64,000 nucleotides of DNA from Trissonchulus latispiculum (lineage: Eukaryota; Nematoda; Enoplea; Enoplida; Ironidae). Below the pieces are notes generated by a model. That model made no database searches and was not told the DNA's origin. It saw only the letters and a list, made by a program, of their open reading frames with translations. This document shows positions 1 through 64,000 of this stretch, piece after piece. The stretch covers positions 84,780 through 148,779 of the forward strand of contig JASAND010020687.1 of the NCBI GenBank assembly GCA_030248195.1, in the 5' to 3' direction. Position 1 is the first letter of the stretch; every line of letters begins with the position of its first letter. A program made the translations under genes and the position numbers.

Positions 1-177
1 GCAATAATCCTGCTATTAAGGATCACCTGTTGTCAAAGTTTGCGAAACCGAATGTATGTTTTAATGTTTGCTACCTTTCTTCTCAATGATATTCCTAAAT
101 ATTTCATAAATTTTTAATACTTTAATTAGTTTAACTAACATTGAAATATCGGAATAATGTGTGTCAATAATATATAT
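1..177. other. no gene seen
   Basis: AT-rich sequence with no supportable coding frame and no clear repeat structure. Confidence 0.5.
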
Positions 178-1254
178 CATAGGGGTCGCGGCAGCGACCC
201 CTATAATATGTGTGAAAAGTGGCTGGAGACAGTGTAAAATAAGCTGCGCAGAAGCTGCGCAAAATCCTGCGCAGATCCTGCGCAGATTTCATGCGCAAAT
301 TGTAGAGCACATCGAGTTTAGTATGTCTGTGAAGTTTCAGCCCCGTATCACTTACCGTTAAAAAGTTGCGCCCCGGACCGGTTATGGCGGCGATGTTTTT
401 TTTTCCGGTTTCTCCTATTTGATGGTTGTATTGTACATAATGTTCGCCGCTTTCACGTGATCTGCAGCGGTGGGCCAACCTAAAGGGCTATGGGGTCTAG
501 TAGTACCCTCTAAAGAATTTAAGAATCACAACTTTTTTTGCGCCGCAGCTGCGCCACAGCGCCGCAGTGGCGCCGCAAAGTCGGCTCACAGCGAAAAGTA
601 ACCATTTTTGTGGTCGTCGCTCAGATCGAACGTTACGAGCTGGAGCTGATTTCTTTTTATATTCAGAAATTACATATATTGAACTAACTAACGGTCCAGG
701 TTGCGTTTCTCTATCACTTCCCTAGCGACCACAGTGGCCCGTCAAAGATGGCGAAAATTCGAAAAATGAAAAATCGAAATATCTCGCTATCTATTTAACT
801 TTGAACGCTCAAATCTTCCATACAATGGTTTTCTGGCACGGAGAATCGATTCCCGCAGTCAGTTTTACCGTCAGACCCACCCATCTTGCTGGGCTGGTTC
901 CACTTTGCCGTCGGGAGAGTCAAGTCGGAAACCGCTTCCTGGAGGTCCATAGTAGGCTTTACCTGGCCTCTCAAAACTTTGTCTATAGGGGTTTTCTGGT
1001 GCGCCCAGCTCATTCCCGGTGTCCTTTTTGCCGTAGGACACATCCATCTTGCTGGGCTGGTTCCACTTTGCCGTCGGGAGGGTCAAGTCGGAAACCGCTT
1101 CCTGGAGGTCCATAGTAGGCTCTACCTGGCCTCTCAAAACTTTGTCTATAGGGGTTTTCTGGTGTGCCCAGCTCATTCCCGGTATCCGTTTTGCCGTCCG
1201 ACGTACCTATTTTGCTGGGCTGGTTCCACTTTGCCGTTTGAAGGGTCAGTCGGG
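178..1254. repeat. dispersed repeat, copy 1, ending in 163-bp tandem units
   Basis: This block matches 15459-17262 closely: the GC-rich 'ctgcgcagaagctgcgcaaa' stretch, the 'cgccgcagctgcgcc' stretch and the following unique-looking sequence occur in the same order in both. It opens with a short perfect hairpin (ataggggtcgc/gcgacccctat, 179-204). From about 872 it becomes a tandem array of 163-bp units (872-1034, 1035-1197, partial 1198-1254) marked by 'cttgctgggctggttccac'. The open frames here are by-products of the repeat and do not look like genes. The element class is unknown; no transposase or reverse transcriptase is visible. Confidence 0.75.
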
Positions 1255-1261
1255 TGGGGGG

Positions 1262-1507
1262 TCAAGTGGTCGAAAATAAAATTTTTCAAAAGTGGTTAAA
1301 TTTGGTACCAAATGAAAGCCCTAAGCGAGCTGAGCAACTTTTGTCATAGAACTGCATGCTCAAAGTGGCTGTAGAGTGCTCTGGTGGGGTGGGGTGGGGA
1401 CTTAGGCGATTTTCGGTCAAAAATGAAAGTTTTCAAAAGTGGTCAAATTTGGTACCAAATGAAAGCCCTAAGCGAGCTGAGCAACTTTTGTCATAAAACC
1501 GCATGCT
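1262..1507. repeat. satellite-like repeat, two 147-bp units
   Basis: Two tandem units carry 'aaatgaaagccctaagcgag' at the same phase about 147 bp apart. Related units occur at 17640-17870, and a more distant relative forms the long array at 7566-9806, which shares 'caaatgaaagccct'. Confidence 0.6.
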
Positions 1508-1545
1508 CCTGGGCTTATTCTAGTGGGGGGGGGGGGGTGGGGGGG
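1508..1545. mobile_element. isolated end of the CTGGGCTTATTCTAG purine-rich element
   Basis: The 15-bp sequence CTGGGCTTATTCTAG followed by a G run is identical to the terminal repeat of the complete element at 18257-18653. Only this end is present, so it is a fragment. Confidence 0.55.
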
Positions 1546-2235
1546 CTTCTAAATAGCTTTGCACTAAAGAAATTATCGAAATTTTTATAAATAAAACAAT
1601 TTTTGCACTAAAAACACGCTAAAACAAGATTTCTGCCTGGACGCAAAATTTTTTAACGGGACGCAACTTAAATTTAGCGGGACGCAAGGTTGACGCAAAT
1701 CCGAAAACCAAAAACCCTGCTTTGGGAAAACCTGAAAGTCAAGCTGAAGTTTAAATTAAATCTGCCGATTGAAACCGAAACTTCAGTTTTGATAAAAACC
1801 TGAAAAGTGTGACTGAAGATAAATTAGTCTCTTCTCAACACTTACGGGTTTAAAAGTTTCGAGTAGCAATTTTTTAATACTTTGCAAGCTTAGGTGACAT
1901 AATCATCCAACTATGTAGGCTTTTAAAATGTGCTGCTTGAAACTGGGCGTCATTGAATGAACCGAAATTGAAACTCTAACTAAAACTAAAACTGAAACCG
2001 AAAGTATTTCGCGTTGTCGTCTGAAAGTTAAGCTGAAATTATTTTAGTCGACCGACTGAAACCGAAATTATATTAGATCGCCAACTAAAACTGAACTGAA
2101 ATTAAAATAGATTACCGAAACAACACTACCTAATTGTGCAGCAGATTTACAACAAGAAAATTACATCGAGGTTGGCAGGCAGAACATTAATTATGAAACT
2201 CAAAGATCTATTCAAAGTGCAGTAGCCAGTTTGGA
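1546..2235. other. 3' flank of the host bZIP gene; no gene seen
   Basis: AT-rich sequence containing reiterated 'aaactgaaaccgaaa'-type words on both strands (about 1735-2120). No canonical AATAAA for the minus-strand gene ending at 2236 was found, so the 3' UTR is undefined. Confidence 0.4.
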
Positions 2236-2355
2236 CTAACTTGTATGAGGATGTGACTGTTTAGATACAGGGTCCGTCGACATCGAACAATCTGTATGTC
2301 TTAACAGCTCACCAATCACCAGTTTAAGCTTCTCTCGTAGGGTGTACACTTCGGT
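2236..2355 (-). CDS. bZIP gene terminal exon, rest of zipper and C-terminus
   Basis: Acceptor ttgttgcttcag. It continues the heptads (TEVYTLREKLKLVIGELL) in phase, then HTDC and a short Ser/Thr tail before TAG at 2236-2238. Confidence 0.83.
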   Translation of the reverse strand, partial: TEVYTLREKLKLVIGELLRHTDCSMSTDPVSKQSHPHTS

Positions 2356-5300
2356 CTGAAGCAACAAAAGTTGCATAAATCAACATAGCATGTTGAACAG
2401 CCAGCACATATTATTGTGTTGTAATTGAAAATTAACCCTTTTATGCCCGCGGGGGCCATTTGGCATAAGTGGTGATTTTTGGCATTTCTTCTAAAGTGCA
2501 GACACCGGTTGCACAATGGCACTTTGATCACGTGCTCGTTTTTCTCGACACTCGCACTACAATATAGAGTAATAAGTTCAATAAGTGCTAACGAAATAAA
2601 TTCCCGGCTGCCCTTTGGCGGAATGGCTAATTCGGCAGTGTGCTATGTTTCTGTGTTTATTTTAAACGGTTCCAACATCGGTTCTAAGTAGTTGGCGACA
2701 AAGCCGTTCTACCGGCGATAGGGGAGAACATGCAGATTAAATTAACATATAGTTGATCCTGTCTCAGAATCAAGTCTTGCACGTAAAATAAATTTATTAG
2801 TTTTTTGCAATGATTTTTTGAATTTGAATGAATGCATTTTTTGCATTTTGGGTGCATCGGAGACCCAAAAATGCTGGATTCAAAAATGTACAGAATTAGA
2901 AAGATGTAGAGAATTTAATTCTCTATCGATTGTTGGTAGTCTCATCTCTCTAGGTGCTCTCAGTAGAAATGGCAGCCTAAGTGTAAAATTGGTCATTTTG
3001 AGCCGATTTCCCCAAGAAGACTTGGTCAGAAGAGGGTTAGTTAATGTCGAAACTACGCCTTAAATTCCCCACAAACCACCAACCTCCAATTCGGTATTTC
3101 TAGATTCTAACCGCTGCACTCTGTCCCGCAGTTCGGTCAGTTCCTGACGTTTCCGTTTACGATATCGCGTAACAGCAGCCCTAAATCAAAGAGCAAAGAA
3201 CTCTACAAAAAGATCTGTGGTAACTACGTAAGCACACATACGACATATAAACGTTGTTTATCAGATCGCTATTTGTAACGAATTTACGAGTACTTGGCAT
3301 TTATTTAATATTTACGAGTACTTGGCATTTTTTAGGATTTTCAAAGTGGGAGAAGGGGCTTCGCCCTAGGAAGGGGGGAAGTGGAAGGTTTCCGAAAAGT
3401 GGGGGAGACGAGCTCAAAGTACAAATACACCAAAATTTTTAGCGAAACATTCGCATTTTAAGGCAAAAAAGCAAAAAATAGCTGTATTTTTAAGCTTAAA
3501 ATGAACTTATAAGTCCATAAATTAGCTAACAATTGAGATTTGAAAATTTGACCTCAAAAACTTAATCTTCGACACTTTCGGGCGAACCCCAAAAAAGTAG
3601 GTGGGGGCTTGCCGAAAAGTGGGAGAGGCTCCGAAAAGTGGACAGGGAACCGAAAAGTGGGAGCCCCCACCCCTGCCCACTAAAAAACTGGCAGTACATA
3701 TAGTACACTACACAGTATTATGCCTAGCATATTATACTTCTAAAGTTTAGTAGATAACACTGGATACGTACACGTTCGCGTATACCTGTTGTAAGACTTA
3801 CGTACTTATTTCGCTCAGTCTTATCATAGAAGCACTGCTTGCGCCAGTTTGTCTGATTCGAGCCGGACCCGGTGGAAGAAGGACTGTCCAGAGAGGAACT
3901 CTTGGAGACGCTGGAGGCCACAACCTGATGATCGCCCGGATCTGAATTTCGCTGAGGAGGCAGCAGAATCGGACCCCGTCCATCCACAGCACGACTGGAG
4001 CCAGAAGACGTCCTTAACAAAAACAGTATGTAGACATTACGTAGGTATAATCGAAAATATGGGTTCAAATATATTATGTAGGTTAAAAAGATAACATAAA
4101 TTACAACAGTTTCAGGGTTCTGATCTGAACATAGGGAACCAAAACGTATAGACGGCAGAATGCATATCAGTCTTCTCGAGACTCAAAAGTCACAAATTGA
4201 AGTTACATTTTTGGTCTGCATCAAAGACAACTCAAAACAAAAAAATCAGCCTTCAACAATATAATGTCTAGGCACAGAGCATTATCTAAACAAAACGATT
4301 CAGAAAATATTATGTAAGTCCTTCAAGACTTTCAGAGTTCAAAAAACTAAGAAAAGAAAATTTAATCCTTCTAGACCACCCACAGGGTACGTACAGATTA
4401 GTGTTTCTGGACATGGTCTGAGAAATGCCTGAAGCATCCGTGCTTCCACCGAGATTAAAATCCGACGGAAAACATAATTGCAACGGAATGTTAATCTCTT
4501 GATTGCCAATCTTTAGGGAAACACTTAGCTTACGACCCGCACTAAAACAAAAGAGAAGATGGAAGAAACAAGGGACGTGGTATATAGATAGCTACATACA
4601 CACATAAAATGCAAGCACTTATTGTGGCATACTATTATGTAGTACGTAACCAAGAGTATAAGAGTAAGAAACTCTTATGTTGAAATACTGCAAGGTATGC
4701 TCAGTGCGTTAACTCGGGACCCTCCCCCGTTACTTCCGGGGGATCCCACTTTAATACACTAAATACACACTTTTATATAAACGCGTGCGCGCTCGCTGAT
4801 TCGCTATATTACAATCAGGCTTACGGTGGGCAATTTTTTTAGTTATTCTTATTAATTATAGCTTTAAGTACATAGCTTAATGCAATTAAAAACTAATTCA
4901 ACAACTTTGTAGCACTTTTCTGCTCTTTCGCATTATATAAAAATTGTTGCAGATTACATTTATTCGAATTTTTGTTTAAAAAACAATTTTTATAGAATTG
5001 GAAAGAGCAGAAAAAATGCCACATACTTGTCGAATTAATTTTTTAACTGCATTAAGCCAAGAGTACACAATAAGAGTGTGCCATTAGGCACACTCAGCGT
5101 TAACTGAGCAAAAACTATGCTCTGTTCGCGAACGACTGACTCACCCTCCGCTTTGTTTTTGCTCTGCTAATGTACTCTTGATTAAGCTAATTAAAGCTAT
5201 AATTAATATTACCTACCATAAGCCTAAGGATTTTCAGGAAATCAGAAAGTAGACACTCGTTTATACAGGAGCGTAGGCAGGGGAGGGCCAGAGGGGGAAT

Positions 5301-8300
5301 TCCCCTCCCAGAAACCAATTTGTCCCCCGGAAAATTTGCCTTGTCGGGTGAAATTTTGTAAATTTTCTTTTCGCGAATTTTCTTAATTAACTCAGGAAGA
5401 TTTATGTGCACATCAAACTACACTGCCAAATTTCCTAAAATTTTTACAAAATTTGCTCTGAAAAAATACGTTTCACCCTTGCCATATTCAAAAAAGGTTT
5501 GGCTTTTAGCTGGGGGCTGCCGTCGCCAGAAACCCGCGTATTTTATTACAGATCGAACATTTTGCACTATATGATCTAACATGTTTGTAGAAATTGTTGT
5601 CCCAAAATCGTTTCAGTAAGCGAATTTATACAGGAATTTAAAATAGCACAATCCTTATTTATGCGATTTGGTAATTAATCTTTTTTAAACGTTTTCATTA
5701 TAACTTTTGTTGCAATTTACAAAGCTTTTCTAGCTTCTGGGGGGCTCTTATCTATTATATACTCTTGGTAGCGTACACACGATTTGAGTGTAATGTAAGA
5801 AATGGTAATTCTGAAACTGTTTCACGACAACAATAATTATTAATAGTCAAAGTGAAATTGAAAAATTCAGAAAAATGTTTGCGTTGTACCAAGAGTACAT
5901 AATAGATAAGAGTATGACAGCTGGCAGCTTCTCTGTTATCAGCTGCAGGTACATGCTCTGCACGCTAACGGCTGACCCCATACACAAACGTGTACCTAGT
6001 GACCCCCCCCACAAATCAGTACCCAGTACACGTTTCTGTACGTTCACTCGCCGTATCTTTACGTGTTAAAGCTCGAAAACACAACGCTTGCGAGCGTCTA
6101 ATTTGTGTCTGCTTCGAGCTTTAGAACGCTAAGATAGCGGCCAAATTCGTTTGAAGTGAGCATACACGTTTGTGGGGGGGGGGGGGGGTCAGCCGTTAGC
6201 GTGCAGAGCATGTACCTGCAGCTGATAACAGAGAGCTTGCCAGCTGTCACACTCTTATCTATTATGTACTCTTGGTTGTACATATATACCTGTCCTGGGA
6301 TGCGATAAGTTTTGACGGAGAAACACCGGCCTTCTTCGCAAAATAGGAACTCCTGTCCAGGCTAATGTTATTGGAAGGGGTAGACCTTAAACAGAAAAAT
6401 CACAAATGGCCACAGTCACCTTCCTCTTAATTCGCTGTAATACGGCTATATATACTTGCTATTTATTTTACTTCCAATACCAGGCTTTACCCAGGCCAAC
6501 ATTTCTGGAGGGGAAAGCCTAGGGAAGAGTCCCTCCTTTCGGAGAAAGCTAAATATTTCACAAATAATCAGAGCTAAATTTTGAGTCGAGCTGTGATGGT
6601 AAAAGAAGTTCGATTAGATTTTGGGGAACTCCTGAAATACTCCAGCAGGGAAAGAAAAATAAGAAATACGGTAGATATGACACGTATTTAATTAATACTA
6701 AATAGTGTCTAAATTTTATATTAGGTAGTGCGCGTCAGCGCACTACCTAGAATAGGGAAAAAAGGCGTATTGCGGCCTCTTGGAACATAGTTTTCCCTGG
6801 TGCTGGCGGAGGAGTTGAGGTAGAGCCTTCATATTTTACCAGTAGAAACCCCTTCACGAGGGGTACATGCTGTGCAAATTTGAGCAAAATCGGCCGAGCC
6901 GTTTTTGAGATATGACAGATTCAATTTTTCAATGCACGACTTTCTCTCCATTTCCCCCCCCCCCCCCCCCCTAGGGGTCGGAGGTCTTAGATTTCCTATA
7001 CCATATGGGGTTTTTTGAACAACTTTTTCCCCATTTTTGGGGAAATGAGTATGGAGTAGGTGTGACCCCCCCATAGGTCTGTGTACATAGCAGGATTTCG
7101 ATTTTTTCGGAGATAGTTTTTTTCAAAAATGGTCAATCCTTCTGTTCAAGTAAACTTGAACTGGGGCAGGCCGATGGGTCTGAGGTTCGCCGAGGAGCAT
7201 GGCCCCACGGCCCTAATTGCCATGGGGTATATGAATTTTGGATCTGGTCCCTGTAGTTTTCTGGCCAGGGGTCACTAGTTAACGTGTAAAAGGGGGGGTC
7301 TGGGCCTACGGAGTAGGCAGCCCTATACATAAGAGCTGCTGGGCTGAGGTTTCGTATTCGAATAGGAACCCCTATATGGTGAATCTAAATGGCCCATTAG
7401 TTTCGCTGTAGGACCTATCCATGTGGCTGGGGGGCACCCTGATGGTGGTGGGCCCTACCGTGTCGCAACTCCAACTTTAACCTCTTCTACAGAAATATCT
7501 ACAGTGAGCAGCTCTCTCTTATTTGGGATTTAGGGTGGGGTGCGGGGGCACTACAGCATAGACTATAGTAGGTTTCGCCCGGACCCCTGTGGCGCCCTGG
7601 CCAGGGGTCCGGACCGTGGACCATGCCCAAAATGGCCAAAAATCGATTTTTCTAAAAGTGGCCAAGTTTGGTATCAAATGAAAGCCCTTGGTGAGGCGAA
7701 CATTTTTTGTCATTGGAGGACCCCTCCAAAGTGGCCCCAGTGGCCTGTGGCGCCCTGACCAGGGTCCGGACCGGTCCAAAATGGCCAAAAATCGATTTTT
7801 CCAAAAGTGGCCATGTTTGGTATCAAATGAAAGCCCTTGGTGAGGCGAACATTTTTTGTCATTGGAAGACCCCTCCAAAGTGGTCCCAGCGGCCTGTGGC
7901 GCCCTGGCCAGGGTCCGGACCGGTCCAAAATGCTCAAAAATCGATTTTTCCAAAAGTGGCCATGTTTGGTATCAAATGAAAGCCCTTGGTGAGGCGAACA
8001 TTTTTTGTCATTGGAGGACCCCTCCAAAGTGGCCCCAGCGGTCTGTGGCGTCCTGACCGGGGTCCGGACTGGTCAAAAATCGATTTTTTAAAAAATTTCC
8101 AACTACTTTGGTATCAAATGAAAGCCCTTGGTGAGGGGAACATTTTTTCTCATTGGAGGACCCCTCCAAAGTGGTCCCAGCGGCCTGTGGCGCCCTGGCC
8201 AGGGTCCGGACTGGTCAAAAATCGATTTTTTAAAAAATTTCCAAGTTTGGTATTAAATGAAAGCCCTTGGTCAGGCGAACATTTTTTCTCATTGGAGGAC

Positions 8301-11300
8301 CCCTCCAAAGTGTTCCCAGCGGCCTGTGGCGCCCTGACCAGGGTCCGGACTGGTCAAAAATCGATTTTTTAAAAAATTTCCAAGTTTGGTATCAAATGAA
8401 AGCCCTTGGTCAGGCGAACATTTTGTCATTGGAGGACCCCCTCCAAAGTGGTCCCAGCGGCCAGTGGCGCCCTGACCAGGGTCCGAACCGGTCCAAAATG
8501 GTCAAAAATCGATTTTTCTAAAAGTGGCCAAGTTTGGTATCACATGAAAGCTCTTGGTCAGGCGAACATTTTTTGTCATTGGAGGACCACTCCAAAGTGG
8601 CCCCAGCGGTCTGTGGCGCCCTGACCGGGGTCCGGACTGGGCCCTGTTGCATAAAAACAATTTTCATAAGTAAATAACAATAGGCAGTTTGGAGAAATAG
8701 GCAATAGGCCCTATTAAAATGCGTTGCATAAAACACTATTTGTCATAGGCTCATTTTTCATACCTATTGACAATGAAATCAATAGGTGTACTTATTAAAA
8801 CTAGCTGATTTCATTGCGTATAGTAATTGCACTATCATACGATAGGTCTTAATGAAACGATAACTGTTGAATGAAGCGAAACCTCGAGCAAATAATATTA
8901 CAATAGTAAACAATAATGACACAACAAAAATAATAAAATAATAGGAAACAATGAAATAATATGAAACATCAAACAATAGTGTGTTTTCACAAAAGCTTGG
9001 TTTGTTTATTAATTTAAACTTAACGTTTGCATGCATTATATTAATTTATTATTATTCATTCATTATTCATTCATAATTATTCATTTTATTAATTTCAAAT
9101 TTTTAAAATCAATGCATTTTAGATTTCGCGTGAAGATACTGTCAAAGTTTGCCTCTATAGTTTGCTTTTTAGACATTGACCGCACGCTATGTTTCTAAAT
9201 TTTTATCCCTTTTACCGAAGAAAACTGTGCTGAATAACACATAGAAGCACATATTATTGGAAACAAATTATCCTCTTTGATAATTCGAAAAATCAACTGA
9301 TTCTATAGGTGAAGTTTAATAGCTATTAAAATTGATGAAGTTTTATGCAACGCTCGCCTATCGAAATCGCCTATTAAATTGGAAAAATCGCCTATTGCCT
9401 ATTGTAATTGAAAATTAGTTTTATGCAACGCTCTCAGCCTATTTACCTATTGCCTATTGGACCTATTTACCTATTGAAAGTTTTATGCAACGGGCCCCTG
9501 GTCAAAAATCGATTTTTTAAAAAATTTCCAAGTTTGTTATCAAATGAAAGCCCGTGGCAAGGCGAACATTTTTTGTCATTGGAGGACCCCTCCAAAGTGG
9601 ACCCAGCTACGTGTGGCGCCCTGACGAGGGTCCGGACCGGTCCAAAATGGTCAAATATCGATTTTTCCAAAAGTGTCCAAGTTTGGTATCAAATGAAAGC
9701 CCGTGGCGAGGCGAACATTTTTTGTCATTGGAGGACCTCTCTAAAGTGTCCTTAGCCAGCTGTGGCGCCCTGACCAGGGTCCGGACTGGTCAAAAATCGA
9801 TATTTTATGATGCAGAAACAATTGCGTTTTTTTCAAATTTTCCGTACCCCACGCACCGCGACGACCCCCCCCCCCCCGGTGCGAATTCGGCACCCGTCAT
9901 CCTGTTTTCTGATAACCCCTCTGCAAACGTTTTCTGATGCCGAAACAATTGCGTTTTCTCAAAACTTTCCGTACTCCAAGCAGCGCGACGACCCACCACC
10001 CGTGGGGAGTTCGGCCCCCCGTGATCTTGTTTTAGTATAACCCCTCTGTGGACGTTTTGTGATGAAGTAACAATTGCGTTTTTTCAAAGTTTCCGTACCC
10101 CACGCACCGCGACGACCCCCCCCCCCCGGGTGGGAGTTCGGCCCCCCAACACCCTCCTTTCCGACAACCCCTCTGTAAACGTTTTGTGATGCTGAAACAA
10201 TTGCGCTTTTCAAATTTTCCGTACCCCATGCGCCGCGACGACCCCCCCCCCCCCGGCGGGAGATCGGCCCCCCGTCATCCTGTTTTCCGGAAAACCTTTA
10301 CTAAACTTAACGTTTTCTGATGCAGAAACAATTGCGTTTTTTCAAAGTTTCCGTACCCCACGCACCGCGACGACCCCCCCCCCCGGTGGGAGTTCGGCCC
10401 CCCATCACCCTCCTTTCCGACAACCCCTCTGTTAACGTTTTCTGATGCAGAATCAATGACGGTTTTTTAAATTTTCCGTACCCCACGCACCGCGACGACC
10501 CCCCCGTGGGAGTTCGGCCCCCCGTCATCCTGTTTTCCGGAAAACCTTTACTAAACTTAACGTTTTCTGATTCAGAAACAATTGCGTTTTTTCAACTTTT
10601 CCGTAGCCAACGCACCGCGACGGCCCTCCCCCCGGTGGGAGTTCGGCCTCCCTCTTCCTGTTTTCCGGAAAACCTTTACTAAACGTTTTCTGATGCAGAA
10701 TTAATTGTTTTTTTCAAATTTTCCGTACCCCACCCACCGCGACGCCCCCCCCCCCCCGGTGGGAGTTCGGCCCCCCATCCTCTTTTCAGATAACCCCTCC
10801 GGAAACGTTTTCTCGAGCAGAAACAATTTTTTTTTTCAAATTTTCCGTACCCCACGCGCCGCGACGACCCCACCGGTGGGAGTTCGGCCCCCTGTTATTC
10901 TGTTTTCCGATAACCCCTCTGTAAACGTGGGAGATTTTTTGCAGAAATGAGCAAAAAAATGGTATTTTTGTCGTATTTTGCATGGTGAAACACAAAAAGT
11001 TCTCTGAAATGCCAGGATTTAAGCTAAAAATACCCATTTTTAGGAAAAAAACTCCGGCGAAGCCGGCAAATTTTTGAACATTTTACCATTTCTGGAAACA
11101 ATGTATATAGACCTCGTTTAGGGGGAAAGCCCAAAATCCGGGGGGAGGCATTTTCGGGGTGCCCTCGCCCCCTACTAAAAAACCCTGCCCTCCGTGGGCG
11201 TTCGCACCCCCCCCCTCATTCTGTTTTCCGATATACTGACCCCACCCACCTAATTCTCTTTTCAGATAAACCCATACTTTTGGGGGGGGGGGGATCCCGA

Positions 11301-14300
11301 GCAAATCACATGGGGTTAGTAAATGTAGTTTAATACAGCACGTGATTTGCCCCGCGGCCGCCCAGCCCCTTACGCCGCGTCCACGTACAACAGTGTATTA
11401 CATCTACCATGACAATGCGTAACCCTTACACACAAACAAACCAATATAAAGAGATATTGCTCCGTACAAATGATAAAAATGCCCTAAACATGCTTACAAT
11501 AGATATATACGTACGTATATATGTACGTCCTGTCTGGTTTTTTCAAACCGTTTTTCTGGCAGTTTATTCATTTCATATATTAAGCCCTCTTAAAAACGCT
11601 AAAGCGGAAAAATGCAAGAAACTAGTGGGAAAAATGCCCTAAACGGGCATGCAATGGCTAGAATAGGGAAAGAAGGAAGGACGGAAAAATGCCAATATAT
11701 ACGTATATATACTTGTCAGTCGGCGCTGAAAATGGTAAGAAACTAGATTCAGCGCCGAATAGGGAAAGCAGTCGGCGCTGAAAATTATAGAAACTAGATT
11801 CAGCGCCGAATAGGGAATGCAGTCGGCGATGAAAAGGATAGAAACTAGATTCAGCGCCGAATAGGGAAAGCAGTCGGCGCTGAAAATTATAGAAACTAGA
11901 TTCAGCGCCGAATAGGGAATGCAGTCGCGTAGCGTGGAACAGGCACTTCCTCCGTCCATCCTATTCGCGTGAATTGCGATATATCCAGCTGAACGGTTCA
12001 TTTTTCTAACAATGTTACCTTCCATACGGTAATCTCATTAACTGTGAATGGGTTTTATGCTCGTGAATTACAATATGTTGATATGAGCGCCTGCTTTCTC
12101 GTACAATTTTATCTCATACAGCAAACTTGAAACTGTTCCTGGGTTGTCTACTTTTAGACTTAGTTGAGCCTCGCGACAGTAGAATATCTACTGCGATCGC
12201 GTTTTAGTGTCCTAATATAGACAAGATTAAGATTTCGTTTTGGCACATACTTTTATTGACTTTTCCAACACAACATTTTTAACGATCAATAACACTTTTA
12301 ATTTGTTTTAGACTACTATTAAGAGCGAAATTATTACAAGAACAAAAAGTGCTCCTTCGTCGCATGTAAAATACATATGAGTCTTCGTAGGCAGGTTGTA
12401 CATAAGCAAAAACTAGCCTGTAAAATACATATGAGTTCCGTAGGGAGGTTGTAAATTAAGGAAAACAAGTTGCAACTGCTCAACATATGAGCCTGTCCTA
12501 CAACGAGGCTCATATTGGCGTATGTCATAATACGAATAATTTGCAGATATATATATATATATTTTACTTTTATATAAATACATACTGCACAAAGCTTTTC
12601 ATTACAAATTATCCTGCACATAGCTTGTTGATCAGTCATTATAGTGTGCATATGCTCAATACGGTACGCCATGAGGCGCTCTGACTCACAGCCAAGTGGG
12701 AACGCATTCTGCGTGGGTATGTGAAAGTGTTTCGAGAATGCATTAGGTTTACCGTGTACCACAGCGTATCGCGAAATATTAGGTGTGCCATAGTGTTTCA
12801 GGAAACATCAGGATGCATGTACAGTTCAGCTTGAGCAGTCGTAGTTCACTTCAATCCATTTCTTCTGGGCCACGACGTCTATTCATTTTTCCGTAGTGTG
12901 GATGAAGCTGAGATTCTTTAATGAGGCTTTAATGTGGAATGCACTGTGACGCCAATATGAGCCTCGTTGTAGGACAGGCTCATATGTTGAGCAGTTGCAA
13001 CTTGTTTTCCTTTAACGTTAAAAATAGGTGACACAATATAAAAATACAGGTGCTCTCCATAATTATTAAAAAAGGAGGAGACGTCATCCGTCGTTATGTC
13101 GATCGCATTTTGAGACTACCTTTGGCAACTTGGTTGAGTTGTTTTTGACCAACTCTACAGGGACAGTTTCCTGGCTAACACTTTGCACCTTCGGCTGAAA
13201 GGTGCCAGCAAATAACAACAACAACTACTACTACTACTACTACTACTATTACAACTACTGCTAGTACAGTTATTAACCCACCCGATATTAACTGTGGATC
13301 GAGTCGCTGGCGGAGGCGGGTGTCCCACACCGGCAGCGTTTTCTGGCGAGGGCAGGGTGGCCAGGGAAGCCAGCTGGTTTAGAAGATCACCCGTATCAGG
13401 CCGGGAGAGGGGCCCACCCTCCTCCTGCAGCGTCTCAATCAGTCGGGTCAGCTCGGCCGTCTGCAGTTCACACCGCTGCTCCATATGAGTCTGACTGTTG
13501 GACCCGGCAGCACCATTGCGCTCATCACCATTGCAACCCTAAAAATTAAAAATACAAATTTACACGTACACTGTACACACACCTAAAAACTGACAAACAT
13601 CAGCAAGCCTGTCCTCAGGAAATAAGGTTGCTAGACTGCTAAGTGGGATTGCATTGTCTACTACAAGTAGACTAGGCTGCTGTTTTTATAGAGAACAAAA
13701 CACGTCCTGAATTTTGTGAATTTCCATCATTCCTAATGAATCGCTATATTAAGCACTGGGGATTCCTACACACAAGTAAGCTGGGAATGAGATGCCTCCC
13801 TCTACTAGTGGGGGATGAAATAGACAAATGGATAAAATAAAATTGATGTTTCAAATAATTTGTCTAAGTCTAAAAGCGACAGTTTTCGACGGGCAAGACA
13901 GACACCAAGACTGACGAAGTCTCGGCTTTTGGGTGAAACTGACATCGACTACCGAGACTCCCAACATTGGGGGTGGGGAATGCCTAACTAAACTGACCTC
14001 TCTCCTAGAAATTACCTTACCCCCGAAACTGTCCCCTCGGGATTTTTGCTTCTCCGGATTATTGTTATTATATATAGATTATTGCGTTAGTTTTATAATT
14101 TAAAAAATCCAGTCATTTTTGCGAACTTTTTGCTCTTCACCAATACCAAGAAAAATATGCCTAAAAAACTAATTTTTGGCCCTTTTCTGCAAGCCTTTTC
14201 TCCTCCCCGAAAAATTTCTTCCCCCCCCCCCTTCACGAGAAAATCCCTAACAAATTACCCGAATGACTAAAACTGATAAAAAATTACTAAAACTGCTGAA

Positions 14301-15197
14301 ATGCAGAATCAGTGTTGAAATACTGTATATATTTATTAACAGGAATTTTTTGACACAGCGACCCCAATTTCCTGACGCAGGACTGACGCAAATCGTGAAA
14401 CGAAATGACGACTGGGAACGAGTAGGGGAGGCGAAGTGGTCGAGTGGAGGAACCCAAAAATGGGGGGGGGCGCCCCCACTTCCGACTTACCGTAAAATGA
14501 CCCCAACAGCGATAAAGCATTTTTATAACGTTGGCTCCTTCATTTACGTAGTATAGGACAGTTCAATAAAATCCAAATCAACGATAATTGCGAAACCTAA
14601 TTATATAATATAATCAATCAGTTACCAACCAAAACTGAGGACAGGCTTGGTGGAATCTTGAGAGTAAGACTGGGTCGACGCCTCCGAGAAGGGGAACTGC
14701 CCTTGGCCGACGGATAGTCCAAGTCTCCCGGATCAGGTACCGGTGTCGACAGGGTTGGGACAGGAAAAGCTGAAGCCACAGCTCCACCAACAAAATCGTC
14801 TGAGCTGTTGCCACCATCAGTTAACAGTGTATCACCGGTCTTTTCTATGTGGACTGGATAGGGTTCCGATTCAATTTCAACCTGAAAATGTCGTGAAGAA
14901 AACTGTATGTATATACAACAGTGTATATGTATACGTACTTTTTGCTTTTACACGCTGGTAGATCTGCGCAGGTGTAACAGTATATATAGCTCAAAACAAA
15001 GTTAAATTAATTATGATATAATAAAATAGAAAACGCACGTACGGTAGCTACAGAGACAGGAACATTTTCCGGATCCAACGTTGGGGCCATTGTTGCCCTT
15101 TTAAAGGTGTCGTCAAAAGGATTCACTTCATTCAACAGCTGTTGCAGCTCTGCAGGAACTACCAGCGACTTTGCACCGGCAAAAGCAGATAAGCATT
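2236..15197 (-). CDS. host ATF2/ATF7-like bZIP transcription factor, split gene, 5' part missing
   Basis: Seven exons on the minus strand: 15197-15043, 14881-14630, 13538-13282, 4541-4395, 4012-3806, 3180-3084 and 2355-2236 (stop TAG). Every intron runs GT to AG and all phases agree, giving about 410 residues without an internal stop. The product has an N-terminal segment with NPFDDTFKRA, like the PF..FK+A motif after the activation domain of ATF2/ATF7. A Ser/Pro-rich middle follows, then at the C-terminus a basic region (ERNKAAVTRYRKRKR) and a leucine zipper ending LLRHTDC. The distance from the basic region to that H-x-D-C matches ATF2-class proteins. Known family role: dimeric CRE-binding factors acting downstream of stress kinases. 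The basic region carries Tyr where ATF2 has Cys, as ATF4-type factors do, so the subfamily is not certain. The usual N-terminal zinc finger would lie beyond 15.2 kb. The 8.7-kb intron is full of repeats. Confidence 0.82.
3084..3180 (-). CDS. bZIP gene exon, basic region and first zipper heptads
   Basis: 1 nt plus 32 codons. It encodes AAVTRYRKRKRQ and then leucine heptads ending NTELE. The acceptor is tttgatttag; the donor gttggt is weak but is in phase with the last exon. Confidence 0.85.
3330..3700. repeat. purine-rich repeat in a bZIP intron
   Basis: Reiterated 'ccgaaaagtggg' words flank an AT-rich core. It belongs with the G-rich element group at 17.3, 18.3 and 23.8 kb by composition; the ends are not defined. 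Confidence 0.45.
3806..4012 (-). CDS. bZIP gene exon, Ser-rich linker and start of basic region
   Basis: 207 nt. The Ser/Pro linker runs into the first half of the basic region (CFYDKTERN). The donor (gtacgtaagt) splits the next Lys codon, which the following exon completes with G. Confidence 0.82.
4395..4541 (-). CDS. bZIP gene exon after the giant intron
   Basis: The acceptor is cttttgttttag; the donor is gtacgt. 147 nt with 1 nt in and 2 nt out, as both neighbours require. It encodes AGRKLSVSLKIGNQEIN and onward, with no recognised domain. Confidence 0.72.
4851..5207. mobile_element. foldback element (interrupted)
   Basis: An imperfect palindrome. The outer arms match as attaattatagcttta (4851-4866) against its complement near 5192-5207, and inner arm pairs such as 'ctgctctttc' continue the symmetry. 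The right arm is interrupted by the 123-bp MITE at 5058-5180. Confidence 0.7.
5058..5180. mobile_element. small MITE with 7-bp target duplication
   Basis: Terminal inverted repeat CAAGAGTACA; 123 bp. It is flanked on both sides by ATTAAGC (5051-5057 and 5181-5187). It holds a short hairpin gtgtgcc-atta-ggcacac. It is inserted in the right arm of the foldback element, so it is the younger of the two. Confidence 0.8.
5888..6277. mobile_element. MITE with about 95-bp terminal inverted repeats
   Basis: The ends read ACCAAGAGTACATAATAGAT and its complement, and the arms stay complementary to the C/G runs near 6005 and 6177. A lone related end lies at about 5748-5773, and the MITE at 5058-5180 shares CAAGAGTAC, so these are one family. 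Confidence 0.8.
6278..7565. other. intron sequence; no gene seen
   Basis: It holds the 6722 hairpin, a long C run at about 6954-6972, and short frames of repeat type. No coding region can be supported. Confidence 0.4.
6722..6749. repeat. perfect 12-bp hairpin
   Basis: TAGGTAGTGCGC, loop GTCA, then the exact complement. The purpose is unknown; similar isolated hairpins occur at 179, 29924, 42517, 43318, 43549 and 45597. Confidence 0.7.
7566..9806. repeat. satellite array, about 140-150 bp units (interrupted)
   Basis: Starts of the marker 'atcgattttt' lie at 7642, 7791, 7940, 8079, 8221, 8360 and 8508, then after an insertion at 9509, 9657 and 9796, giving spacings of 139-149 bp. Each unit has 'ggtatcaaatgaaagccc' and 'ccctgaccagggtccgga'. 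All long frames here are translations of the repeat. Confidence 0.92.
8641..9497. mobile_element. 857-bp non-autonomous element inside the satellite
   Basis: The terminal inverted repeat is near GGGCCC(T)GTTGCATAAAA, and the satellite resumes exactly after it. CTGG is found on both sides (8637-8640, 9498-9501), a probable 4-bp target duplication. Internal copies of 'ttttatgcaacg' and 'cctattg' occur near the right end. No transposase is visible. Confidence 0.75.
9807..10935. repeat. satellite array, about 125-bp units with C runs
   Basis: About nine units marked by 'ttttccgtaccccacgcacc' starting near 9839, 9966, 10088, 10219, 10350, 10474, 10599, 10722 and 10843. Each holds a C run of 5-12 followed by ggtgggagttcggcc. 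It abuts the previous satellite directly. Confidence 0.9.
10936..11330. repeat. decayed purine-rich element with CCGGCGAAGCCGG hairpin
   Basis: It contains ctccggcgaagccggcaaa near 11050 and G/C runs up to 11292, features shared with the elements at 16770, 17269, 18257 and 23757. The ends are unclear. Confidence 0.5.
11331..11700. other. no gene seen
   Basis: AT-rich intron sequence without a clear repeat or coding frame. Confidence 0.4.
11716..11927. repeat. 51-bp tandem repeat, each unit a hairpin
   Basis: Four units start at 11716, 11769, 11820 and 11871. Each carries TCGGCGCTGAA and, about 15-20 bp later, its exact complement TTCAGCGCCGA (one arm of the third unit has a single change). 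Confidence 0.88.
12460..13011. mobile_element. TTAA-flanked MITE with about 60-bp TIRs
   Basis: The left end (12460-12519) and right end (12951-13011) are exact complements over about 60 bp, beginning GGAAAACAAGTTGCAAC. TTAA lies on both outer sides (12456-12459, 13012-13015), as for piggyBac-type insertions. No transposase frame. Confidence 0.8.
13282..13538 (-). CDS. bZIP gene exon, helical then Pro-rich
   Basis: The acceptor is atttttaatttttag; the donor gtgggt leaves 2 nt, matching the next exon. It encodes a helix-prone stretch (QRCELQTAELTRLIETLQ) and a Pro-rich tail. Just past the donor lies a (TAG/TTG)n-like run. Confidence 0.7.
13539..14629. other. bZIP intron; no further gene seen
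   Basis: 1.09 kb of intron with a C run at 14221 and a G run at 14462; it resembles decayed purine-rich elements. No coding frame. Confidence 0.4.
14630..14881 (-). CDS. bZIP gene exon, Ser/Pro-rich
   Basis: 84 whole codons between acceptor acattttcag and donor gttggt. It encodes an acidic start (VEIESEPYP) and a basic patch SPSRRRRPSLTLKIP. An alternative donor 12 nt earlier would also keep the frame. Confidence 0.7.
15043..15197 (-). CDS. bZIP gene exon 1 of those visible (PF..FK+A segment)
   Basis: The acceptor is cccgatttttcag, just above 15197; the donor is gtacgt, below 15043. The exon has 2 nt, then 51 codons, ending in phase 0. The reading frame stays open upstream to an ATG at 15238-15240, so an unspliced start there cannot be excluded, but the strong acceptor favours an internal exon. 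Confidence 0.7.
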
Positions 15198-16151
15198 CTG
15201 AAAAATCGGGCACAATAAAGCAGTAGAAACCCGATGGCATAAGCGGGATACACAGTTTGAACTCTCCGAATGCGCCGAGCTATTTTTAGGGTAAATTGGA
15301 AGGGAGCCTTCAGAGGAGGCGGGCAAGAAGAAGAGCCAAAATTAGTATACAGGTATATATACGTTTAATTTTTCGGCGTATTTCTCATGTATATAAGTAT
15401 GTATATACGTATATTATATATTACTGCATATAACTACGTATGTATATACACAATAATCATAGGGGTCGCGATGTGTGAAAGGTGGCTGGAGACAGTGTAA
15501 AATAAGCTGCGCAGAAGCTGCGCAAAATCCAGCGCACATTTCGTGCGCAAATTGTAGAGCACATCGAGTTTAGTACGTCTTGGAAGTTTCAGCTCCGTAT
15601 CACTTACGTACCGTTAAAAAGTTGCACCCCGGACCGGTTATGGCGGCAATGTTTTTTTCCGGTTTCTTCTATTTTATGGTTGTATTGTACATATATACTG
15701 TTCGCCGGTTTCACGTGTTCTGCAGTGGTGGGCCAACTTAAAGGACTATAGGGTCTAGTAGTACCCTCTAAACAAATTAAGAATCGCAGCTTTTTTTGCG
15801 CCGCAGCTGCGCCACAGCGCCGCAGTGGCCCCGCAAAATCGGCTCAGAGCGAAAAGTGACCATTTTTGTGGTCGTCGCTCAGGTCGAACGTTGCGAGCTG
15901 GAGCTAATTTCATTTTATATTCAGAAATTACATATATTGAACTAACTAACTGTCCAGGTTGCGTTTCTCTATCACTTCCCTAGCGACCACAGTGGCCCGT
16001 CAAAAATGGCGAAAATTTGAAAAATGGAAAATCGAAATTTCTCGCTATCTATTCGAAGGCTCAAATCTTCCATACAACGGTTTTCTGGCACAGAGAATCG
16101 ATTCCCGCAGTCAGTTTTACCGTCAGACCCACCCATCTTGCTGGGCTGGTT

Positions 16152-16691
16152 GTTGTTGTTGATTTGGTGGTCGTTGTGGATATCCATAAACGGCGGCCTG
16201 ATTAAGCAACCAGACCACTATCCCGCAAGAAGTCCAGCACCTGGCCAGGGGCAACCCGGAGGACAGAGAGGTTGGGTGAGGGACCCAGGATATTATACCT
16301 GGATCTAGTATACCTGGGGGCTGGGGCACCGGAGGAGAAGATGCCCCAGATCCTCCTCCTCTTCCCCGCATTGTGGGCAAAGGGGGGAAGGTTGGGTGGT
16401 TGGATTGATAGTATGTCTATATTGCGCAAGGAGGAGGGATTTGCCGGTCCTGAGTTGGGAGAGAAGCACCCGCTCCTTCTTTGCGAGACCCGATTCCGCT
16501 TCCGGCGGCACAGGTCCACGGGTCCCGTAGATTTGGAGAGTGGTGCCGTGGGAGATGCCGGTCAACCAGGAGGATTTGACGGCCCGTTTGATGGCTGCTC
16601 TGGCGTCGCCATACTCAACATGGACGTCGGTTTGGGCCAATGAGCAACCCTGCTTGGCAAGGGAATCTGCTTCTTCATTTCCTCGTAGGCC
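16152..16691 (-). mobile_element. 5'-truncated LINE fragment (RNase H and C-terminal zinc knuckle)
   Basis: The minus frame 16691-16305 encodes the end of a non-LTR retrotransposon ORF2. It has the RNase H motif GNEEADSLAK, then a Cys/His knuckle CPQCGEEEEDLGHLLLRC just before the stop. The 3' UTR runs to a (CAA)n-like tail at 16152. GGCTGGTT occurs on both sides (16144-16151, 16692-16699), an 8-bp target duplication, and the repeat around it continues without loss. The reverse transcriptase and endonuclease are absent. Dead copy. Confidence 0.88.
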
Positions 16692-16769
16692 GGCTGGTTC
16701 CACTTTGCCGTCGGCAGGGTCAACTCGGAAACCGCTTACTGGAGGTCCATACATAGTAGGCTTTACCTG

Positions 16770-17109
16770 CAGGGTATTTTTTAACAGGGGCGGGGCGGGG
16801 GGCCCCCGAAATTGACCTCCCCCCCGAAAATGCCTTCCCCCCGAAATCGCCCCCTCCCGGGATTTTTGCTTCCCCCCCCCCCGGGATTTTTTGGAGGCCC
16901 AAATTTTTGCCAAAAATAGGCCAATTTTCAAAGATTTTCCGGCTTCGCCGGAGAGTTTTTTCGTAAAAATCTATAGCTATTTTTAGCTTGAATCCTGGCA
17001 TTTTCGAGAACTTTTTGCGTTTCAAGATGCAAAATACGCCAAAAAATACATTTTTTTGGCTCATTTTTGCAAAAAATCTTCCCCCCCCCCCGAAAAATAT
17101 CCCTCCTGC
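16770..17109. mobile_element. purine-rich element with CCGGCTTCGCCGG hairpin
   Basis: Bounded by CCTG on both sides (16766-16769, 17110-17113). The ends resemble each other (CAGGGTATTTTT / GCAGGAGGGATATTTTT). G/C runs sit near both ends and an A-rich core carries the hairpin word. Confidence 0.65.
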
Positions 17110-17268
17110 CCTGACCTCTCAAAATTTTGTCTATAGGGGTTTTCTAATGTGCCCAGCTCATTTCCGGTACCCGTTTTTCCGTGCGACGTACCTATTTTGC
17201 TGGGCTGGTTCTACTTTGCCGCCGGGAGGATCAAGACGGAAACCGCTTCCTGGAGGTCCATAGGGGTG

Positions 17269-17637
17269 CTGGGTTAATTTTAGGCAAAAATCAGTGGGGG
17301 GGAATAAAATGGGCCAAAAATGCTAAAAACGCTGTATAAATAGCCTGTTTTCCACATACACTGCTATAACTATGCTTAAAAGTGCTCAAAAATCAAGTTT
17401 TAGCAACAAAAAAGGCGATTTTTGATCAAAAATATCCGGCGAAGCCGGAAAATTTTTTAAAAATTGACCAAAAATCCTAAAAATTTGGCAATTTCTGGGC
17501 ACCTTAGGGTGAGTGGGTGAGTGGGGGGAGGGAAGCCCAAAAAAGTGGGGATGGGGCCGCGTGGAGGGGGAGGTGCTCGAGTAGAGGGGGGCCCAAAAAG
17601 TGGGGGGGGGCGCCCCCCCGCAGGAAAATAAACCCAG
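17269..17637. mobile_element. purine-rich TIR element (CTGGGTT ends)
   Basis: 369 bp; ends CTGGGTTAATTTT and AAAATAAACCCAG. One strand is strongly G-rich; it holds CCGGCGAAGCCGG near 17434. It is closely related over its whole length to 23757-24154. No coding frame. Confidence 0.75.
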
Positions 17638-17639
17638 GG

Positions 17640-17880
17640 GAATTTTGGGTCAAAAATTAAATTTTTCAAATGTGGTCAAATTTGGCATCAAATGAAAGCC
17701 CTAAGTGAGCGAAGCAACTTTTGTCATAGAACTACGTATCCAAAGTGGCAGCAGAGTGCTGTGGTGGGGTAGGGACTTAGGCGATTTTGGGTAAAAAATA
17801 ATTTTTTTCAAAAGCGGTCAAATTTGGTGTCAAATGAAAGCCGAAGTTAACTGAACAACTTTCGCCATAGAACATACCAA
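17640..17880. repeat. satellite-like repeat, about 142-bp units
   Basis: Two degenerate units with 'aaatgaaagcc' at 17690 and 17833, related to 1262-1507. In both places the units lie beside a purine-rich element. Confidence 0.55.
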
Positions 17881-18256
17881 AACTTGCCGTGTCGGATTTA
17901 TGTCTTTTAAACCGAACAGATTGATATATAGATAGATAGGATAGACATAGGCCCAACACACATATTATCCCCTTTTGTGCGGAGCATTTTTGTTACTTGT
18001 ATATGTATATATATATATATATAATGGATGCAACACTACCAGGGCAATGATTTTCTCCAGGTTGGTCTTGCGACAAATGTTTATGAGTACGTTTAATGAG
18101 CTGCACTGTATATCGAAAAAGGTGCACTGTAGCCTAAAAATTCGGTTCAGTTTAGAGGGGTCATCCCCCCATTTCGGATGTTGATGGAGTCCCCCGGATC
18201 AAGTTTGGATTCTCCCTTAACCCAAACCCGGACAAGTGGTAAACCTACATATGTAT

Positions 18257-18653
18257 CTGGGCTTATTCTAGGGATTTTTTCTTGGGGGGGGGCCCCCAAA
18301 GGTCCGAGGGGCAAGGAATTTTTGGGGGGGGCGAAAATTTTTCGAAAAATATGCTAAAAATAGCGCTGTTTTTCTGGCATATACTATAAAAGTTGATTTT
18401 TATAGCAAAAATAAGCAGATTTAGTGTTGAAAAGGGCAAAAACTGAGTAAAAATGTCCGGCGAAGCCAGAAAATTTTTGAAAATTTGGCCTTCTGAGCGA
18501 TTTTTTCAGGGCAAAATTTGGTACCAAAAGGGGCACCCACTTTTTTTTGGGGGGGCGATTTTTGGGGGGGGGGAACGATTTTTGGGGGGGGAAGGGTGTT
18601 TATGGGGGGCCCCCCCCCCCCCCCCCCCCCCACCCCCACTAGAATAAGCCCAG
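18257..18653. mobile_element. purine-rich TIR element (CTGGGCTTATTCTAG), 5-bp duplication
   Basis: Perfect 15-bp terminal inverted repeats at 18257-18271 and 18639-18653, flanked on both sides by TGTAT. It contains the CCGGCGAAGCC hairpin word (one change) near 18455 and very long G and C runs. 397 bp, non-autonomous. Confidence 0.85.
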
Positions 18654-19030
18654 TGTATATACGTACGTACTGCGGCTTTTCCAGACGAAAAATGCGGGTG
18701 GGTAAGTGCAGAGAAAACCAAAATCTGTTTCGACCTCTGTGAAACAAGTTTAAACTGTGAAACATACCCCGTTTAGGCATCTGGCATTTTCTGGGCACCT
18801 TATAGTGAGTGGGAGAAGCCCAAAAAAGTGGGGGTGGGCGCCCTTCCCCTCCCCACAGTAAAGCAAACCCAGATGCATGCATGAAAATGTTTTGGCCTTT
18901 AGGAATAATTTAATAATATTGTTTCAAAAAATGCTCAGTAAACACTCATGTCACGAATTCGAAAATTTTCTCAGCTGGTGGGGGGCCCTACGCTAGTGAG
19001 CCCGCTACCCCTACGTTCTTATTACATATA

Positions 19031-21245
19031 GTCAGACCCGGGATAAAAAAACACCCACAAATAAGGGTAAAAAAACGGGGCCGCCCTGGAAGTCTGGTAG
19101 ACCCGGCGAGTCCCACTAATGTGTGATAATATATAGCAAGGTTCACAAAAAAAAATCACCCCGAAAATTCACAAAAAAAAATCACCCACCTAGACGGCTA
19201 ACAACAAGCCGCAGCCGGAAAATTTTTTGCATGGTAATAGCCACAAGCCCCAACCCTAACATATATAAGCTTGGCTGCCGAGGTCCAACTCCTCCGACTA
19301 GGGTGCCCAAAATAGTCGACCCACCCAAAATCGGACCCTCGGACAACTCCGGACCAAAATTGAAATTTTTGCTGGTACTCACTATGGACTTTGCGCAGCT
19401 ACCCCATATTATGCATGTGACATGTCCTAACTCTAAGCTATCCAACCATATATTGGATTCCCTGCCATGTCCTCTGGGTTCGCCACCGGCGGGTGATTTT
19501 TTTTTGTGAACAAGTTCACAAAAGAAAAATCACTATCAACTATTTATAAAATGCCTCTGGGGCAACCGCTAGGGTAAAACTAATGCCAAATTCGAGCTCA
19601 GCTACCCGGAAAACCTATATAGAGCATGTTTTAGGTACCTCAACCCCCTTCTGACAGACGGTCCGGCCGATGGACCCGGCCCGGACCCTCCGGACCCAGG
19701 GGGTGGTCAGGATCACCTATCTGGGCAAACGCTACCTAAAAACTAATGCCAAATTTGAATTCTACGCACCGAAAAACCTATATAGGCGAGTTTTTAGGCT
19801 TCTGGGGCCTTGAAATAAAATTTTTGGTCAGTCACGTGACCCCGACCCAGGTCACGTGACCCTAGGCCAAGTCACGTGACCATTCCAGATTCGAAATTAC
19901 TCCGCCAAATTGTTTGTTCTGTGCTTACTAGAGCAATAGAACACAAAATAAGTGGATTCCTAGCTTCCTGGTATCAATAATAAAGGTCAAGCACATTGGC
20001 CTGGGTAGCCACTTTGGACCCGGGGGCCGAGAACCAAAATTCGAAGTTCAGCCTGTGCAAAAAAACTTTGGGGTCCAAATTTTTTTTACATAATAACACT
20101 ATGGACTATGCTCTATTTATGCATGAAAACAAAAATTTCCTAGCTATATCCTGAGATCAGATCCGGTGGTGATTTTTTTTTTGTGAACAAGTGATTTTTT
20201 TTTTGTGAATTCGTTCACAAAAAAAAAATCACAAAAATTTTTTATTACTCACGCTACATGAGGGCTACCGGCATGAAATTTGCACCATATGTAGAGGGGG
20301 TCACTGCCGTTCCATACGTACCAAAAGTTTTTCGATCGGACTTCATTTGCGAAATTGCCAGCAAAATTTCGATTTTTGATTTTTTTTTGTGAACCTTGCT
20401 ATAGCGCCACCCTAGATGACCTCAAACTATAAGTATGAGACGCCTGGACCAAATAGAAAGTTTTCAGTGTAATTTCAAAGTTAACCTCCCAAAACCACCG
20501 CCAAAAGCTAAGGGTCATATCGGAATTTCTAAACTTCTCTTGCTAGCGTGGAGAGACTCCGGGCTCCAATACTGTGCATGTGAGTTTGTAATGGCCCCAA
20601 GTATTAACACACAAGGAACCATATCCCCTACTGCATTGGGGCTCCACCAGCTGACCATTTTTTTACCCCCAAAATTTCGCCACTTTTCGGGTAAAAAATG
20701 GTCAGAACCCAGCAAAAAAATTTTTTCTGAAGCAGTATGGGGGTTTTAATGCGTTTAGAACGCTTAAAAAGCATCGATTAAGCCTAAAAACTTTTTAAAT
20801 TAGTCAAAACCGACCATTTTTGAATATTTTTCAAAAATGACTATTTTGCTTATGAAACCTGATTGGTTGATGCTGCACAATTTTTGAACTTTTCAAATCG
20901 ATAAAAATTGTTACCAATTCATTATAACTTTGGTTTTTTTGGCCAAATATACTAAATTTGATGCGCTCTTTCACGTGGAAGCATCAAATCTACGCCAGCG
21001 CCAATATTTTTGGGTGATTTTTTTATACCACAAGCCATTTTTTCTTTACGTACCATTTTGTCGGGTAAAAAAATCACCGATTTTTTTAATTAATCTGAGA
21101 ACCTGTGGTGCTAGGAAAGATTTTAATACCTGAATCGATAGAGGGCAGTGCCGTGCACTTACACGCAAAACCGCTTCCAGATTGGCCAACATTTGCGAAA
21201 GTTAGAGGCTTACGTCGAAAACCGTTTTTTTATCCCGGGTCTGAC
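19031..21245. mobile_element. TA-flanked element with GTTCAC-A9-TCACC words
   Basis: Perfect terminal inverted repeat GTCAGACCCGGGATAAAAAA; TA on both outer sides. Internal words of the form GTGATTTTTTTTTGTGAAC recur in both orientations (19140-19200, 19490-19535, 20170-20235, 20380). No transposase frame survives. 2.2 kb. A partial relative of its left half lies at about 23170-23756. Confidence 0.8.
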
Positions 21246-21801
21246 TATAACATACAATAAAATGCTATTATATAGCAGTTATTTATACACGTAAGTATAA
21301 TAATAGTAAAAATAATAATCTTGCATATATATATATATATACTTGTATCCAAATACTGATCGGTCTGAATCTCTTCCATCCTGTTGCAAAAATCCGTGAA
21401 AATAGAAACAGTCACAAAATCGTCTGAAAGAAAAAGAAAATTTGGGATATCTTACAATAACATCCACAATATATATAGAAATATATACGATACACGCAGT
21501 GGCGGATCCAGGGGATTTGGGCCCCCTCCTTTGACATTCCGGGCCTCCCTAGAAAATGTTTTCAGCTGTTTATATGCAATTTTGAGAGAAAATTAAGCAT
21601 AATTTTAATAAATTTCACAAATTTTTAAAAAATTTCGCCTGCGGCGCACTTATACTTCTGTGCTGCTTTATTACGTACGTATATAGTTCTGTGACAGAAC
21701 TTCTGTCTCTTAAAGTGTCTTCTATTTTGTTTCCTTTCCTGTTTTGTAAGTATATAATTGTACTCAACGCCTTCAGTTTATTTTATGACTATATATATAT
21801 A

Positions 21802-22899
21802 GAGGTCGGGGAAAAAACCAACCCGCAAGTGGTGGGGAAAAAACCAACCCCCCGTTTGGGCGATGAGGATGAGCTAGCGGGCTCAAATTTTGCATGCAAG
21901 TTGGTAGGGCCCATCCCACCTACCACACCAAATTTGAGCTAAATCGGACCACTTTTGAGCATTCTTTGACATTTTGAAAATTTTGGCATTTTTGACCCCC
22001 CAGAAATTCAAAATTTGCCTATTTTTGAAGGCCTGTAAAAAATTTTCCATAGCAGTTAGATAATAACTTTAATATATATATAGTTTCTATGAGAACTACA
22101 TGTGCTCTTTCCAAAAATGTCGGTCTCGCCTTCCTGTGACGCTTGGCAAGCTGCCAGCAGAATTTTGACAAAATGGGAAAAAACCAAGGGGTGGGAAAAA
22201 ACCAATGTTTGCTTTTGCTGCCAAACTCCCAAAAATGGTTCTTATATAGTTGCTCAAAAGTCATCCACATAGCAAGTTTAATGCGTTCTTTCACGTGAAC
22301 AGCTCAAAATTGCATTTGGACTTTCACTTGGCAATTTTGTGCTAGCCGGTAAAAACCTCATTTCGGCGGATCGGCTGTTTGCAGCTAAAGTGGCCAAAAG
22401 TACTCTAGGACAAAGAAATACGCGAAAAAACACTGAAACAACGTTTATTTTAATTTATTTCATCGAATTTCGAATGATTTACAAATTTTTGCATTTTAAC
22501 ATAGATACTGACAAATTTGATGAAACCTAGCCAGTTGATGCTGCAAATATTGATGTTTGATTTTCTCACTTATTATACGAAATATCGCAAAAATAAGTGC
22601 AGATATGAAGTCATAAACGTCGATTTAACCAGTTGCATGCATAAAATCGCTAATGAGTTACCCTGACCGAATACTGCGGTTGGTCTTTCCCATCGGTTGG
22701 TTTTTTCCCGCCATTGGTTTTTTACCCCAGCTAATTAACCGTTAATTACTAATTAACGACAGGACCTCGAGAGGCGATTTATATACCAAAATGACAGTCT
22801 AGACAGGGCTTGATAAGAAAATAATTTATAGCCGGATTGCTCCACTGGGTAGTTCTGCAGAGTCCAAAAAGTGACTACCTTGGTTTTTTCCCCGACCTC
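21802..22899. mobile_element. TA-flanked element with GGGG-A6-CCAA words
   Basis: Perfect 20-bp terminal repeat GAGGTCGGGGAAAAAACCAA. Internal word copies are forward near 21834, 22169 and 22192, and reversed near 22693 and 22713. It shares 'gctctttcacgtg'-type and 'gttgatgctgca' core sequence with the neighbouring elements. Confidence 0.8.
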
Positions 22900-23169
22900 T
22901 ATATATACCGGCTTATACGAGCATTTACAAATTTTATTTTGCTTTCATAACGTATGTATATACATATATAAACAGACAATGCAAGATTGATAATTGGATA
23001 CTTCTGAAAGTGCTCTTAAATCGTGAAAGTGAAAAATTCTGAAAAAAAGAAAAAAATTTTGGTCAAAAATTGTGGCCGCGTTTGGTAAGTTTGCGAAAAA
23101 TCCAAACTAGGTAGACACGATTCAATAATACCAAACGACGCAGAAGATGTAGAGCTTTATTTTGATATG

Positions 23170-23756
23170 TCGCTCAATTCATAGCTCTCAGCATTGAGTA
23201 AGTTATAGCTTTCCAAAGTGGGCTAAATGTAAGGGAAGTGCGACCTTAAGTGAGGGTACCCAAAAGTGACCTCAAAAACGTTCATGACCGAAGTTCGAAT
23301 TTCGGCTACTATTTATATACTAAGGGAAAACCCTAGGCAACCCATATTGTGCATGTGACACGTCCTGACTGTGGGCTATCGGTACATATATAGAAGCTCC
23401 CAGTCGGACCTCTGAGCCGTCCTGGGGTGGGTGATTTTTTGTTAAAATTTTAACAAATAAAAAATCATTTTTATGTTTGTTACTGAAGTCAGAACAGCAG
23501 CAAGATCAAAACTAACGACAAATTCGAGCTCAGCGACCTCGAAAACCCTTATATATGTTGTTTTTGAGGTTGCCTGGCACTTCTGGTAGTCCAACCTGGT
23601 AACCAGCTGGGCCTGAACCGTCCGACGGCAAACGTGATCCCAGAAGTCAGTGTTAGCCCATAGTTACCTAAAAACTAATGCCAGATTTGAATTCAGCGCC
23701 CTGGAAAAACCCCCTAGGACATGTTTATAGTCACTTCGGACTGTCCAGTTGGTACC
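23170..23756. repeat. decayed relative of the 19031-21245 element
   Basis: Blocks such as 'aaattcgagctcagc' and 'catgtgaca(c/t)gtcct' occur in the same order as in 19390-19640. A word pair around 23432-23468 (tgattttttgtt/aacaaataaaaaatca) replaces the A9 word. Confidence 0.6.
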
Positions 23757-24154
23757 CTGGGGTTTTTCTAGGCAAAAATAAGTGGGGGGGGGACGAGTGG
23801 GGGGGTGGGGGGAGGTCCAACAGTGGGGGGGGGGGAAATAAAATGGGCTAAAAATGCCAAAAATACAGTATAAAAAACCTGTTTTCTACATACACTGCTA
23901 TAACCAAGCATAAAAGTGCACAAAAATTACGTTTTGGCACCAAAATAGACAATTTTTGACCAAAAAATTCCGGCGAAGCCGGAAAATTTTTGAAAATTTT
24001 GACCAAAAATCCTAAAAACTTTGGCAATTTCTGGGCACCTTAGGGTGAGTGGGGGGGGGAAGCCCAAAAAAGTGGGGGGGGGAAGAGGTCGAGTGGGGGG
24101 GGAACCCAAAAAGTGGGGGGTCGCCCCCCACCCCCCCAGGTAAAAAAAACCCAG
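23757..24154. mobile_element. purine-rich TIR element, second full copy
   Basis: Aligns end to end with 17269-17637, including the core 'gaccaaaaatcctaaaa' and CCGGCGAAGCCGG near 23971. Ends CTGGGGTTTTT / AAAAAAACCCAG. One strand is G-rich throughout. Confidence 0.75.
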
Positions 24155-24447
24155 AAACTAATACATACATCTGTTTAATAGAGCCTATAGATTAAATTGG
24201 TATAGGTTTTACCCGGGTTCGGTCTGTTATGGGTGGTCCAGGGGGTCTAAAATCGGACATGGTGCCATTTCAAGCCAAAATTTCAATTTTGGCCAAAAAT
24301 GCTTATTTTTGCCTTAAAATGGGTCTAGTTTGGCTCTAAATACAGGAAAAACACGTTTCTACACGATAGGATGCTTAAACTGCCAAAATAAACACTTTTA
24401 AAAAATTTCCAAAATTAGCCTATGTTTATGTGTTAAACATATATGTA

Positions 24448-25538
24448 GTCAGGGGGGGGGGGGGGAACATGACGGAAAAAAGGGGGAAAAAAACATGGTC
24501 GCCTACTCCCCAACCATAGCAGATGCAGCTGCCTAGTATAGCCCATTAGAAAGAGCAAGTCTAGAAGTATACCCTACAGTACCAGATTGGTTTCTAAGTT
24601 TGATTCTGTAAGTACAGTACTTGACCAAAGTTGACCTCCCAAAATTGGCCAAAATGCTAAGGATTTTCGAAAGTTTGCAAGTCTATATCTAACCAACCAT
24701 CCAACTTTGGCTACTATAAATTTGCATGCGGGCATAATTCGACTTGCTCTATCACATGGCAATAGTGATTTTCCCCTACGTGCACCCAGTAAAAAAATTT
24801 GACCATGTTTTTTTCCCCCACATAGGGTCCACTAGAGCGGGAAAAAAACATGGTGACCAAATTTTCAAATTTTTGCGTATGCTTCAGGAAGGCGTAACTA
24901 ATGCTTCTATAGGAAAGAGAATGCTTTAAAACCGCTAAAAAACTCAAAATATGCCAACTTTGAGCATTTTTGAAGCTTCTAGCTCGAAAATTTGATTTGC
25001 AGCATCAACATGCCAGGTTTCATAAGTTTCTATGGTAAAAATGAAAAGTTTGAAAAAACTTAAAAAATGATGGGATATTGCAATTTTTAACACAACTAAC
25101 TTATTTCTAGCGATATTCTGCATATTATGGCCAGTTCCCAGCAGGTTTCATGCCCAAACAGGTTAGGTACGGCGGATTTAGCATTTTGACCAAAAAATCG
25201 GGTTTTAAGCTTGTTGTGACGCTAGAATGGTGCCTAGGTAGTTTTGCACGCTAAAAACAGCTGAAACAACGCTTTTAAACCACTCTAAATGGTTGCTTGC
25301 TAGAAATCCGTGCCATGTTTTTTTCCCCGCACCATGTTTTTTTCCCCGATTCGCGGGTAAAAAAAACATGGACAAATCCTGTTACTGCCAAAGCTGAGAG
25401 AGGTGTATGAGAAGTTTGAATATACGATTGGATACGTATTTGCCCACGGTACGTAACGGTATACTCAAACCGATCCAAATCCAAACGAAGAAAAAGTTGG
25501 AGGCTTGCTTCCCTATTTATGTTTCCCCCCCCCCTGAC
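24448..25538. mobile_element. TA-flanked element with GGGG-A7-CATGG words
   Basis: The ends are GTCAGGGGGGG and its complement, with TA outside. Internal words are forward near 24484 and 24839 and reversed near 24804, 25314 and 25332. The core carries 'gcagcatcaacatgccaggtt', the complement of a sequence in the 19.0-kb and 21.8-kb elements. Confidence 0.75.
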
Positions 25539-25683
25539 TATGTATACTAAATTTTGAAAATTCAATTTTTTCTGAAATTTTTCAAAAATGTTGGTATTTT
25601 TCGATGTAGACCTACTAAAAACAACCCGCTCTTTCGAATGGCACCGTCAAAATTGTTCTGGCACGCTTCCAGCAAAAAATCCG

Positions 25684-25736
25684 GGTGGGTTTTTTCCCGC
25701 CGATGGGTTTTTTCCCGCATTGGGTTTTTTCCCGAC
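25684..25736. repeat. triplet of GTGGG-T6-CCCGC words
   Basis: Three near-identical words in tandem, between the right end of one TA-flanked element (25538) and the left end of the next (25795), in the orientation opposite to the words just right of it. Confidence 0.7.
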
Positions 25737-25794
25737 ACGGAAAACTTTAATTTCTCCATAACGGCAGGGTCTAGAGAGACAAACTATATATATA

Positions 25795-26995
25795 GTCAAG
25801 CGGGAAAAAAACCCACTCGCCAATGCGGGAAAAAACCCACCCCCAGTGTGGGCTTACCGGTATGAGCTATCTAGGATTTTAATAGCCTATATTGAAGAGC
25901 ATCCAAAATAACCCTGGAGGGTGTATTATTGTCGCTCCCACTGCTTCCCAGCAAATTTTTTGGGACTTTGACATTTTCGAAAATTTGGTCAGTCCAAGTA
26001 CCGAAATTTGGCAAACTTTGCCTGGCCACCCTGAACTACTGGAAAGACTTAGACCAAAGCGGATTGTATGTATGTGTAGAGCATCTGTTGCGCATCATAA
26101 TGATATATGCCACACTGCTCTAACCCGGTGCGACCTGGGGGTGACCTAGAGTTGGCGGGAAAAAACCCACATGCGGGAAAAAACCCACATGCGGGAAAAA
26201 ACCCACTTTTCAAAATTGAAAATTTTTCTAAGCATTAGCAGGAAAGGTCAAACAAATACATACATTTGTTTAATAGAGCCTATAGATTAAATTGGTATAT
26301 ATAGGTTTTACCTGGGTTCGTTCTGTTATGGGAGGTTCAGGGGGTCAAAATCGGACATGGTGCCATTTCAAGCCAAAATTTCAATTTGTCCAAAAATGCT
26401 TATTTTTGCCTTAAAATGGGTCTAGTTTGGCCTCTAAATACAAGAAAAACACGTTTTCTATACGACAGGATGCTTAAACTGCCGAAAATAAACAATTTTA
26501 AAAAATTTCCAAAATTTGCCTAAAATTTTCAAAAGTCACTATGACCTCAATTTTTCAACAAAAACTAATATATTTTAATGCAGTTGTACTAAAAACAACC
26601 CGCTCTTTCATTTGGAACAGTTAGAAATGCTCCTGGCAACTTGCCAAAAAATTTTCGGGGTGGGTTTTTTCCCGCATATGGGTTTTTTCCCGCATTGGGT
26701 TTTTTCCCGCCAGTTTGGGACAATTTTTCTCACTAACGGCGCACCCTAGAGAGGTGTTCTCTAGCTCATAAGAAAGCTTACGACTAGGCCTAGCAGCCTG
26801 TATAGTCAGTATTTCAATATATCAAACCAGTAAAAAGTTCTGGCCAAATATCTGAAAAGTGGGTATTTTCCCGCTTGACTATACCTCATTCGAAAGCTTA
26901 GGGCAAACCCTAATTAAATATAGTATCAAAGTCGTGCTAACCCAAACCAGTCGAAAGTTCTGGTCCAAGAAAAAAGTGGGTTTTTCCCGCTTGAC
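25795..26995. mobile_element. TA-flanked element with GCGGG-A6-CCCAC words
   Basis: The ends are GTCAAGCGGGAAAAAAACCC and its near-complement, flanked by TATA. Word triplets lie at 26156-26205 (forward) and 26659-26711 (reverse). Single reversed copies lie at 26863 and 26976. No coding frame. Confidence 0.78.
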
Positions 26996-27380
26996 TATAT
27001 ATACGTATACATCTCCATTTTATTGATTTAATCTGTTCAAAGGTTTGCATGACGGATTTTTTCAATTTCAAAAAATTCTTCAACTTCTCGAGGGCTCTGC
27101 CCCCCAGACTTGCTGTGCTTGGTGTGTCAATTCTCCATGCTTAGCTTCGCTCATGGTTTCCTTCCATACACAATATATATTATTTTTCTTGCAAAAATAT
27201 TTTGTTCCTGGGAAAAGAAAATTTTTACACCCCCCCCGAAAAAATTTTTCAGCGGGCCCCCGCCTTTTCAAAATCCTGCATCCGCCACTGGACACACGGA
27301 CTGTCACCTCCCTGCATCTACGCTCTTAGGCTTATTCCATTTATGCTTGATATTTTGAGCACTTATATATATATAATTAT

Positions 27381-28148
27381 ACAAGTAATAAAATGCTCCT
27401 ACGGAGCATGAAAAAGTAATATGGGTGGTGGTGACTGGTGAGGCTGTAAAATCAAGAGAGGACTACTCTTAGAAATGCTTAATATGGGGGCTAGGTTCAA
27501 AAAATGAAGAGGACTAGGTTGTGGGCGAATTAATATGGGCACAGCTTCGCCGAGCAACCCATATTCACGGACTGAAAAAGTTATATATATGCATATATAC
27601 GTAGAACATATGTATACATACAGCAGTGTTCAGTTTTAGTTACGGTGCGCAAATAATATATATATATATATATATATACAACTATGATAATCGAGTTTTA
27701 GTGGAAGCAAACATTTTTTTTCGATAAACTCTTAATATTTACTGTGCATTTTAACCATTGATAAGAAAAGTCTATATTTCAACAATAATTTCAGGACTCT
27801 CTCCGACGATCTAGTTGCTTGCCGTAGTCCAGCACAACCAAATTACTATATAGTTTACGTATATATAAGCAAGCAACTTGCAGCGATTGTTTAACTGCTG
27901 GAATTGTTATTATTGACTGACAATAATGGCATTGTATATGACAATCGCCATGGCGAAGCGTGAAAGCCCGCGAATATGGGTTGCTCGGCGAAACTGTGCC
28001 CATATTAATTCGCCGACAACCTAGTCCTCTTCTTTTGAACCTAGCCCCCATATTAAGCATTTCTAAGACTAGTCCTCTCTTGATTTTACAACCTCACCAC
28101 CACCCATATTACTTTTTCATGCTCCGTAGGAGCATTTTTATTACTTGT
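27381..28148. mobile_element. 768-bp element with about 190-bp TIRs
   Basis: The ends are ACAAGTAATAAAA-type repeats. 27381-27572 is the near-exact complement of 27957-28148, and each arm has the small hairpin atgctcc-tac-ggagcat. The AT-rich centre has no frame. The minus-strand ORF over the right arm is a translation of the repeat. Confidence 0.82.
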
Positions 28149-28319
28149 CCTTCTGTCATTTTAAAGGATCCCTTTCGACCAATGCGGCAATGGATACAAG
28201 GAGCTTGAACAGTGCCGTAGGTAGAGCACAAAAGTGATTATATGAATATTATATAGTACCACTGAATTCTCACCTCCGCCCCAAGCTTCGGCCGCTGCAA
28301 CCTCTGTTTGTGAGTGGTA

Positions 28320-29330
28320 CGTATAAGGAGAAAACTTTTTCGCCTCGCCAAAGACTTCGACAGTATGCCCATCGTGTTCAGCGACACGGATTTACTATAT
28401 GGGTACCGCCAGAGGGCCGAAAACCGCTGTTTTAGGGGGTTTGACCAGTGGTCAGTAGGCCCCATAGACCGTAGTCACCACTGGTCATTTCCACCGGAAT
28501 CGGCAATATGCCCATTGACACGAGCGCAGTCTATTTACTATATGCGCTCAAGCAAAATGACGAAAAACGGTGTTTTAGGGAGTTTGACCAGTGGTTACTG
28601 AGCCCCATAGACCGTAGTGACCACTGGTCACTTCCCTCGATTTCGGCAATACGCCCATTGAAACGAGCGTAGTCGATTTACTATATATTTGCCCCCAACC
28701 AAAACGCCGAAAAACGTTGTTTAAAGGGGTTCGACCACTGGTGAATAGGCCCCATAGACCGTAGTGACCACTGGTCACTTCCTTCGATTTCGGCAATATG
28801 CCCAATGAAACGAGCGTAGTCGATTTACTATAAATGACCCCAACCAACATGCCGAAAAGCGTTGTTTTAAGGGGTTTGACCACTGGTCAATAGGCCCATA
28901 GACCGTAGTGACCACTGGTCACTTCCCTCGATTTCGGCAATACGCCCATTGAAACGAGCGTAGTCGATTTACTATATTTGCCCCCAACCGAAACGCCGAA
29001 AAACGTTGTTTTAAGGGGTTCGACAATTGGTGAATAGGCCCCATAGACCGTAGTGACCACTGGTCACTTCCTTCGATTTCGGCAATATGCCCAATGAAAC
29101 GAGCGTAGTCGATTTACTATATATGCCCCGAACCAAAACGCCGAAAAATGCTGTTTATAGTGAGTTTTCCCTACTTTGACCCTGGGCGAGGAACCACGGG
29201 AGCCATGCTGACCAGTGGTCACTTCGGGCGGTATCGGCATTATGCTCATCGTTTTCAGCGACCCCGATTTACTATACATGGGTACCACCCCAAGGCCGAA
29301 AAACGCCATTTTTAGTGACTTTTAGGCCAT
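28320..29330. repeat. 145-bp satellite array
   Basis: 'atagaccgtagt' lies at 28465, 28607, 28754, 28899 and 29043, and a degenerate unit near 29190, giving spacings of 142-147 bp. Each unit holds the palindrome accactggt. It is unrelated in sequence to the 7.6-kb satellite but of the same unit length. Confidence 0.88.
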
Positions 29331-30414
29331 TTTAAGTAAAAGTGGGACTTAGAAACTTTTAGCCAAAACAGGCCAAAAAAATGCAAAGTTTGGGCCCATC
29401 TCCTGAAAGCTCCAGAGCGAAATTAAAAAATCCCCCTCGTTACATTCCGCGCATAGTCCGAACTTTTCAAATAAAACAAACCAAACCGATCTAGCTACTA
29501 ACCTGTGAAAAAAGTCGATCACAACCGAAGTGCCAAAATAGCGAAAGTCCGACTTTGGGGCCTTGGCACAGAGCCAAAATTGGCAGTGTGCCAAAATGAA
29601 TAAAAAAGGTTGCATGGGAGGACACTGCTTACCAACATTATAATAGTAGTATAGGACCAAAATGCCCATATCGTTCCAACACTGCGCTGACATAAGCACT
29701 TCCGAAAAGCGTTATTAACCGAGAAAAAAAAACAAACACACGGTAACTCCCGCCTAGTGCAAAATTTCGAAGTTCGGAATTTTAACCAAAAGTATGGTGG
29801 TACTTGTAGTACTGCTCGAGTACTTTACGATGGTAACATTTTTACCCCTCCCAGACCTCTAATTAGCTGGCACCAGGCCAACACTGTCTCCAGGGGGTCG
29901 CGCAGACGCCTTTATAGCCATATTATGTAGGGGCGCTATCGCGCCCCTACATAATATACGTATACATTCATGCGAGAGATTATTCGTCCGTAAAATTCCG
30001 GGTTTCTCTAAGCCAAAGACGTGGAGGGGTGGTGGAAAGACCAAAAGTGGGGGATAAAATAGGCTACTGCTTTAACTAAGCCAGTTTCCTTTTAGGAAAA
30101 TTTTGAGACGATTTACCAGCACTTGTGCAGATGGGGGGGGGCAAAATTTTGCATTGGTCCCCACTTACAGAATATACGTATAGATTAGAAAATCGAAAAA
30201 AATTTTGTCTCCGATTTTTGGACTAAAAAAATTAGCTAAATTAGACAGTGTTTTTAAACTCGAAAACTTGATTGCCAACATGTTTCTGAGTCCAGAATAA
30301 GGTCAATATTGAGTCTAGAAGTCCATAAAACCGTTATAAACGTGTATTTCTCATTTGAAAATGTTTAGGCAGGGAGGTCGCAAGGGATGGCAGTAGGCAT
30401 AAGTGTATTACAGG
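29331..30414. other. no gene seen
   Basis: It holds a perfect 15-bp hairpin near 29924-29957 (ttatgtaggggcgc / gcgcccctacataa) and a decayed purine-rich patch near 30020-30150. No coding frame can be supported. Confidence 0.4.
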
Positions 30415-30611
30415 TAGTGTTGTTCACCGGCCGGCAAACCCACCCATTTTTCCTGGGCCGGCCGGCCCAGTTCGCGACGCCGGCTGTCCAAAATACAAGC
30501 AAAAATATAAGACTTTTGACAGTTTTCAATGCAGATTGCAGCAAGTAAGGCGATAAGCCACAGAAACTGTCACCGGCCGGCCGGTCTGGACAGGGCCGGT
30601 GCACAACACTA
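30415..30611. mobile_element. 197-bp MITE with CCGGCCGG-rich ends
   Basis: Terminal repeats TAGTGTTGTTCACCGGCC and near-complement, GC-rich palindromic ends around an AT-rich core. The target duplication is not clear. Confidence 0.65.
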
Positions 30612-32129
30612 ATTATAGGGATTTGCGTTGGGGGAGACCGCCTCCCCGATATTTTGGCAGGCCATCTTTTTGGACCCCTATGACCCCCAAACCTCCCCAA
30701 AAACGTTTTTATTTTTATGTAAAAAAATCGGATTTGCAACCATTTCCAAATGACAAAACTGGAGAAAAAAGGAAAACATTAGACATTTTACTGAAAATGC
30801 TATATTCATAACTAAAAATCTAAAAATCAAAAATATTTCAATATTATTGTTACTTTATTCGAAAAAATTGGGAAATTTTTGCAAAAGATGTCGAATTTTT
30901 AGGCAAAATTTTTAAAATTTAGAGGGTGAGTTGTGGAAAAATTGGAAGACTGGTCCATTTAGGATGGGAGGCTCAACTATGGCACGGGGGCCCTCCCTTT
31001 AGGTACATTTTGTGGGCCCCCTTCCTACGTCCAATGTCAGCCAATATTGCATTTCAAAATTTTACCCAGTATCCGGTATATCTGTCTTAGGAGATTCAGT
31101 ACAATATATGTACTAGTATAGTATGTGATCCCACACGGTACTAGTACATGCGGAATCAGCTTTACACTGTGCAGAGTGTAGGCAGGAAGGTTTTATTAAA
31201 TAGTAAAGTTACGTACGTAGGTGGATATAGGTTCATAGGAATGCAGGCAGATTAGCTAGGTACGTACGGTTCCGGTAATACGGCGATTCTGGGTCCCAAG
31301 CTCCGGGAGAAGAACGCGACGGACACACAAAAAGGATTGATTTAGGAAAATGACCCAGAAATTAGTGCTCGGATCGGTTCCACTGAAACCGATAGAGCCG
31401 GAACCGGAACCGGAAGAATGTTTGGAACCGGACCGGTTCCAGCGTAATTTGTCTCAGATATTTGATAATGTTTTCAGTTTTCAAATAATGTTTTCAAAAA
31501 TTAAGTTTTCGGCCAGCAAATTCTGAAAATTTCGCTAGCTTTTCAATGTGGTTTTCTAGAAGTCTACCGAAAACAATTATACGGTATTATTCTCCAACAA
31601 TAAGTAAGTGTTTAACTTTTTCTTGTATGTTGGCAGGATACCCACGACTTTGGAGCTGATGATTGCTTGAAGTCAACAATTTTGAAGCGAGTTGAGAAGC
31701 TATCTTTATATCAAGATATAGCCTAGGACTTTCGTTTTCTAATGGATACCTGGAAACTAACTTTGGTTTTCTAGAATTTTCACTGAATATTAGAATGAGT
31801 GTACATATTTCTGATTTTTGCATTCCGGAAGAAATTTTTGAGAGATACCAGTTACGCCATTCGACCTCTACCAACAGCTGTAACCCCTTCTCAGTTATCC
31901 TATAATCGCTCATCGCTCTGAAAAAATTTTAAAAACTTACAGGTTTATAACACCAAAATACGTATCTAACTGTAGAAAAAGCATAGAAAGATGTTTAATC
32001 GCACAAATCTAGATTTTTTTCTCTCAGTAGACAGTCGAGTCACAAAATTGCTTATTTTGACTGAAATGAGGGCACCAAAAGGAAAACTGACATTTTTTCA
32101 CCACTGTACTATTTCTAACGGTTAAGGAC
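30612..32129. other. no firm gene; one unassigned frame
   Basis: A minus-strand frame 31913-31587 (108 codons) begins just after a plausible acceptor (ttttttcag) and contains YRITEKGLQLL, a winged-helix-like start. It matches nothing I know and has no linked exons. An inverted ggaaccg/cggttcc patch lies at 31375-31440. The rest looks non-coding. Confidence 0.3.
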
Positions 32130-32133
32130 TTAA

Positions 32134-33359
32134 GGGGGGGGCTACTAAAGGTTTGCCCCGACTTTGTCCGATTGGCCTACTTTTTGGCGAGGATATAGAG
32201 CATGGGTGTGGTCAAAAAAATATCGGGTACTGAGATCTTAGTTGCCTTCCAGCCATGTGCAGCCGTCGCGTTAATGTGCCCGACCCCCCATTTTTCGCAA
32301 CTACCAACATAATTAATTAAAAATTTCTACTGACTGCTAGGCCCAAGCTTCAAAGCTGTCATTCGCCAATATGATTTGGCACATATGTCCCTACCTGCAG
32401 AAAAATACTAGATGTCTGTATCTTATCTGCATCTAAGGGAATTACTCTTCAAAGTTGAAGTTGCGGCAAAAATTTAAAAATTTTTGGCTAACGAAAGGAA
32501 AATTTTATTACTGGTGCGAGCTATAAAGCTGTAATTTGGCATAGAAGGAGTCCCTATAGGAGTACTCATTTGTGCCAAATGGCAAGAAATTCTGCCGCGT
32601 AAAAAATTTTTATGTCAACTTTAATCTTCAAAAATTTCCTAAAACGCCTTTTTGGGGAATGGTAGCCCAGAAATAGAAAAAAATCAAATTTTTTGAAATT
32701 AAAATTTTTTGAGATATTTGAACTCAGCGAGGTTGAAAACGCCCCCACAAAAGATTTCAGCTCGATTAGTGAAGGTTTGCGACTTCTATGGCTGCAGAAA
32801 GCCTCTACACAGGATCCGACAGACTGAAAATGGCGGTTTCGGCCAATTTTTTTAAGATTAAAGTTGACATAAAAAATTTTTCACGCGGCAGAATTTCTTG
32901 CCATTTGGCACAAATGAGTACTCCTATAGGGCCTCCTACTATGCCAAATTACAGCTTTATAGCTCGCACCAGTAATAAAATTTTCCTTTCGTTAGCCAAA
33001 AATTTTTAAATTTTTGCCGAAACTTCAACTTTGAAGAGTAATTCCCTTAGATGCAGATAAGATACAGACATCTAGTATTTTTCTGCAGGTAGGGACATAT
33101 GTGCCAAATCATATTGGCGAATGACAGCTTTGAAGCTTGGGCCTAGCAGTCAGTAGAAATTTTTAATTAATTATGTTGGTAGTTGCGAAAAATGGGGGGT
33201 CGGGCACATAAACGCGGCGGCTGCACATGGCTGGAAGGCAACTAAGATCTCAGTACCCGATATTTTTTTGACCACACCCATGCTCTATAATATATCCTCG
33301 CCAAAAAGTAGGCCAATCGGACAAAGTCGGGGCAAGTCCATTTTAGTAGCCCCCCCCCC
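32134..33359. mobile_element. 1.2-kb foldback element with about 500-bp arms, TTAA-flanked
   Basis: The left arm 32134-32640 and right arm 32850-33359 are complementary almost base for base, around a spacer of about 210 bp. The ends are GGGGGGGGCTACTAAA and complement; TTAA lies on both sides (32130-32133, 33360-33363). No transposase. A lone end with the same first 16 bases (ttaaggggggggctac) lies at 51181. Confidence 0.88.
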
Positions 33360-33363
33360 TTAA

Positions 33364-34130
33364 GTTAGTGTAAGCCAGAAAGGTTGCCATTTTTGAAGAA
33401 ATCAATTTAGAAAAAAGAAACCAGAATTCAGACTCACCACTTTAAAATTTCTTTTGGTGCTATTTATATTTATGATTTTGTGTTATGCATTTACTTAGCA
33501 AATGTAGATTATAAAATCTTTTGAATGAATTCAAGCTAAATTATACAATCTAATCTTATGTCTCGATAGAAGAGATAATCTGAAGATACACTTGTTCATA
33601 TCAAGAAACATTATGGTCAATTTTAGATTGAATTTGCCACTTAGCTTGTCGTTAGAGAAAGTATATAAAGCTTTGCGAAAAACTAGGCATACGAACAAGA
33701 CAAATTTCTAGTCAATGCGTTCGCAGAATAGTGTTTTATTCAATGCCGCAGCCAGTCAACCGCCCGCAGCCAACTGAAGGGTCTCACTCTCGACTCGATG
33801 TATTTGTAGCTTATTTTTTAATTAGAATCACAGCCGAAATTTTTTTACAGTTTCTACACTCTTAAAGCTTACAGCTACAGTATATGTACCGCCAATCGTA
33901 AATAATAGGATTTTAGGATAATAATAGGATTATGTATATCTTGCTAAATCTGCAGCTACTTCAATGCAAAAAGAAATATGAACAGTTTCTGAAACAGCAA
34001 GATAGATGATTGCGAACAAGTAACGAAATCCTTGATCAATTGTCAAAGAAAAATAATAAAAGAGGACCAGCCTAGCTTTAGTGGCGGTGAGATGTTGTGC
34101 ATGTCCTAAATCCGATGCTTTCTGACTCTT
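33364..34130. other. no clear gene; TATA-like motif
   Basis: AT-rich. TATATAAAG at about 33661 with AATG/ATG-containing sequence downstream is promoter-like but leads to no frame. The right part may be the decayed end of the Polinton polymerase. Confidence 0.3.
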
Positions 34131-34341
34131 GAATAATCTGTGTGTCATTATACACAGGATATGAGTTTAGGATTGAAAGAACCGTTGACCCATCAAAAAT
34201 AGTTGGAACTAATTTTTAAAATATACCCCCTTCTTAACAATTGATTTTTAATGCCTTTCATTTTTTCTCATTATCCCCACATACAAGTGCATATGCCTTA
34301 GCACGTATACCACAAAAAGCCTCGATAGGAACACCCTTAAT

Positions 34342-34674
34342 AGGTAAAAGGTAAAGGTGACCCCTGGAGAATATCTCCGTCCCTGCTTCAGGGACAAGGG
34401 GTGTCACCTCAAATGATGACTACATCCGTGGAAGGGGGGGGCCGGCCCTTCAAGGCTTTAAACCCTACACGGACTCCTGTCACCTTCCCACAATAGTAGT
34501 ACCCATTTACCGACCAATTAAGGATGGATAGCTGGGTTGGCTAGAGCTCACGGCGAACCGATATGTGCTTAGTCTCTTGCTCAAGGGGATTTGTGAAAGC
34601 TTTGTGGCAGCGGGGATTCGAACTTCGGACTATCGGATCCGAAGTCGAACGCCTTAACCACTCGGCCGGCACGG
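34342..34674 (-). mobile_element. tRNA-derived SINE (Ser/Leu-tRNA-like head)
   Basis: Read on the minus strand, the head has an A box (GGCCGAGTGGTTAAGGCG) and a B box (GTTCGAATCC) about 45 bp apart, then a GC-rich body and a tail of ACCTTTT-like repeats. A near-perfect 10-bp duplication, cac(c/a)cttaat, flanks it (34332-34341, 34675-34684). It is inserted inside the decayed polymerase. Confidence 0.85.
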
Positions 34675-36334
34675 CACACTTAATCTCATCCTTCAACTCA
34701 TCCAACACTTTTTTGTTTTTTGTTGAGTATAAACGGTGATCCTCAAGGTATTCACTAGTATCAAATGGATCAATATCATGTAATATATCGTCATACACAT
34801 TTTCAGTAACAATGTAACAGCATAAACTATCAGTATCTGTAAATAACAAATTTCATTATCTTCCTACTTAGGCATTATATATGTAGTTATAATGAAAGTC
34901 ATGCATTAAATATTTCGATAGCTCCAGCACAGTAAATCCTACCTATATTGGCTACAACGCTCTACAGTAACGTGTTTCATAGACAATGCTACCAAATCAT
35001 CAGAGAATATAGCTGAACGGTTATAACGGGGGTTAGATACAAGTTATCATGTTTTGTGGAGTTAATTACCAGTTTGATGTGCTGATCGGCTCTGACGTTT
35101 TCCATCGTTTTCCCAAAAACGGCATTTTTAAGTAGCTTGTACTGATCCATCTCAAATTCGATCTTTGCATGCTTTCTTTTTTCCGCATTGAATAAAGATT
35201 AAGGCTTCATCCATGGAATCTGAGTAAGTTTAAGGACTCGATGTTCTTTGGTAAATTGAAGTAACAGCGTGAGGTATTGCGAGATTGCACTTCAAATGAG
35301 CCGTACCTCGAAAACGACCACGAGATGGCAGTGATCTCTGATTCTGTTTTGATAATCTTAACATTTGTCCACAAGCTTCTTAGAACCTGCAAACAATCAA
35401 TTTTTCCTTCTATATATAGTGGGAGAGTCAACTTCCACATCTTCCCACAGCAATTGCAAATGTCGACAAGTCTACAGCCACATGGTTTATGCAGCTGGTA
35501 CGGTGCTGTGAATGACGTGCTGGTAGTAGGGTGACAGCTGTCAACTTTCTCCAGTATGCATTCAAAGTCAGCATACATTATATACGAGGATCACTGCATT
35601 TTATGAATGTTTCTGAAATGCAGCACATATCTTCAGTCATCACAACAGCTGTTGGATCATTCTTCTCACATCTTTGTATATGCTTCTTCTGTTTTTCTTC
35701 AGTATAGCAAGGTATGAGACACCGAGGACAAAAATACAGCTTGTGCTCCCTTCGTCTTTCCTGAGACAGTAATCAATCCAAATTCTTGATACAGAAATAA
35801 TGTTGTTTTCTTGCTTTTTCTTACAATAGCAAGTCCAAGTGTTGAGATCCTTTGTTTTTTGAAACATAAAATGCAGTAACATTTTACTACTATTCACTCC
35901 GTAAATATTAATGTTGATTTTATTCAGCTTTTCAAACTTTGGAGCATCCTTGATGGCAATATGAAATATAATGTCAGTAAAATCTGCGTCATCAGTAAAT
36001 ACAAAATATTTGCTACATCTTATCAGCAGGGTGCAATCCTGAGAGAACTAACCATTGATGCAATGACTGTCTTCATTCTGTATATTGACAGCAGCGTTTT
36101 TAGCATCAATATTTTAACGAGTCGGTATGTAGGCAGATCCATGAAGAGGACGATATCTGGTACAATGGATATCTAAATGAATTATTTCCTTCATTGCCTA
36201 ACCAGAACGCTTCTTCAGAAAGTTCTTTATTAGAAGCAGGATTTCAGTTAAGCATTCTCTGATTTCCATAGCGGCATCGTTTCCGGGAAGGATTACCCTA
36301 TTATTACAGCTGTAGTAACCCTCGATTGTCTCTT

Positions 36335-37021
36335 CAGGGGCCGATGTTATAAAGCGATTTAACCCGGTTAAAACGCTAACCCGGGTTAGAAACTGGGTTA
36401 TCAACTCTAACCCAGTAGTATAAAAACGGGGTAAACGAAACCCGGGTTTCGCTGGAGGAGTTAGGGTTAGGGTTAGGGTTAACCCTTAACCCAATATTAT
36501 AACAAAACCTGGGTTTCAAACCCGGGTTAAAATCGGGGTTAAATCAAGCAAATCTCAACCCTCCTCAGTGAGGAGGGTTAGAAGTTAACCCGGATTAGGT
36601 TTTGGATAAAAAACTAATGGAAAATTTTTTGAAAACTTGCTTTTGACGATGAAAACACATTTTCCACATTGCTTTTCATCGTAGTGGACTTTTTTTAAAC
36701 TTCATTTTTATTACAAATTTATTATTTGGAGTTTTTTATGAAAAGGGTTGAAAAATGAAGGTTGGGGCTAGAAATGGGGTTAACCTCAAAAATAACCCGG
36801 TTAAATTCTTGGCAGCTGACTCTGCTGCTTCCTTGAGCTGATTGGGGTTAAAAATGGGGTTAACTCTAGGGATAACCGGGTTAAGTTAACCTAACCCTAA
36901 AAATGCTTTATAATACAGGGTTAACCCCATGGGTTAACCTAACCCCAAAATTTTGGGGTTAACCCCAAAACGGGCTAAACCCGGGTTAGCCTTAACCCCA
37001 TTTTTATAACATCGGCCCCTG
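36335..37021. mobile_element. 687-bp TIR element made of AACCC/GGGTT words
   Basis: The ends are CAGGGGCCGATGTTATAAA and its complement. The interior is built from gggtta/taaccc words in both orientations, including a run of three ttaggg at about 36465-36482. Removing exactly this interval leaves the polymerase frame continuous, so it is an insertion; no target duplication is seen. Confidence 0.8.
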
Positions 37022-37949
37022 GGTTAGTAGCCAGTTCAAAAAGGGTCTTCATGCAAAGCAAAGTCTTTAAACCTCCGTGCTTATTCAATTCAATCTTCAC
37101 CAGCTTCAACAGCTGATCCAAAACAGAAGGTATAAAACTCTCAGGATCAACTATATGTTCAGAGAGATGAAGAGTTGCCAATGCAATAGTATTATCGAGA
37201 ATGACCTTGTCTTGTCTTCGAATGATCCTGTCCAAACATCTTCTGAGGTGTTAATTTAGTAGGTGGCTCTTCTTTCTTCTGCTTCTTAATATGTGGTTCA
37301 CCCTGATTAGTGCATTGATGTATGATTACGTCGTTGTTTCTAGTGAAGTAGCGTTGACAGATAGGACAACTGAATCTCGTGTCTCCTGATGGACTTCACG
37401 TTTATGTCTTTCAAGTTCCTTTTGTGGGAAAATGACTTTCAACAAGGCTTGCACGAAAAATCAACTTGTCCCGAGCTTGACATTGTATAGCAAAGCACGA
37501 GTCGCGTGAAACGACTCTGTAAAGAATATGAAGAAGATTGTACTCTACAAGACAAAGAAATTAACAGGCTTACCCCCATCTCCTACCACGCATTAGAAGA
37601 AGTGTAGTAGCTTGCTCCTAAATAGATTTGGCCAATTGATTGCGTTTGTATATGATCCCATTATTAAGGAAATTATTGAAAAGAAAGATATGATAATGGA
37701 GGATAAGGGCATAGAAACACTGAAGGCATAAAATTGGTCATGCTGCAAATGTTGGATTTTCCGTTTATGGTTATGAAAGCTTATAAAAAGTTGAAACAGA
37801 TTCTTTATATTTACTTTTAGGGGATTAAGTCCTTTTGCTTGGAACATTTTGTTATTACATATTACAAATAGATCATATAAAATTTTGCTCAATAGTTACG
37901 CTACTATATTACACTTATAGGGATAAATAAGGGGGGTATGTCGTCCTGT

Positions 37950-38140
37950 TTATTCATTATATTCATTTCAAATAGAAATCATAGCTCCCCTGTCTTCCGA
38001 TCTAAGGATGGGCGTTTCTCCATCAGATTGGGCGTTCATATAGAAAAACACAATAGTTTTTCTGCAGAAGGGGCAGGATGGCTCCCTCGCTCTTCCGTGT
38101 AGCCGTTCAATGCAGGTGAGACACTTCATATGCATACATC
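37950..38140 (-). pseudogene. RING-finger fragment
   Basis: The minus frame reads CMHMKCLTC, then 14 residues, then CPFC and RKTI: the second half of a C3HC4 RING (C-x-H-x2-C-x2-C-x14-C-x2-C). The first Cys pair is not found in frame; a TGA precedes the fragment, so either an exon boundary or a break lies upstream. Stop at about 37970. RING domains usually bind E2 ubiquitin-conjugating enzymes. It lies 0.5 kb upstream of the decayed polymerase on the same strand; whether it belonged to that element is not known. Confidence 0.55.
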
Positions 38141-38314
38141 ATGATAATAGGCACAGTTTCATTTTCATGGAGTATTTCGCTCTTCTTCTGTTCCCACAAT
38201 AAATAGTTTAAATGGATAATAATCTTATTTTTGTTCTTGGAAAGCAAAAATGTTTTCTTGTTATTGCTTTATTAAACACGAGATAATGTTTACATGTTTA
38301 CATGACTTTCACAA

Positions 38315-38720
38315 TTATTTCTGTACAGTTTCTACTTTACTAATAATTACCTTCTCTACAATTTGCAATTCTGGTCGTTGTTTGTTCCTCAGATATTCTG
38401 CTACTATTGATATTGAGTTTTCCAAATTACTCATGGATATCCAGACAGAATCTTCAGTAGGACTATCCTTCCATTTTGCGAGGAAGCAATGCTGTTCCAA
38501 TCAGATTTTCTATAAAAATATTTTATTTACATTAATACTACATGTATAGTTATTTTAATGCGTGGTATGCGGTAATTAATTATGTCAGAAGAGTCCGATT
38601 CTTTGAACTACTTCTTTAAATCTAAACATTCAATTAAATTTAACTTACATCATCAGGGATAGCTTCAACTTCCCAAACCTACTGACTGGGGTTTTTCCAG
38701 TGTAAACGTGTTCATAAGGG
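38315..38720 (-). pseudogene. chromodomain fragment, possibly two exons
   Basis: The minus frame 38500-38315 carries FLAKWKDSPTEDSVWISMSN and EYLRNKQ, the second half of a chromodomain (yLVKWkg...tWep..nl). About 170 bp upstream, a short stretch reads WEVEAIPDD followed by gtaagtt, like the first strand of the domain plus a splice donor, with an acceptor-like tttttatag before the main part. It could be host gene exons or the tail of an integrase. It differs in sequence from the chromodomain of the integrase at 56.4-57.5 kb. Confidence 0.55.
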
Positions 38721-39630
38721 TACATTTTCACTTAGCCACGTTATTGGAGCGTGTTCATAAGAGTACATTTTCACTTAGCCTCGTTTCGGGAGTTGGATTT
38801 GCTCTAATTAAATATGAGATTAAACAGAGATAGAAATTAAGACTCAATAGATGGAAACATGCATAGACTAGACATATGGCTAATGAGAGCATGAATAGGT
38901 TCAATTTGGATAGGAAATGAAAGCTGGAGGATAGACAGACGCTATTCATTTTAATGAGACTGGCTTTTGAATTAAGAAGAGGTCTGACCAATTTTGGACA
39001 TTGGAAAGAGGGGCAGTCGGAGTATGAGATAGCCAGTAGACAGGTCTGCTCTAGACGACAGGATTTGTACTGACTTGTTTTGATCAAAACTGGACAACTG
39101 TTGTTGATGTCGTGTTGTGACTAGTGACTACCTTGTCCTGGTACTTGGGGTTATATATGCGTGAGTAAAGACAATGGAAAAGCCAAATTTACTAGAGTTC
39201 GCCTTGACCGCCTGGCCCGCTGACACCAGGACAACGTGGTGTTTTTAATGTGGACAGATTATGGGAGATTCACTTGTGATATTTCTGATTTTTACCTTGC
39301 TTTTACAGTATTTCTTGTAATGCGCTGATAAGCTGTGCATGTATAATGTGTCATCATGTAATGGTTACAAATTCCTAAACAAGTTGTTGATTGCTGGCAA
39401 GCTGTGTTGTTTCATCGTTTAAGGGTTACTTTTTCTTAAACAGTAAAGCTTATGTCATTATAGTTGCAAATTTCAGTTAACGTAGTTATCAATTTCCGTC
39501 ATAGATTTTAGCTATATTTTAATTCATGCGTAAGTTGTGTTTAGTTGTGCTAGCTACAATTTAATAACTAACCCATATGTGTCAGGAATATTTAATTTTA
39601 GGATCACCTTTGTGTTAAATATTATTAATA
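38721..39630. other. no gene seen
   Basis: A two-copy direct repeat of about 47 bp at 38709-38790 ('gtgttcataag.gtacattttcacttagcc'). Otherwise featureless AT-rich sequence. Confidence 0.4.
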
Positions 39631-40440
39631 TTACTTATATTTCCAATAGACGATGATTATGTCAGGTCCGAAGCAAATAAAAATGAAACTTTCCATGTAA
39701 TTACCAACGATTATAGTATTTTTAAAATAAAATATAAAGACCGTAACGGTAGCCATAAGCCGTCTGATGAGACCCAGTGCCGGGGTCGCAATGGGAGAGG
39801 TATCTGATACTCCGGCCGGAACGGTTTTTGCTCCGAAATATCGGGTGTTGTTTTTAACTGGAGGTGGTTCGCAGGAGCTCCTAGATTTTGAACTATGACT
39901 GGCTGCGGATTTGCGCCAGAACCGGCCTTTTACATCTACTCTAAGGGATAACTTATTGAAATTGATCATGGCGGATTCCCAAGGGGATCGCCTCCACACA
40001 TTTTACTCCATTATATCCCGGGGTGATGCATGAAATGTGCACCATTTAATACTACAGAATCCAGAACACTCTATGTTCCGTTGGTTTTCGATTAATCTCC
40101 GCATAATCTGGCTTTATCAGATATATACATTCGAAATCTCCTGGTGGAATGAGATGGCCTGGTAGAAATAACGGTTCCATTGTACTCATACTGCATAGAA
40201 CCTGTTGACTCATGTACAATGCTATTCTCTGTCCCAGCCTTCATAACATCCCGCGTGATTTGAAAACCATGCACATGTCCAATTGATTTCAGAAATTACA
40301 CTCCTGGTATATCCTAAGCACAATCCTGCACCTTTAGGCCCATTGTGAAGCCTCCGTCCGGCTGAAGTACTTTCATTTCTAACTATCGCAACTACTTTCT
40401 TAGCTGGACCAGCAGGGACAACCACAAATAAACTAACATA
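39631..40440 (-). pseudogene. possible decayed coding region, unassigned
   Basis: Three minus-strand frames (40440-40222, 40274-40092, 39999-39631) have balanced, protein-like composition and overlap in a way that suggests one frame broken by shifts. Examples are GPAKKVVAIVRNESTSAGRR and TGSMQYEYNGTVI. No family is recognised and no splice junctions are convincing. Confidence 0.3.
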
Positions 40441-40462
40441 TGGGCCCAATGCCCTTATTCTA

Positions 40463-40515
40463 ACCACCACCACCACCACCACCACCACCACCACCACCAC
40501 CACCACCACCACCAC
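40463..40515. repeat. (ACC)n microsatellite
   Basis: About 53 bp of pure CAC/ACC trinucleotide. Confidence 0.95.
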
Positions 40516-41151
40516 TTTTATACACCCACCAACTTTTAGTTACACCTACCATTTTTACGACCTCCATCCCTCCAAGCCGTCAAAGCTGTAAACGTTTTGT
40601 CACGTCTTTTGTGGCAGCAGCCACCCATAGTCATGATATTTCACTTTTAATGCACTAACAGTATTACGTTTTGTTGGAAACACTGCAATTTAAGCTAATG
40701 TTATTGTTAAGTGTCAGCCACATGTCTGTGAACTCCATATCGATGGCAGATGTAGTAATGTGTAATGGAATTAGTAAAATTTGATGTTAAAATCAAAAGA
40801 AAATGGTCGAAAAATAGTCAAAACCTGCTAATCAGCAAAGAGGAAGTCTTATACGCCATGGATTTGTGAAGAAGGTCAACGATCATCAATATGGAATATT
40901 GTTATTAAATGATGTCCAAGCCATAATTGTATAGATTGTTCTGTGTTTGTCTAGCCAGAGTTGTCTAGTACTCAAAATTAAGTGAAAATTCTTAAATAGG
41001 GTAAAACGTTTATACTCAATTAGAGCGGAAAACTTAGTCCTAATTGTGATTTTAAGCGTAATTAAGTTTAACTAACGTATAATCTACTAACAATATTAAT
41101 CCATAAGTTGTAAAAGAAAAGGGAAATTTGGTCACCAATCCCCCAATAATC

Positions 41152-41296
41152 AGAGTTGTCACTCCACACGATCTTAAATGGTAGTATCTTGGTTAATCTT
41201 AGGAAAATTAGTGAGTTGTCACTTCACACGAAGGTAAACGCTGACATTTCGGCCAATCTTTAGCATATTAATGAGTTGTCACTCATAACGTGAATC
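41152..41296. repeat. 60-bp tandem repeat, 2.4 units
   Basis: 'gagttgtcactccacacga' recurs at 41153, 41213 and 41273 with 60-bp spacing. Confidence 0.75.
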
Positions 41297-41748
41297 AAGC
41301 ATGACCTTTTTCACCACCGTGTATGTTTCTTGCCAACTGAATATGAATTAGCAGGAAGTCATTAACCTATAATATGGAGTTTATATGTCTAACAAGCCAA
41401 AAATTAGTCGCAAAATCGCCTATAAAGTAAAGATTTACACTAAAAATGACAAATATTGGAAGATGGTTCAATTCTAGGCACCAAATAGCTAAGTACGTAG
41501 TTAGATAGGGTTTATTAGTGATATTCAGTGTTAATTTAGGCAATAATTAATTAATTTTAGTAATTTTGGTCGATAACGTGACTTGGGCTCATGTGAAAGT
41601 GAATTTGACGCTGATTCCAAAAGTCCAAACCCGACTTTTTAACTCCCAAAATTAAGAAAGTTATAAGTAAAAATGCTTTTGATAAGATTATTTTTTGTTT
41701 CGTAATCTTATCACTCCTAAAAGGAGTGTTCTAAAAAGGTCTTTTTTT

Positions 41749-41768
41749 GGTTTGACTTAAGTCAAACC
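41749..41768. repeat. perfect 20-bp palindrome
   Basis: ggtttgacttaagtcaaacc, set in a T-rich context. 35 bp upstream is another short hairpin, cactcct-a-aaaggagtg. Confidence 0.8.
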
Positions 41769-42256
41769 TTTTTCTTTTTCTTTTCCTTCTCCATTCTCTT
41801 AGGCCTCTTTCTTCTAGGGCCCAACAGTTGTCTTCACTTGAACTTTTGGCCGAAGACAAAGCCAACAAAGAGGAAAAATGAAATTTAACATACCTTTTTG
41901 CCCAAGTCATGATTAAAGGGAGGCCGTTCCCCTTTGTTAATAATAAAATCACAATAAAAAGTAGCTAGACGAACGTACGTAGGTATACACAATATAATTA
42001 TGTAATTGATAATCTTCTGAAAATTATGCAATTCGCACAATAATTCGCTAAAGCTCTGAAATTTCGTGAAATTGTCCCTTTGGTTGCGATCATGTGTTAA
42101 AGAAAGTTTTGCAAAATTTTGCTGAATTTCAGGACCCGAAATATATCAAAAAGGGGTCAGTTGGAGGGCAATATTTTCAAAATCTTATTAATTTCGACCC
42201 TCAGTGGCCAGCTGGCTCAGCCCGCCGCTGCGCACCAAGTGTAAAAGGTGCCAAGC

Positions 42257-42284
42257 TTCTAGAAGGTTCTAGAACCTTCTAGAA
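42257..42284. promoter_or_regulatory. perfect heat-shock element, six units
   Basis: TTC and GAA triplets alternate six times with exactly two bases between each (TTC 42257, GAA 42262, TTC 42267, GAA 42272, TTC 42277, GAA 42282). This is the arrangement bound by heat-shock factor trimers. An A/T-rich TATA-like motif (ttaaaataaaag) follows 7 bp later, with a tcagtcagt start-like motif near 42386. No coding frame lies downstream, so the target may be a non-coding RNA or an LTR transcript. Confidence 0.75.
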
Positions 42285-42516
42285 GCTTTGCCTTAAAATA
42301 AAAGAAAAGTCCGCCCCCGAACTCGCTAATGACCTGTCACCTAGCTGTCAGCAAAACAGTCAGCTCGGTCCCAAAATTTTTTGCTTCAGTCAGTGTTCGC
42401 TTGAGTGCAACCGAGAGCGGTTGCTTTTCTCCCTTCCCTCTCAGTGCGTTCTCCAGTGCCATTGTCATGGCATGGGGAATTCAGCGTACTCTCCCCGGTT
42501 AGGCAAAAGAATTGGA

Positions 42517-42855
42517 CTTTTCTGGCCTTCGGGCCAGAAAAGAAATTGAGAAAATAACCGCGAACACTACCAAATTAGGGGCCATATAGGCTTGTTATGC
42601 CTGACCAGAGACCGAGAGAAAAAAATCCTAGGAATTCAACGGCCATTTTGGCCATTTGTTATGTATGTTGAGGCCTTTTGGCCATTTTTTTATTGTGTGA
42701 TTTTTGGGCCTTCGGCCAATTTTTTCTACATTTTATGAGGCCGATGGGCCATTTTTTACACACCTTTTGGGCCAGTGAGCCCCAATTTTTTGGGCCTGAG
42801 GCCAGGTTTTCAGTTCCATAGCATGTGTGGGCTTTCGAGCCACTTTTAGTTCATT
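42517..42855 (+). ncRNA. string of small GC-stem hairpins (structured transcript candidate)
   Basis: It begins with an 11-bp perfect stem CTTTTCTGGCC closed by a TTCG tetraloop (42517-42542). Six or more short stems follow: ggccattttggcc, ggccttttggcc, gggccttcggcc, ggccgatgggcc, gggcctgaggcc and gggctttcgagcc. T-rich linkers separate them. It lies 230 bp downstream of the heat-shock element. No protein frame. A transcript is inferred, not shown. Confidence 0.4.
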
Positions 42856-42859
42856 TATT

Positions 42860-42869
42860 TTATTATTAC

Positions 42870-42942
<73 letters not shown>

Positions 42943-42950
42943 TTATTATT
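42860..42950. repeat. (TTA)n microsatellite
   Basis: About 90 bp of TTA trinucleotide with few interruptions. Confidence 0.95.
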
Positions 42951-44741
42951 TAAAATGAAGGGGCAGCTCATGTAAACCCCTCCTGTTTGATGGAGGTCTT
43001 GAGAATTTGCCCCTACTTTTCTTTTTCTGTTTTTATATCCGACACTCTCTTGCTATCGAAGTTTGCTGACCTCCACCTCTTACTTTTCTCATTTATTTTA
43101 ATATTATTTTTGTTGCACCTTTCGGTCAAGCCACGACCAACACTTTTTACTATATTCATAAGGCTCGTTTGGCCAGTAATTTTGGGGATTTCAGAGTAGA
43201 ATTCGGGATTATTAAGTGGGGACCCAATCCCTGAGTTTGAGTTAGAGGGTCCCTTTGCTACGACCCTAGACTATTAAGTTAGTAAAAGGAATATTTACCC
43301 TACAGCCGGCAACTAGGAGTTGCCGGCCATTCTGTTCAGTCATGGCTTTGTTAAGCCCAAAAGTTACTGTCTGTGCTTTGCTTTATTTCAGCGTTAGGTC
43401 GGTATCAAATTCAGTAGGTTATTAAAATTAAAAGGTGAAATTTAAAGACAGTCTCTTAAAACAATCAGCGAATCGTTTAATTACCAATTATCAAGCGTTT
43501 CAAGGTGAATATTAGTAGTTCAACTAATTAGTGTTAGTAGTTTTGTTTAGTAATGATTGCTTAGCAATCATTACTCACGTGGCTTTCTAAACTTCAAATC
43601 TTCTCCCAAAATATTACAAATTTCTCAAAATTCTGCGCTAAAAGTCGAGTTTTAAAAACCCTAAAACTCCATCAAAATCTCAACAAATTTTTTTAAATTA
43701 GCAGTTAATATTACTAAAATATGTTTAAAATAGTAGCTAAGAAGTTAAAATAGTATGTGTATTTAGAACTAGACTTTGTTTGAATTGTTCTTATCACCAT
43801 GTTTGTAGTTAGGATTTGTTAGGCAGTAGTTAGCTAAGATATCATACGTTTGAGTGTGTGTTTGTGCGTGTAAATGTGTGTGTGATAGTTCCTGTGATTG
43901 CGCTTGTATGGGGTAACTCACGTAAACTCCTTCTGGTTGATGAGGGTTGTGAGCTCTGCCAGAAGTGAATAATGCTCAGATAATACCTGTGGGCTGTGTG
44001 AGTAAATATTTCTGAAATCGATTTGAGTGTATTCTAGTCTGAATGTGGTATAAATGTAGTATGACCGTTTCTTAGTTGACAGTTTAAGTGGTTGTATAAG
44101 TGCAGTATAAATGTCATTAAGTAGCAATCTAAATGCTTGTTTAAATGCTACACGAACTTTGTTTAGCTAAGGAATAGGAATGCGTAGCTAAGTATTAGGT
44201 TATCTATAATGTGGCGATGTGTGTAATTGTTGCAAGTTTATATGGTACAACTGATAATAATAATTAGGAATTTGACAGTTCAAATGCGTGGTAACAGACT
44301 CTGCACATGGAATGTGTGAAACATCAAAATTATACCAAGATTCATGTAGTACGCGGGAAAATGATAGTAGGTAACGTAGTTCTAGCGGATAAGTCTTGTG
44401 TCCATGTCTGGAAGCCTGTGAATGCATGATTATGTAGATAATTTAGGTTTAAGTCCTAAATAGCAAATATGCAAATGAGGTTCAGACTGCGGGATCTAGG
44501 GTCACGGGGACTCCGTATTAGGTCCTTATCAGTCTGAAATGGGATATCCTCGATTCGTCCGTGTAGGCCACTCTTTGTTAAGAGTGCGGACGAATCGCAT
44601 GAAGGAAATCTTTCCAGTGGTTGATTTTTACGCAAAATTAATGCATTGCCTGCTTGAAAGTCATCATTTTTGCAACTTCCGCATAAAAAGTATGAAAATT
44701 GTACGTAAGACCAATAATGGATGTAGTTTTTAATTATTAGC
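42951..44741. other. no gene seen; two perfect hairpins
   Basis: gccggcaact-ag-gagttgccggc near 43304-43327 and taatgattgct-tagcaatcatta near 43549-43572. No coding frame. Confidence 0.5.
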
Positions 44742-45470
44742 ATCGTTTCTTTTAGTTTGAAATCAATACACGTTGTTATTGCCATTTTTGATCAAATTAC
44801 ACCATATTCAACTTATATTTCGTCCGTAATAATGACAGTTGTCATCGCTTTTAGTTCGAAACCGGTACATGTCGTTATTTTCATTTTTGGTCAATTTAAT
44901 CATATTCAACTCATGTTCCGTTCGTAATAACGACTGCAATCACGAACCAGCACCTTCTCATGTCAGTGCTAAGGTTCACAGACGAATCTAGTAAAATCCA
45001 GTCATATAAATGGTTGGCATGGTTAAAAAACCAACTTTGTCCAATTAACGCTCAATGCAAATTCATTTCACAACAATTGTTCACGAATGGCAATAATAAG
45101 CATCAAGAAATCAGCAATTTTAATTAATACTAAGCAGTAATCAATACTATACCTGAAATAAGTAGAATAACAATTAGTTACGTAGGCATTATGGATAGTT
45201 TACTAGAACCATCTTCTAATAAATGCAAAATTACCAAAGTTCATGAATTTAATCAGTTTCCGATGTTTGATACTTGTTGAAGCAGGAAGTTGTTACCTTC
45301 CTCGTTTAGGACCCAGGAAATTGGAGGTCCTAAACCTAGCCATTGCATTCTTACCAAATCTGCGTGTTCTTTTCTAATTAATTAATGTTTGTTATAAGCA
45401 GGAAGTTGTTACCTTCATTATTCGGACATGGAAAACAAAAGGTCTTAGGTTTGATTATGCCCAAACAACT
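44742..45470. repeat. two short tandem duplications
   Basis: A two-copy repeat of about 104 bp (44742-44845, 44846-44948, marked by 'ttttagtt.gaaa'), then 'gcaggaagttgttaccttc' at 45283 and 45400 about 117 bp apart. Confidence 0.6.
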
Positions 45471-45596
45471 TAACGTTGCGCGTTTCAAGACAATAAACGC
45501 ATGTCTGTTTCGAAAGGGCTTAAAATAGCCTCAGTTTCACGATTCCTAGTTGAACTGCACAGAAGCAAGTTATGCAAGGTGAAATCATGTTGAAAT

Positions 45597-45628
45597 TGCA
45601 ATTTCTTGCACAAGAGTGCAAGAAATTG
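45597..45628. repeat. perfect 14-bp hairpin
   Basis: gcaatttcttgcac, loop aaga, then the exact complement. Confidence 0.8.
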
Positions 45629-47806
45629 CCCGAGAAATGGCACTTCGCCCCAAAATTAATCTCTAGTGCTGTGATACTATTAAAATCGTTCAAAATTTAC
45701 GATATTCTTCCCAAAATTTCAAGTTTTCACACTAAACTCAAGTTTACAAGAATAATTCATGTTCAGAAAGTCAAAGATATGAGTAATGGTTGCTGGGTTC
45801 GATTCCCGCACCTATAACTTGTACTAATGGGTTTTCACCCATTTGATTCAGGTGCGGACGACGGCATCTTCTGCCTGAACGGAACGAAGTCTGTCTCTGA
45901 TTGGTTAAGGATAGCTCGGTTTAGTCTGGAATTATTGGTCACTGGACAGTTGAGGAATTAGTAATCAGTTGGAATCGTCATATTTGGAATCATACGATAT
46001 TCGGATCTTGCTGTAGGTACTTTGGTCAAACTTGGAGCTTAATTCGGATAATTAAGGCAGAGACATTTGTGAGAACCGCCTGGATCATCTATGGGACCTA
46101 AAACCGACAGTTAACCTTTATCTCATATTTGCGCGAAATTGAACACTATTCTTTCCACTAAAATAGGTTCTATCAATCTATCTTTCGTTAGCAAATCTGA
46201 GGTTGTTATCCCCACCTCTCTGGCCTAGTTCACCCGGATTTCATAACAATTGTCAGCAGTGAAGACTAAAGAAGATATTAAATTAAGAATCTGTACCAAC
46301 CCCATAACCGTTACCAGGAAATCCCCAACCGGACCGACCCTTGTGTATCCCTTGCTGACCGAATAGCATCCGAAAGTGCTATTGCTACTAGCATTTCGGG
46401 CTCACCCACAGTGTAATGAGGCGGCGTGACGTCGGTCCTCTAAAAGTATTAATGTGTGTGTGTGAAATTATTTTGATTGAAATTGTGGTAGAAATATTAT
46501 TGTTAAGAGCGAATTATAATGTGTGCAATTTATTCCGAAAGTGTGTTGTGAAATTTGTTTGAAATTATCGTGCGAAATTTATGTGAAAGTTTCTTGCTTG
46601 AGAGTTTTATGGTGTCTATGTATAAATTACGTATATGTGTGTCAGCCAGCCTAGTCGATAGGTGGCGCTGCGTATCTGTCTATTTTCGCTAAGAGTCTCT
46701 CCCAGCTTCTCTCTTTCTAAAGGGTCTCAAATTCAACCAATCAAATTCATTCACGTCTTTTTCAAACTAGTTTTCTCCTGTCAAAAGTCTAGCCTTCAGT
46801 CTTGTGTTTTCTTTTGAGCTGTGCAGTCGTGTCTCATTTTTACGCTCCCGTGTGTGGCCCAAATATTTGCGGTGCTTTTTCTGACTTGTCTTTATCGTCC
46901 AAAGTGGGTATCACCTTGGACTTTAGTACGCTCCAGGGTGACCCTGTTGAGCTACGCAGTCCTTAAGTTCTTGTACTGGTTTAATCCGAGCTTCCTACTT
47001 TTTATTATGAAACTTTCCTTTTTTGAGTATTCTCTCTTTAATACTTTCTTTGAAGCTCTTTTAAAAATTATTTCAACAGTTTAGGATTCTTTTATTAGGT
47101 TGATTAGTTGTAGTTTCTCATTGTAGTTCTCCTGTTTGGTAGTAATTTGCTGTGTTTTGTATTCCATTTTCTATTCTTGTTCTATTGTTTAGTTAGGTTA
47201 ATTCCTACACTGTAATTTGTTCAAAAATTTATGTACGCCTTTCGGGGTTCGCCCCTTTGTCCAGCATAATTTTAAAAGTAAATGTGGTCTCTTTTTGGGC
47301 CATTTTAGGGTGTCTTCTTAGCCTAGGTTTTTGTATTAGCTCTGTGTATTCGCTAGGTAAGGTTTTTCTGAGATTAATTGGGTAGGTAATTAGTTGTTTT
47401 AAGCGTGTATATTTCAGCAAATTTTGGGGTGGGTCTTTTATACTTGAGTCCGTGCTCTTCATCGGCGGTTAAACTCTGTTCGGTAAGATTCACTTAGGCA
47501 CTTCAGCGAGGTTAGTTGGGTCGACTGGAACTACCTCTCCTCCAGGTTCGACGTTACCCTTGTGCACAGTTTCCCACTCGTAAAGTTTGGTCGTTCGTAC
47601 ACTTCCAACTTTACAACAGACCGGAATCTTGTACGACTAACCTTCTTATTAAATTAGTTAATTTAACTTGTTTTGTAGATTTTGCTATTAGTTTATATTG
47701 TCCTTGGTAAGGAGTACGGACAAAGAGTTTTAATTTAAGGTTGTAAGGGAAGCAGGCATAGGAAAGGTTGATAAGCCTGCAATGGGAGTTCAGCTGATGG
47801 TCCCGT
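45629..47806. other. no gene seen; LTR-like composition
   Basis: A lone B-box-like ggttcgattccc lies at 45797. From 46640 the sequence is T-rich with short pyrimidine blocks, like an LTR or leader, but I find no matching second LTR and no gag-pol frame. Confidence 0.3.
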
Positions 47807-47878
47807 GGGGTAGTGGTTAGCATGTCTGACTCTATAGCAGAAGGGCCGTGGTTCGATCCCCGGCGGGACCAATTCTTT
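47806..47878 (+). tRNA. tRNA-like sequence, anticodon CUA, probably a tRNA-derived pseudogene
   Basis: A perfect 7-bp acceptor stem (GGTCCCG / CGGGACC) plus discriminator A. It has an A-box-like gggtagtggttagc, an anticodon arm of four pairs with loop CTCTATA (anticodon CTA, would read UAG), and a B box ggttcgatccc. The D and T stems are weak, with mismatches, and base 37 is T. It may be a decayed tRNA or a SINE head. No SINE tail is evident. Confidence 0.5.
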
Positions 47879-49171
47879 ACTTTCAATGGTGAGTGAAAAG
47901 CTGAACCTCCCTCTTACCTTCTCTCTTCTAGGTCCTGGTTTCGTGGGTACAAGGGTACTTGACGCCTCCCGTTCGGGCTTGTCCTCGGTTTCTTCTTGAT
48001 CCACCAGCCCTGGTAGAAGCGCTACAAGGTGGTGGTATCCTTTTGTGCAGTGCTTTTGTGGTGATTTTTTTGAAACGCTATAACTTTCGCAGTTTTAGGA
48101 GTTGGAAAGAGCTTTATACATTGTTTTAAAGCTTATTATCTGTAGATTCACATGCCCTTACGAAACTAGCAAAATTAGCAAAAAAGTGGCAGAATTTTTC
48201 AGATTTGCTGACATTTAATAGGATGAATATAGACCAAAAATTTTTGAACATCGATTTCTCAAAACTGAAGAATCGGCCAAAATTTTTTCTTGTGCTGTCA
48301 TACAGAGGACATATGGGCCGACGGACGTTTTTTTGGATTTAGCTCAACAAGCCTCAATACTCCAGAAAATCCGGCAAATGTGCGGCGACACGAAATTTCG
48401 CAACTTTGTATTCAGTTTTCTCGCAACTGGAGTTGTTTTAGCTCAAACCAAGAAAAATGTCCCTCCGCAGAAGTACGAATTTTAATTCTACCAAAAATCT
48501 CCGAAATCGTCAGTTTTTGAGAAATCGATGTTCGAAACAAAATAATCGCAGTTCCGCCAAAATGGTTTTTCGGCCAAATCTCTAGCTTAAAGCAATAAAG
48601 TTCGGCTTATGGGCATTCATAAAATGTGCATATAGACGCTGTATCGATCGAGTATAAAAAGTCAACTTTGTCCTTAACATGTGGCAGTAATTTTGAAAAA
48701 ACTGATTTCCTCGAAAATGGCCATTTTTTGACCCAAAAAACAGTTATTTGCTTATACTGACTTAACCACTGGAGATAGCTCAAATGTTGTAAAAGCAAAA
48801 ATGTTGATTTTCGTGTCCTCTTTCCAGCCATAACAACCAATCCCGTGTCTTCTCTACCTACTGGGAGCCTAAGGCCAAAAACCTAAACTTTCTTATCTTT
48901 TGGCCTAAAAATACGAGACTGGTCCCAGAATGTTAAAGAGACGAAAATAGCTTATTTCGTAAGTTTTAGCCATTTACGTAAAGGATTAAAGCAGTATGAG
49001 TCAAAAACACCCGAAAGGAAACCAGTACCTTAAAGCATGAGCATAAGCATATAGGGATCGCGCAGTAGAGTTTAGCGATAGGTTGAATAGTTAGAGAGTT
49101 TATCCCAAAAGGAAGAAAGAAAGAAGTAGTCAAATTGAGTTGAAGAGTAAAAACAAGAGTGCATAATTGCA
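47879..49171. other. no gene seen
   Basis: Short inverted segment pair (atcgatttctcaaaa near 48250, complement near 48512) inside a T/A-rich block that looks like a decayed element. No coding frame. Confidence 0.4.
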
Positions 49172-49872
49172 CTATTATTAAGAAGAAGAGTTAAGCCACT
49201 AGAGGGCTTCTCTTCACTGCATTGCGTAACGGTGCTCCGACCACAATACGCGAATGTTCCCCCGTTTGGGGGGGGTCGACCAAATCGACATCGCATACCC
49301 CCCCCTCCGTTTGGTGGGGGGGGTAGCCAAAAAGAGTTCGGTAACCAAAAAGAGGTCCCCGTTTGGTGGGGGGGTAGCCAACAGCCAATCAGATTGCAGA
49401 AACCCCCCCTCCGTTTGGTGGGGGGGGGTAGAGCAGAGGATTACGGTAGTTTTTGTTCTATTCGAAAATGGGTCCCCGTTGGGGGGGGGTTCGCTCAAGC
49501 AGGCTAAGTTTTGCTCTTGCTGATTGGCTGTTGGCCACCCCCCCCCCCCAACGGGGACCATTTTTTGTGACCCCCCCCAAACGGGGACCCCTTTTGCATA
49601 CCCCCCACCAAATAGGGACCTCTTGTGTCGACCCTCCCCCCAAACGGGGACCCTTTTTCAAAAGCCAGAATCAGCCTGCCTACCCCCCCACCAAACGGGG
49701 AGGGGGTTTCTGCAATCTGATTGGCTGTTGCCTACCCCCCCACCAAACGGGGAGGGGGTATGATTTGGCGACCCCCCCCCCAAACGGGGGAACATTCGCG
49801 TATTGTGGTCGGAGCGCCGTTACGCAATGCCAAGAAGAGGAGCCCTCTAGCTTACTCTTCTTCTAATATATA
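49172..49872. mobile_element. palindromic element with CCCCGTTTGG units
   Basis: Outer arms of about 90 bp (ctagagggcttctc, then gcattgcgtaacgg, accacaatacgcgaatgt) are near-exact complements at the two ends. The interior is a run of about 6 forward and 6 reverse units built on CCCCGTTTGGTGGGG, separated by 20-45 bp. The many ORFs here are translations of these units. No transposase. Confidence 0.85.
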
Positions 49873-52470
49873 GAAGAAAATCATGGACTCTTGGTAAAAA
49901 CATTGTCCCTACCAACAACTAATAACCTTGGGTAAATTGAGTACTGGCAACTCTGGCAAGCTGTCTACTGTTTGTCAAAAGTGTTTGAATTGTATCTGCA
50001 GTTTCTATCCTTCGTTTGTTTGTCACATAAACTACTGTTTGTACCCACTGTAACCGCTAATTTATTTGTTAATTACTATTAATAAACTGTCGTGCCGTGT
50101 AGTCAGATTCACTGTCAACTAAGGCACCAGATCCTATCAAAGAAATTGGAGTCCGAAGTTGACCCCTGAGCAAGTAACTGATCATAACCTGACCCCTTGG
50201 GCCTTACAAAGACATCATCACAGATTCCGGATCTTGATTTGTCAATCAAGATCTATTCAGCAGAGTTCATTGTTACTGAACTGATTCATCCTTTTTAAAG
50301 CAAGTGCCGACCCCGCTTGCTATCGGTATCAATTGGAGCCCAGCGTTTGCCAAACGGACTCACGACAAAGACCCCTATTCAGGTTGGCTGCAGGGAATTC
50401 TCGATTTTGGGCACATCACCTTTCGAGGATCCAGTGCTTAAGTTTATCTCCTTTGATAAACGTGCCGACCTTCCGTGTACTCGAGTGGTTGTCACCCAGA
50501 GTCAACGTCTTGTCAGACTAGAACAGAAACGAACCTCAGCGGAGCCGAATCAAGCCCGGTTTTGGCCACTTCATTACAAATGTTTTGTGTAACTAATGAC
50601 TAAGAAAAGCACTAGCCAGTGTGCACTGCTTGCAACATTTCTTCGCTATTGTTCATGTTTATTATCACTGTCTTTCCTTCTGGCTTATAATTGATAATGG
50701 GAGCTTTTACTTTCACTTCTTCACGCTATCAGAATTTAAATTTGCTGGTAGAAGCCGGAAAACAGCAGGAGCTTACAGCTACTTTAAACTTTCACCTTTA
50801 TTCTATTGCGCCTGTTATAGCACCGCAATTACGTTTGATTAATTAAGCCGTTAATCTACGTCAACCAGGGGCATGCCAGATTTGTTTGCCTGCTGTAAAT
50901 TATTACCATGCGATAAGGTACAGAAGCACATAGTTTGCGCTGTAGTTCACTCAAGCTACACAGGTTAACGTACATGAGTGGATCGTCCATTCTGTGACGC
51001 CTATCGAGTCAACGGTTGCAGATCACCTGCTTAGGCACATGTGCGCACACGTAGTATTAATGACAATGACTAGGGGTTAAATGTTATTCGATTAACGATT
51101 AATCCATGTTAGCTAGTGTATGGAAAAATAATAAAAATAATGATTTTTGTTTCCATCGTTGGAAGGCCATGCTTTAGAGTTAAGGGGGGGCTACGATGGG
51201 GTTTGCACGACATCATCGGAGAAAGCTACTTCTTGTTAGCCAACATATCAAAGTAAAAAAGTTTAGGGTGGGCAACAATATATCTCATATACACCGTTTT
51301 TGGAAGGACGCCAAAATACAAATTTTAGTTCGAAAAATGGGTTTTTTTCAAAATTTTTTTTCAGCTCTAGTGAATAAACGGTTTGATCGATTTTGTAGCT
51401 TTTTTTCCCACGAATGTTTATTGTTACTAGTACTAAATATTAAAAGCATTCCGGCTTTCGAGCGTTGCCTGCTTCTTCACCAATAACAGGTCAAAGTTTG
51501 AAATTTTGCAAAAAGTTGCGAGGTGACCGTGCGCCGTTTTCGATCTAATAAAATTGGCAGCCCCTAGCATACCCCAGCTTTTTACCAATTATTAGGCTCT
51601 AGTAGGGGCAAACTGTAGGTAAGTTTCGAGGGCTTTGATTTTCTGGTTAGTGTGCTAGCAAACTTTTTGTTAAAATTAACCCTTATATATTTTTAGGCCT
51701 GAAAAGCTAGCTAAGCGCAGTAAAAATGGGGTCAAAAATTTTTTGTCTCCGATTTTGCCGAAAAGGTGCTTATAGGGGTTATTTGACCTGCTGAATCCGA
51801 ATATGAAATCCGTTTTTCGATATGACACTTCCCCCGTTCAGTATGCGTTTACAACTGTCTTACAGCTTTTTGGAGCGTTCGTCATCCATACTTCGAGAAA
51901 AAAATCAATTTAGCATTTCTAAACATTGGAGCGAGGTTTAGTGGCCTAGCTTTCTGCACATCTTGGTACACTCACTGGCCTGTAATGCGCAAAGTTTCAG
52001 CCGATTCTGCCACAGTACTTTGGAGTAATTGACTCACATCTTCGAAATGGCTCCAAATAACATCGACAATATTGATAATGAAATCTAGCACTGCGACCAC
52101 AGGGTTTAACAAAATCACGTCATTTTAACAAAAGTTAAGACATATACTATGAGCATTAATTGTAGCAAAGTTGGGTTCGTTTGGTAAACCACTGCTCATT
52201 AGACGTTAGTTAACCTCCACCCGTATAGACCTACAACACCAAATTTTTCGGTAACCCTTCCATGCGATGGCAGGAGAGGTAGGTATGTACATATGGCGGA
52301 GAAGGTATGTACACGAGGGCATCAGGTGTGTACATTGTCCAAAAATGTATGTACAGTTCGTATCATACGTGGTAGGAAAGTACGTAAGTATGTACACATC
52401 GTCCGAGAGGAGAGGGAGAGGCAACCCCCCCCCCCCCAGTTTTTCACATTAAAAAGTCACATTCAGCGAA
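49873..52470. other. no gene supported; possible retroelement remnant
   Basis: 49905-50150 is LTR-like (AATAAA at 50090, then attggagtccgaag resembling a primer-binding site), but a partner LTR is not seen. A frame at 50317-50592 has no recognised homologue. 51181 begins with the 16-base end of the foldback family (ttaaggggggggctac). Confidence 0.3.
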
Positions 52471-52473
52471 ACC

Positions 52474-52985
52474 CATGTATGTATATGTGTATATGTGTGT
52501 ACAGTGTGAGCGATGTCACGAACGATGTCATGGCGGGACACATGTATGTATATGTGTATGTGTGTGTACAGTGTGAGCGATGTCACGAACGGTGTCATGG
52601 CGGGATACATGTATGTATATGTGTATATGTGTGTACAGTGTGAGCGATGTCACGAACGATGTCATGGCGGGATACATGTATGTATATGTGTATATGTGTG
52701 TACAGTGTGAGCGATGTCACGAACGACGTCATGGCGGGATACATGTATGTATATGTGTATATGTGTGTACAGTGTGAGCGATGTCACGAACGATGTCATG
52801 GCGGGATACATGTATGTATATGTGTATATGTGTGTACAGTGTGAGCGATGTCACGAACGATGTCATGGCGGGATACATGTATGTATATGTGTATATGTGT
52901 GTACAGTGTGAGCGATGTCACGAACGATGTCATGGCGGTACACATGTATGTATATGTGTATATGTGTGTACAGTGTGAGCGATAG
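52474..52985. repeat. 67-bp minisatellite, about 7.7 units
   Basis: Units of 67 bp ('catgtatgtatatgtgtata' ... 'gatgtcacgaacgatgtcatggcggga') with very few differences. Because 67 is not a multiple of three and no frame has a stop within three units, overlapping 65-codon frames appear every 67 bp; these are not genes. Confidence 0.95.
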
Positions 52986-53455
52986 TAGTAGGAAATTGCA
53001 GGAGCTGGCCCCTCATCAGTCAAAATATCCCCTTAATCCCATCAATCATCCTGATGAGGGGCTAGCTCCAGCAATTTGTTTCCGAGGTAGTAGGATTAAT
53101 CCATCTACTTCAGTATAGGTTTGTTTTCTTTCTCTATTTTAGGTATTAATGCCTGGCCCCGCATCAGTCTTTTATCCCCCTAAATCCCTTTTATCCGCCC
53201 CGCTGAGGGGCCAATTCCCGCAATTTGTTTTTGGGGTTATTGAGATTAATGCAGCAGGGTTTTTGGGATTAATCCGCAGCTCATCCAAATAATTTGGTAG
53301 AATTAGATTTTAGATTAATCTTTTATCTAAGGATCTAGGGATTAAGTCAGAGGAATATCCGCAGTTCAATTTTTTAACGGGATTAAGGATAAAAAGAGTC
53401 GACATTTTCTAAAAATAATAAATACAACGAGTAGTACTTGTAAACATATATTAAA
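52986..53455. repeat. probable left terminal region of the Polinton
   Basis: It lies between the minisatellite and the first Polinton gene. It contains repeated ggattaa/ttaatcc words (at least eight) and two related blocks 'tggcccc(t/g)catcagt' (53008, 53153), each followed by 'gaggggc.a.ctcc.gcaatttgttt'. Polinton ends often carry short internal repeats. The exact terminus and its inverted partner (beyond 64 kb) cannot be seen. Confidence 0.45.
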
Positions 53456-53887
53456 ATGGACAGTTTCAAGCTCAAAATCATTATTGCTATATTTAGTATA
53501 GTACAAGTTACAATAGTTTCAATTGGATTCAGCTGTTTTTGTGAATGCAGCTACAAAAAACCTAATGCAACAGTAGAATTGCCTGCGGAACAATTTCATC
53601 CAATTACCATTGAGTTGCTGCCGAATAGTGCAGTAGGACTAGTTCAAGGTAAACGGCGGAGCAACATTTCATCAAAACAGTTTAGCAAAATGCAGAATTT
53701 TATAAAGTTTTGTGTTACGAATGACAGAAGGTGCTACAAAAAGCCTTCTACCAAGCTGATGTGCCCATTTGTAGCAAGCAGCTACAACCTAACACTATGT
53801 TTTGCTGATGACAAACAAATAATGTACGCTGAGATAGGAAGTATCTATCTAACGAGAACCGATGTACTTAAAATATATGAAGTGTAG
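53456..53887 (+). CDS. Polinton small membrane/secreted Cys-rich protein
   Basis: 143 residues. A hydrophobic segment at about residues 7-26 can serve as signal or anchor; CFCEC follows directly, and further Cys lie at about 80, 87, 97 and 110. The rest is soluble and mildly basic. I recognise no family. It is the first gene of the plus-strand set, 90 bp before the zinc-finger/NADAR gene. It is open and free of stops, unlike the host repeats beside it. It may be a virion surface or host-interaction protein, but that is only a guess from the anchor and Cys. Confidence 0.6.
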   Translation: MDSFKLKIIIAIFSIVQVTIVSIGFSCFCECSYKKPNATVELPAEQFHPITIELLPNSAVGLVQGKRRSNISSKQFSKMQNFIKFCVTNDRRCYKKPSTKLMCPFVASSYNLTLCFADDKQIMYAEIGSIYLTRTDVLKIYEV

Positions 53888-53976
53888 CGATGACTAATGA
53901 AACCTAGCTCAATGATACTGCAACGGTTAGTTAAACATGCTAATATTGTACGCAAAAGATATTTATCGCTGTCAGT

Positions 53977-54678
53977 ATGGTCAGTAAGTGTACTTTTTGC
54001 AACTTGGAATTTACCGATATTATGGAACGGCGTAAACATGTTAGGAAGATCCACGCTAACAGACTATCCAGAACTTGTTGTGGTACTACTTTTAAAACAA
54101 TGCGTGAGAAGAGAAAACATGACAACACTGATCACTGGATATCACCCCTGAAACTAGTCAGAACTGACACTCAAACTGTTTATGGTACTGATTCCTCCAA
54201 AGACATTTCTGACAACACTTATTTTGTGGATGTTAACCACCACCCTTTAAGTAACTCATACCGCTGCAATTTTTCTTACGGTGGATATGTCTACAGATCT
54301 GTCGAACAGTTCTATCAGTCAGAGAAGGCAAAATATTTCGAAGATTGGAAATCTTTTGGCGATATTATTAATGCGTGGACTGCAAAATATGTCAAAGAAA
54401 GAGGGATGAACGTAATCGGTTACAACGAGACAGAATGGATGATGGTTGCAGAAAGAATTATGGAGCGTGGAGTTCGAGAAAAGATAAGACAAAATATTCA
54501 AATGGAAGAAGCGTTGCTATGTAGCGGTACCAAGAAAATAGTTGTGTTAAATGAACATGATAAGTTTTGGTCATGCGGTGCTGGAAATGTTAAAGACTGT
54601 GCTGGTGAAGGACAAAATAAGCTAGGAACTATATTAGAAAAGATTAGAGATGAACTTAGGAAAGAAGTGTGTGTTTAG
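53977..54678 (+). CDS. C2H2 zinc finger fused to NADAR domain (Polinton cargo)
   Basis: 233 residues. The N-terminus is a canonical C2H2 finger (C5, C8, H21, H26) followed by a degenerate second one (CC...H48, H53). From about residue 78 it is a NADAR (YbiA-like) domain: HHPLSNSYRCNF, the SVEQFYQSEKAKYF motif (E110), and near the end DKFWSCGAGN and GQNKLGTILEKIRDELR. Known family: NADAR proteins act on N-glycosidic bonds; some bacterial members remove ADP-ribose from guanine in DNA as antitoxins to DarT-type enzymes. Inference: the fingers may direct it to nucleic acid, and it may undo host ADP-ribosylation of element DNA or RNA. It is not part of the usual Polinton core. The start is the ATG just before the first finger. 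Confidence 0.85.
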   Translation: MVSKCTFCNLEFTDIMERRKHVRKIHANRLSRTCCGTTFKTMREKRKHDNTDHWISPLKLVRTDTQTVYGTDSSKDISDNTYFVDVNHHPLSNSYRCNFSYGGYVYRSVEQFYQSEKAKYFEDWKSFGDIINAWTAKYVKERGMNVIGYNETEWMMVAERIMERGVREKIRQNIQMEEALLCSGTKKIVVLNEHDKFWSCGAGNVKDCAGEGQNKLGTILEKIRDELRKEVCV

Positions 54679-54748
54679 TTGTTTTGTTATGTTATGACTG
54701 CTGATGAAAAAAATTAATAAATGTGTACAGTCTTAGATTGATGTAATC

Positions 54749-55429
54749 ATGACACAAACCTTAGGTAAAGTTACAATGGGGAACCCCTCGAGTAAAGTAA
54801 TTCATACTCCATTTTTAAAGTTACAGCATCCATTCACATGCATAGTTGCTGCGCCAACTAAGGCTGGTAAAACGACATTTGTCACCAAGTTAATAAATTT
54901 TTCTGAACAAATGATTGACCCACCTCCGCAAAGAATAATATGGTGTTATTCTGAATGGCAATCAGCTTACGAAGATATGACACAAGTAGAATTTTTTCAA
55001 GGTATTCCTGATACCAAGGACTTAAAGACTGGGATACCTACACTTATTGTGTTTGATGATCTAATGACAGAAGTTCAAAACAACACAAAGCTAATTGAAT
55101 TGTTTACCCGGGGGTGTCACCATTGGTCATGCAGTGTAATTCACATTACGCAAGATATTTTCTTTGACAAAAAAAGAACGAGTCGTATTAATGCTCAATA
55201 CATTGTTCTAATGAAAAATCCTGCAGACAAGTTAACTCCTGTGAACATAGCAAAACAAATGTTTCCTGGTCGGGTTGAAGGCTTCATGAAAGCGTTTAAT
55301 CACGCTACAAATAAACCACATGGATATTTATTAATAGATTTAGATCAGAATACGCCTGAAGAATATAGACTCAGAAGTACCATATTTCCAGATGAGCCCA
55401 ACGGTGTTTATAAATTAAAAAATACATAA
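54749..55429 (+). CDS. Polinton genome-packaging ATPase (FtsK/HerA, A32-like)
   Basis: 226 residues. The Walker A variant is AAPTKAGKTT (residues 34-43) and Walker B is LIVFDDL near residue 107, followed by the sensor-like region with SVIHITQDIFF. This matches the A32-type packaging ATPases of Polintons and related viruses in length and order; they pump DNA into preformed capsids. It starts 70 bp after the NADAR gene, with an AATAAA between them (54717). No break is seen. Confidence 0.92.
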   Translation: MTQTLGKVTMGNPSSKVIHTPFLKLQHPFTCIVAAPTKAGKTTFVTKLINFSEQMIDPPPQRIIWCYSEWQSAYEDMTQVEFFQGIPDTKDLKTGIPTLIVFDDLMTEVQNNTKLIELFTRGCHHWSCSVIHITQDIFFDKKRTSRINAQYIVLMKNPADKLTPVNIAKQMFPGRVEGFMKAFNHATNKPHGYLLIDLDQNTPEEYRLRSTIFPDEPNGVYKLKNT

Positions 55430-55463
55430 AAGAGATGAGAAAACGAGAAACCTTCCCTATATA

Positions 55464-55805
55464 ATGGCCAAGCGTTTCGAAAAGAATTCTGATTTCCTCA
55501 GAGTGTTGTGCAAGTGTAATTCGAAGCAGAGATCTGGTATCATAGAAAACTCAAGTGCGGAGTTAATAAAAACTATATGTGACTGTGTTGAAAATGTCCT
55601 GTCGAGCAATGTGCAGTTGCCAGAAAAAGATATAAAACGACTTAAACGTCACAGAAAAATACTGCGACAGCTGCGAGATAAGAATATAAACATATCAAAG
55701 AAAAAGAAACTCATTGTGCAACGTGGTGGATTTTTACCTGCGTTACTAGCACCTTTGCTGGGGGTTGTTGGCGGACTTGTCACTGATTTGGTGCTGAAAA
55801 GGTGA
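55464..55805 (+). CDS. Polinton pX-like small basic/hydrophobic protein
   Basis: 113 residues. Lys/Arg-rich middle (KRLKRHRKILRQ, then KKKKL), then RGGFLPALLAPLLGVVGGLV, a hydrophobic Gly/Leu tail like that of adenovirus pX-type core proteins. The QRGG at 86-89 could be a protease maturation site. The ATG lies 34 bp after the ATPase stop; its TGA overlaps the next ATG by one base (TGATG). The likely role is DNA condensation or membrane interaction in the virion, inferred from resemblance. Confidence 0.7.
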   Translation: MAKRFEKNSDFLRVLCKCNSKQRSGIIENSSAELIKTICDCVENVLSSNVQLPEKDIKRLKRHRKILRQLRDKNINISKKKKLIVQRGGFLPALLAPLLGVVGGLVTDLVLKR

Positions 55806-56437
55806 TGGAGTATTCTATACTGGTTAGACCGGACTATTTTGAAAAACACGAAAAGGAAGTGGAAATGGATCTAAAACATTCAATGAAAAAGCGTAAATTT
55901 CCAGATGATGTCAAACTTGCCATGTACAGGCAAAATAACTATCATAGACGTCTGCTTAAGGAAAAAGGCCAAGAGATTCGTGTGAAACACCCAAACATTG
56001 AAGAACGTAAACCTGAAGCATCACAAACTATGCTAAACCCAATGATTGAGGCATTGCCCAAAAGACTGCAACCGATAGCAGAAAATTTGCTAGCTCATCT
56101 ACAGACAGTGACTGATTTCAAAGTTAATGAAAAGGGAGAGATTTCGTATAAGGGAAGGGAAGCACCTGGATCTCGAATTACAGACCTTATACATGATTTT
56201 GTAAGGAATCGTCCAACCAAAAGTCCTGCCGTTGGATTTCATCTTTTCACTGAGGTATTGCGTCATACTAATGTTCCTAGAGAGTTCATTGGTAATCCTG
56301 CCCGATGGCAATTAATAAAAGATCCCTATGCTACCCCAAGAAGACCAGCAGCTCAGCGACTTGAAGCACTACGTACAAGACACCTACAGTCTGGAACAGG
56401 ATTAGCCCTGAAAACATTGAAATGGAAGACACTTTAA
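55805..56437 (+). CDS. conserved Polinton protein of unknown function
   Basis: 210 residues from the ATG at 55805. Basic N-terminal third (KHSMKKRKFPDD), then a domain with PGSRITDLIHDFVRN, a Gly/Phe turn and NVPREFIGNP, a signature I associate with an uncharacterised protein often encoded next to the integrase in Polintons. It overlaps both neighbours (1 nt upstream, 16 nt into the integrase). No catalytic motif visible. Function unknown. Confidence 0.65.
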   Translation: MEYSILVRPDYFEKHEKEVEMDLKHSMKKRKFPDDVKLAMYRQNNYHRRLLKEKGQEIRVKHPNIEERKPEASQTMLNPMIEALPKRLQPIAENLLAHLQTVTDFKVNEKGEISYKGREAPGSRITDLIHDFVRNRPTKSPAVGFHLFTEVLRHTNVPREFIGNPARWQLIKDPYATPRRPAAQRLEALRTRHLQSGTGLALKTLKWKTL

Positions 56438-57498
56438 GTTACTATTTTTATGATCCGAATAGTCCAGTTGCGTATTCAGGTGAACGTAAATTGTATAGTT
56501 ATCTGAAAAATAAAATTAATGGTCTTAAGCTTACGGATATTAAGAAATGGTTGAAAAAGCAACATACTTACACCATACATAAGCCTATTCGCCGTAGATA
56601 TCCCCGGCGTCGTTATTTCGTTGACAATATTGATAAGTTGTGGCAGGTTGATCTTGCTGATATGACACGAATTGCTGATGACAACGATGGTAACAGATTC
56701 CTGCTAACCTGCATTGACGTATTTTCTAAGTATGCGTGGGTAGTCCCTGTTAAGTCGAAAACTGGAAAGGACATCTTTAGCGCCTTTAAAGAAATTTTAA
56801 AGTCTAATAGGAGCCCTGAGATGTTACAGTCAGATAGAGGAAAAGAATTTCAGAATGCACAATTTCAGAACCTACTCAAAATTAACAATATTCACTATTA
56901 TACGTGCGATAATCCAGATATCAAGTGCAGCATTGTTGAACGATTTAATAGGACAATAAAGACGAAACTTTGGAAGTACTTTACAAAGTCGAGAACCTAT
57001 AGATATGTGGATGTATTACAAAAATTTGTCGACGGATATAACCATAGCAAACACAGAAGTATTGGCATGACTCCATCGGACGCATCTGATCCAAATAATC
57101 ACTATGACGTGTACAGTAAACTGTATCCGGACCAACCTGTGCCACGGTCAAAACTTACAGTAGGAGACATTGTTAGAATAAGCAAAGCGAAGGGAATATT
57201 CGAGAAAGGGTATTTACCAAATTGGTCCGAAGAGCTATTCAAAATTGTAAAGGTTACGTCTAATGCATACCCTGTCATGTATCAGCTAACTGATTTGCAG
57301 GATGAAGCAATACAAGGCGGTTTCTATGAGCGAGAGCTCCAGACTGTGACGAAGCCTGATAGCTACTGGATAGAAAAAGTAATAAAAAGGCGGCGTCGCA
57401 AGGGAAAACAGGAATATTTCGTGAAGTGGTTGGGATATCCTGAAAAGTTTAACAGTTGGATAACGGAAGATGATGGATTTTTACCTACAGCTACCTAG
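56422..57498 (+). CDS. Polinton integrase (rve core, C-terminal chromodomain)
   Basis: 358 residues. A basic N-terminal arm (RRRYPRRRYF) leads into the DDE core, with D77 (WQVDLAD), D138 (LQSDRGKEF) and E173 (IVERFNR) all present and correctly spaced. The C-terminus is a chromodomain (YWIEKVIKRRRRKGKQEYFV, then KWLGYP...SWITEDD), which in other integrases steers insertion to modified histones. Known role: joining of element ends to host DNA, making a 5-6 bp target duplication. The last 29 nt overlap the penton gene. Intact in every catalytic position. Confidence 0.95.
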   Translation: MEDTLSYYFYDPNSPVAYSGERKLYSYLKNKINGLKLTDIKKWLKKQHTYTIHKPIRRRYPRRRYFVDNIDKLWQVDLADMTRIADDNDGNRFLLTCIDVFSKYAWVVPVKSKTGKDIFSAFKEILKSNRSPEMLQSDRGKEFQNAQFQNLLKINNIHYYTCDNPDIKCSIVERFNRTIKTKLWKYFTKSRTYRYVDVLQKFVDGYNHSKHRSIGMTPSDASDPNNHYDVYSKLYPDQPVPRSKLTVGDIVRISKAKGIFEKGYLPNWSEELFKIVKVTSNAYPVMYQLTDLQDEAIQGGFYERELQTVTKPDSYWIEKVIKRRRRKGKQEYFVKWLGYPEKFNSWITEDDGFLPTAT

Positions 57499-58288
57499 TA
57501 ACACTGGCGACTATTTAACAAATAAATTGAACGACTTTCGAGTGAAGCTACCGCATCGAATCGATCTCGACGGTGAATGGGAGGTAGCCCTTGTAGAACT
57601 GATGTATCCTGTGACATGGAATACTTTTAGAGAAGAAGTCAGTCCTGAAATCTATATAGCATTCTCTCATGGTACGTCAAAAACGAAATACCTACCGTTG
57701 CGATATTACACATCAATCGTAGAATTATGTGAAGCTATTAATCAAACGTTAAATACAATGACAAATCGAGAAGGCCAACCTCCAGGTGTGAAGGTTAAAT
57801 TTGATCAGTATACTCACCGAGTTAACATTATTTTCGAAAGGGAGAAAGGAAAGCCTTTTGATATTGTAGATCTAAAACTGGGTAGTCGACTTCAGTATAT
57901 ACTTGGGTTTGGAGAAGGAGACAATCTGAATCCTCAAGGTGTAATTGAAAGGGAGTCACCGACACATGTAAACAAGAAGGAGAAAGTTATCGTTGGTGGC
58001 GGAGAGCCCGATATGAAAGCTGGTTTTTATTCAATGTATGTATACTGTGACTTAGTTGCTCCTCAAATAGTAGGAAACACCATTGCTCCTCTGCTCCGAA
58101 TTGTAAATACTACAGGCATACACGGAGAATTTATTGATAAAGAGTATCTTAATCCTCACTATGTACCTGTACTTAAAAGAGAATTTGACTCCGTCGAAAT
58201 TAATATATATAATGACGCAGGACAGCCAGTTGATTTTGCTTACGGAAAAATTTATGCAAAGTTGCACTTTAGGAAGGTGAGACCATGA
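57470..58288 (+). CDS. Polinton minor capsid protein (penton, single jelly roll)
   Basis: 272 residues. FYLQLPSNTGDY at the N-terminus, DLDGEWEVALVELMYPVTW soon after, and a central LGFGEGD segment are the hallmark of the Polinton penton family, which forms the pentameric vertices of the icosahedral capsid. Begins inside the integrase gene and ends in an ATGA overlap with the next gene. Length is normal. Confidence 0.9.
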   Translation: MMDFYLQLPSNTGDYLTNKLNDFRVKLPHRIDLDGEWEVALVELMYPVTWNTFREEVSPEIYIAFSHGTSKTKYLPLRYYTSIVELCEAINQTLNTMTNREGQPPGVKVKFDQYTHRVNIIFEREKGKPFDIVDLKLGSRLQYILGFGEGDNLNPQGVIERESPTHVNKKEKVIVGGGEPDMKAGFYSMYVYCDLVAPQIVGNTIAPLLRIVNTTGIHGEFIDKEYLNPHYVPVLKREFDSVEINIYNDAGQPVDFAYGKIYAKLHFRKVRP

Positions 58289-58701
58289 GAACTGTCTACT
58301 ATCCTGAGCAAGTCAAAACGTGGGAAGACGTGTTACTGCAAACAGGTGGTGCTCTACCTACGTATGCAGGACACCCTTATCAAAGAGGAGAAGGAATCGG
58401 TAGTTTTTTTAAAGGACTGTTTCGAGCAATTTGGCCAACTGTCAGGAAAGTTGGCATTCATGTGGGAAAGGAAGCCCTTAGAACAGGCAGCGATGTGGCT
58501 AAAGATTATCTCAATAAGGGAGAAGACATAAAAACATCACTTAAAAAGCGCAGTAGGCAGGCAGTAGGGCGCACTCTGAGCAAATTTGGTGACGATTTGC
58601 AGCAAGAAGGTGAAGGTCTTGGCAGCAGATTAACACCGAAAAACATAAAAAGGATTAAAAAACGTCGGAAACTTAACACTGACGTATTCAGTCATGGCTA
58701 A
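58285..58701 (+). CDS. Polinton pVI-like minor virion protein
   Basis: 138 residues. An amphipathic segment GIGSFFKGLFRAIWPTVRKV at about 38-57, then GKEAL and a Lys/Arg-rich C-terminus (KRIKKRRKL). It is comparable to adenovirus protein VI-type factors that disrupt membranes during entry. QTGGA at 19-23 precedes the amphipathic helix and could be a cleavage site of the protease encoded downstream. Overlaps penton by 4 nt and capsid by 8 nt. Confidence 0.72.
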   Translation: MRTVYYPEQVKTWEDVLLQTGGALPTYAGHPYQRGEGIGSFFKGLFRAIWPTVRKVGIHVGKEALRTGSDVAKDYLNKGEDIKTSLKKRSRQAVGRTLSKFGDDLQQEGEGLGSRLTPKNIKRIKKRRKLNTDVFSHG

Positions 58702-60034
58702 GCAAGTGGATGCACAATCGTATCCTGGGTTTAAGAGCGAACTCGACCTATTTTCCCTTCCACCTAGTCAAGTTGCTATCGAAAAGGGCTATTGGGCAGA
58801 ATATTATCCTCAAAATCCTATAACAGACAGCGGTCCGTACAGGATACACATACCAAAAGACTCGTTTATGTTGGATTTAAATAAAAATTACCTGTATGTA
58901 CAAATAAAAATTGTGACCAAAGATGGCAATAATTTGCCGTATCCAACAAAACCTGATAACACTCCCGACCATGATAAGATCGATGTCGCCCCCATAAATT
59001 TAATAGGCTCAACCTTGTTTGAACGAGTAGTTATGAAGCTAAGTGACAAAGAAATTGAAAACACTGGTCCTCTGTACGCGTATAAGGCGTACCTGGAAGT
59101 TTTGCTAAATTATGGACGGGACGCTAAATCTAATCATCAACAAATCGCAATGTTTTATAAAGATAACCCACTGAAATTTGACGACTTAACTTCTGATGCA
59201 ATGAAGTGGAGAGGGAAACCATTTATCAAGAACAAAGGAGTTGAACTGCTAGCTCCATTGCACTGTGATTTATTTAAGCAGGACAGATACATGTTAAGCG
59301 ATACGGAGATGTCGATTGAACTTCATAGAAATGATGACAAATTTGTTTTAATGAGTGACGGTACGGAATATAAAATCAAGGTGGAAGATCTAAGATGGTA
59401 CGTCTGGAAGATCAAGCCACAAGAATCCCTCAGTTTGGCTATAGAAAATGTTCTACGCGGCAACCATGCAGCCAAGTATCCTATACGTCGAATAAAAATG
59501 GTGACTCGACATCTGGCCGCAAACTCACAGACTGTGGTGGAAAACTCCATTTTTTCTGGTCAACTCCCCAGACGAGTTGTTCTAGTAATGGTTGACTCAG
59601 AAGCGTTTAACGGATCATTTACGGCTAACCCTTTCAAGTTTGAAACCTGCAAAATCAGTGAATTATCACTAAAATGTGGAGATGAGTACATACCAAAGCA
59701 TCCAATGAGGATGGACTGGAGTGATTTCAAATATAGTGTACCCTACATGTACCTATTTGAAGGAATTAACATGGCCAATAACGATAAAGGGATTGATATT
59801 ACGTATGAAGATTTCACTGCTGGGTATACAATTTTTGTGTTCAATCTAACAGCAGATAACGTGGATGGAAGCGCAATGGAACTTATCCGGGAAGGAGATC
59901 TTTCACTCTATATGCAACTGAAAGAGCCACTTAGTAATCACTCACAAGGAGTAGAAATTATCATATATGGAGAATTTGACAACTTGATTTCCATCGACTT
60001 CAACAGGACTCCATTTTTTGATTATTCAATTTAA
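58694..60034 (+). CDS. Polinton major capsid protein (double jelly roll)
   Basis: 446 residues. ELDLFSLPPSQVAIEKGYW at the N-terminus, the PRRVVLVMVDSEAFNGSF segment near 290, and the terminal REGDLSLYMQLKEPLS ... IIIYGEFDNLISIDFNR are typical of Polinton double-jelly-roll capsid proteins, which trimerise into hexon-like capsomers. Full length with no break, so a capsid could in principle be made. Its TAA overlaps nothing; the next ATG follows after 11 bp with an AATAAA between. Confidence 0.95.
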   Translation: MAKQVDAQSYPGFKSELDLFSLPPSQVAIEKGYWAEYYPQNPITDSGPYRIHIPKDSFMLDLNKNYLYVQIKIVTKDGNNLPYPTKPDNTPDHDKIDVAPINLIGSTLFERVVMKLSDKEIENTGPLYAYKAYLEVLLNYGRDAKSNHQQIAMFYKDNPLKFDDLTSDAMKWRGKPFIKNKGVELLAPLHCDLFKQDRYMLSDTEMSIELHRNDDKFVLMSDGTEYKIKVEDLRWYVWKIKPQESLSLAIENVLRGNHAAKYPIRRIKMVTRHLAANSQTVVENSIFSGQLPRRVVLVMVDSEAFNGSFTANPFKFETCKISELSLKCGDEYIPKHPMRMDWSDFKYSVPYMYLFEGINMANNDKGIDITYEDFTAGYTIFVFNLTADNVDGSAMELIREGDLSLYMQLKEPLSNHSQGVEIIIYGEFDNLISIDFNRTPFFDYSI

Positions 60035-60045
60035 AGTTAATAAAT

Positions 60046-60465
60046 ATGTTATATCCAGGTTACCTTAATTATGTGCTCAAAATGCTAGGACTACTTTTAC
60101 TTGCTGTAACCGTCTCCACGGAACAGTTATACTACCAGGAAGAGAATCTAAATGTAACCGTCGTTGACGATAATGGGGCTATGAAAACTTTGATACTTCA
60201 ATTAGGAAATAAAAATGCTACGATAGAAAATGGAGACTACTTGTATAAAAGATTAGCACGATGTAATCTACACCTCTGCGTGGAAGGGATACAACGATGG
60301 ACACAACCAGGTTGTACCTACGTTGAGTGGGACCACTGCTGGGAATTTTGCTACGATGCCAATCGAAAATTAGTATACCTTCACTATAAAATGACAGATC
60401 TCAAAATTAATAAAAACAGTCATATGGAACTCGTCAGATGGGCACTAGAAGGTTACTATGAATAG
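60046..60465 (+). CDS. Polinton secreted or virion Cys-rich protein, unassigned
   Basis: 139 residues with a likely signal peptide (LGLLLLAVTVS at about 15-25). Two N-glycosylation motifs (NVT, NAT) and six Cys in the second half (CNLHLC, GCTYVEWDHCWEFC) suggest a secreted disulphide-bonded domain. It lies between capsid and protease and overlaps the protease by 8 nt. I recognise no family. Confidence 0.65.
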   Translation: MLYPGYLNYVLKMLGLLLLAVTVSTEQLYYQEENLNVTVVDDNGAMKTLILQLGNKNATIENGDYLYKRLARCNLHLCVEGIQRWTQPGCTYVEWDHCWEFCYDANRKLVYLHYKMTDLKINKNSHMELVRWALEGYYE

Positions 60466-60997
60466 TTTAGACTTAAGTCGAGTCGCCAACGCTGATCCAT
60501 ACCTGCGTAAAGTCTTTCTGGGTGTATTCCCTAGTGATCAGCTACCAACGGTGCAACGCAGACCGGCGTGTTTTATACTTAATACGGATCCATCGACAAA
60601 GTCTGGAGAGCACTGGCTTGCTATGTATTTTGACACTTATGTGGAGTACTTTGATAGTTATGGACTTGAGCCTATAGAGGCCTGTATGCGGTATAAACCG
60701 GAAAAAGTAAACAAATACTGTTTGCAAGACTTTGATACTAATGTTTGTGGTGAATTTTGTATATATTTTTTGAATAAAAGATCACGTGGCTATAGCTTCG
60801 AATCAATAATAGACTATTTAAGGAAGCGAGGCGATAAAAACGATACCATAGTTAAGAACTTTGTTTACTATTTATTCAGACCTTCATCACAGCAACAGTT
60901 ACTTACACAATATTGTCAATATTGTCGGTGTCGTAAAGATGCAAATAGTCAATGTAGTATTTTCGGGCAAATTCAGGGAAGGGATATCTCTTTGTGA
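60458..60997 (+). CDS. Polinton adenain-like cysteine protease
   Basis: 179 residues. H52 (GEHWLAMYF), D66 (EYFDSYG), Q90 and C97 (CLQDFDTNVCGEFC) give the catalytic set and oxyanion Gln of the adenovirus-protease family. Known role: cleavage of virion precursors during maturation. The C-terminal 35 residues are Cys/Gln-rich (QYCQYCRCRK) and unusual. Its last 59 nt overlap the TBP-like gene in another frame. Length is normal for the family. Confidence 0.92.
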   Translation: MNSLDLSRVANADPYLRKVFLGVFPSDQLPTVQRRPACFILNTDPSTKSGEHWLAMYFDTYVEYFDSYGLEPIEACMRYKPEKVNKYCLQDFDTNVCGEFCIYFLNKRSRGYSFESIIDYLRKRGDKNDTIVKNFVYYLFRPSSQQQLLTQYCQYCRCRKDANSQCSIFGQIQGRDISL

Positions 60998-61436
60998 GTT
61001 AGAGAACGCCGTCTACAATCCTCGAAGGTTCAGTGGTGCCATTTTAACGCAGAATGGGAGCACGTTTCTTCTTTTTTCTAATGGCAAATTTGTTTGTTTG
61101 GGATCCAAGTGTGTTGCCCAAGGAAGGAGGTCTATCGAAATGATGGGTGAACGTCTTGGCAGTGGTATTGGCCAGTGTCGTATTACCAATATAGTCAGCG
61201 CAGGTAAAACAGGATACGCAGTCAATCTTCATTCGTTGTACCAGTTAATAAGACGCTACAACCACACTGTTCACTACGAACCGGAACTTTTCAGTGGGAT
61301 TACTTGGAAGGATAACGGCGGCACTGTTAGACTTTTCCACAACGGCAAGTTTTTCGTAACGGGTGTGGTTGATGAAACCATTATTCCATCTATATTCGAT
61401 CATGTACAAAACCTGTGTCAATCTTCACGTAAATAA
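60939..61436 (+). CDS. TATA-binding-protein homologue encoded by the Polinton
   Basis: 165 residues from the ATG at 60939 (an upstream in-frame ATG at 60861 lies inside the protease and is less likely). Two pseudo-repeats match the TBP saddle. Repeat 1 is YNPRRFSGAI ... FLLFSNGKFVCLGSKC; repeat 2 is ITNIVSAGK ... YEPELFSGIT ... RLFHNGKFFVTG. The four Phe that wedge into the TATA minor groove in TBP are at F31, F46, F118 and F133. The length is close to the bare TBP core, with no N-terminal extension. Known role: nucleates RNA polymerase initiation at TATA promoters; giant viruses carry divergent TBPs. Inference: it lets the element drive its own promoters. TBP is not among the usual Polinton genes known to me. 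Confidence 0.9.
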   Translation: MQIVNVVFSGKFREGISLCELENAVYNPRRFSGAILTQNGSTFLLFSNGKFVCLGSKCVAQGRRSIEMMGERLGSGIGQCRITNIVSAGKTGYAVNLHSLYQLIRRYNHTVHYEPELFSGITWKDNGGTVRLFHNGKFFVTGVVDETIIPSIFDHVQNLCQSSRK

Positions 61437-61438
61437 TG

Positions 61439-61801
61439 TTAATCCGTCGGAAAAGCAGTCACAATCAAATGTCTTTGACGATTGTAAACGACGACGACTC
61501 GGCTGACGCGTTTTTTCGTATAACCGCGGATTCCAATAGGATTATCAAACATCTTACGGAATATAATGGTTCTTCTTGGATGGCGAATAATGACTTCGTC
61601 AGGATCTGTACAGCATTGTTCCAATAATTTCATAACTTTGGAATCCATTTCAATAAATCTGGACGCTAATTTGTCCTCAGTATCTACACCATGTTTAACA
61701 AATAAATGATGATGAATAGTTACAGTAGCAAATGATTTACGAAAGACATTATTATTAATTATAGAAAATGGACCCAGACTATTTTCATCCGTAACATTCA
61801 T
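61439..61801 (-). CDS. small Polinton protein downstream of PolB, unassigned
   Basis: 120 residues from the ATG at 61801 (a non-ATG start 6 codons earlier is possible). It is 30 nt downstream of the PolB stop on the same strand and ends 2 nt from the TBP-like gene, so the two gene blocks converge here. The C-terminus reads RGYTKKRVSRVVVVYNRQRH followed by LIVTAFP, resembling the last strands of small BECR-fold RNases, and HHH lies near residue 30. That likeness is weak. The opposite-strand frame 61436-61627 is shorter and is treated as its shadow. Confidence 0.45.
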   Translation of the reverse strand: MNVTDENSLGPFSIINNNVFRKSFATVTIHHHLFVKHGVDTEDKLASRFIEMDSKVMKLLEQCCTDPDEVIIRHPRRTIIFRKMFDNPIGIRGYTKKRVSRVVVVYNRQRHLIVTAFPTD

Positions 61802-61830
61802 AACCCTAAAGATATACAATCAGTATTAAT

Positions 61831-64000
61831 TCAACAATCAGACATAATATCACAGTGGCCATACGCCATGGTTGATTCTGCATCAAAAAGAATATATCGT
61901 TTGTCATCAAAACCAGACAAACTTGACTTGTTTTGTAATACAGTATGTACAACAGAACCTTCACTGCGGATAAATTGCATTGGATGTTTAAGTCGCACTC
62001 CCTCGAACAGAACTGATTTGTACATTACATGTTTGATACTACGTGTAACGACGGACTTCTTCACACCCTTTGCTCGCTTTTTCTCCTTTCCCTGAGAGTC
62101 CAAAATACTATACATTTTTGCTCTCAGCCCCACAAACTCTGAAATAGGAACAGAACTCATTTCATCCTTAAATTTTCCCATAACTTTTTTATTCGAATCA
62201 GAAAACGCAAAATGACCTTTCGGATAATCAGAAAAATCAAATAAATGATCATCCCGTACCATATCTTCATATATATCCTGTGTTACAATGTGGTAACATA
62301 AACTGTCAGTATCGGTGAATAACAACTTTGCTTCATTACGGTATTGTGCCTTTATATAATTGTAGTGAAAATCATACATTAAATATTTTGACAAGTCTAA
62401 TACTGTAAATCCAACATATATAGGTTTACATAGTTTAGTTACAGATCTTCGCATTTTCACAGCAAAAAGAGAGTCAGAAACTAACTTAAATCCTCTGTAC
62501 TGAGTTTTACAGGTTAGCTTTAGTAGTTTGTCTTCGGAACAAACAAGTTTTATGTCTATGTATTTCCGAACGTTTTCCATCGTTTTCCCGAACACACTGT
62601 TATTGAACAGCTTGAACAAATCTTTCTCAAACGCACTCGTAGCCTTTTTTCGCATTTCTGTATTGAACATGATATAAGGTGCCAACCATGACTCCTGAGT
62701 AAACGCCAACACCCGATGAATCTTTTTCAATTTTAGTCCCAAATCCAAATATAACTTGAGATTACGGTAATGTACGGTATATAGTTTCTTATTGAAGAGA
62801 TTAGGTACCAATTTTCGAGAGTTGACACTGCACACTTTTATCTGATCTTTGAGTTGGACACAATACGGGGATAGCATCTCGTCAGTGATTTCAAGTTTCT
62901 CAGCAGCGACTGGATAGTCGTTATGAGTGTCGTGTAGTTCATCTGGATAATCTAGATCAACTTCCAAAATGTATCCCTCTGAATCGCTGTCAGAAATGTT
63001 CAGTACATTAAACGACTGGATCTCCTTGTCCGTCATCCATCGAAAGTTTCCAACGGGTAATTTCTGTGTCATTGTCCAGCCATAAAGATTATTGGCGTCT
63101 AAGTAGATAATATAGCTGGAAGGTTTGGATGGGTCATAATCGTTCAATAGAGGATTATTAGCCTTTGCATAACGGTGAGTTATTGTTGATACACCTCCGC
63201 GAATTCCACTTTCCATAAACGTATACATGTCTGGGTCAGTAAATAGTTCTAATTTGACGTCCGTGAACTTTAGCGCAGCATCCCATGAAAATGACGGCGC
63301 AGTATAATACTGGGCAGGATCTAACTGATAGTTTAACATACAAAAGTTTCTAAAGTTTTCGAAAACATCGCTCAATAGCAACACGTCACTAATGAGATAC
63401 AGATCGTGGTATTCTCCCAGCGACTTAACATTGAAAGTTTTCCATACCATCTTAGCATGGCTATAGTCTTCTTCGGTAATTGAAGAATCGGTTAAAGTGG
63501 AATAAAAACTGTTTATCGGAGGTAGCTCCTGTTCATCAAATCTTTGCCAGGAATCCATGTACTCGTATGGGTATACTCCTTTTCGCAGCATCAAAGGAGT
63601 GTCAGCTTTGAAATATTCGGCAGTGTATCTAAATTTATCGCTGCCCTTATCAGATAGACTTTTAACCAGCTGATCCAAGGAGGTATTCAGAAACTGTAAA
63701 CTGTCGATAAAACGAAGATTCCAGCGAGTATTTAAATGTTTAAACTTCAAAGAGAATGTAAGGTAATCATCATATCCTTTTGGGATTACATTGATTTCAC
63801 ATCCCATTTTGGACGCAATTGTCCCCAGCTGTTCCAGTAGCAAATGTCCGTCGTATCTGCGCAAATTGTGGAAAACTACAGTTACCGTACGCATCAGCCG
63901 AAAAGATAAATTGCACTCTGGATGTGCAGCACCTCTGTATTGTCCACACAAGTGACAGTGATCCCAAACTCTATCTTCTCCCAAATCTTTCTTGCATATG
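61831..64000 (-). CDS. Polinton protein-primed DNA polymerase B (N-terminal part beyond window)
   Basis: At least 720 codons, open to the window edge and continuing past it. In order: a Cys/His cluster (DHCHLCGQYRGAAHPECN) like endonuclease VII, ExoII (FHNLRRYDG), ExoIII (LYLISDVLLLSDVF), palm motif A (YLDANNLYG), motif B ([18 protein letters not shown]), motif C (LLFTDTDSLCY) and a C-terminal DDKRY. All catalytic acids visible are kept. Known role: replication from a terminal protein primer, with 3'-5' proofreading. The ExoI motif and N-terminal domain lie beyond 64 kb. It is clearly homologous to the decayed polymerase at 34-37.5 kb, but not a recent copy. Confidence 0.95.
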   Translation of the reverse strand, partial: ICKKDLGEDRVWDHCHLCGQYRGAAHPECNLSFRLMRTVTVVFHNLRRYDGHLLLEQLGTIASKMGCEINVIPKGYDDYLTFSLKFKHLNTRWNLRFIDSLQFLNTSLDQLVKSLSDKGSDKFRYTAEYFKADTPLMLRKGVYPYEYMDSWQRFDEQELPPINSFYSTLTDSSITEEDYSHAKMVWKTFNVKSLGEYHDLYLISDVLLLSDVFENFRNFCMLNYQLDPAQYYTAPSFSWDAALKFTDVKLELFTDPDMYTFMESGIRGGVSTITHRYAKANNPLLNDYDPSKPSSYIIYLDANNLYGWTMTQKLPVGNFRWMTDKEIQSFNVLNISDSDSEGYILEVDLDYPDELHDTHNDYPVAAEKLEITDEMLSPYCVQLKDQIKVCSVNSRKLVPNLFNKKLYTVHYRNLKLYLDLGLKLKKIHRVLAFTQESWLAPYIMFNTEMRKKATSAFEKDLFKLFNNSVFGKTMENVRKYIDIKLVCSEDKLLKLTCKTQYRGFKLVSDSLFAVKMRRSVTKLCKPIYVGFTVLDLSKYLMYDFHYNYIKAQYRNEAKLLFTDTDSLCYHIVTQDIYEDMVRDDHLFDFSDYPKGHFAFSDSNKKVMGKFKDEMSSVPISEFVGLRAKMYSILDSQGKEKKRAKGVKKSVVTRSIKHVMYKSVLFEGVRLKHPMQFIRSEGSVVHTVLQNKSSLSGFDDKRYILFDAESTMAYGHCDIMSDC

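Follow-up and report, generated by a model that had tools for sequence, protein, structure and literature searches.

A TATA-binding protein gene in Polinton-type elements of the nematode Trissonchulus latispiculum

A gene for a TATA-binding protein (TBP) was identified in a Polinton/adintovirus-type element of Trissonchulus latispiculum, in a window of 64,000 nucleotides (the whole stretch of contig JASAND010020687.1 that was analysed). It is a real and conserved TBP of virus type, and it is owned by the element. Known carriers of TBP are cells and large DNA viruses. Judging from its sequence and its modelled structure, the protein probably serves as an element-specific initiation factor together with RNA polymerase and TFIIB (or a Brf-type relative of the latter) supplied by the host.

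The element in the window

The features of the element are the following, with Pfam matches where found.

52985..53440, no strand: probable left end of the element, inverted and direct repeats beyond a minisatellite; the right end lies outside the window
53977..54678, +: C2H2 finger and NADAR gene; NADAR PF08719 1.7e-28, above cut-off; C2H2 0.035, below cut-off
54749..55429, +: packaging ATPase-like gene; PF02456 0.0056, below cut-off
56422..57498, +: integrase with C-terminal chromodomain; PF00665 (rve) 1.7e-14, PF00385 2.7e-9
57470..58288, +: presumed minor capsid/penton-like gene; no Pfam match
58694..60034, +: major capsid protein-like gene; PF21738 double jelly roll 5.9e-4, below cut-off
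60046..60465, +: X5, open frame between capsid and protease; no Pfam match above cut-off
60458..60997, +: adenain-type protease gene; PF00770 2.4e-4, 21.3 bits, equal to the cut-off
60939..61436, +: TBP gene, 165 aa, two lobes; ATG at 60939, stop ends at 61436
61439..61819, -: X6, small ORF convergent with TBP; PF18810 (PBECR2 nuclease) 0.0029, below cut-off
61831..63999, -: presumed PolB-like gene; open frame running past the window end

A 67-bp minisatellite at about 52474-52983 stops where the element appears to start. The penton-like gene is named chiefly by its position, and the last frame is taken to be PolB-like from putative PolB motifs. In a Pfam scan the latter frame, cut by the window end, gave no polymerase match; it matched with 631 bits a frame beside an rve integrase on IMG/VR contig L010. 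Homologues of the penton-like gene adjoin the integrase in other copies of the element (group B, below), and homologues of the ATPase-like gene lie near TBP in other copies. NADAR genes recur across several Polinton lineages, as in the window, L024:9511-9999 and L028:4233-4703. The assignment to a Polinton/adintovirus-type element is supported: an rve integrase with C-terminal chromodomain is a criterion for this group in the accessible part of PMC11071296, and Polintons/Mavericks and adintoviruses share with the window element this integrase, the adenain-type protease and, with matches below cut-off, the capsid-like and ATPase-like genes.

The protease frame ends at 60997 and thus overlaps the TBP gene by 59 nt, the length given in the earlier note and confirmed from the ORF ends. 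That note had placed TBP inside the capsid/protease block, which is right as to the overlap, the TBP gene being in fact the last of the rightward block. It had also placed TBP between protease and PolB, an order that holds with the amendment that a leftward ORF, X6, lies before PolB.

Homology and predicted fold

The window protein is supported as a TBP homologue with a predicted saddle fold. PF00352 matched it at 1.4e-24 (86.2 bits, cut-off 22.9) in two stretches that cover both lobes, in agreement with the two pseudo-repeats read in the frame beforehand; the second-best Pfam match was at 0.1. Archaeal TBP models (NCBIfam) matched at best at 8.3e-20, far below their own cut-offs. A PDB sequence search gave 39 matches (best 3.3e-12), 35 of them TBP or TBP fusions and the remaining four with E of at least 0.26, and the best match in a PHROGs search was only 0.23. 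The two-fold saddle was predicted by structure model and fold search, and predicted viral structures from Heterosigma akashiwo virus 01 and others matched as well. A missing PF00352 match or a model with no saddle had been named in advance as grounds against TBP; both analyses were run and the reading survived.

The top Foldseek match of the model was human TBP in its Brf2 complex (4rod_B, E 4.6e-14), though TBP of polymerase II complexes was equally close. This match would suit a protein that depends on Brf1/Brf2 and RNA polymerase III, or on some other adaptor, in place of TFIIB and polymerase II. We regard this as quite improbable, because the genes of the element code for proteins, which would be ordinary polymerase II work.

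Key residues and comparison with cellular TBP

Cellular TBP (archaeal, or the eukaryotic TFIID/TFIIIB subunit) shares with the window protein the two-lobe saddle, the four kinking Phe, the Asn pair and the acidic TFIIB contacts. In a residue table drawn from an alignment of 36 TBPs, F31, F46, F118, F133, N5, N84, E114 and E116 of the window are identical to human TBP at the matching positions: the four kinking positions hold Phe, the two central ones Asn and the two TFIIB-contact ones Glu. The same four Phe had been singled out as groove-wedging, and human and archaeal TBP have their kinking Phe at the aligned positions; the NPRRF, FSNGKFVCLGSK and YEPELF landmarks reported with them are all present. 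E114 and E116, equated in this analysis with C.L3.2 and C.L3.4 of PMC7221094, would be the two acidic TFIIB contacts described in the accessible text of that paper.

The differences from cellular TBP are several, besides the location in a mobile element. The window TBP is 27-29% identical to host, human and two archaeal TBPs, it has no N-terminal extension and its first helix is short. Spacing between the kinking Phe is 15/15 in the window versus 17/17 in host, human and both archaeal reference TBPs, and each hairpin between these Phe lacks two residues relative to host TBP. In other groups of element copies (below) the spacing is 15/15 (B) and 14/16 (C), both like the window, and 19/16 (A), unlike it; the N-lobe hairpin of group A (19) is not shorter and the C-lobe one has 16. 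The C-lobe specificity Pro, located after the third Phe in human TBP, is Ser in the window (S119), replaced in nine of the 11 element TBP rows aligned and kept in group C; this Pro is tied to thymine preference in the KSHV work, as far as the available text of PMC12529657 goes. The third kinking Phe is Tyr or Leu in three of five group A rows, and the first TFIIB-contact position is Lys in one group A row and Thr in both group C rows.

Copies and linkage in the genome

The genome searched comprises 733.8 Mb in 21,732 contigs. The best 150 of 1271 candidates of a TBP family search and the best 150 of 918 of a search with the window protein were scored and merged, giving at least 288 loci. Two of these are exons of the host gene, leaving at least 286 non-host TBP loci. 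Copies interrupted by stops or incomplete at an end are counted in this figure, and element neighbours were checked for part of the loci.

A protease row was located no more than 1.5 kb away in 98 of the best 150 of 918 relatives of the window TBP. In 97 of these it immediately precedes TBP in the same orientation (gap -56 to +69), and in one it is on the opposite strand at 701. The chance expectation is about 0.001 per row, and the protease neighbour is found in 31 of the 33 closest rows. Its retention in 97 relatives upholds the earlier statement that TBP belongs to the element and is not a captured neighbour. A capsid row lies within 4 kb of 70 of the 150 TBP rows, and protease or capsid beside 104 of them, among the matches listed. 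Seen from the other side (150 protease and 95 capsid rows, among the matches listed), no listed TBP row was found by 52 protease rows or within 4 kb of 25 capsid rows; in one of these 52, C11396, a TBP frame stands directly behind the protease.

X6 is a conserved small protein adjoining TBP which may bear a faint resemblance to nucleases. A TBP row was identified within 1 kb of 98 of 150 X6 rows, on the opposite strand in all 98, the pairs being convergent in 45 cases and divergent in 53 (some genes give several rows). This association in two relative orientations, along with TFIIB-contact residues kept while other parts differ, would be in keeping with a competitor: an element TBP that sits on host promoters or sequesters TFIIB, TAFs or Mot1, damping host transcription, perhaps with a nuclease-like X6. 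Such a role is unlikely, since a host would pay heavily for carrying hundreds of copies of a dominant shut-off factor in its genome; moreover, the nuclease assignment of X6 is weak and its structure model (pLDDT 48.6) is too poor for use.

Other gene orders

Nineteen non-host loci of the TBP family search were examined, the nine best-ranked and ten chosen non-randomly, and core genes (integrase, ATPase, capsid or PolB) were identified near TBP in 17. Exceptions are L031, with only X6 and an X1-like frame, and L033, with only TBP in the stretch examined. Group A (eight loci) has TBP after the integrase, immediately in seven loci and at a distance of 1.1 kb in L020. One element of this group also contains a CARD domain protein (L024:2621-3157, +; PF00619 3.7e-7), possibly a mimic of immune signalling. 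Group B (seven loci, and L033 by sequence) has TBP and X6 divergent. In group C (three loci) TBP follows, overlaps or joins NADAR, and is split between frames in L025.

Two frames join TBP to another protein. L038:4864-5847 (-) is a single open frame of 328 aa with NADAR and TBP, both above the Pfam cut-off. At L037:4904-6124 (+) the TBP frame runs on, 407 aa without a stop, into a putative penton-like tail. These joined frames, and the frequent position of TBP beside capsid, protease, integrase or NADAR genes in the loci examined, could be accommodated by an architectural protein bending DNA for replication, packaging or integration and not acting in transcription; there would then be no obvious reason for the TFIIB-contact acids to persist, and this function is very unlikely.

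Origin, selection and probable exchange

The maximum likelihood tree comprises 32 rows; near copies (A_L021, P0006, P0021, B_L031) and a fragment (P0011) were left out, N-terminal tails were removed from P0004, P0012 and P0033, and most fetched copies were not entered. The window TBP clusters with P0001, P0002, P0008 and P0009 (support 99/97), and the host TBP falls among eukaryotic-type TBPs, namely the human one and three others (100/98). A topology uniting window and host TBP was rejected (p-AU 2.5e-69); the tree proposed in the earlier note places them far apart. The tests neither reject nor establish that all element TBPs share a single origin (p-AU 0.18 for one clade with the close metagenome TBPs), and the p-AU of 0.049 for grouping this whole set with eukaryotic TBP is borderline.

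An exon-split TBP gene of the host (C14517) could be the source of a recent capture or retrocopy with no function in the element. This explanation is almost certainly wrong: window and host TBP are 29% identical versus 86% between the host exons and human TBP, and the rejected tree and the protease kept beside 97 of the best 150 of 918 relatives rule it out.

When the first 150 codons were compared within groups A-C, 32 of 35 pairs had a dN/dS of 0-0.25, three pairs being saturated and a fourth nearly so. These low values indicate that the gene is constrained in those groups, that is, under purifying selection.

Identity to the window is lower for TBP than for protease in 62 of 64 elements, and lower than for capsid in 62 of 64, among the matches listed; at about 80% capsid identity the medians are 44 for TBP and 62 for protease (45 elements, among the matches listed). 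Contig C18357 was compared in detail: capsid is 97% identical to the window, protease 92% and TBP 65%. DNA identity is 0.88-0.97 through the protease and drops to 0.45-0.78 in TBP and 0.57-0.87 across X6; with 0.84, 0.88 and 0.71 in the blocks that follow, the divergent stretch has no sharp right border. Protease dS is 0.21 (dN/dS 0.10), X6 dS 0.69 and TBP dS saturated. High silent divergence beside a gene of low divergence points, in this one element, to replacement of TBP by recombination rather than to positive selection, and exchange of TBP as a cassette between elements is likely. A broader proposal is offered tentatively, with the odds rather against it: TBP would be an exchangeable promoter-specificity cassette of each Polinton lineage, fitted to its own core promoters and linked to host TFIIB and polymerase with no viral TFIIB or polymerase, and the TBP-X6 block, at the junction of two transcription units, would be swapped by recombination, insulating co-resident elements.

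Putative transcription partner and promoter motifs

Genome-wide, PF00382 gave one match and PF08271 three, and none of the contigs involved has a TBP row (compared by eye). One PF08271 match shares its contig with the PF00382 match and is thus probably the host TFIIB gene. No TFIIB was identified by Pfam among 14 window proteins or 20 proteins of other copies, a search that a divergent viral TFIIB could escape; this absence is weak because Pfam also misses the element PolB and because host TFIIB appears as single exons only. According to the accessible text of PMC7221094, almost all TBP-bearing viruses, poxviruses excepted, also encode a TFIIB-like protein, and viral TBPs often lose the TFIIB contacts, which are variable. 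The simplest reading of the sequences is that the element TBP uses host TFIIB or Brf. What counts against it is that no promoter motif backs it, that Pfam has a limited reach in these elements, and that the contacts are altered in group C and in a single row of group A.

Upstream of 13 element genes of the window, TATAWAW was found in three versus 1.1 expected (P 0.09) and TATWWAW, the best of seven patterns, in six versus 2.4 (P 0.017), with the X6 start placed 3 bases off. This is no convincing enrichment, and the shared TATA-like motifs suggested earlier did not emerge from these 13 genes. In groups A-C, where control sets were too small for meaningful P values, TATATAA was identified about 50-60 nt upstream of the TBP start in L022 and L024 (diverged group A copies), near the integrase end, and upstream of the ATPase in one group B copy.

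Relatives in other genomes and in the literature

Six close protein relatives of the window TBP were identified (P0001, P0002 and P0008-P0011; 35-49% identity). P0001 comes from a 1690-base contig of source 'lgn', as does the protease P0039, 56% identical to that of the window. The two would lie on one contig, which would make a protease-TBP pair in another element. Among IMG/VR and GTDB contigs no relative was found with TBP, capsid or PolB queries. A PolB motif pattern retrieved 10 contigs. Their examined stretches contained no TBP frame, and only L010 matched element genes (phmmer). The association of TBP beyond this genome thus consists of protein matches and the one contig presumed for P0001 and P0039; the search for the same gene in other elements, proposed in the earlier note, gave many copies in the own genome and none in IMG/VR or GTDB contigs.

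Among the papers listed, the literature searched contained no account of TBP in a Polinton or adintovirus, consistent with the earlier remark that TBP is not in the standard Polinton gene set; subscription papers and most preprints were outside this scope, and a description elsewhere is possible. TBP goes unmentioned in the available portions of four papers on Polintons/Mavericks and adintoviruses (PMC11071308, PMC11071296, PMC10120064, PMC12220804). In the retrieved passages of PMC10675990, PMC10132985, PMC7786948, PMC11464507, PMC12085832, PMC12220804 and PMC11640650, either the TBP described comes from giant viruses, mirusviruses or the host, or 'TATA' refers to a primer or serves as a name.

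Giant viruses and mirusviruses likewise encode TBP, but those viruses are large, unlike the window element. As reported in the accessible parts of the respective papers, TBP is present in 59% of mirusvirus genomes (PMC10132985), occurs sporadically in algal elements that may derive from mirusviruses (PMC10675990) and accompanies two TFIIBs in one giant virus (PMC12085832). The giant-virus type, in these partial sources, is a TBP-TFIIB pair with variable contacts, whereas the window element retains the contacts and gave no match to a TFIIB family of Pfam. KSHV ORF24, a beta/gamma-herpesvirus vTBP, is a TBP mimic with four needed Phe that works with host RNA polymerase II (PMC12529657, available text). 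In the same text it has further domains, an extra C-terminal DNA-binding part and no TFIIB-contact acids; in contrast, the window TBP is a bare core of 165 aa with these acids.

Proposed function

On the favoured reading, that of an initiation factor working with host partners, the element would be expressed in the nucleus, and its small TBP would bind A+T-rich core promoters of the element, bend the DNA and bring in the RNA polymerase of the host along with its TFIIB or a relative of Brf type. The parts altered in the window TBP may be those serving host regulation or promoter choice. With shorter hairpins, no N-terminal extension and Ser for the C-lobe Pro, it would be element-specific and less under the control exerted on host TBP.

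A TBP in a small integrating carrier, in hundreds of copies in one genome and apparently with no TFIIB partner, is remarkable. If functional, it would let these elements choose the start sites of the host polymerase, apparently with neither a polymerase nor a TFIIB of their own. It would offer a testable system for the re-targeting of TBP, for gene control in Polintons and for a host whose very conserved TBP faces hundreds of foreign ones.
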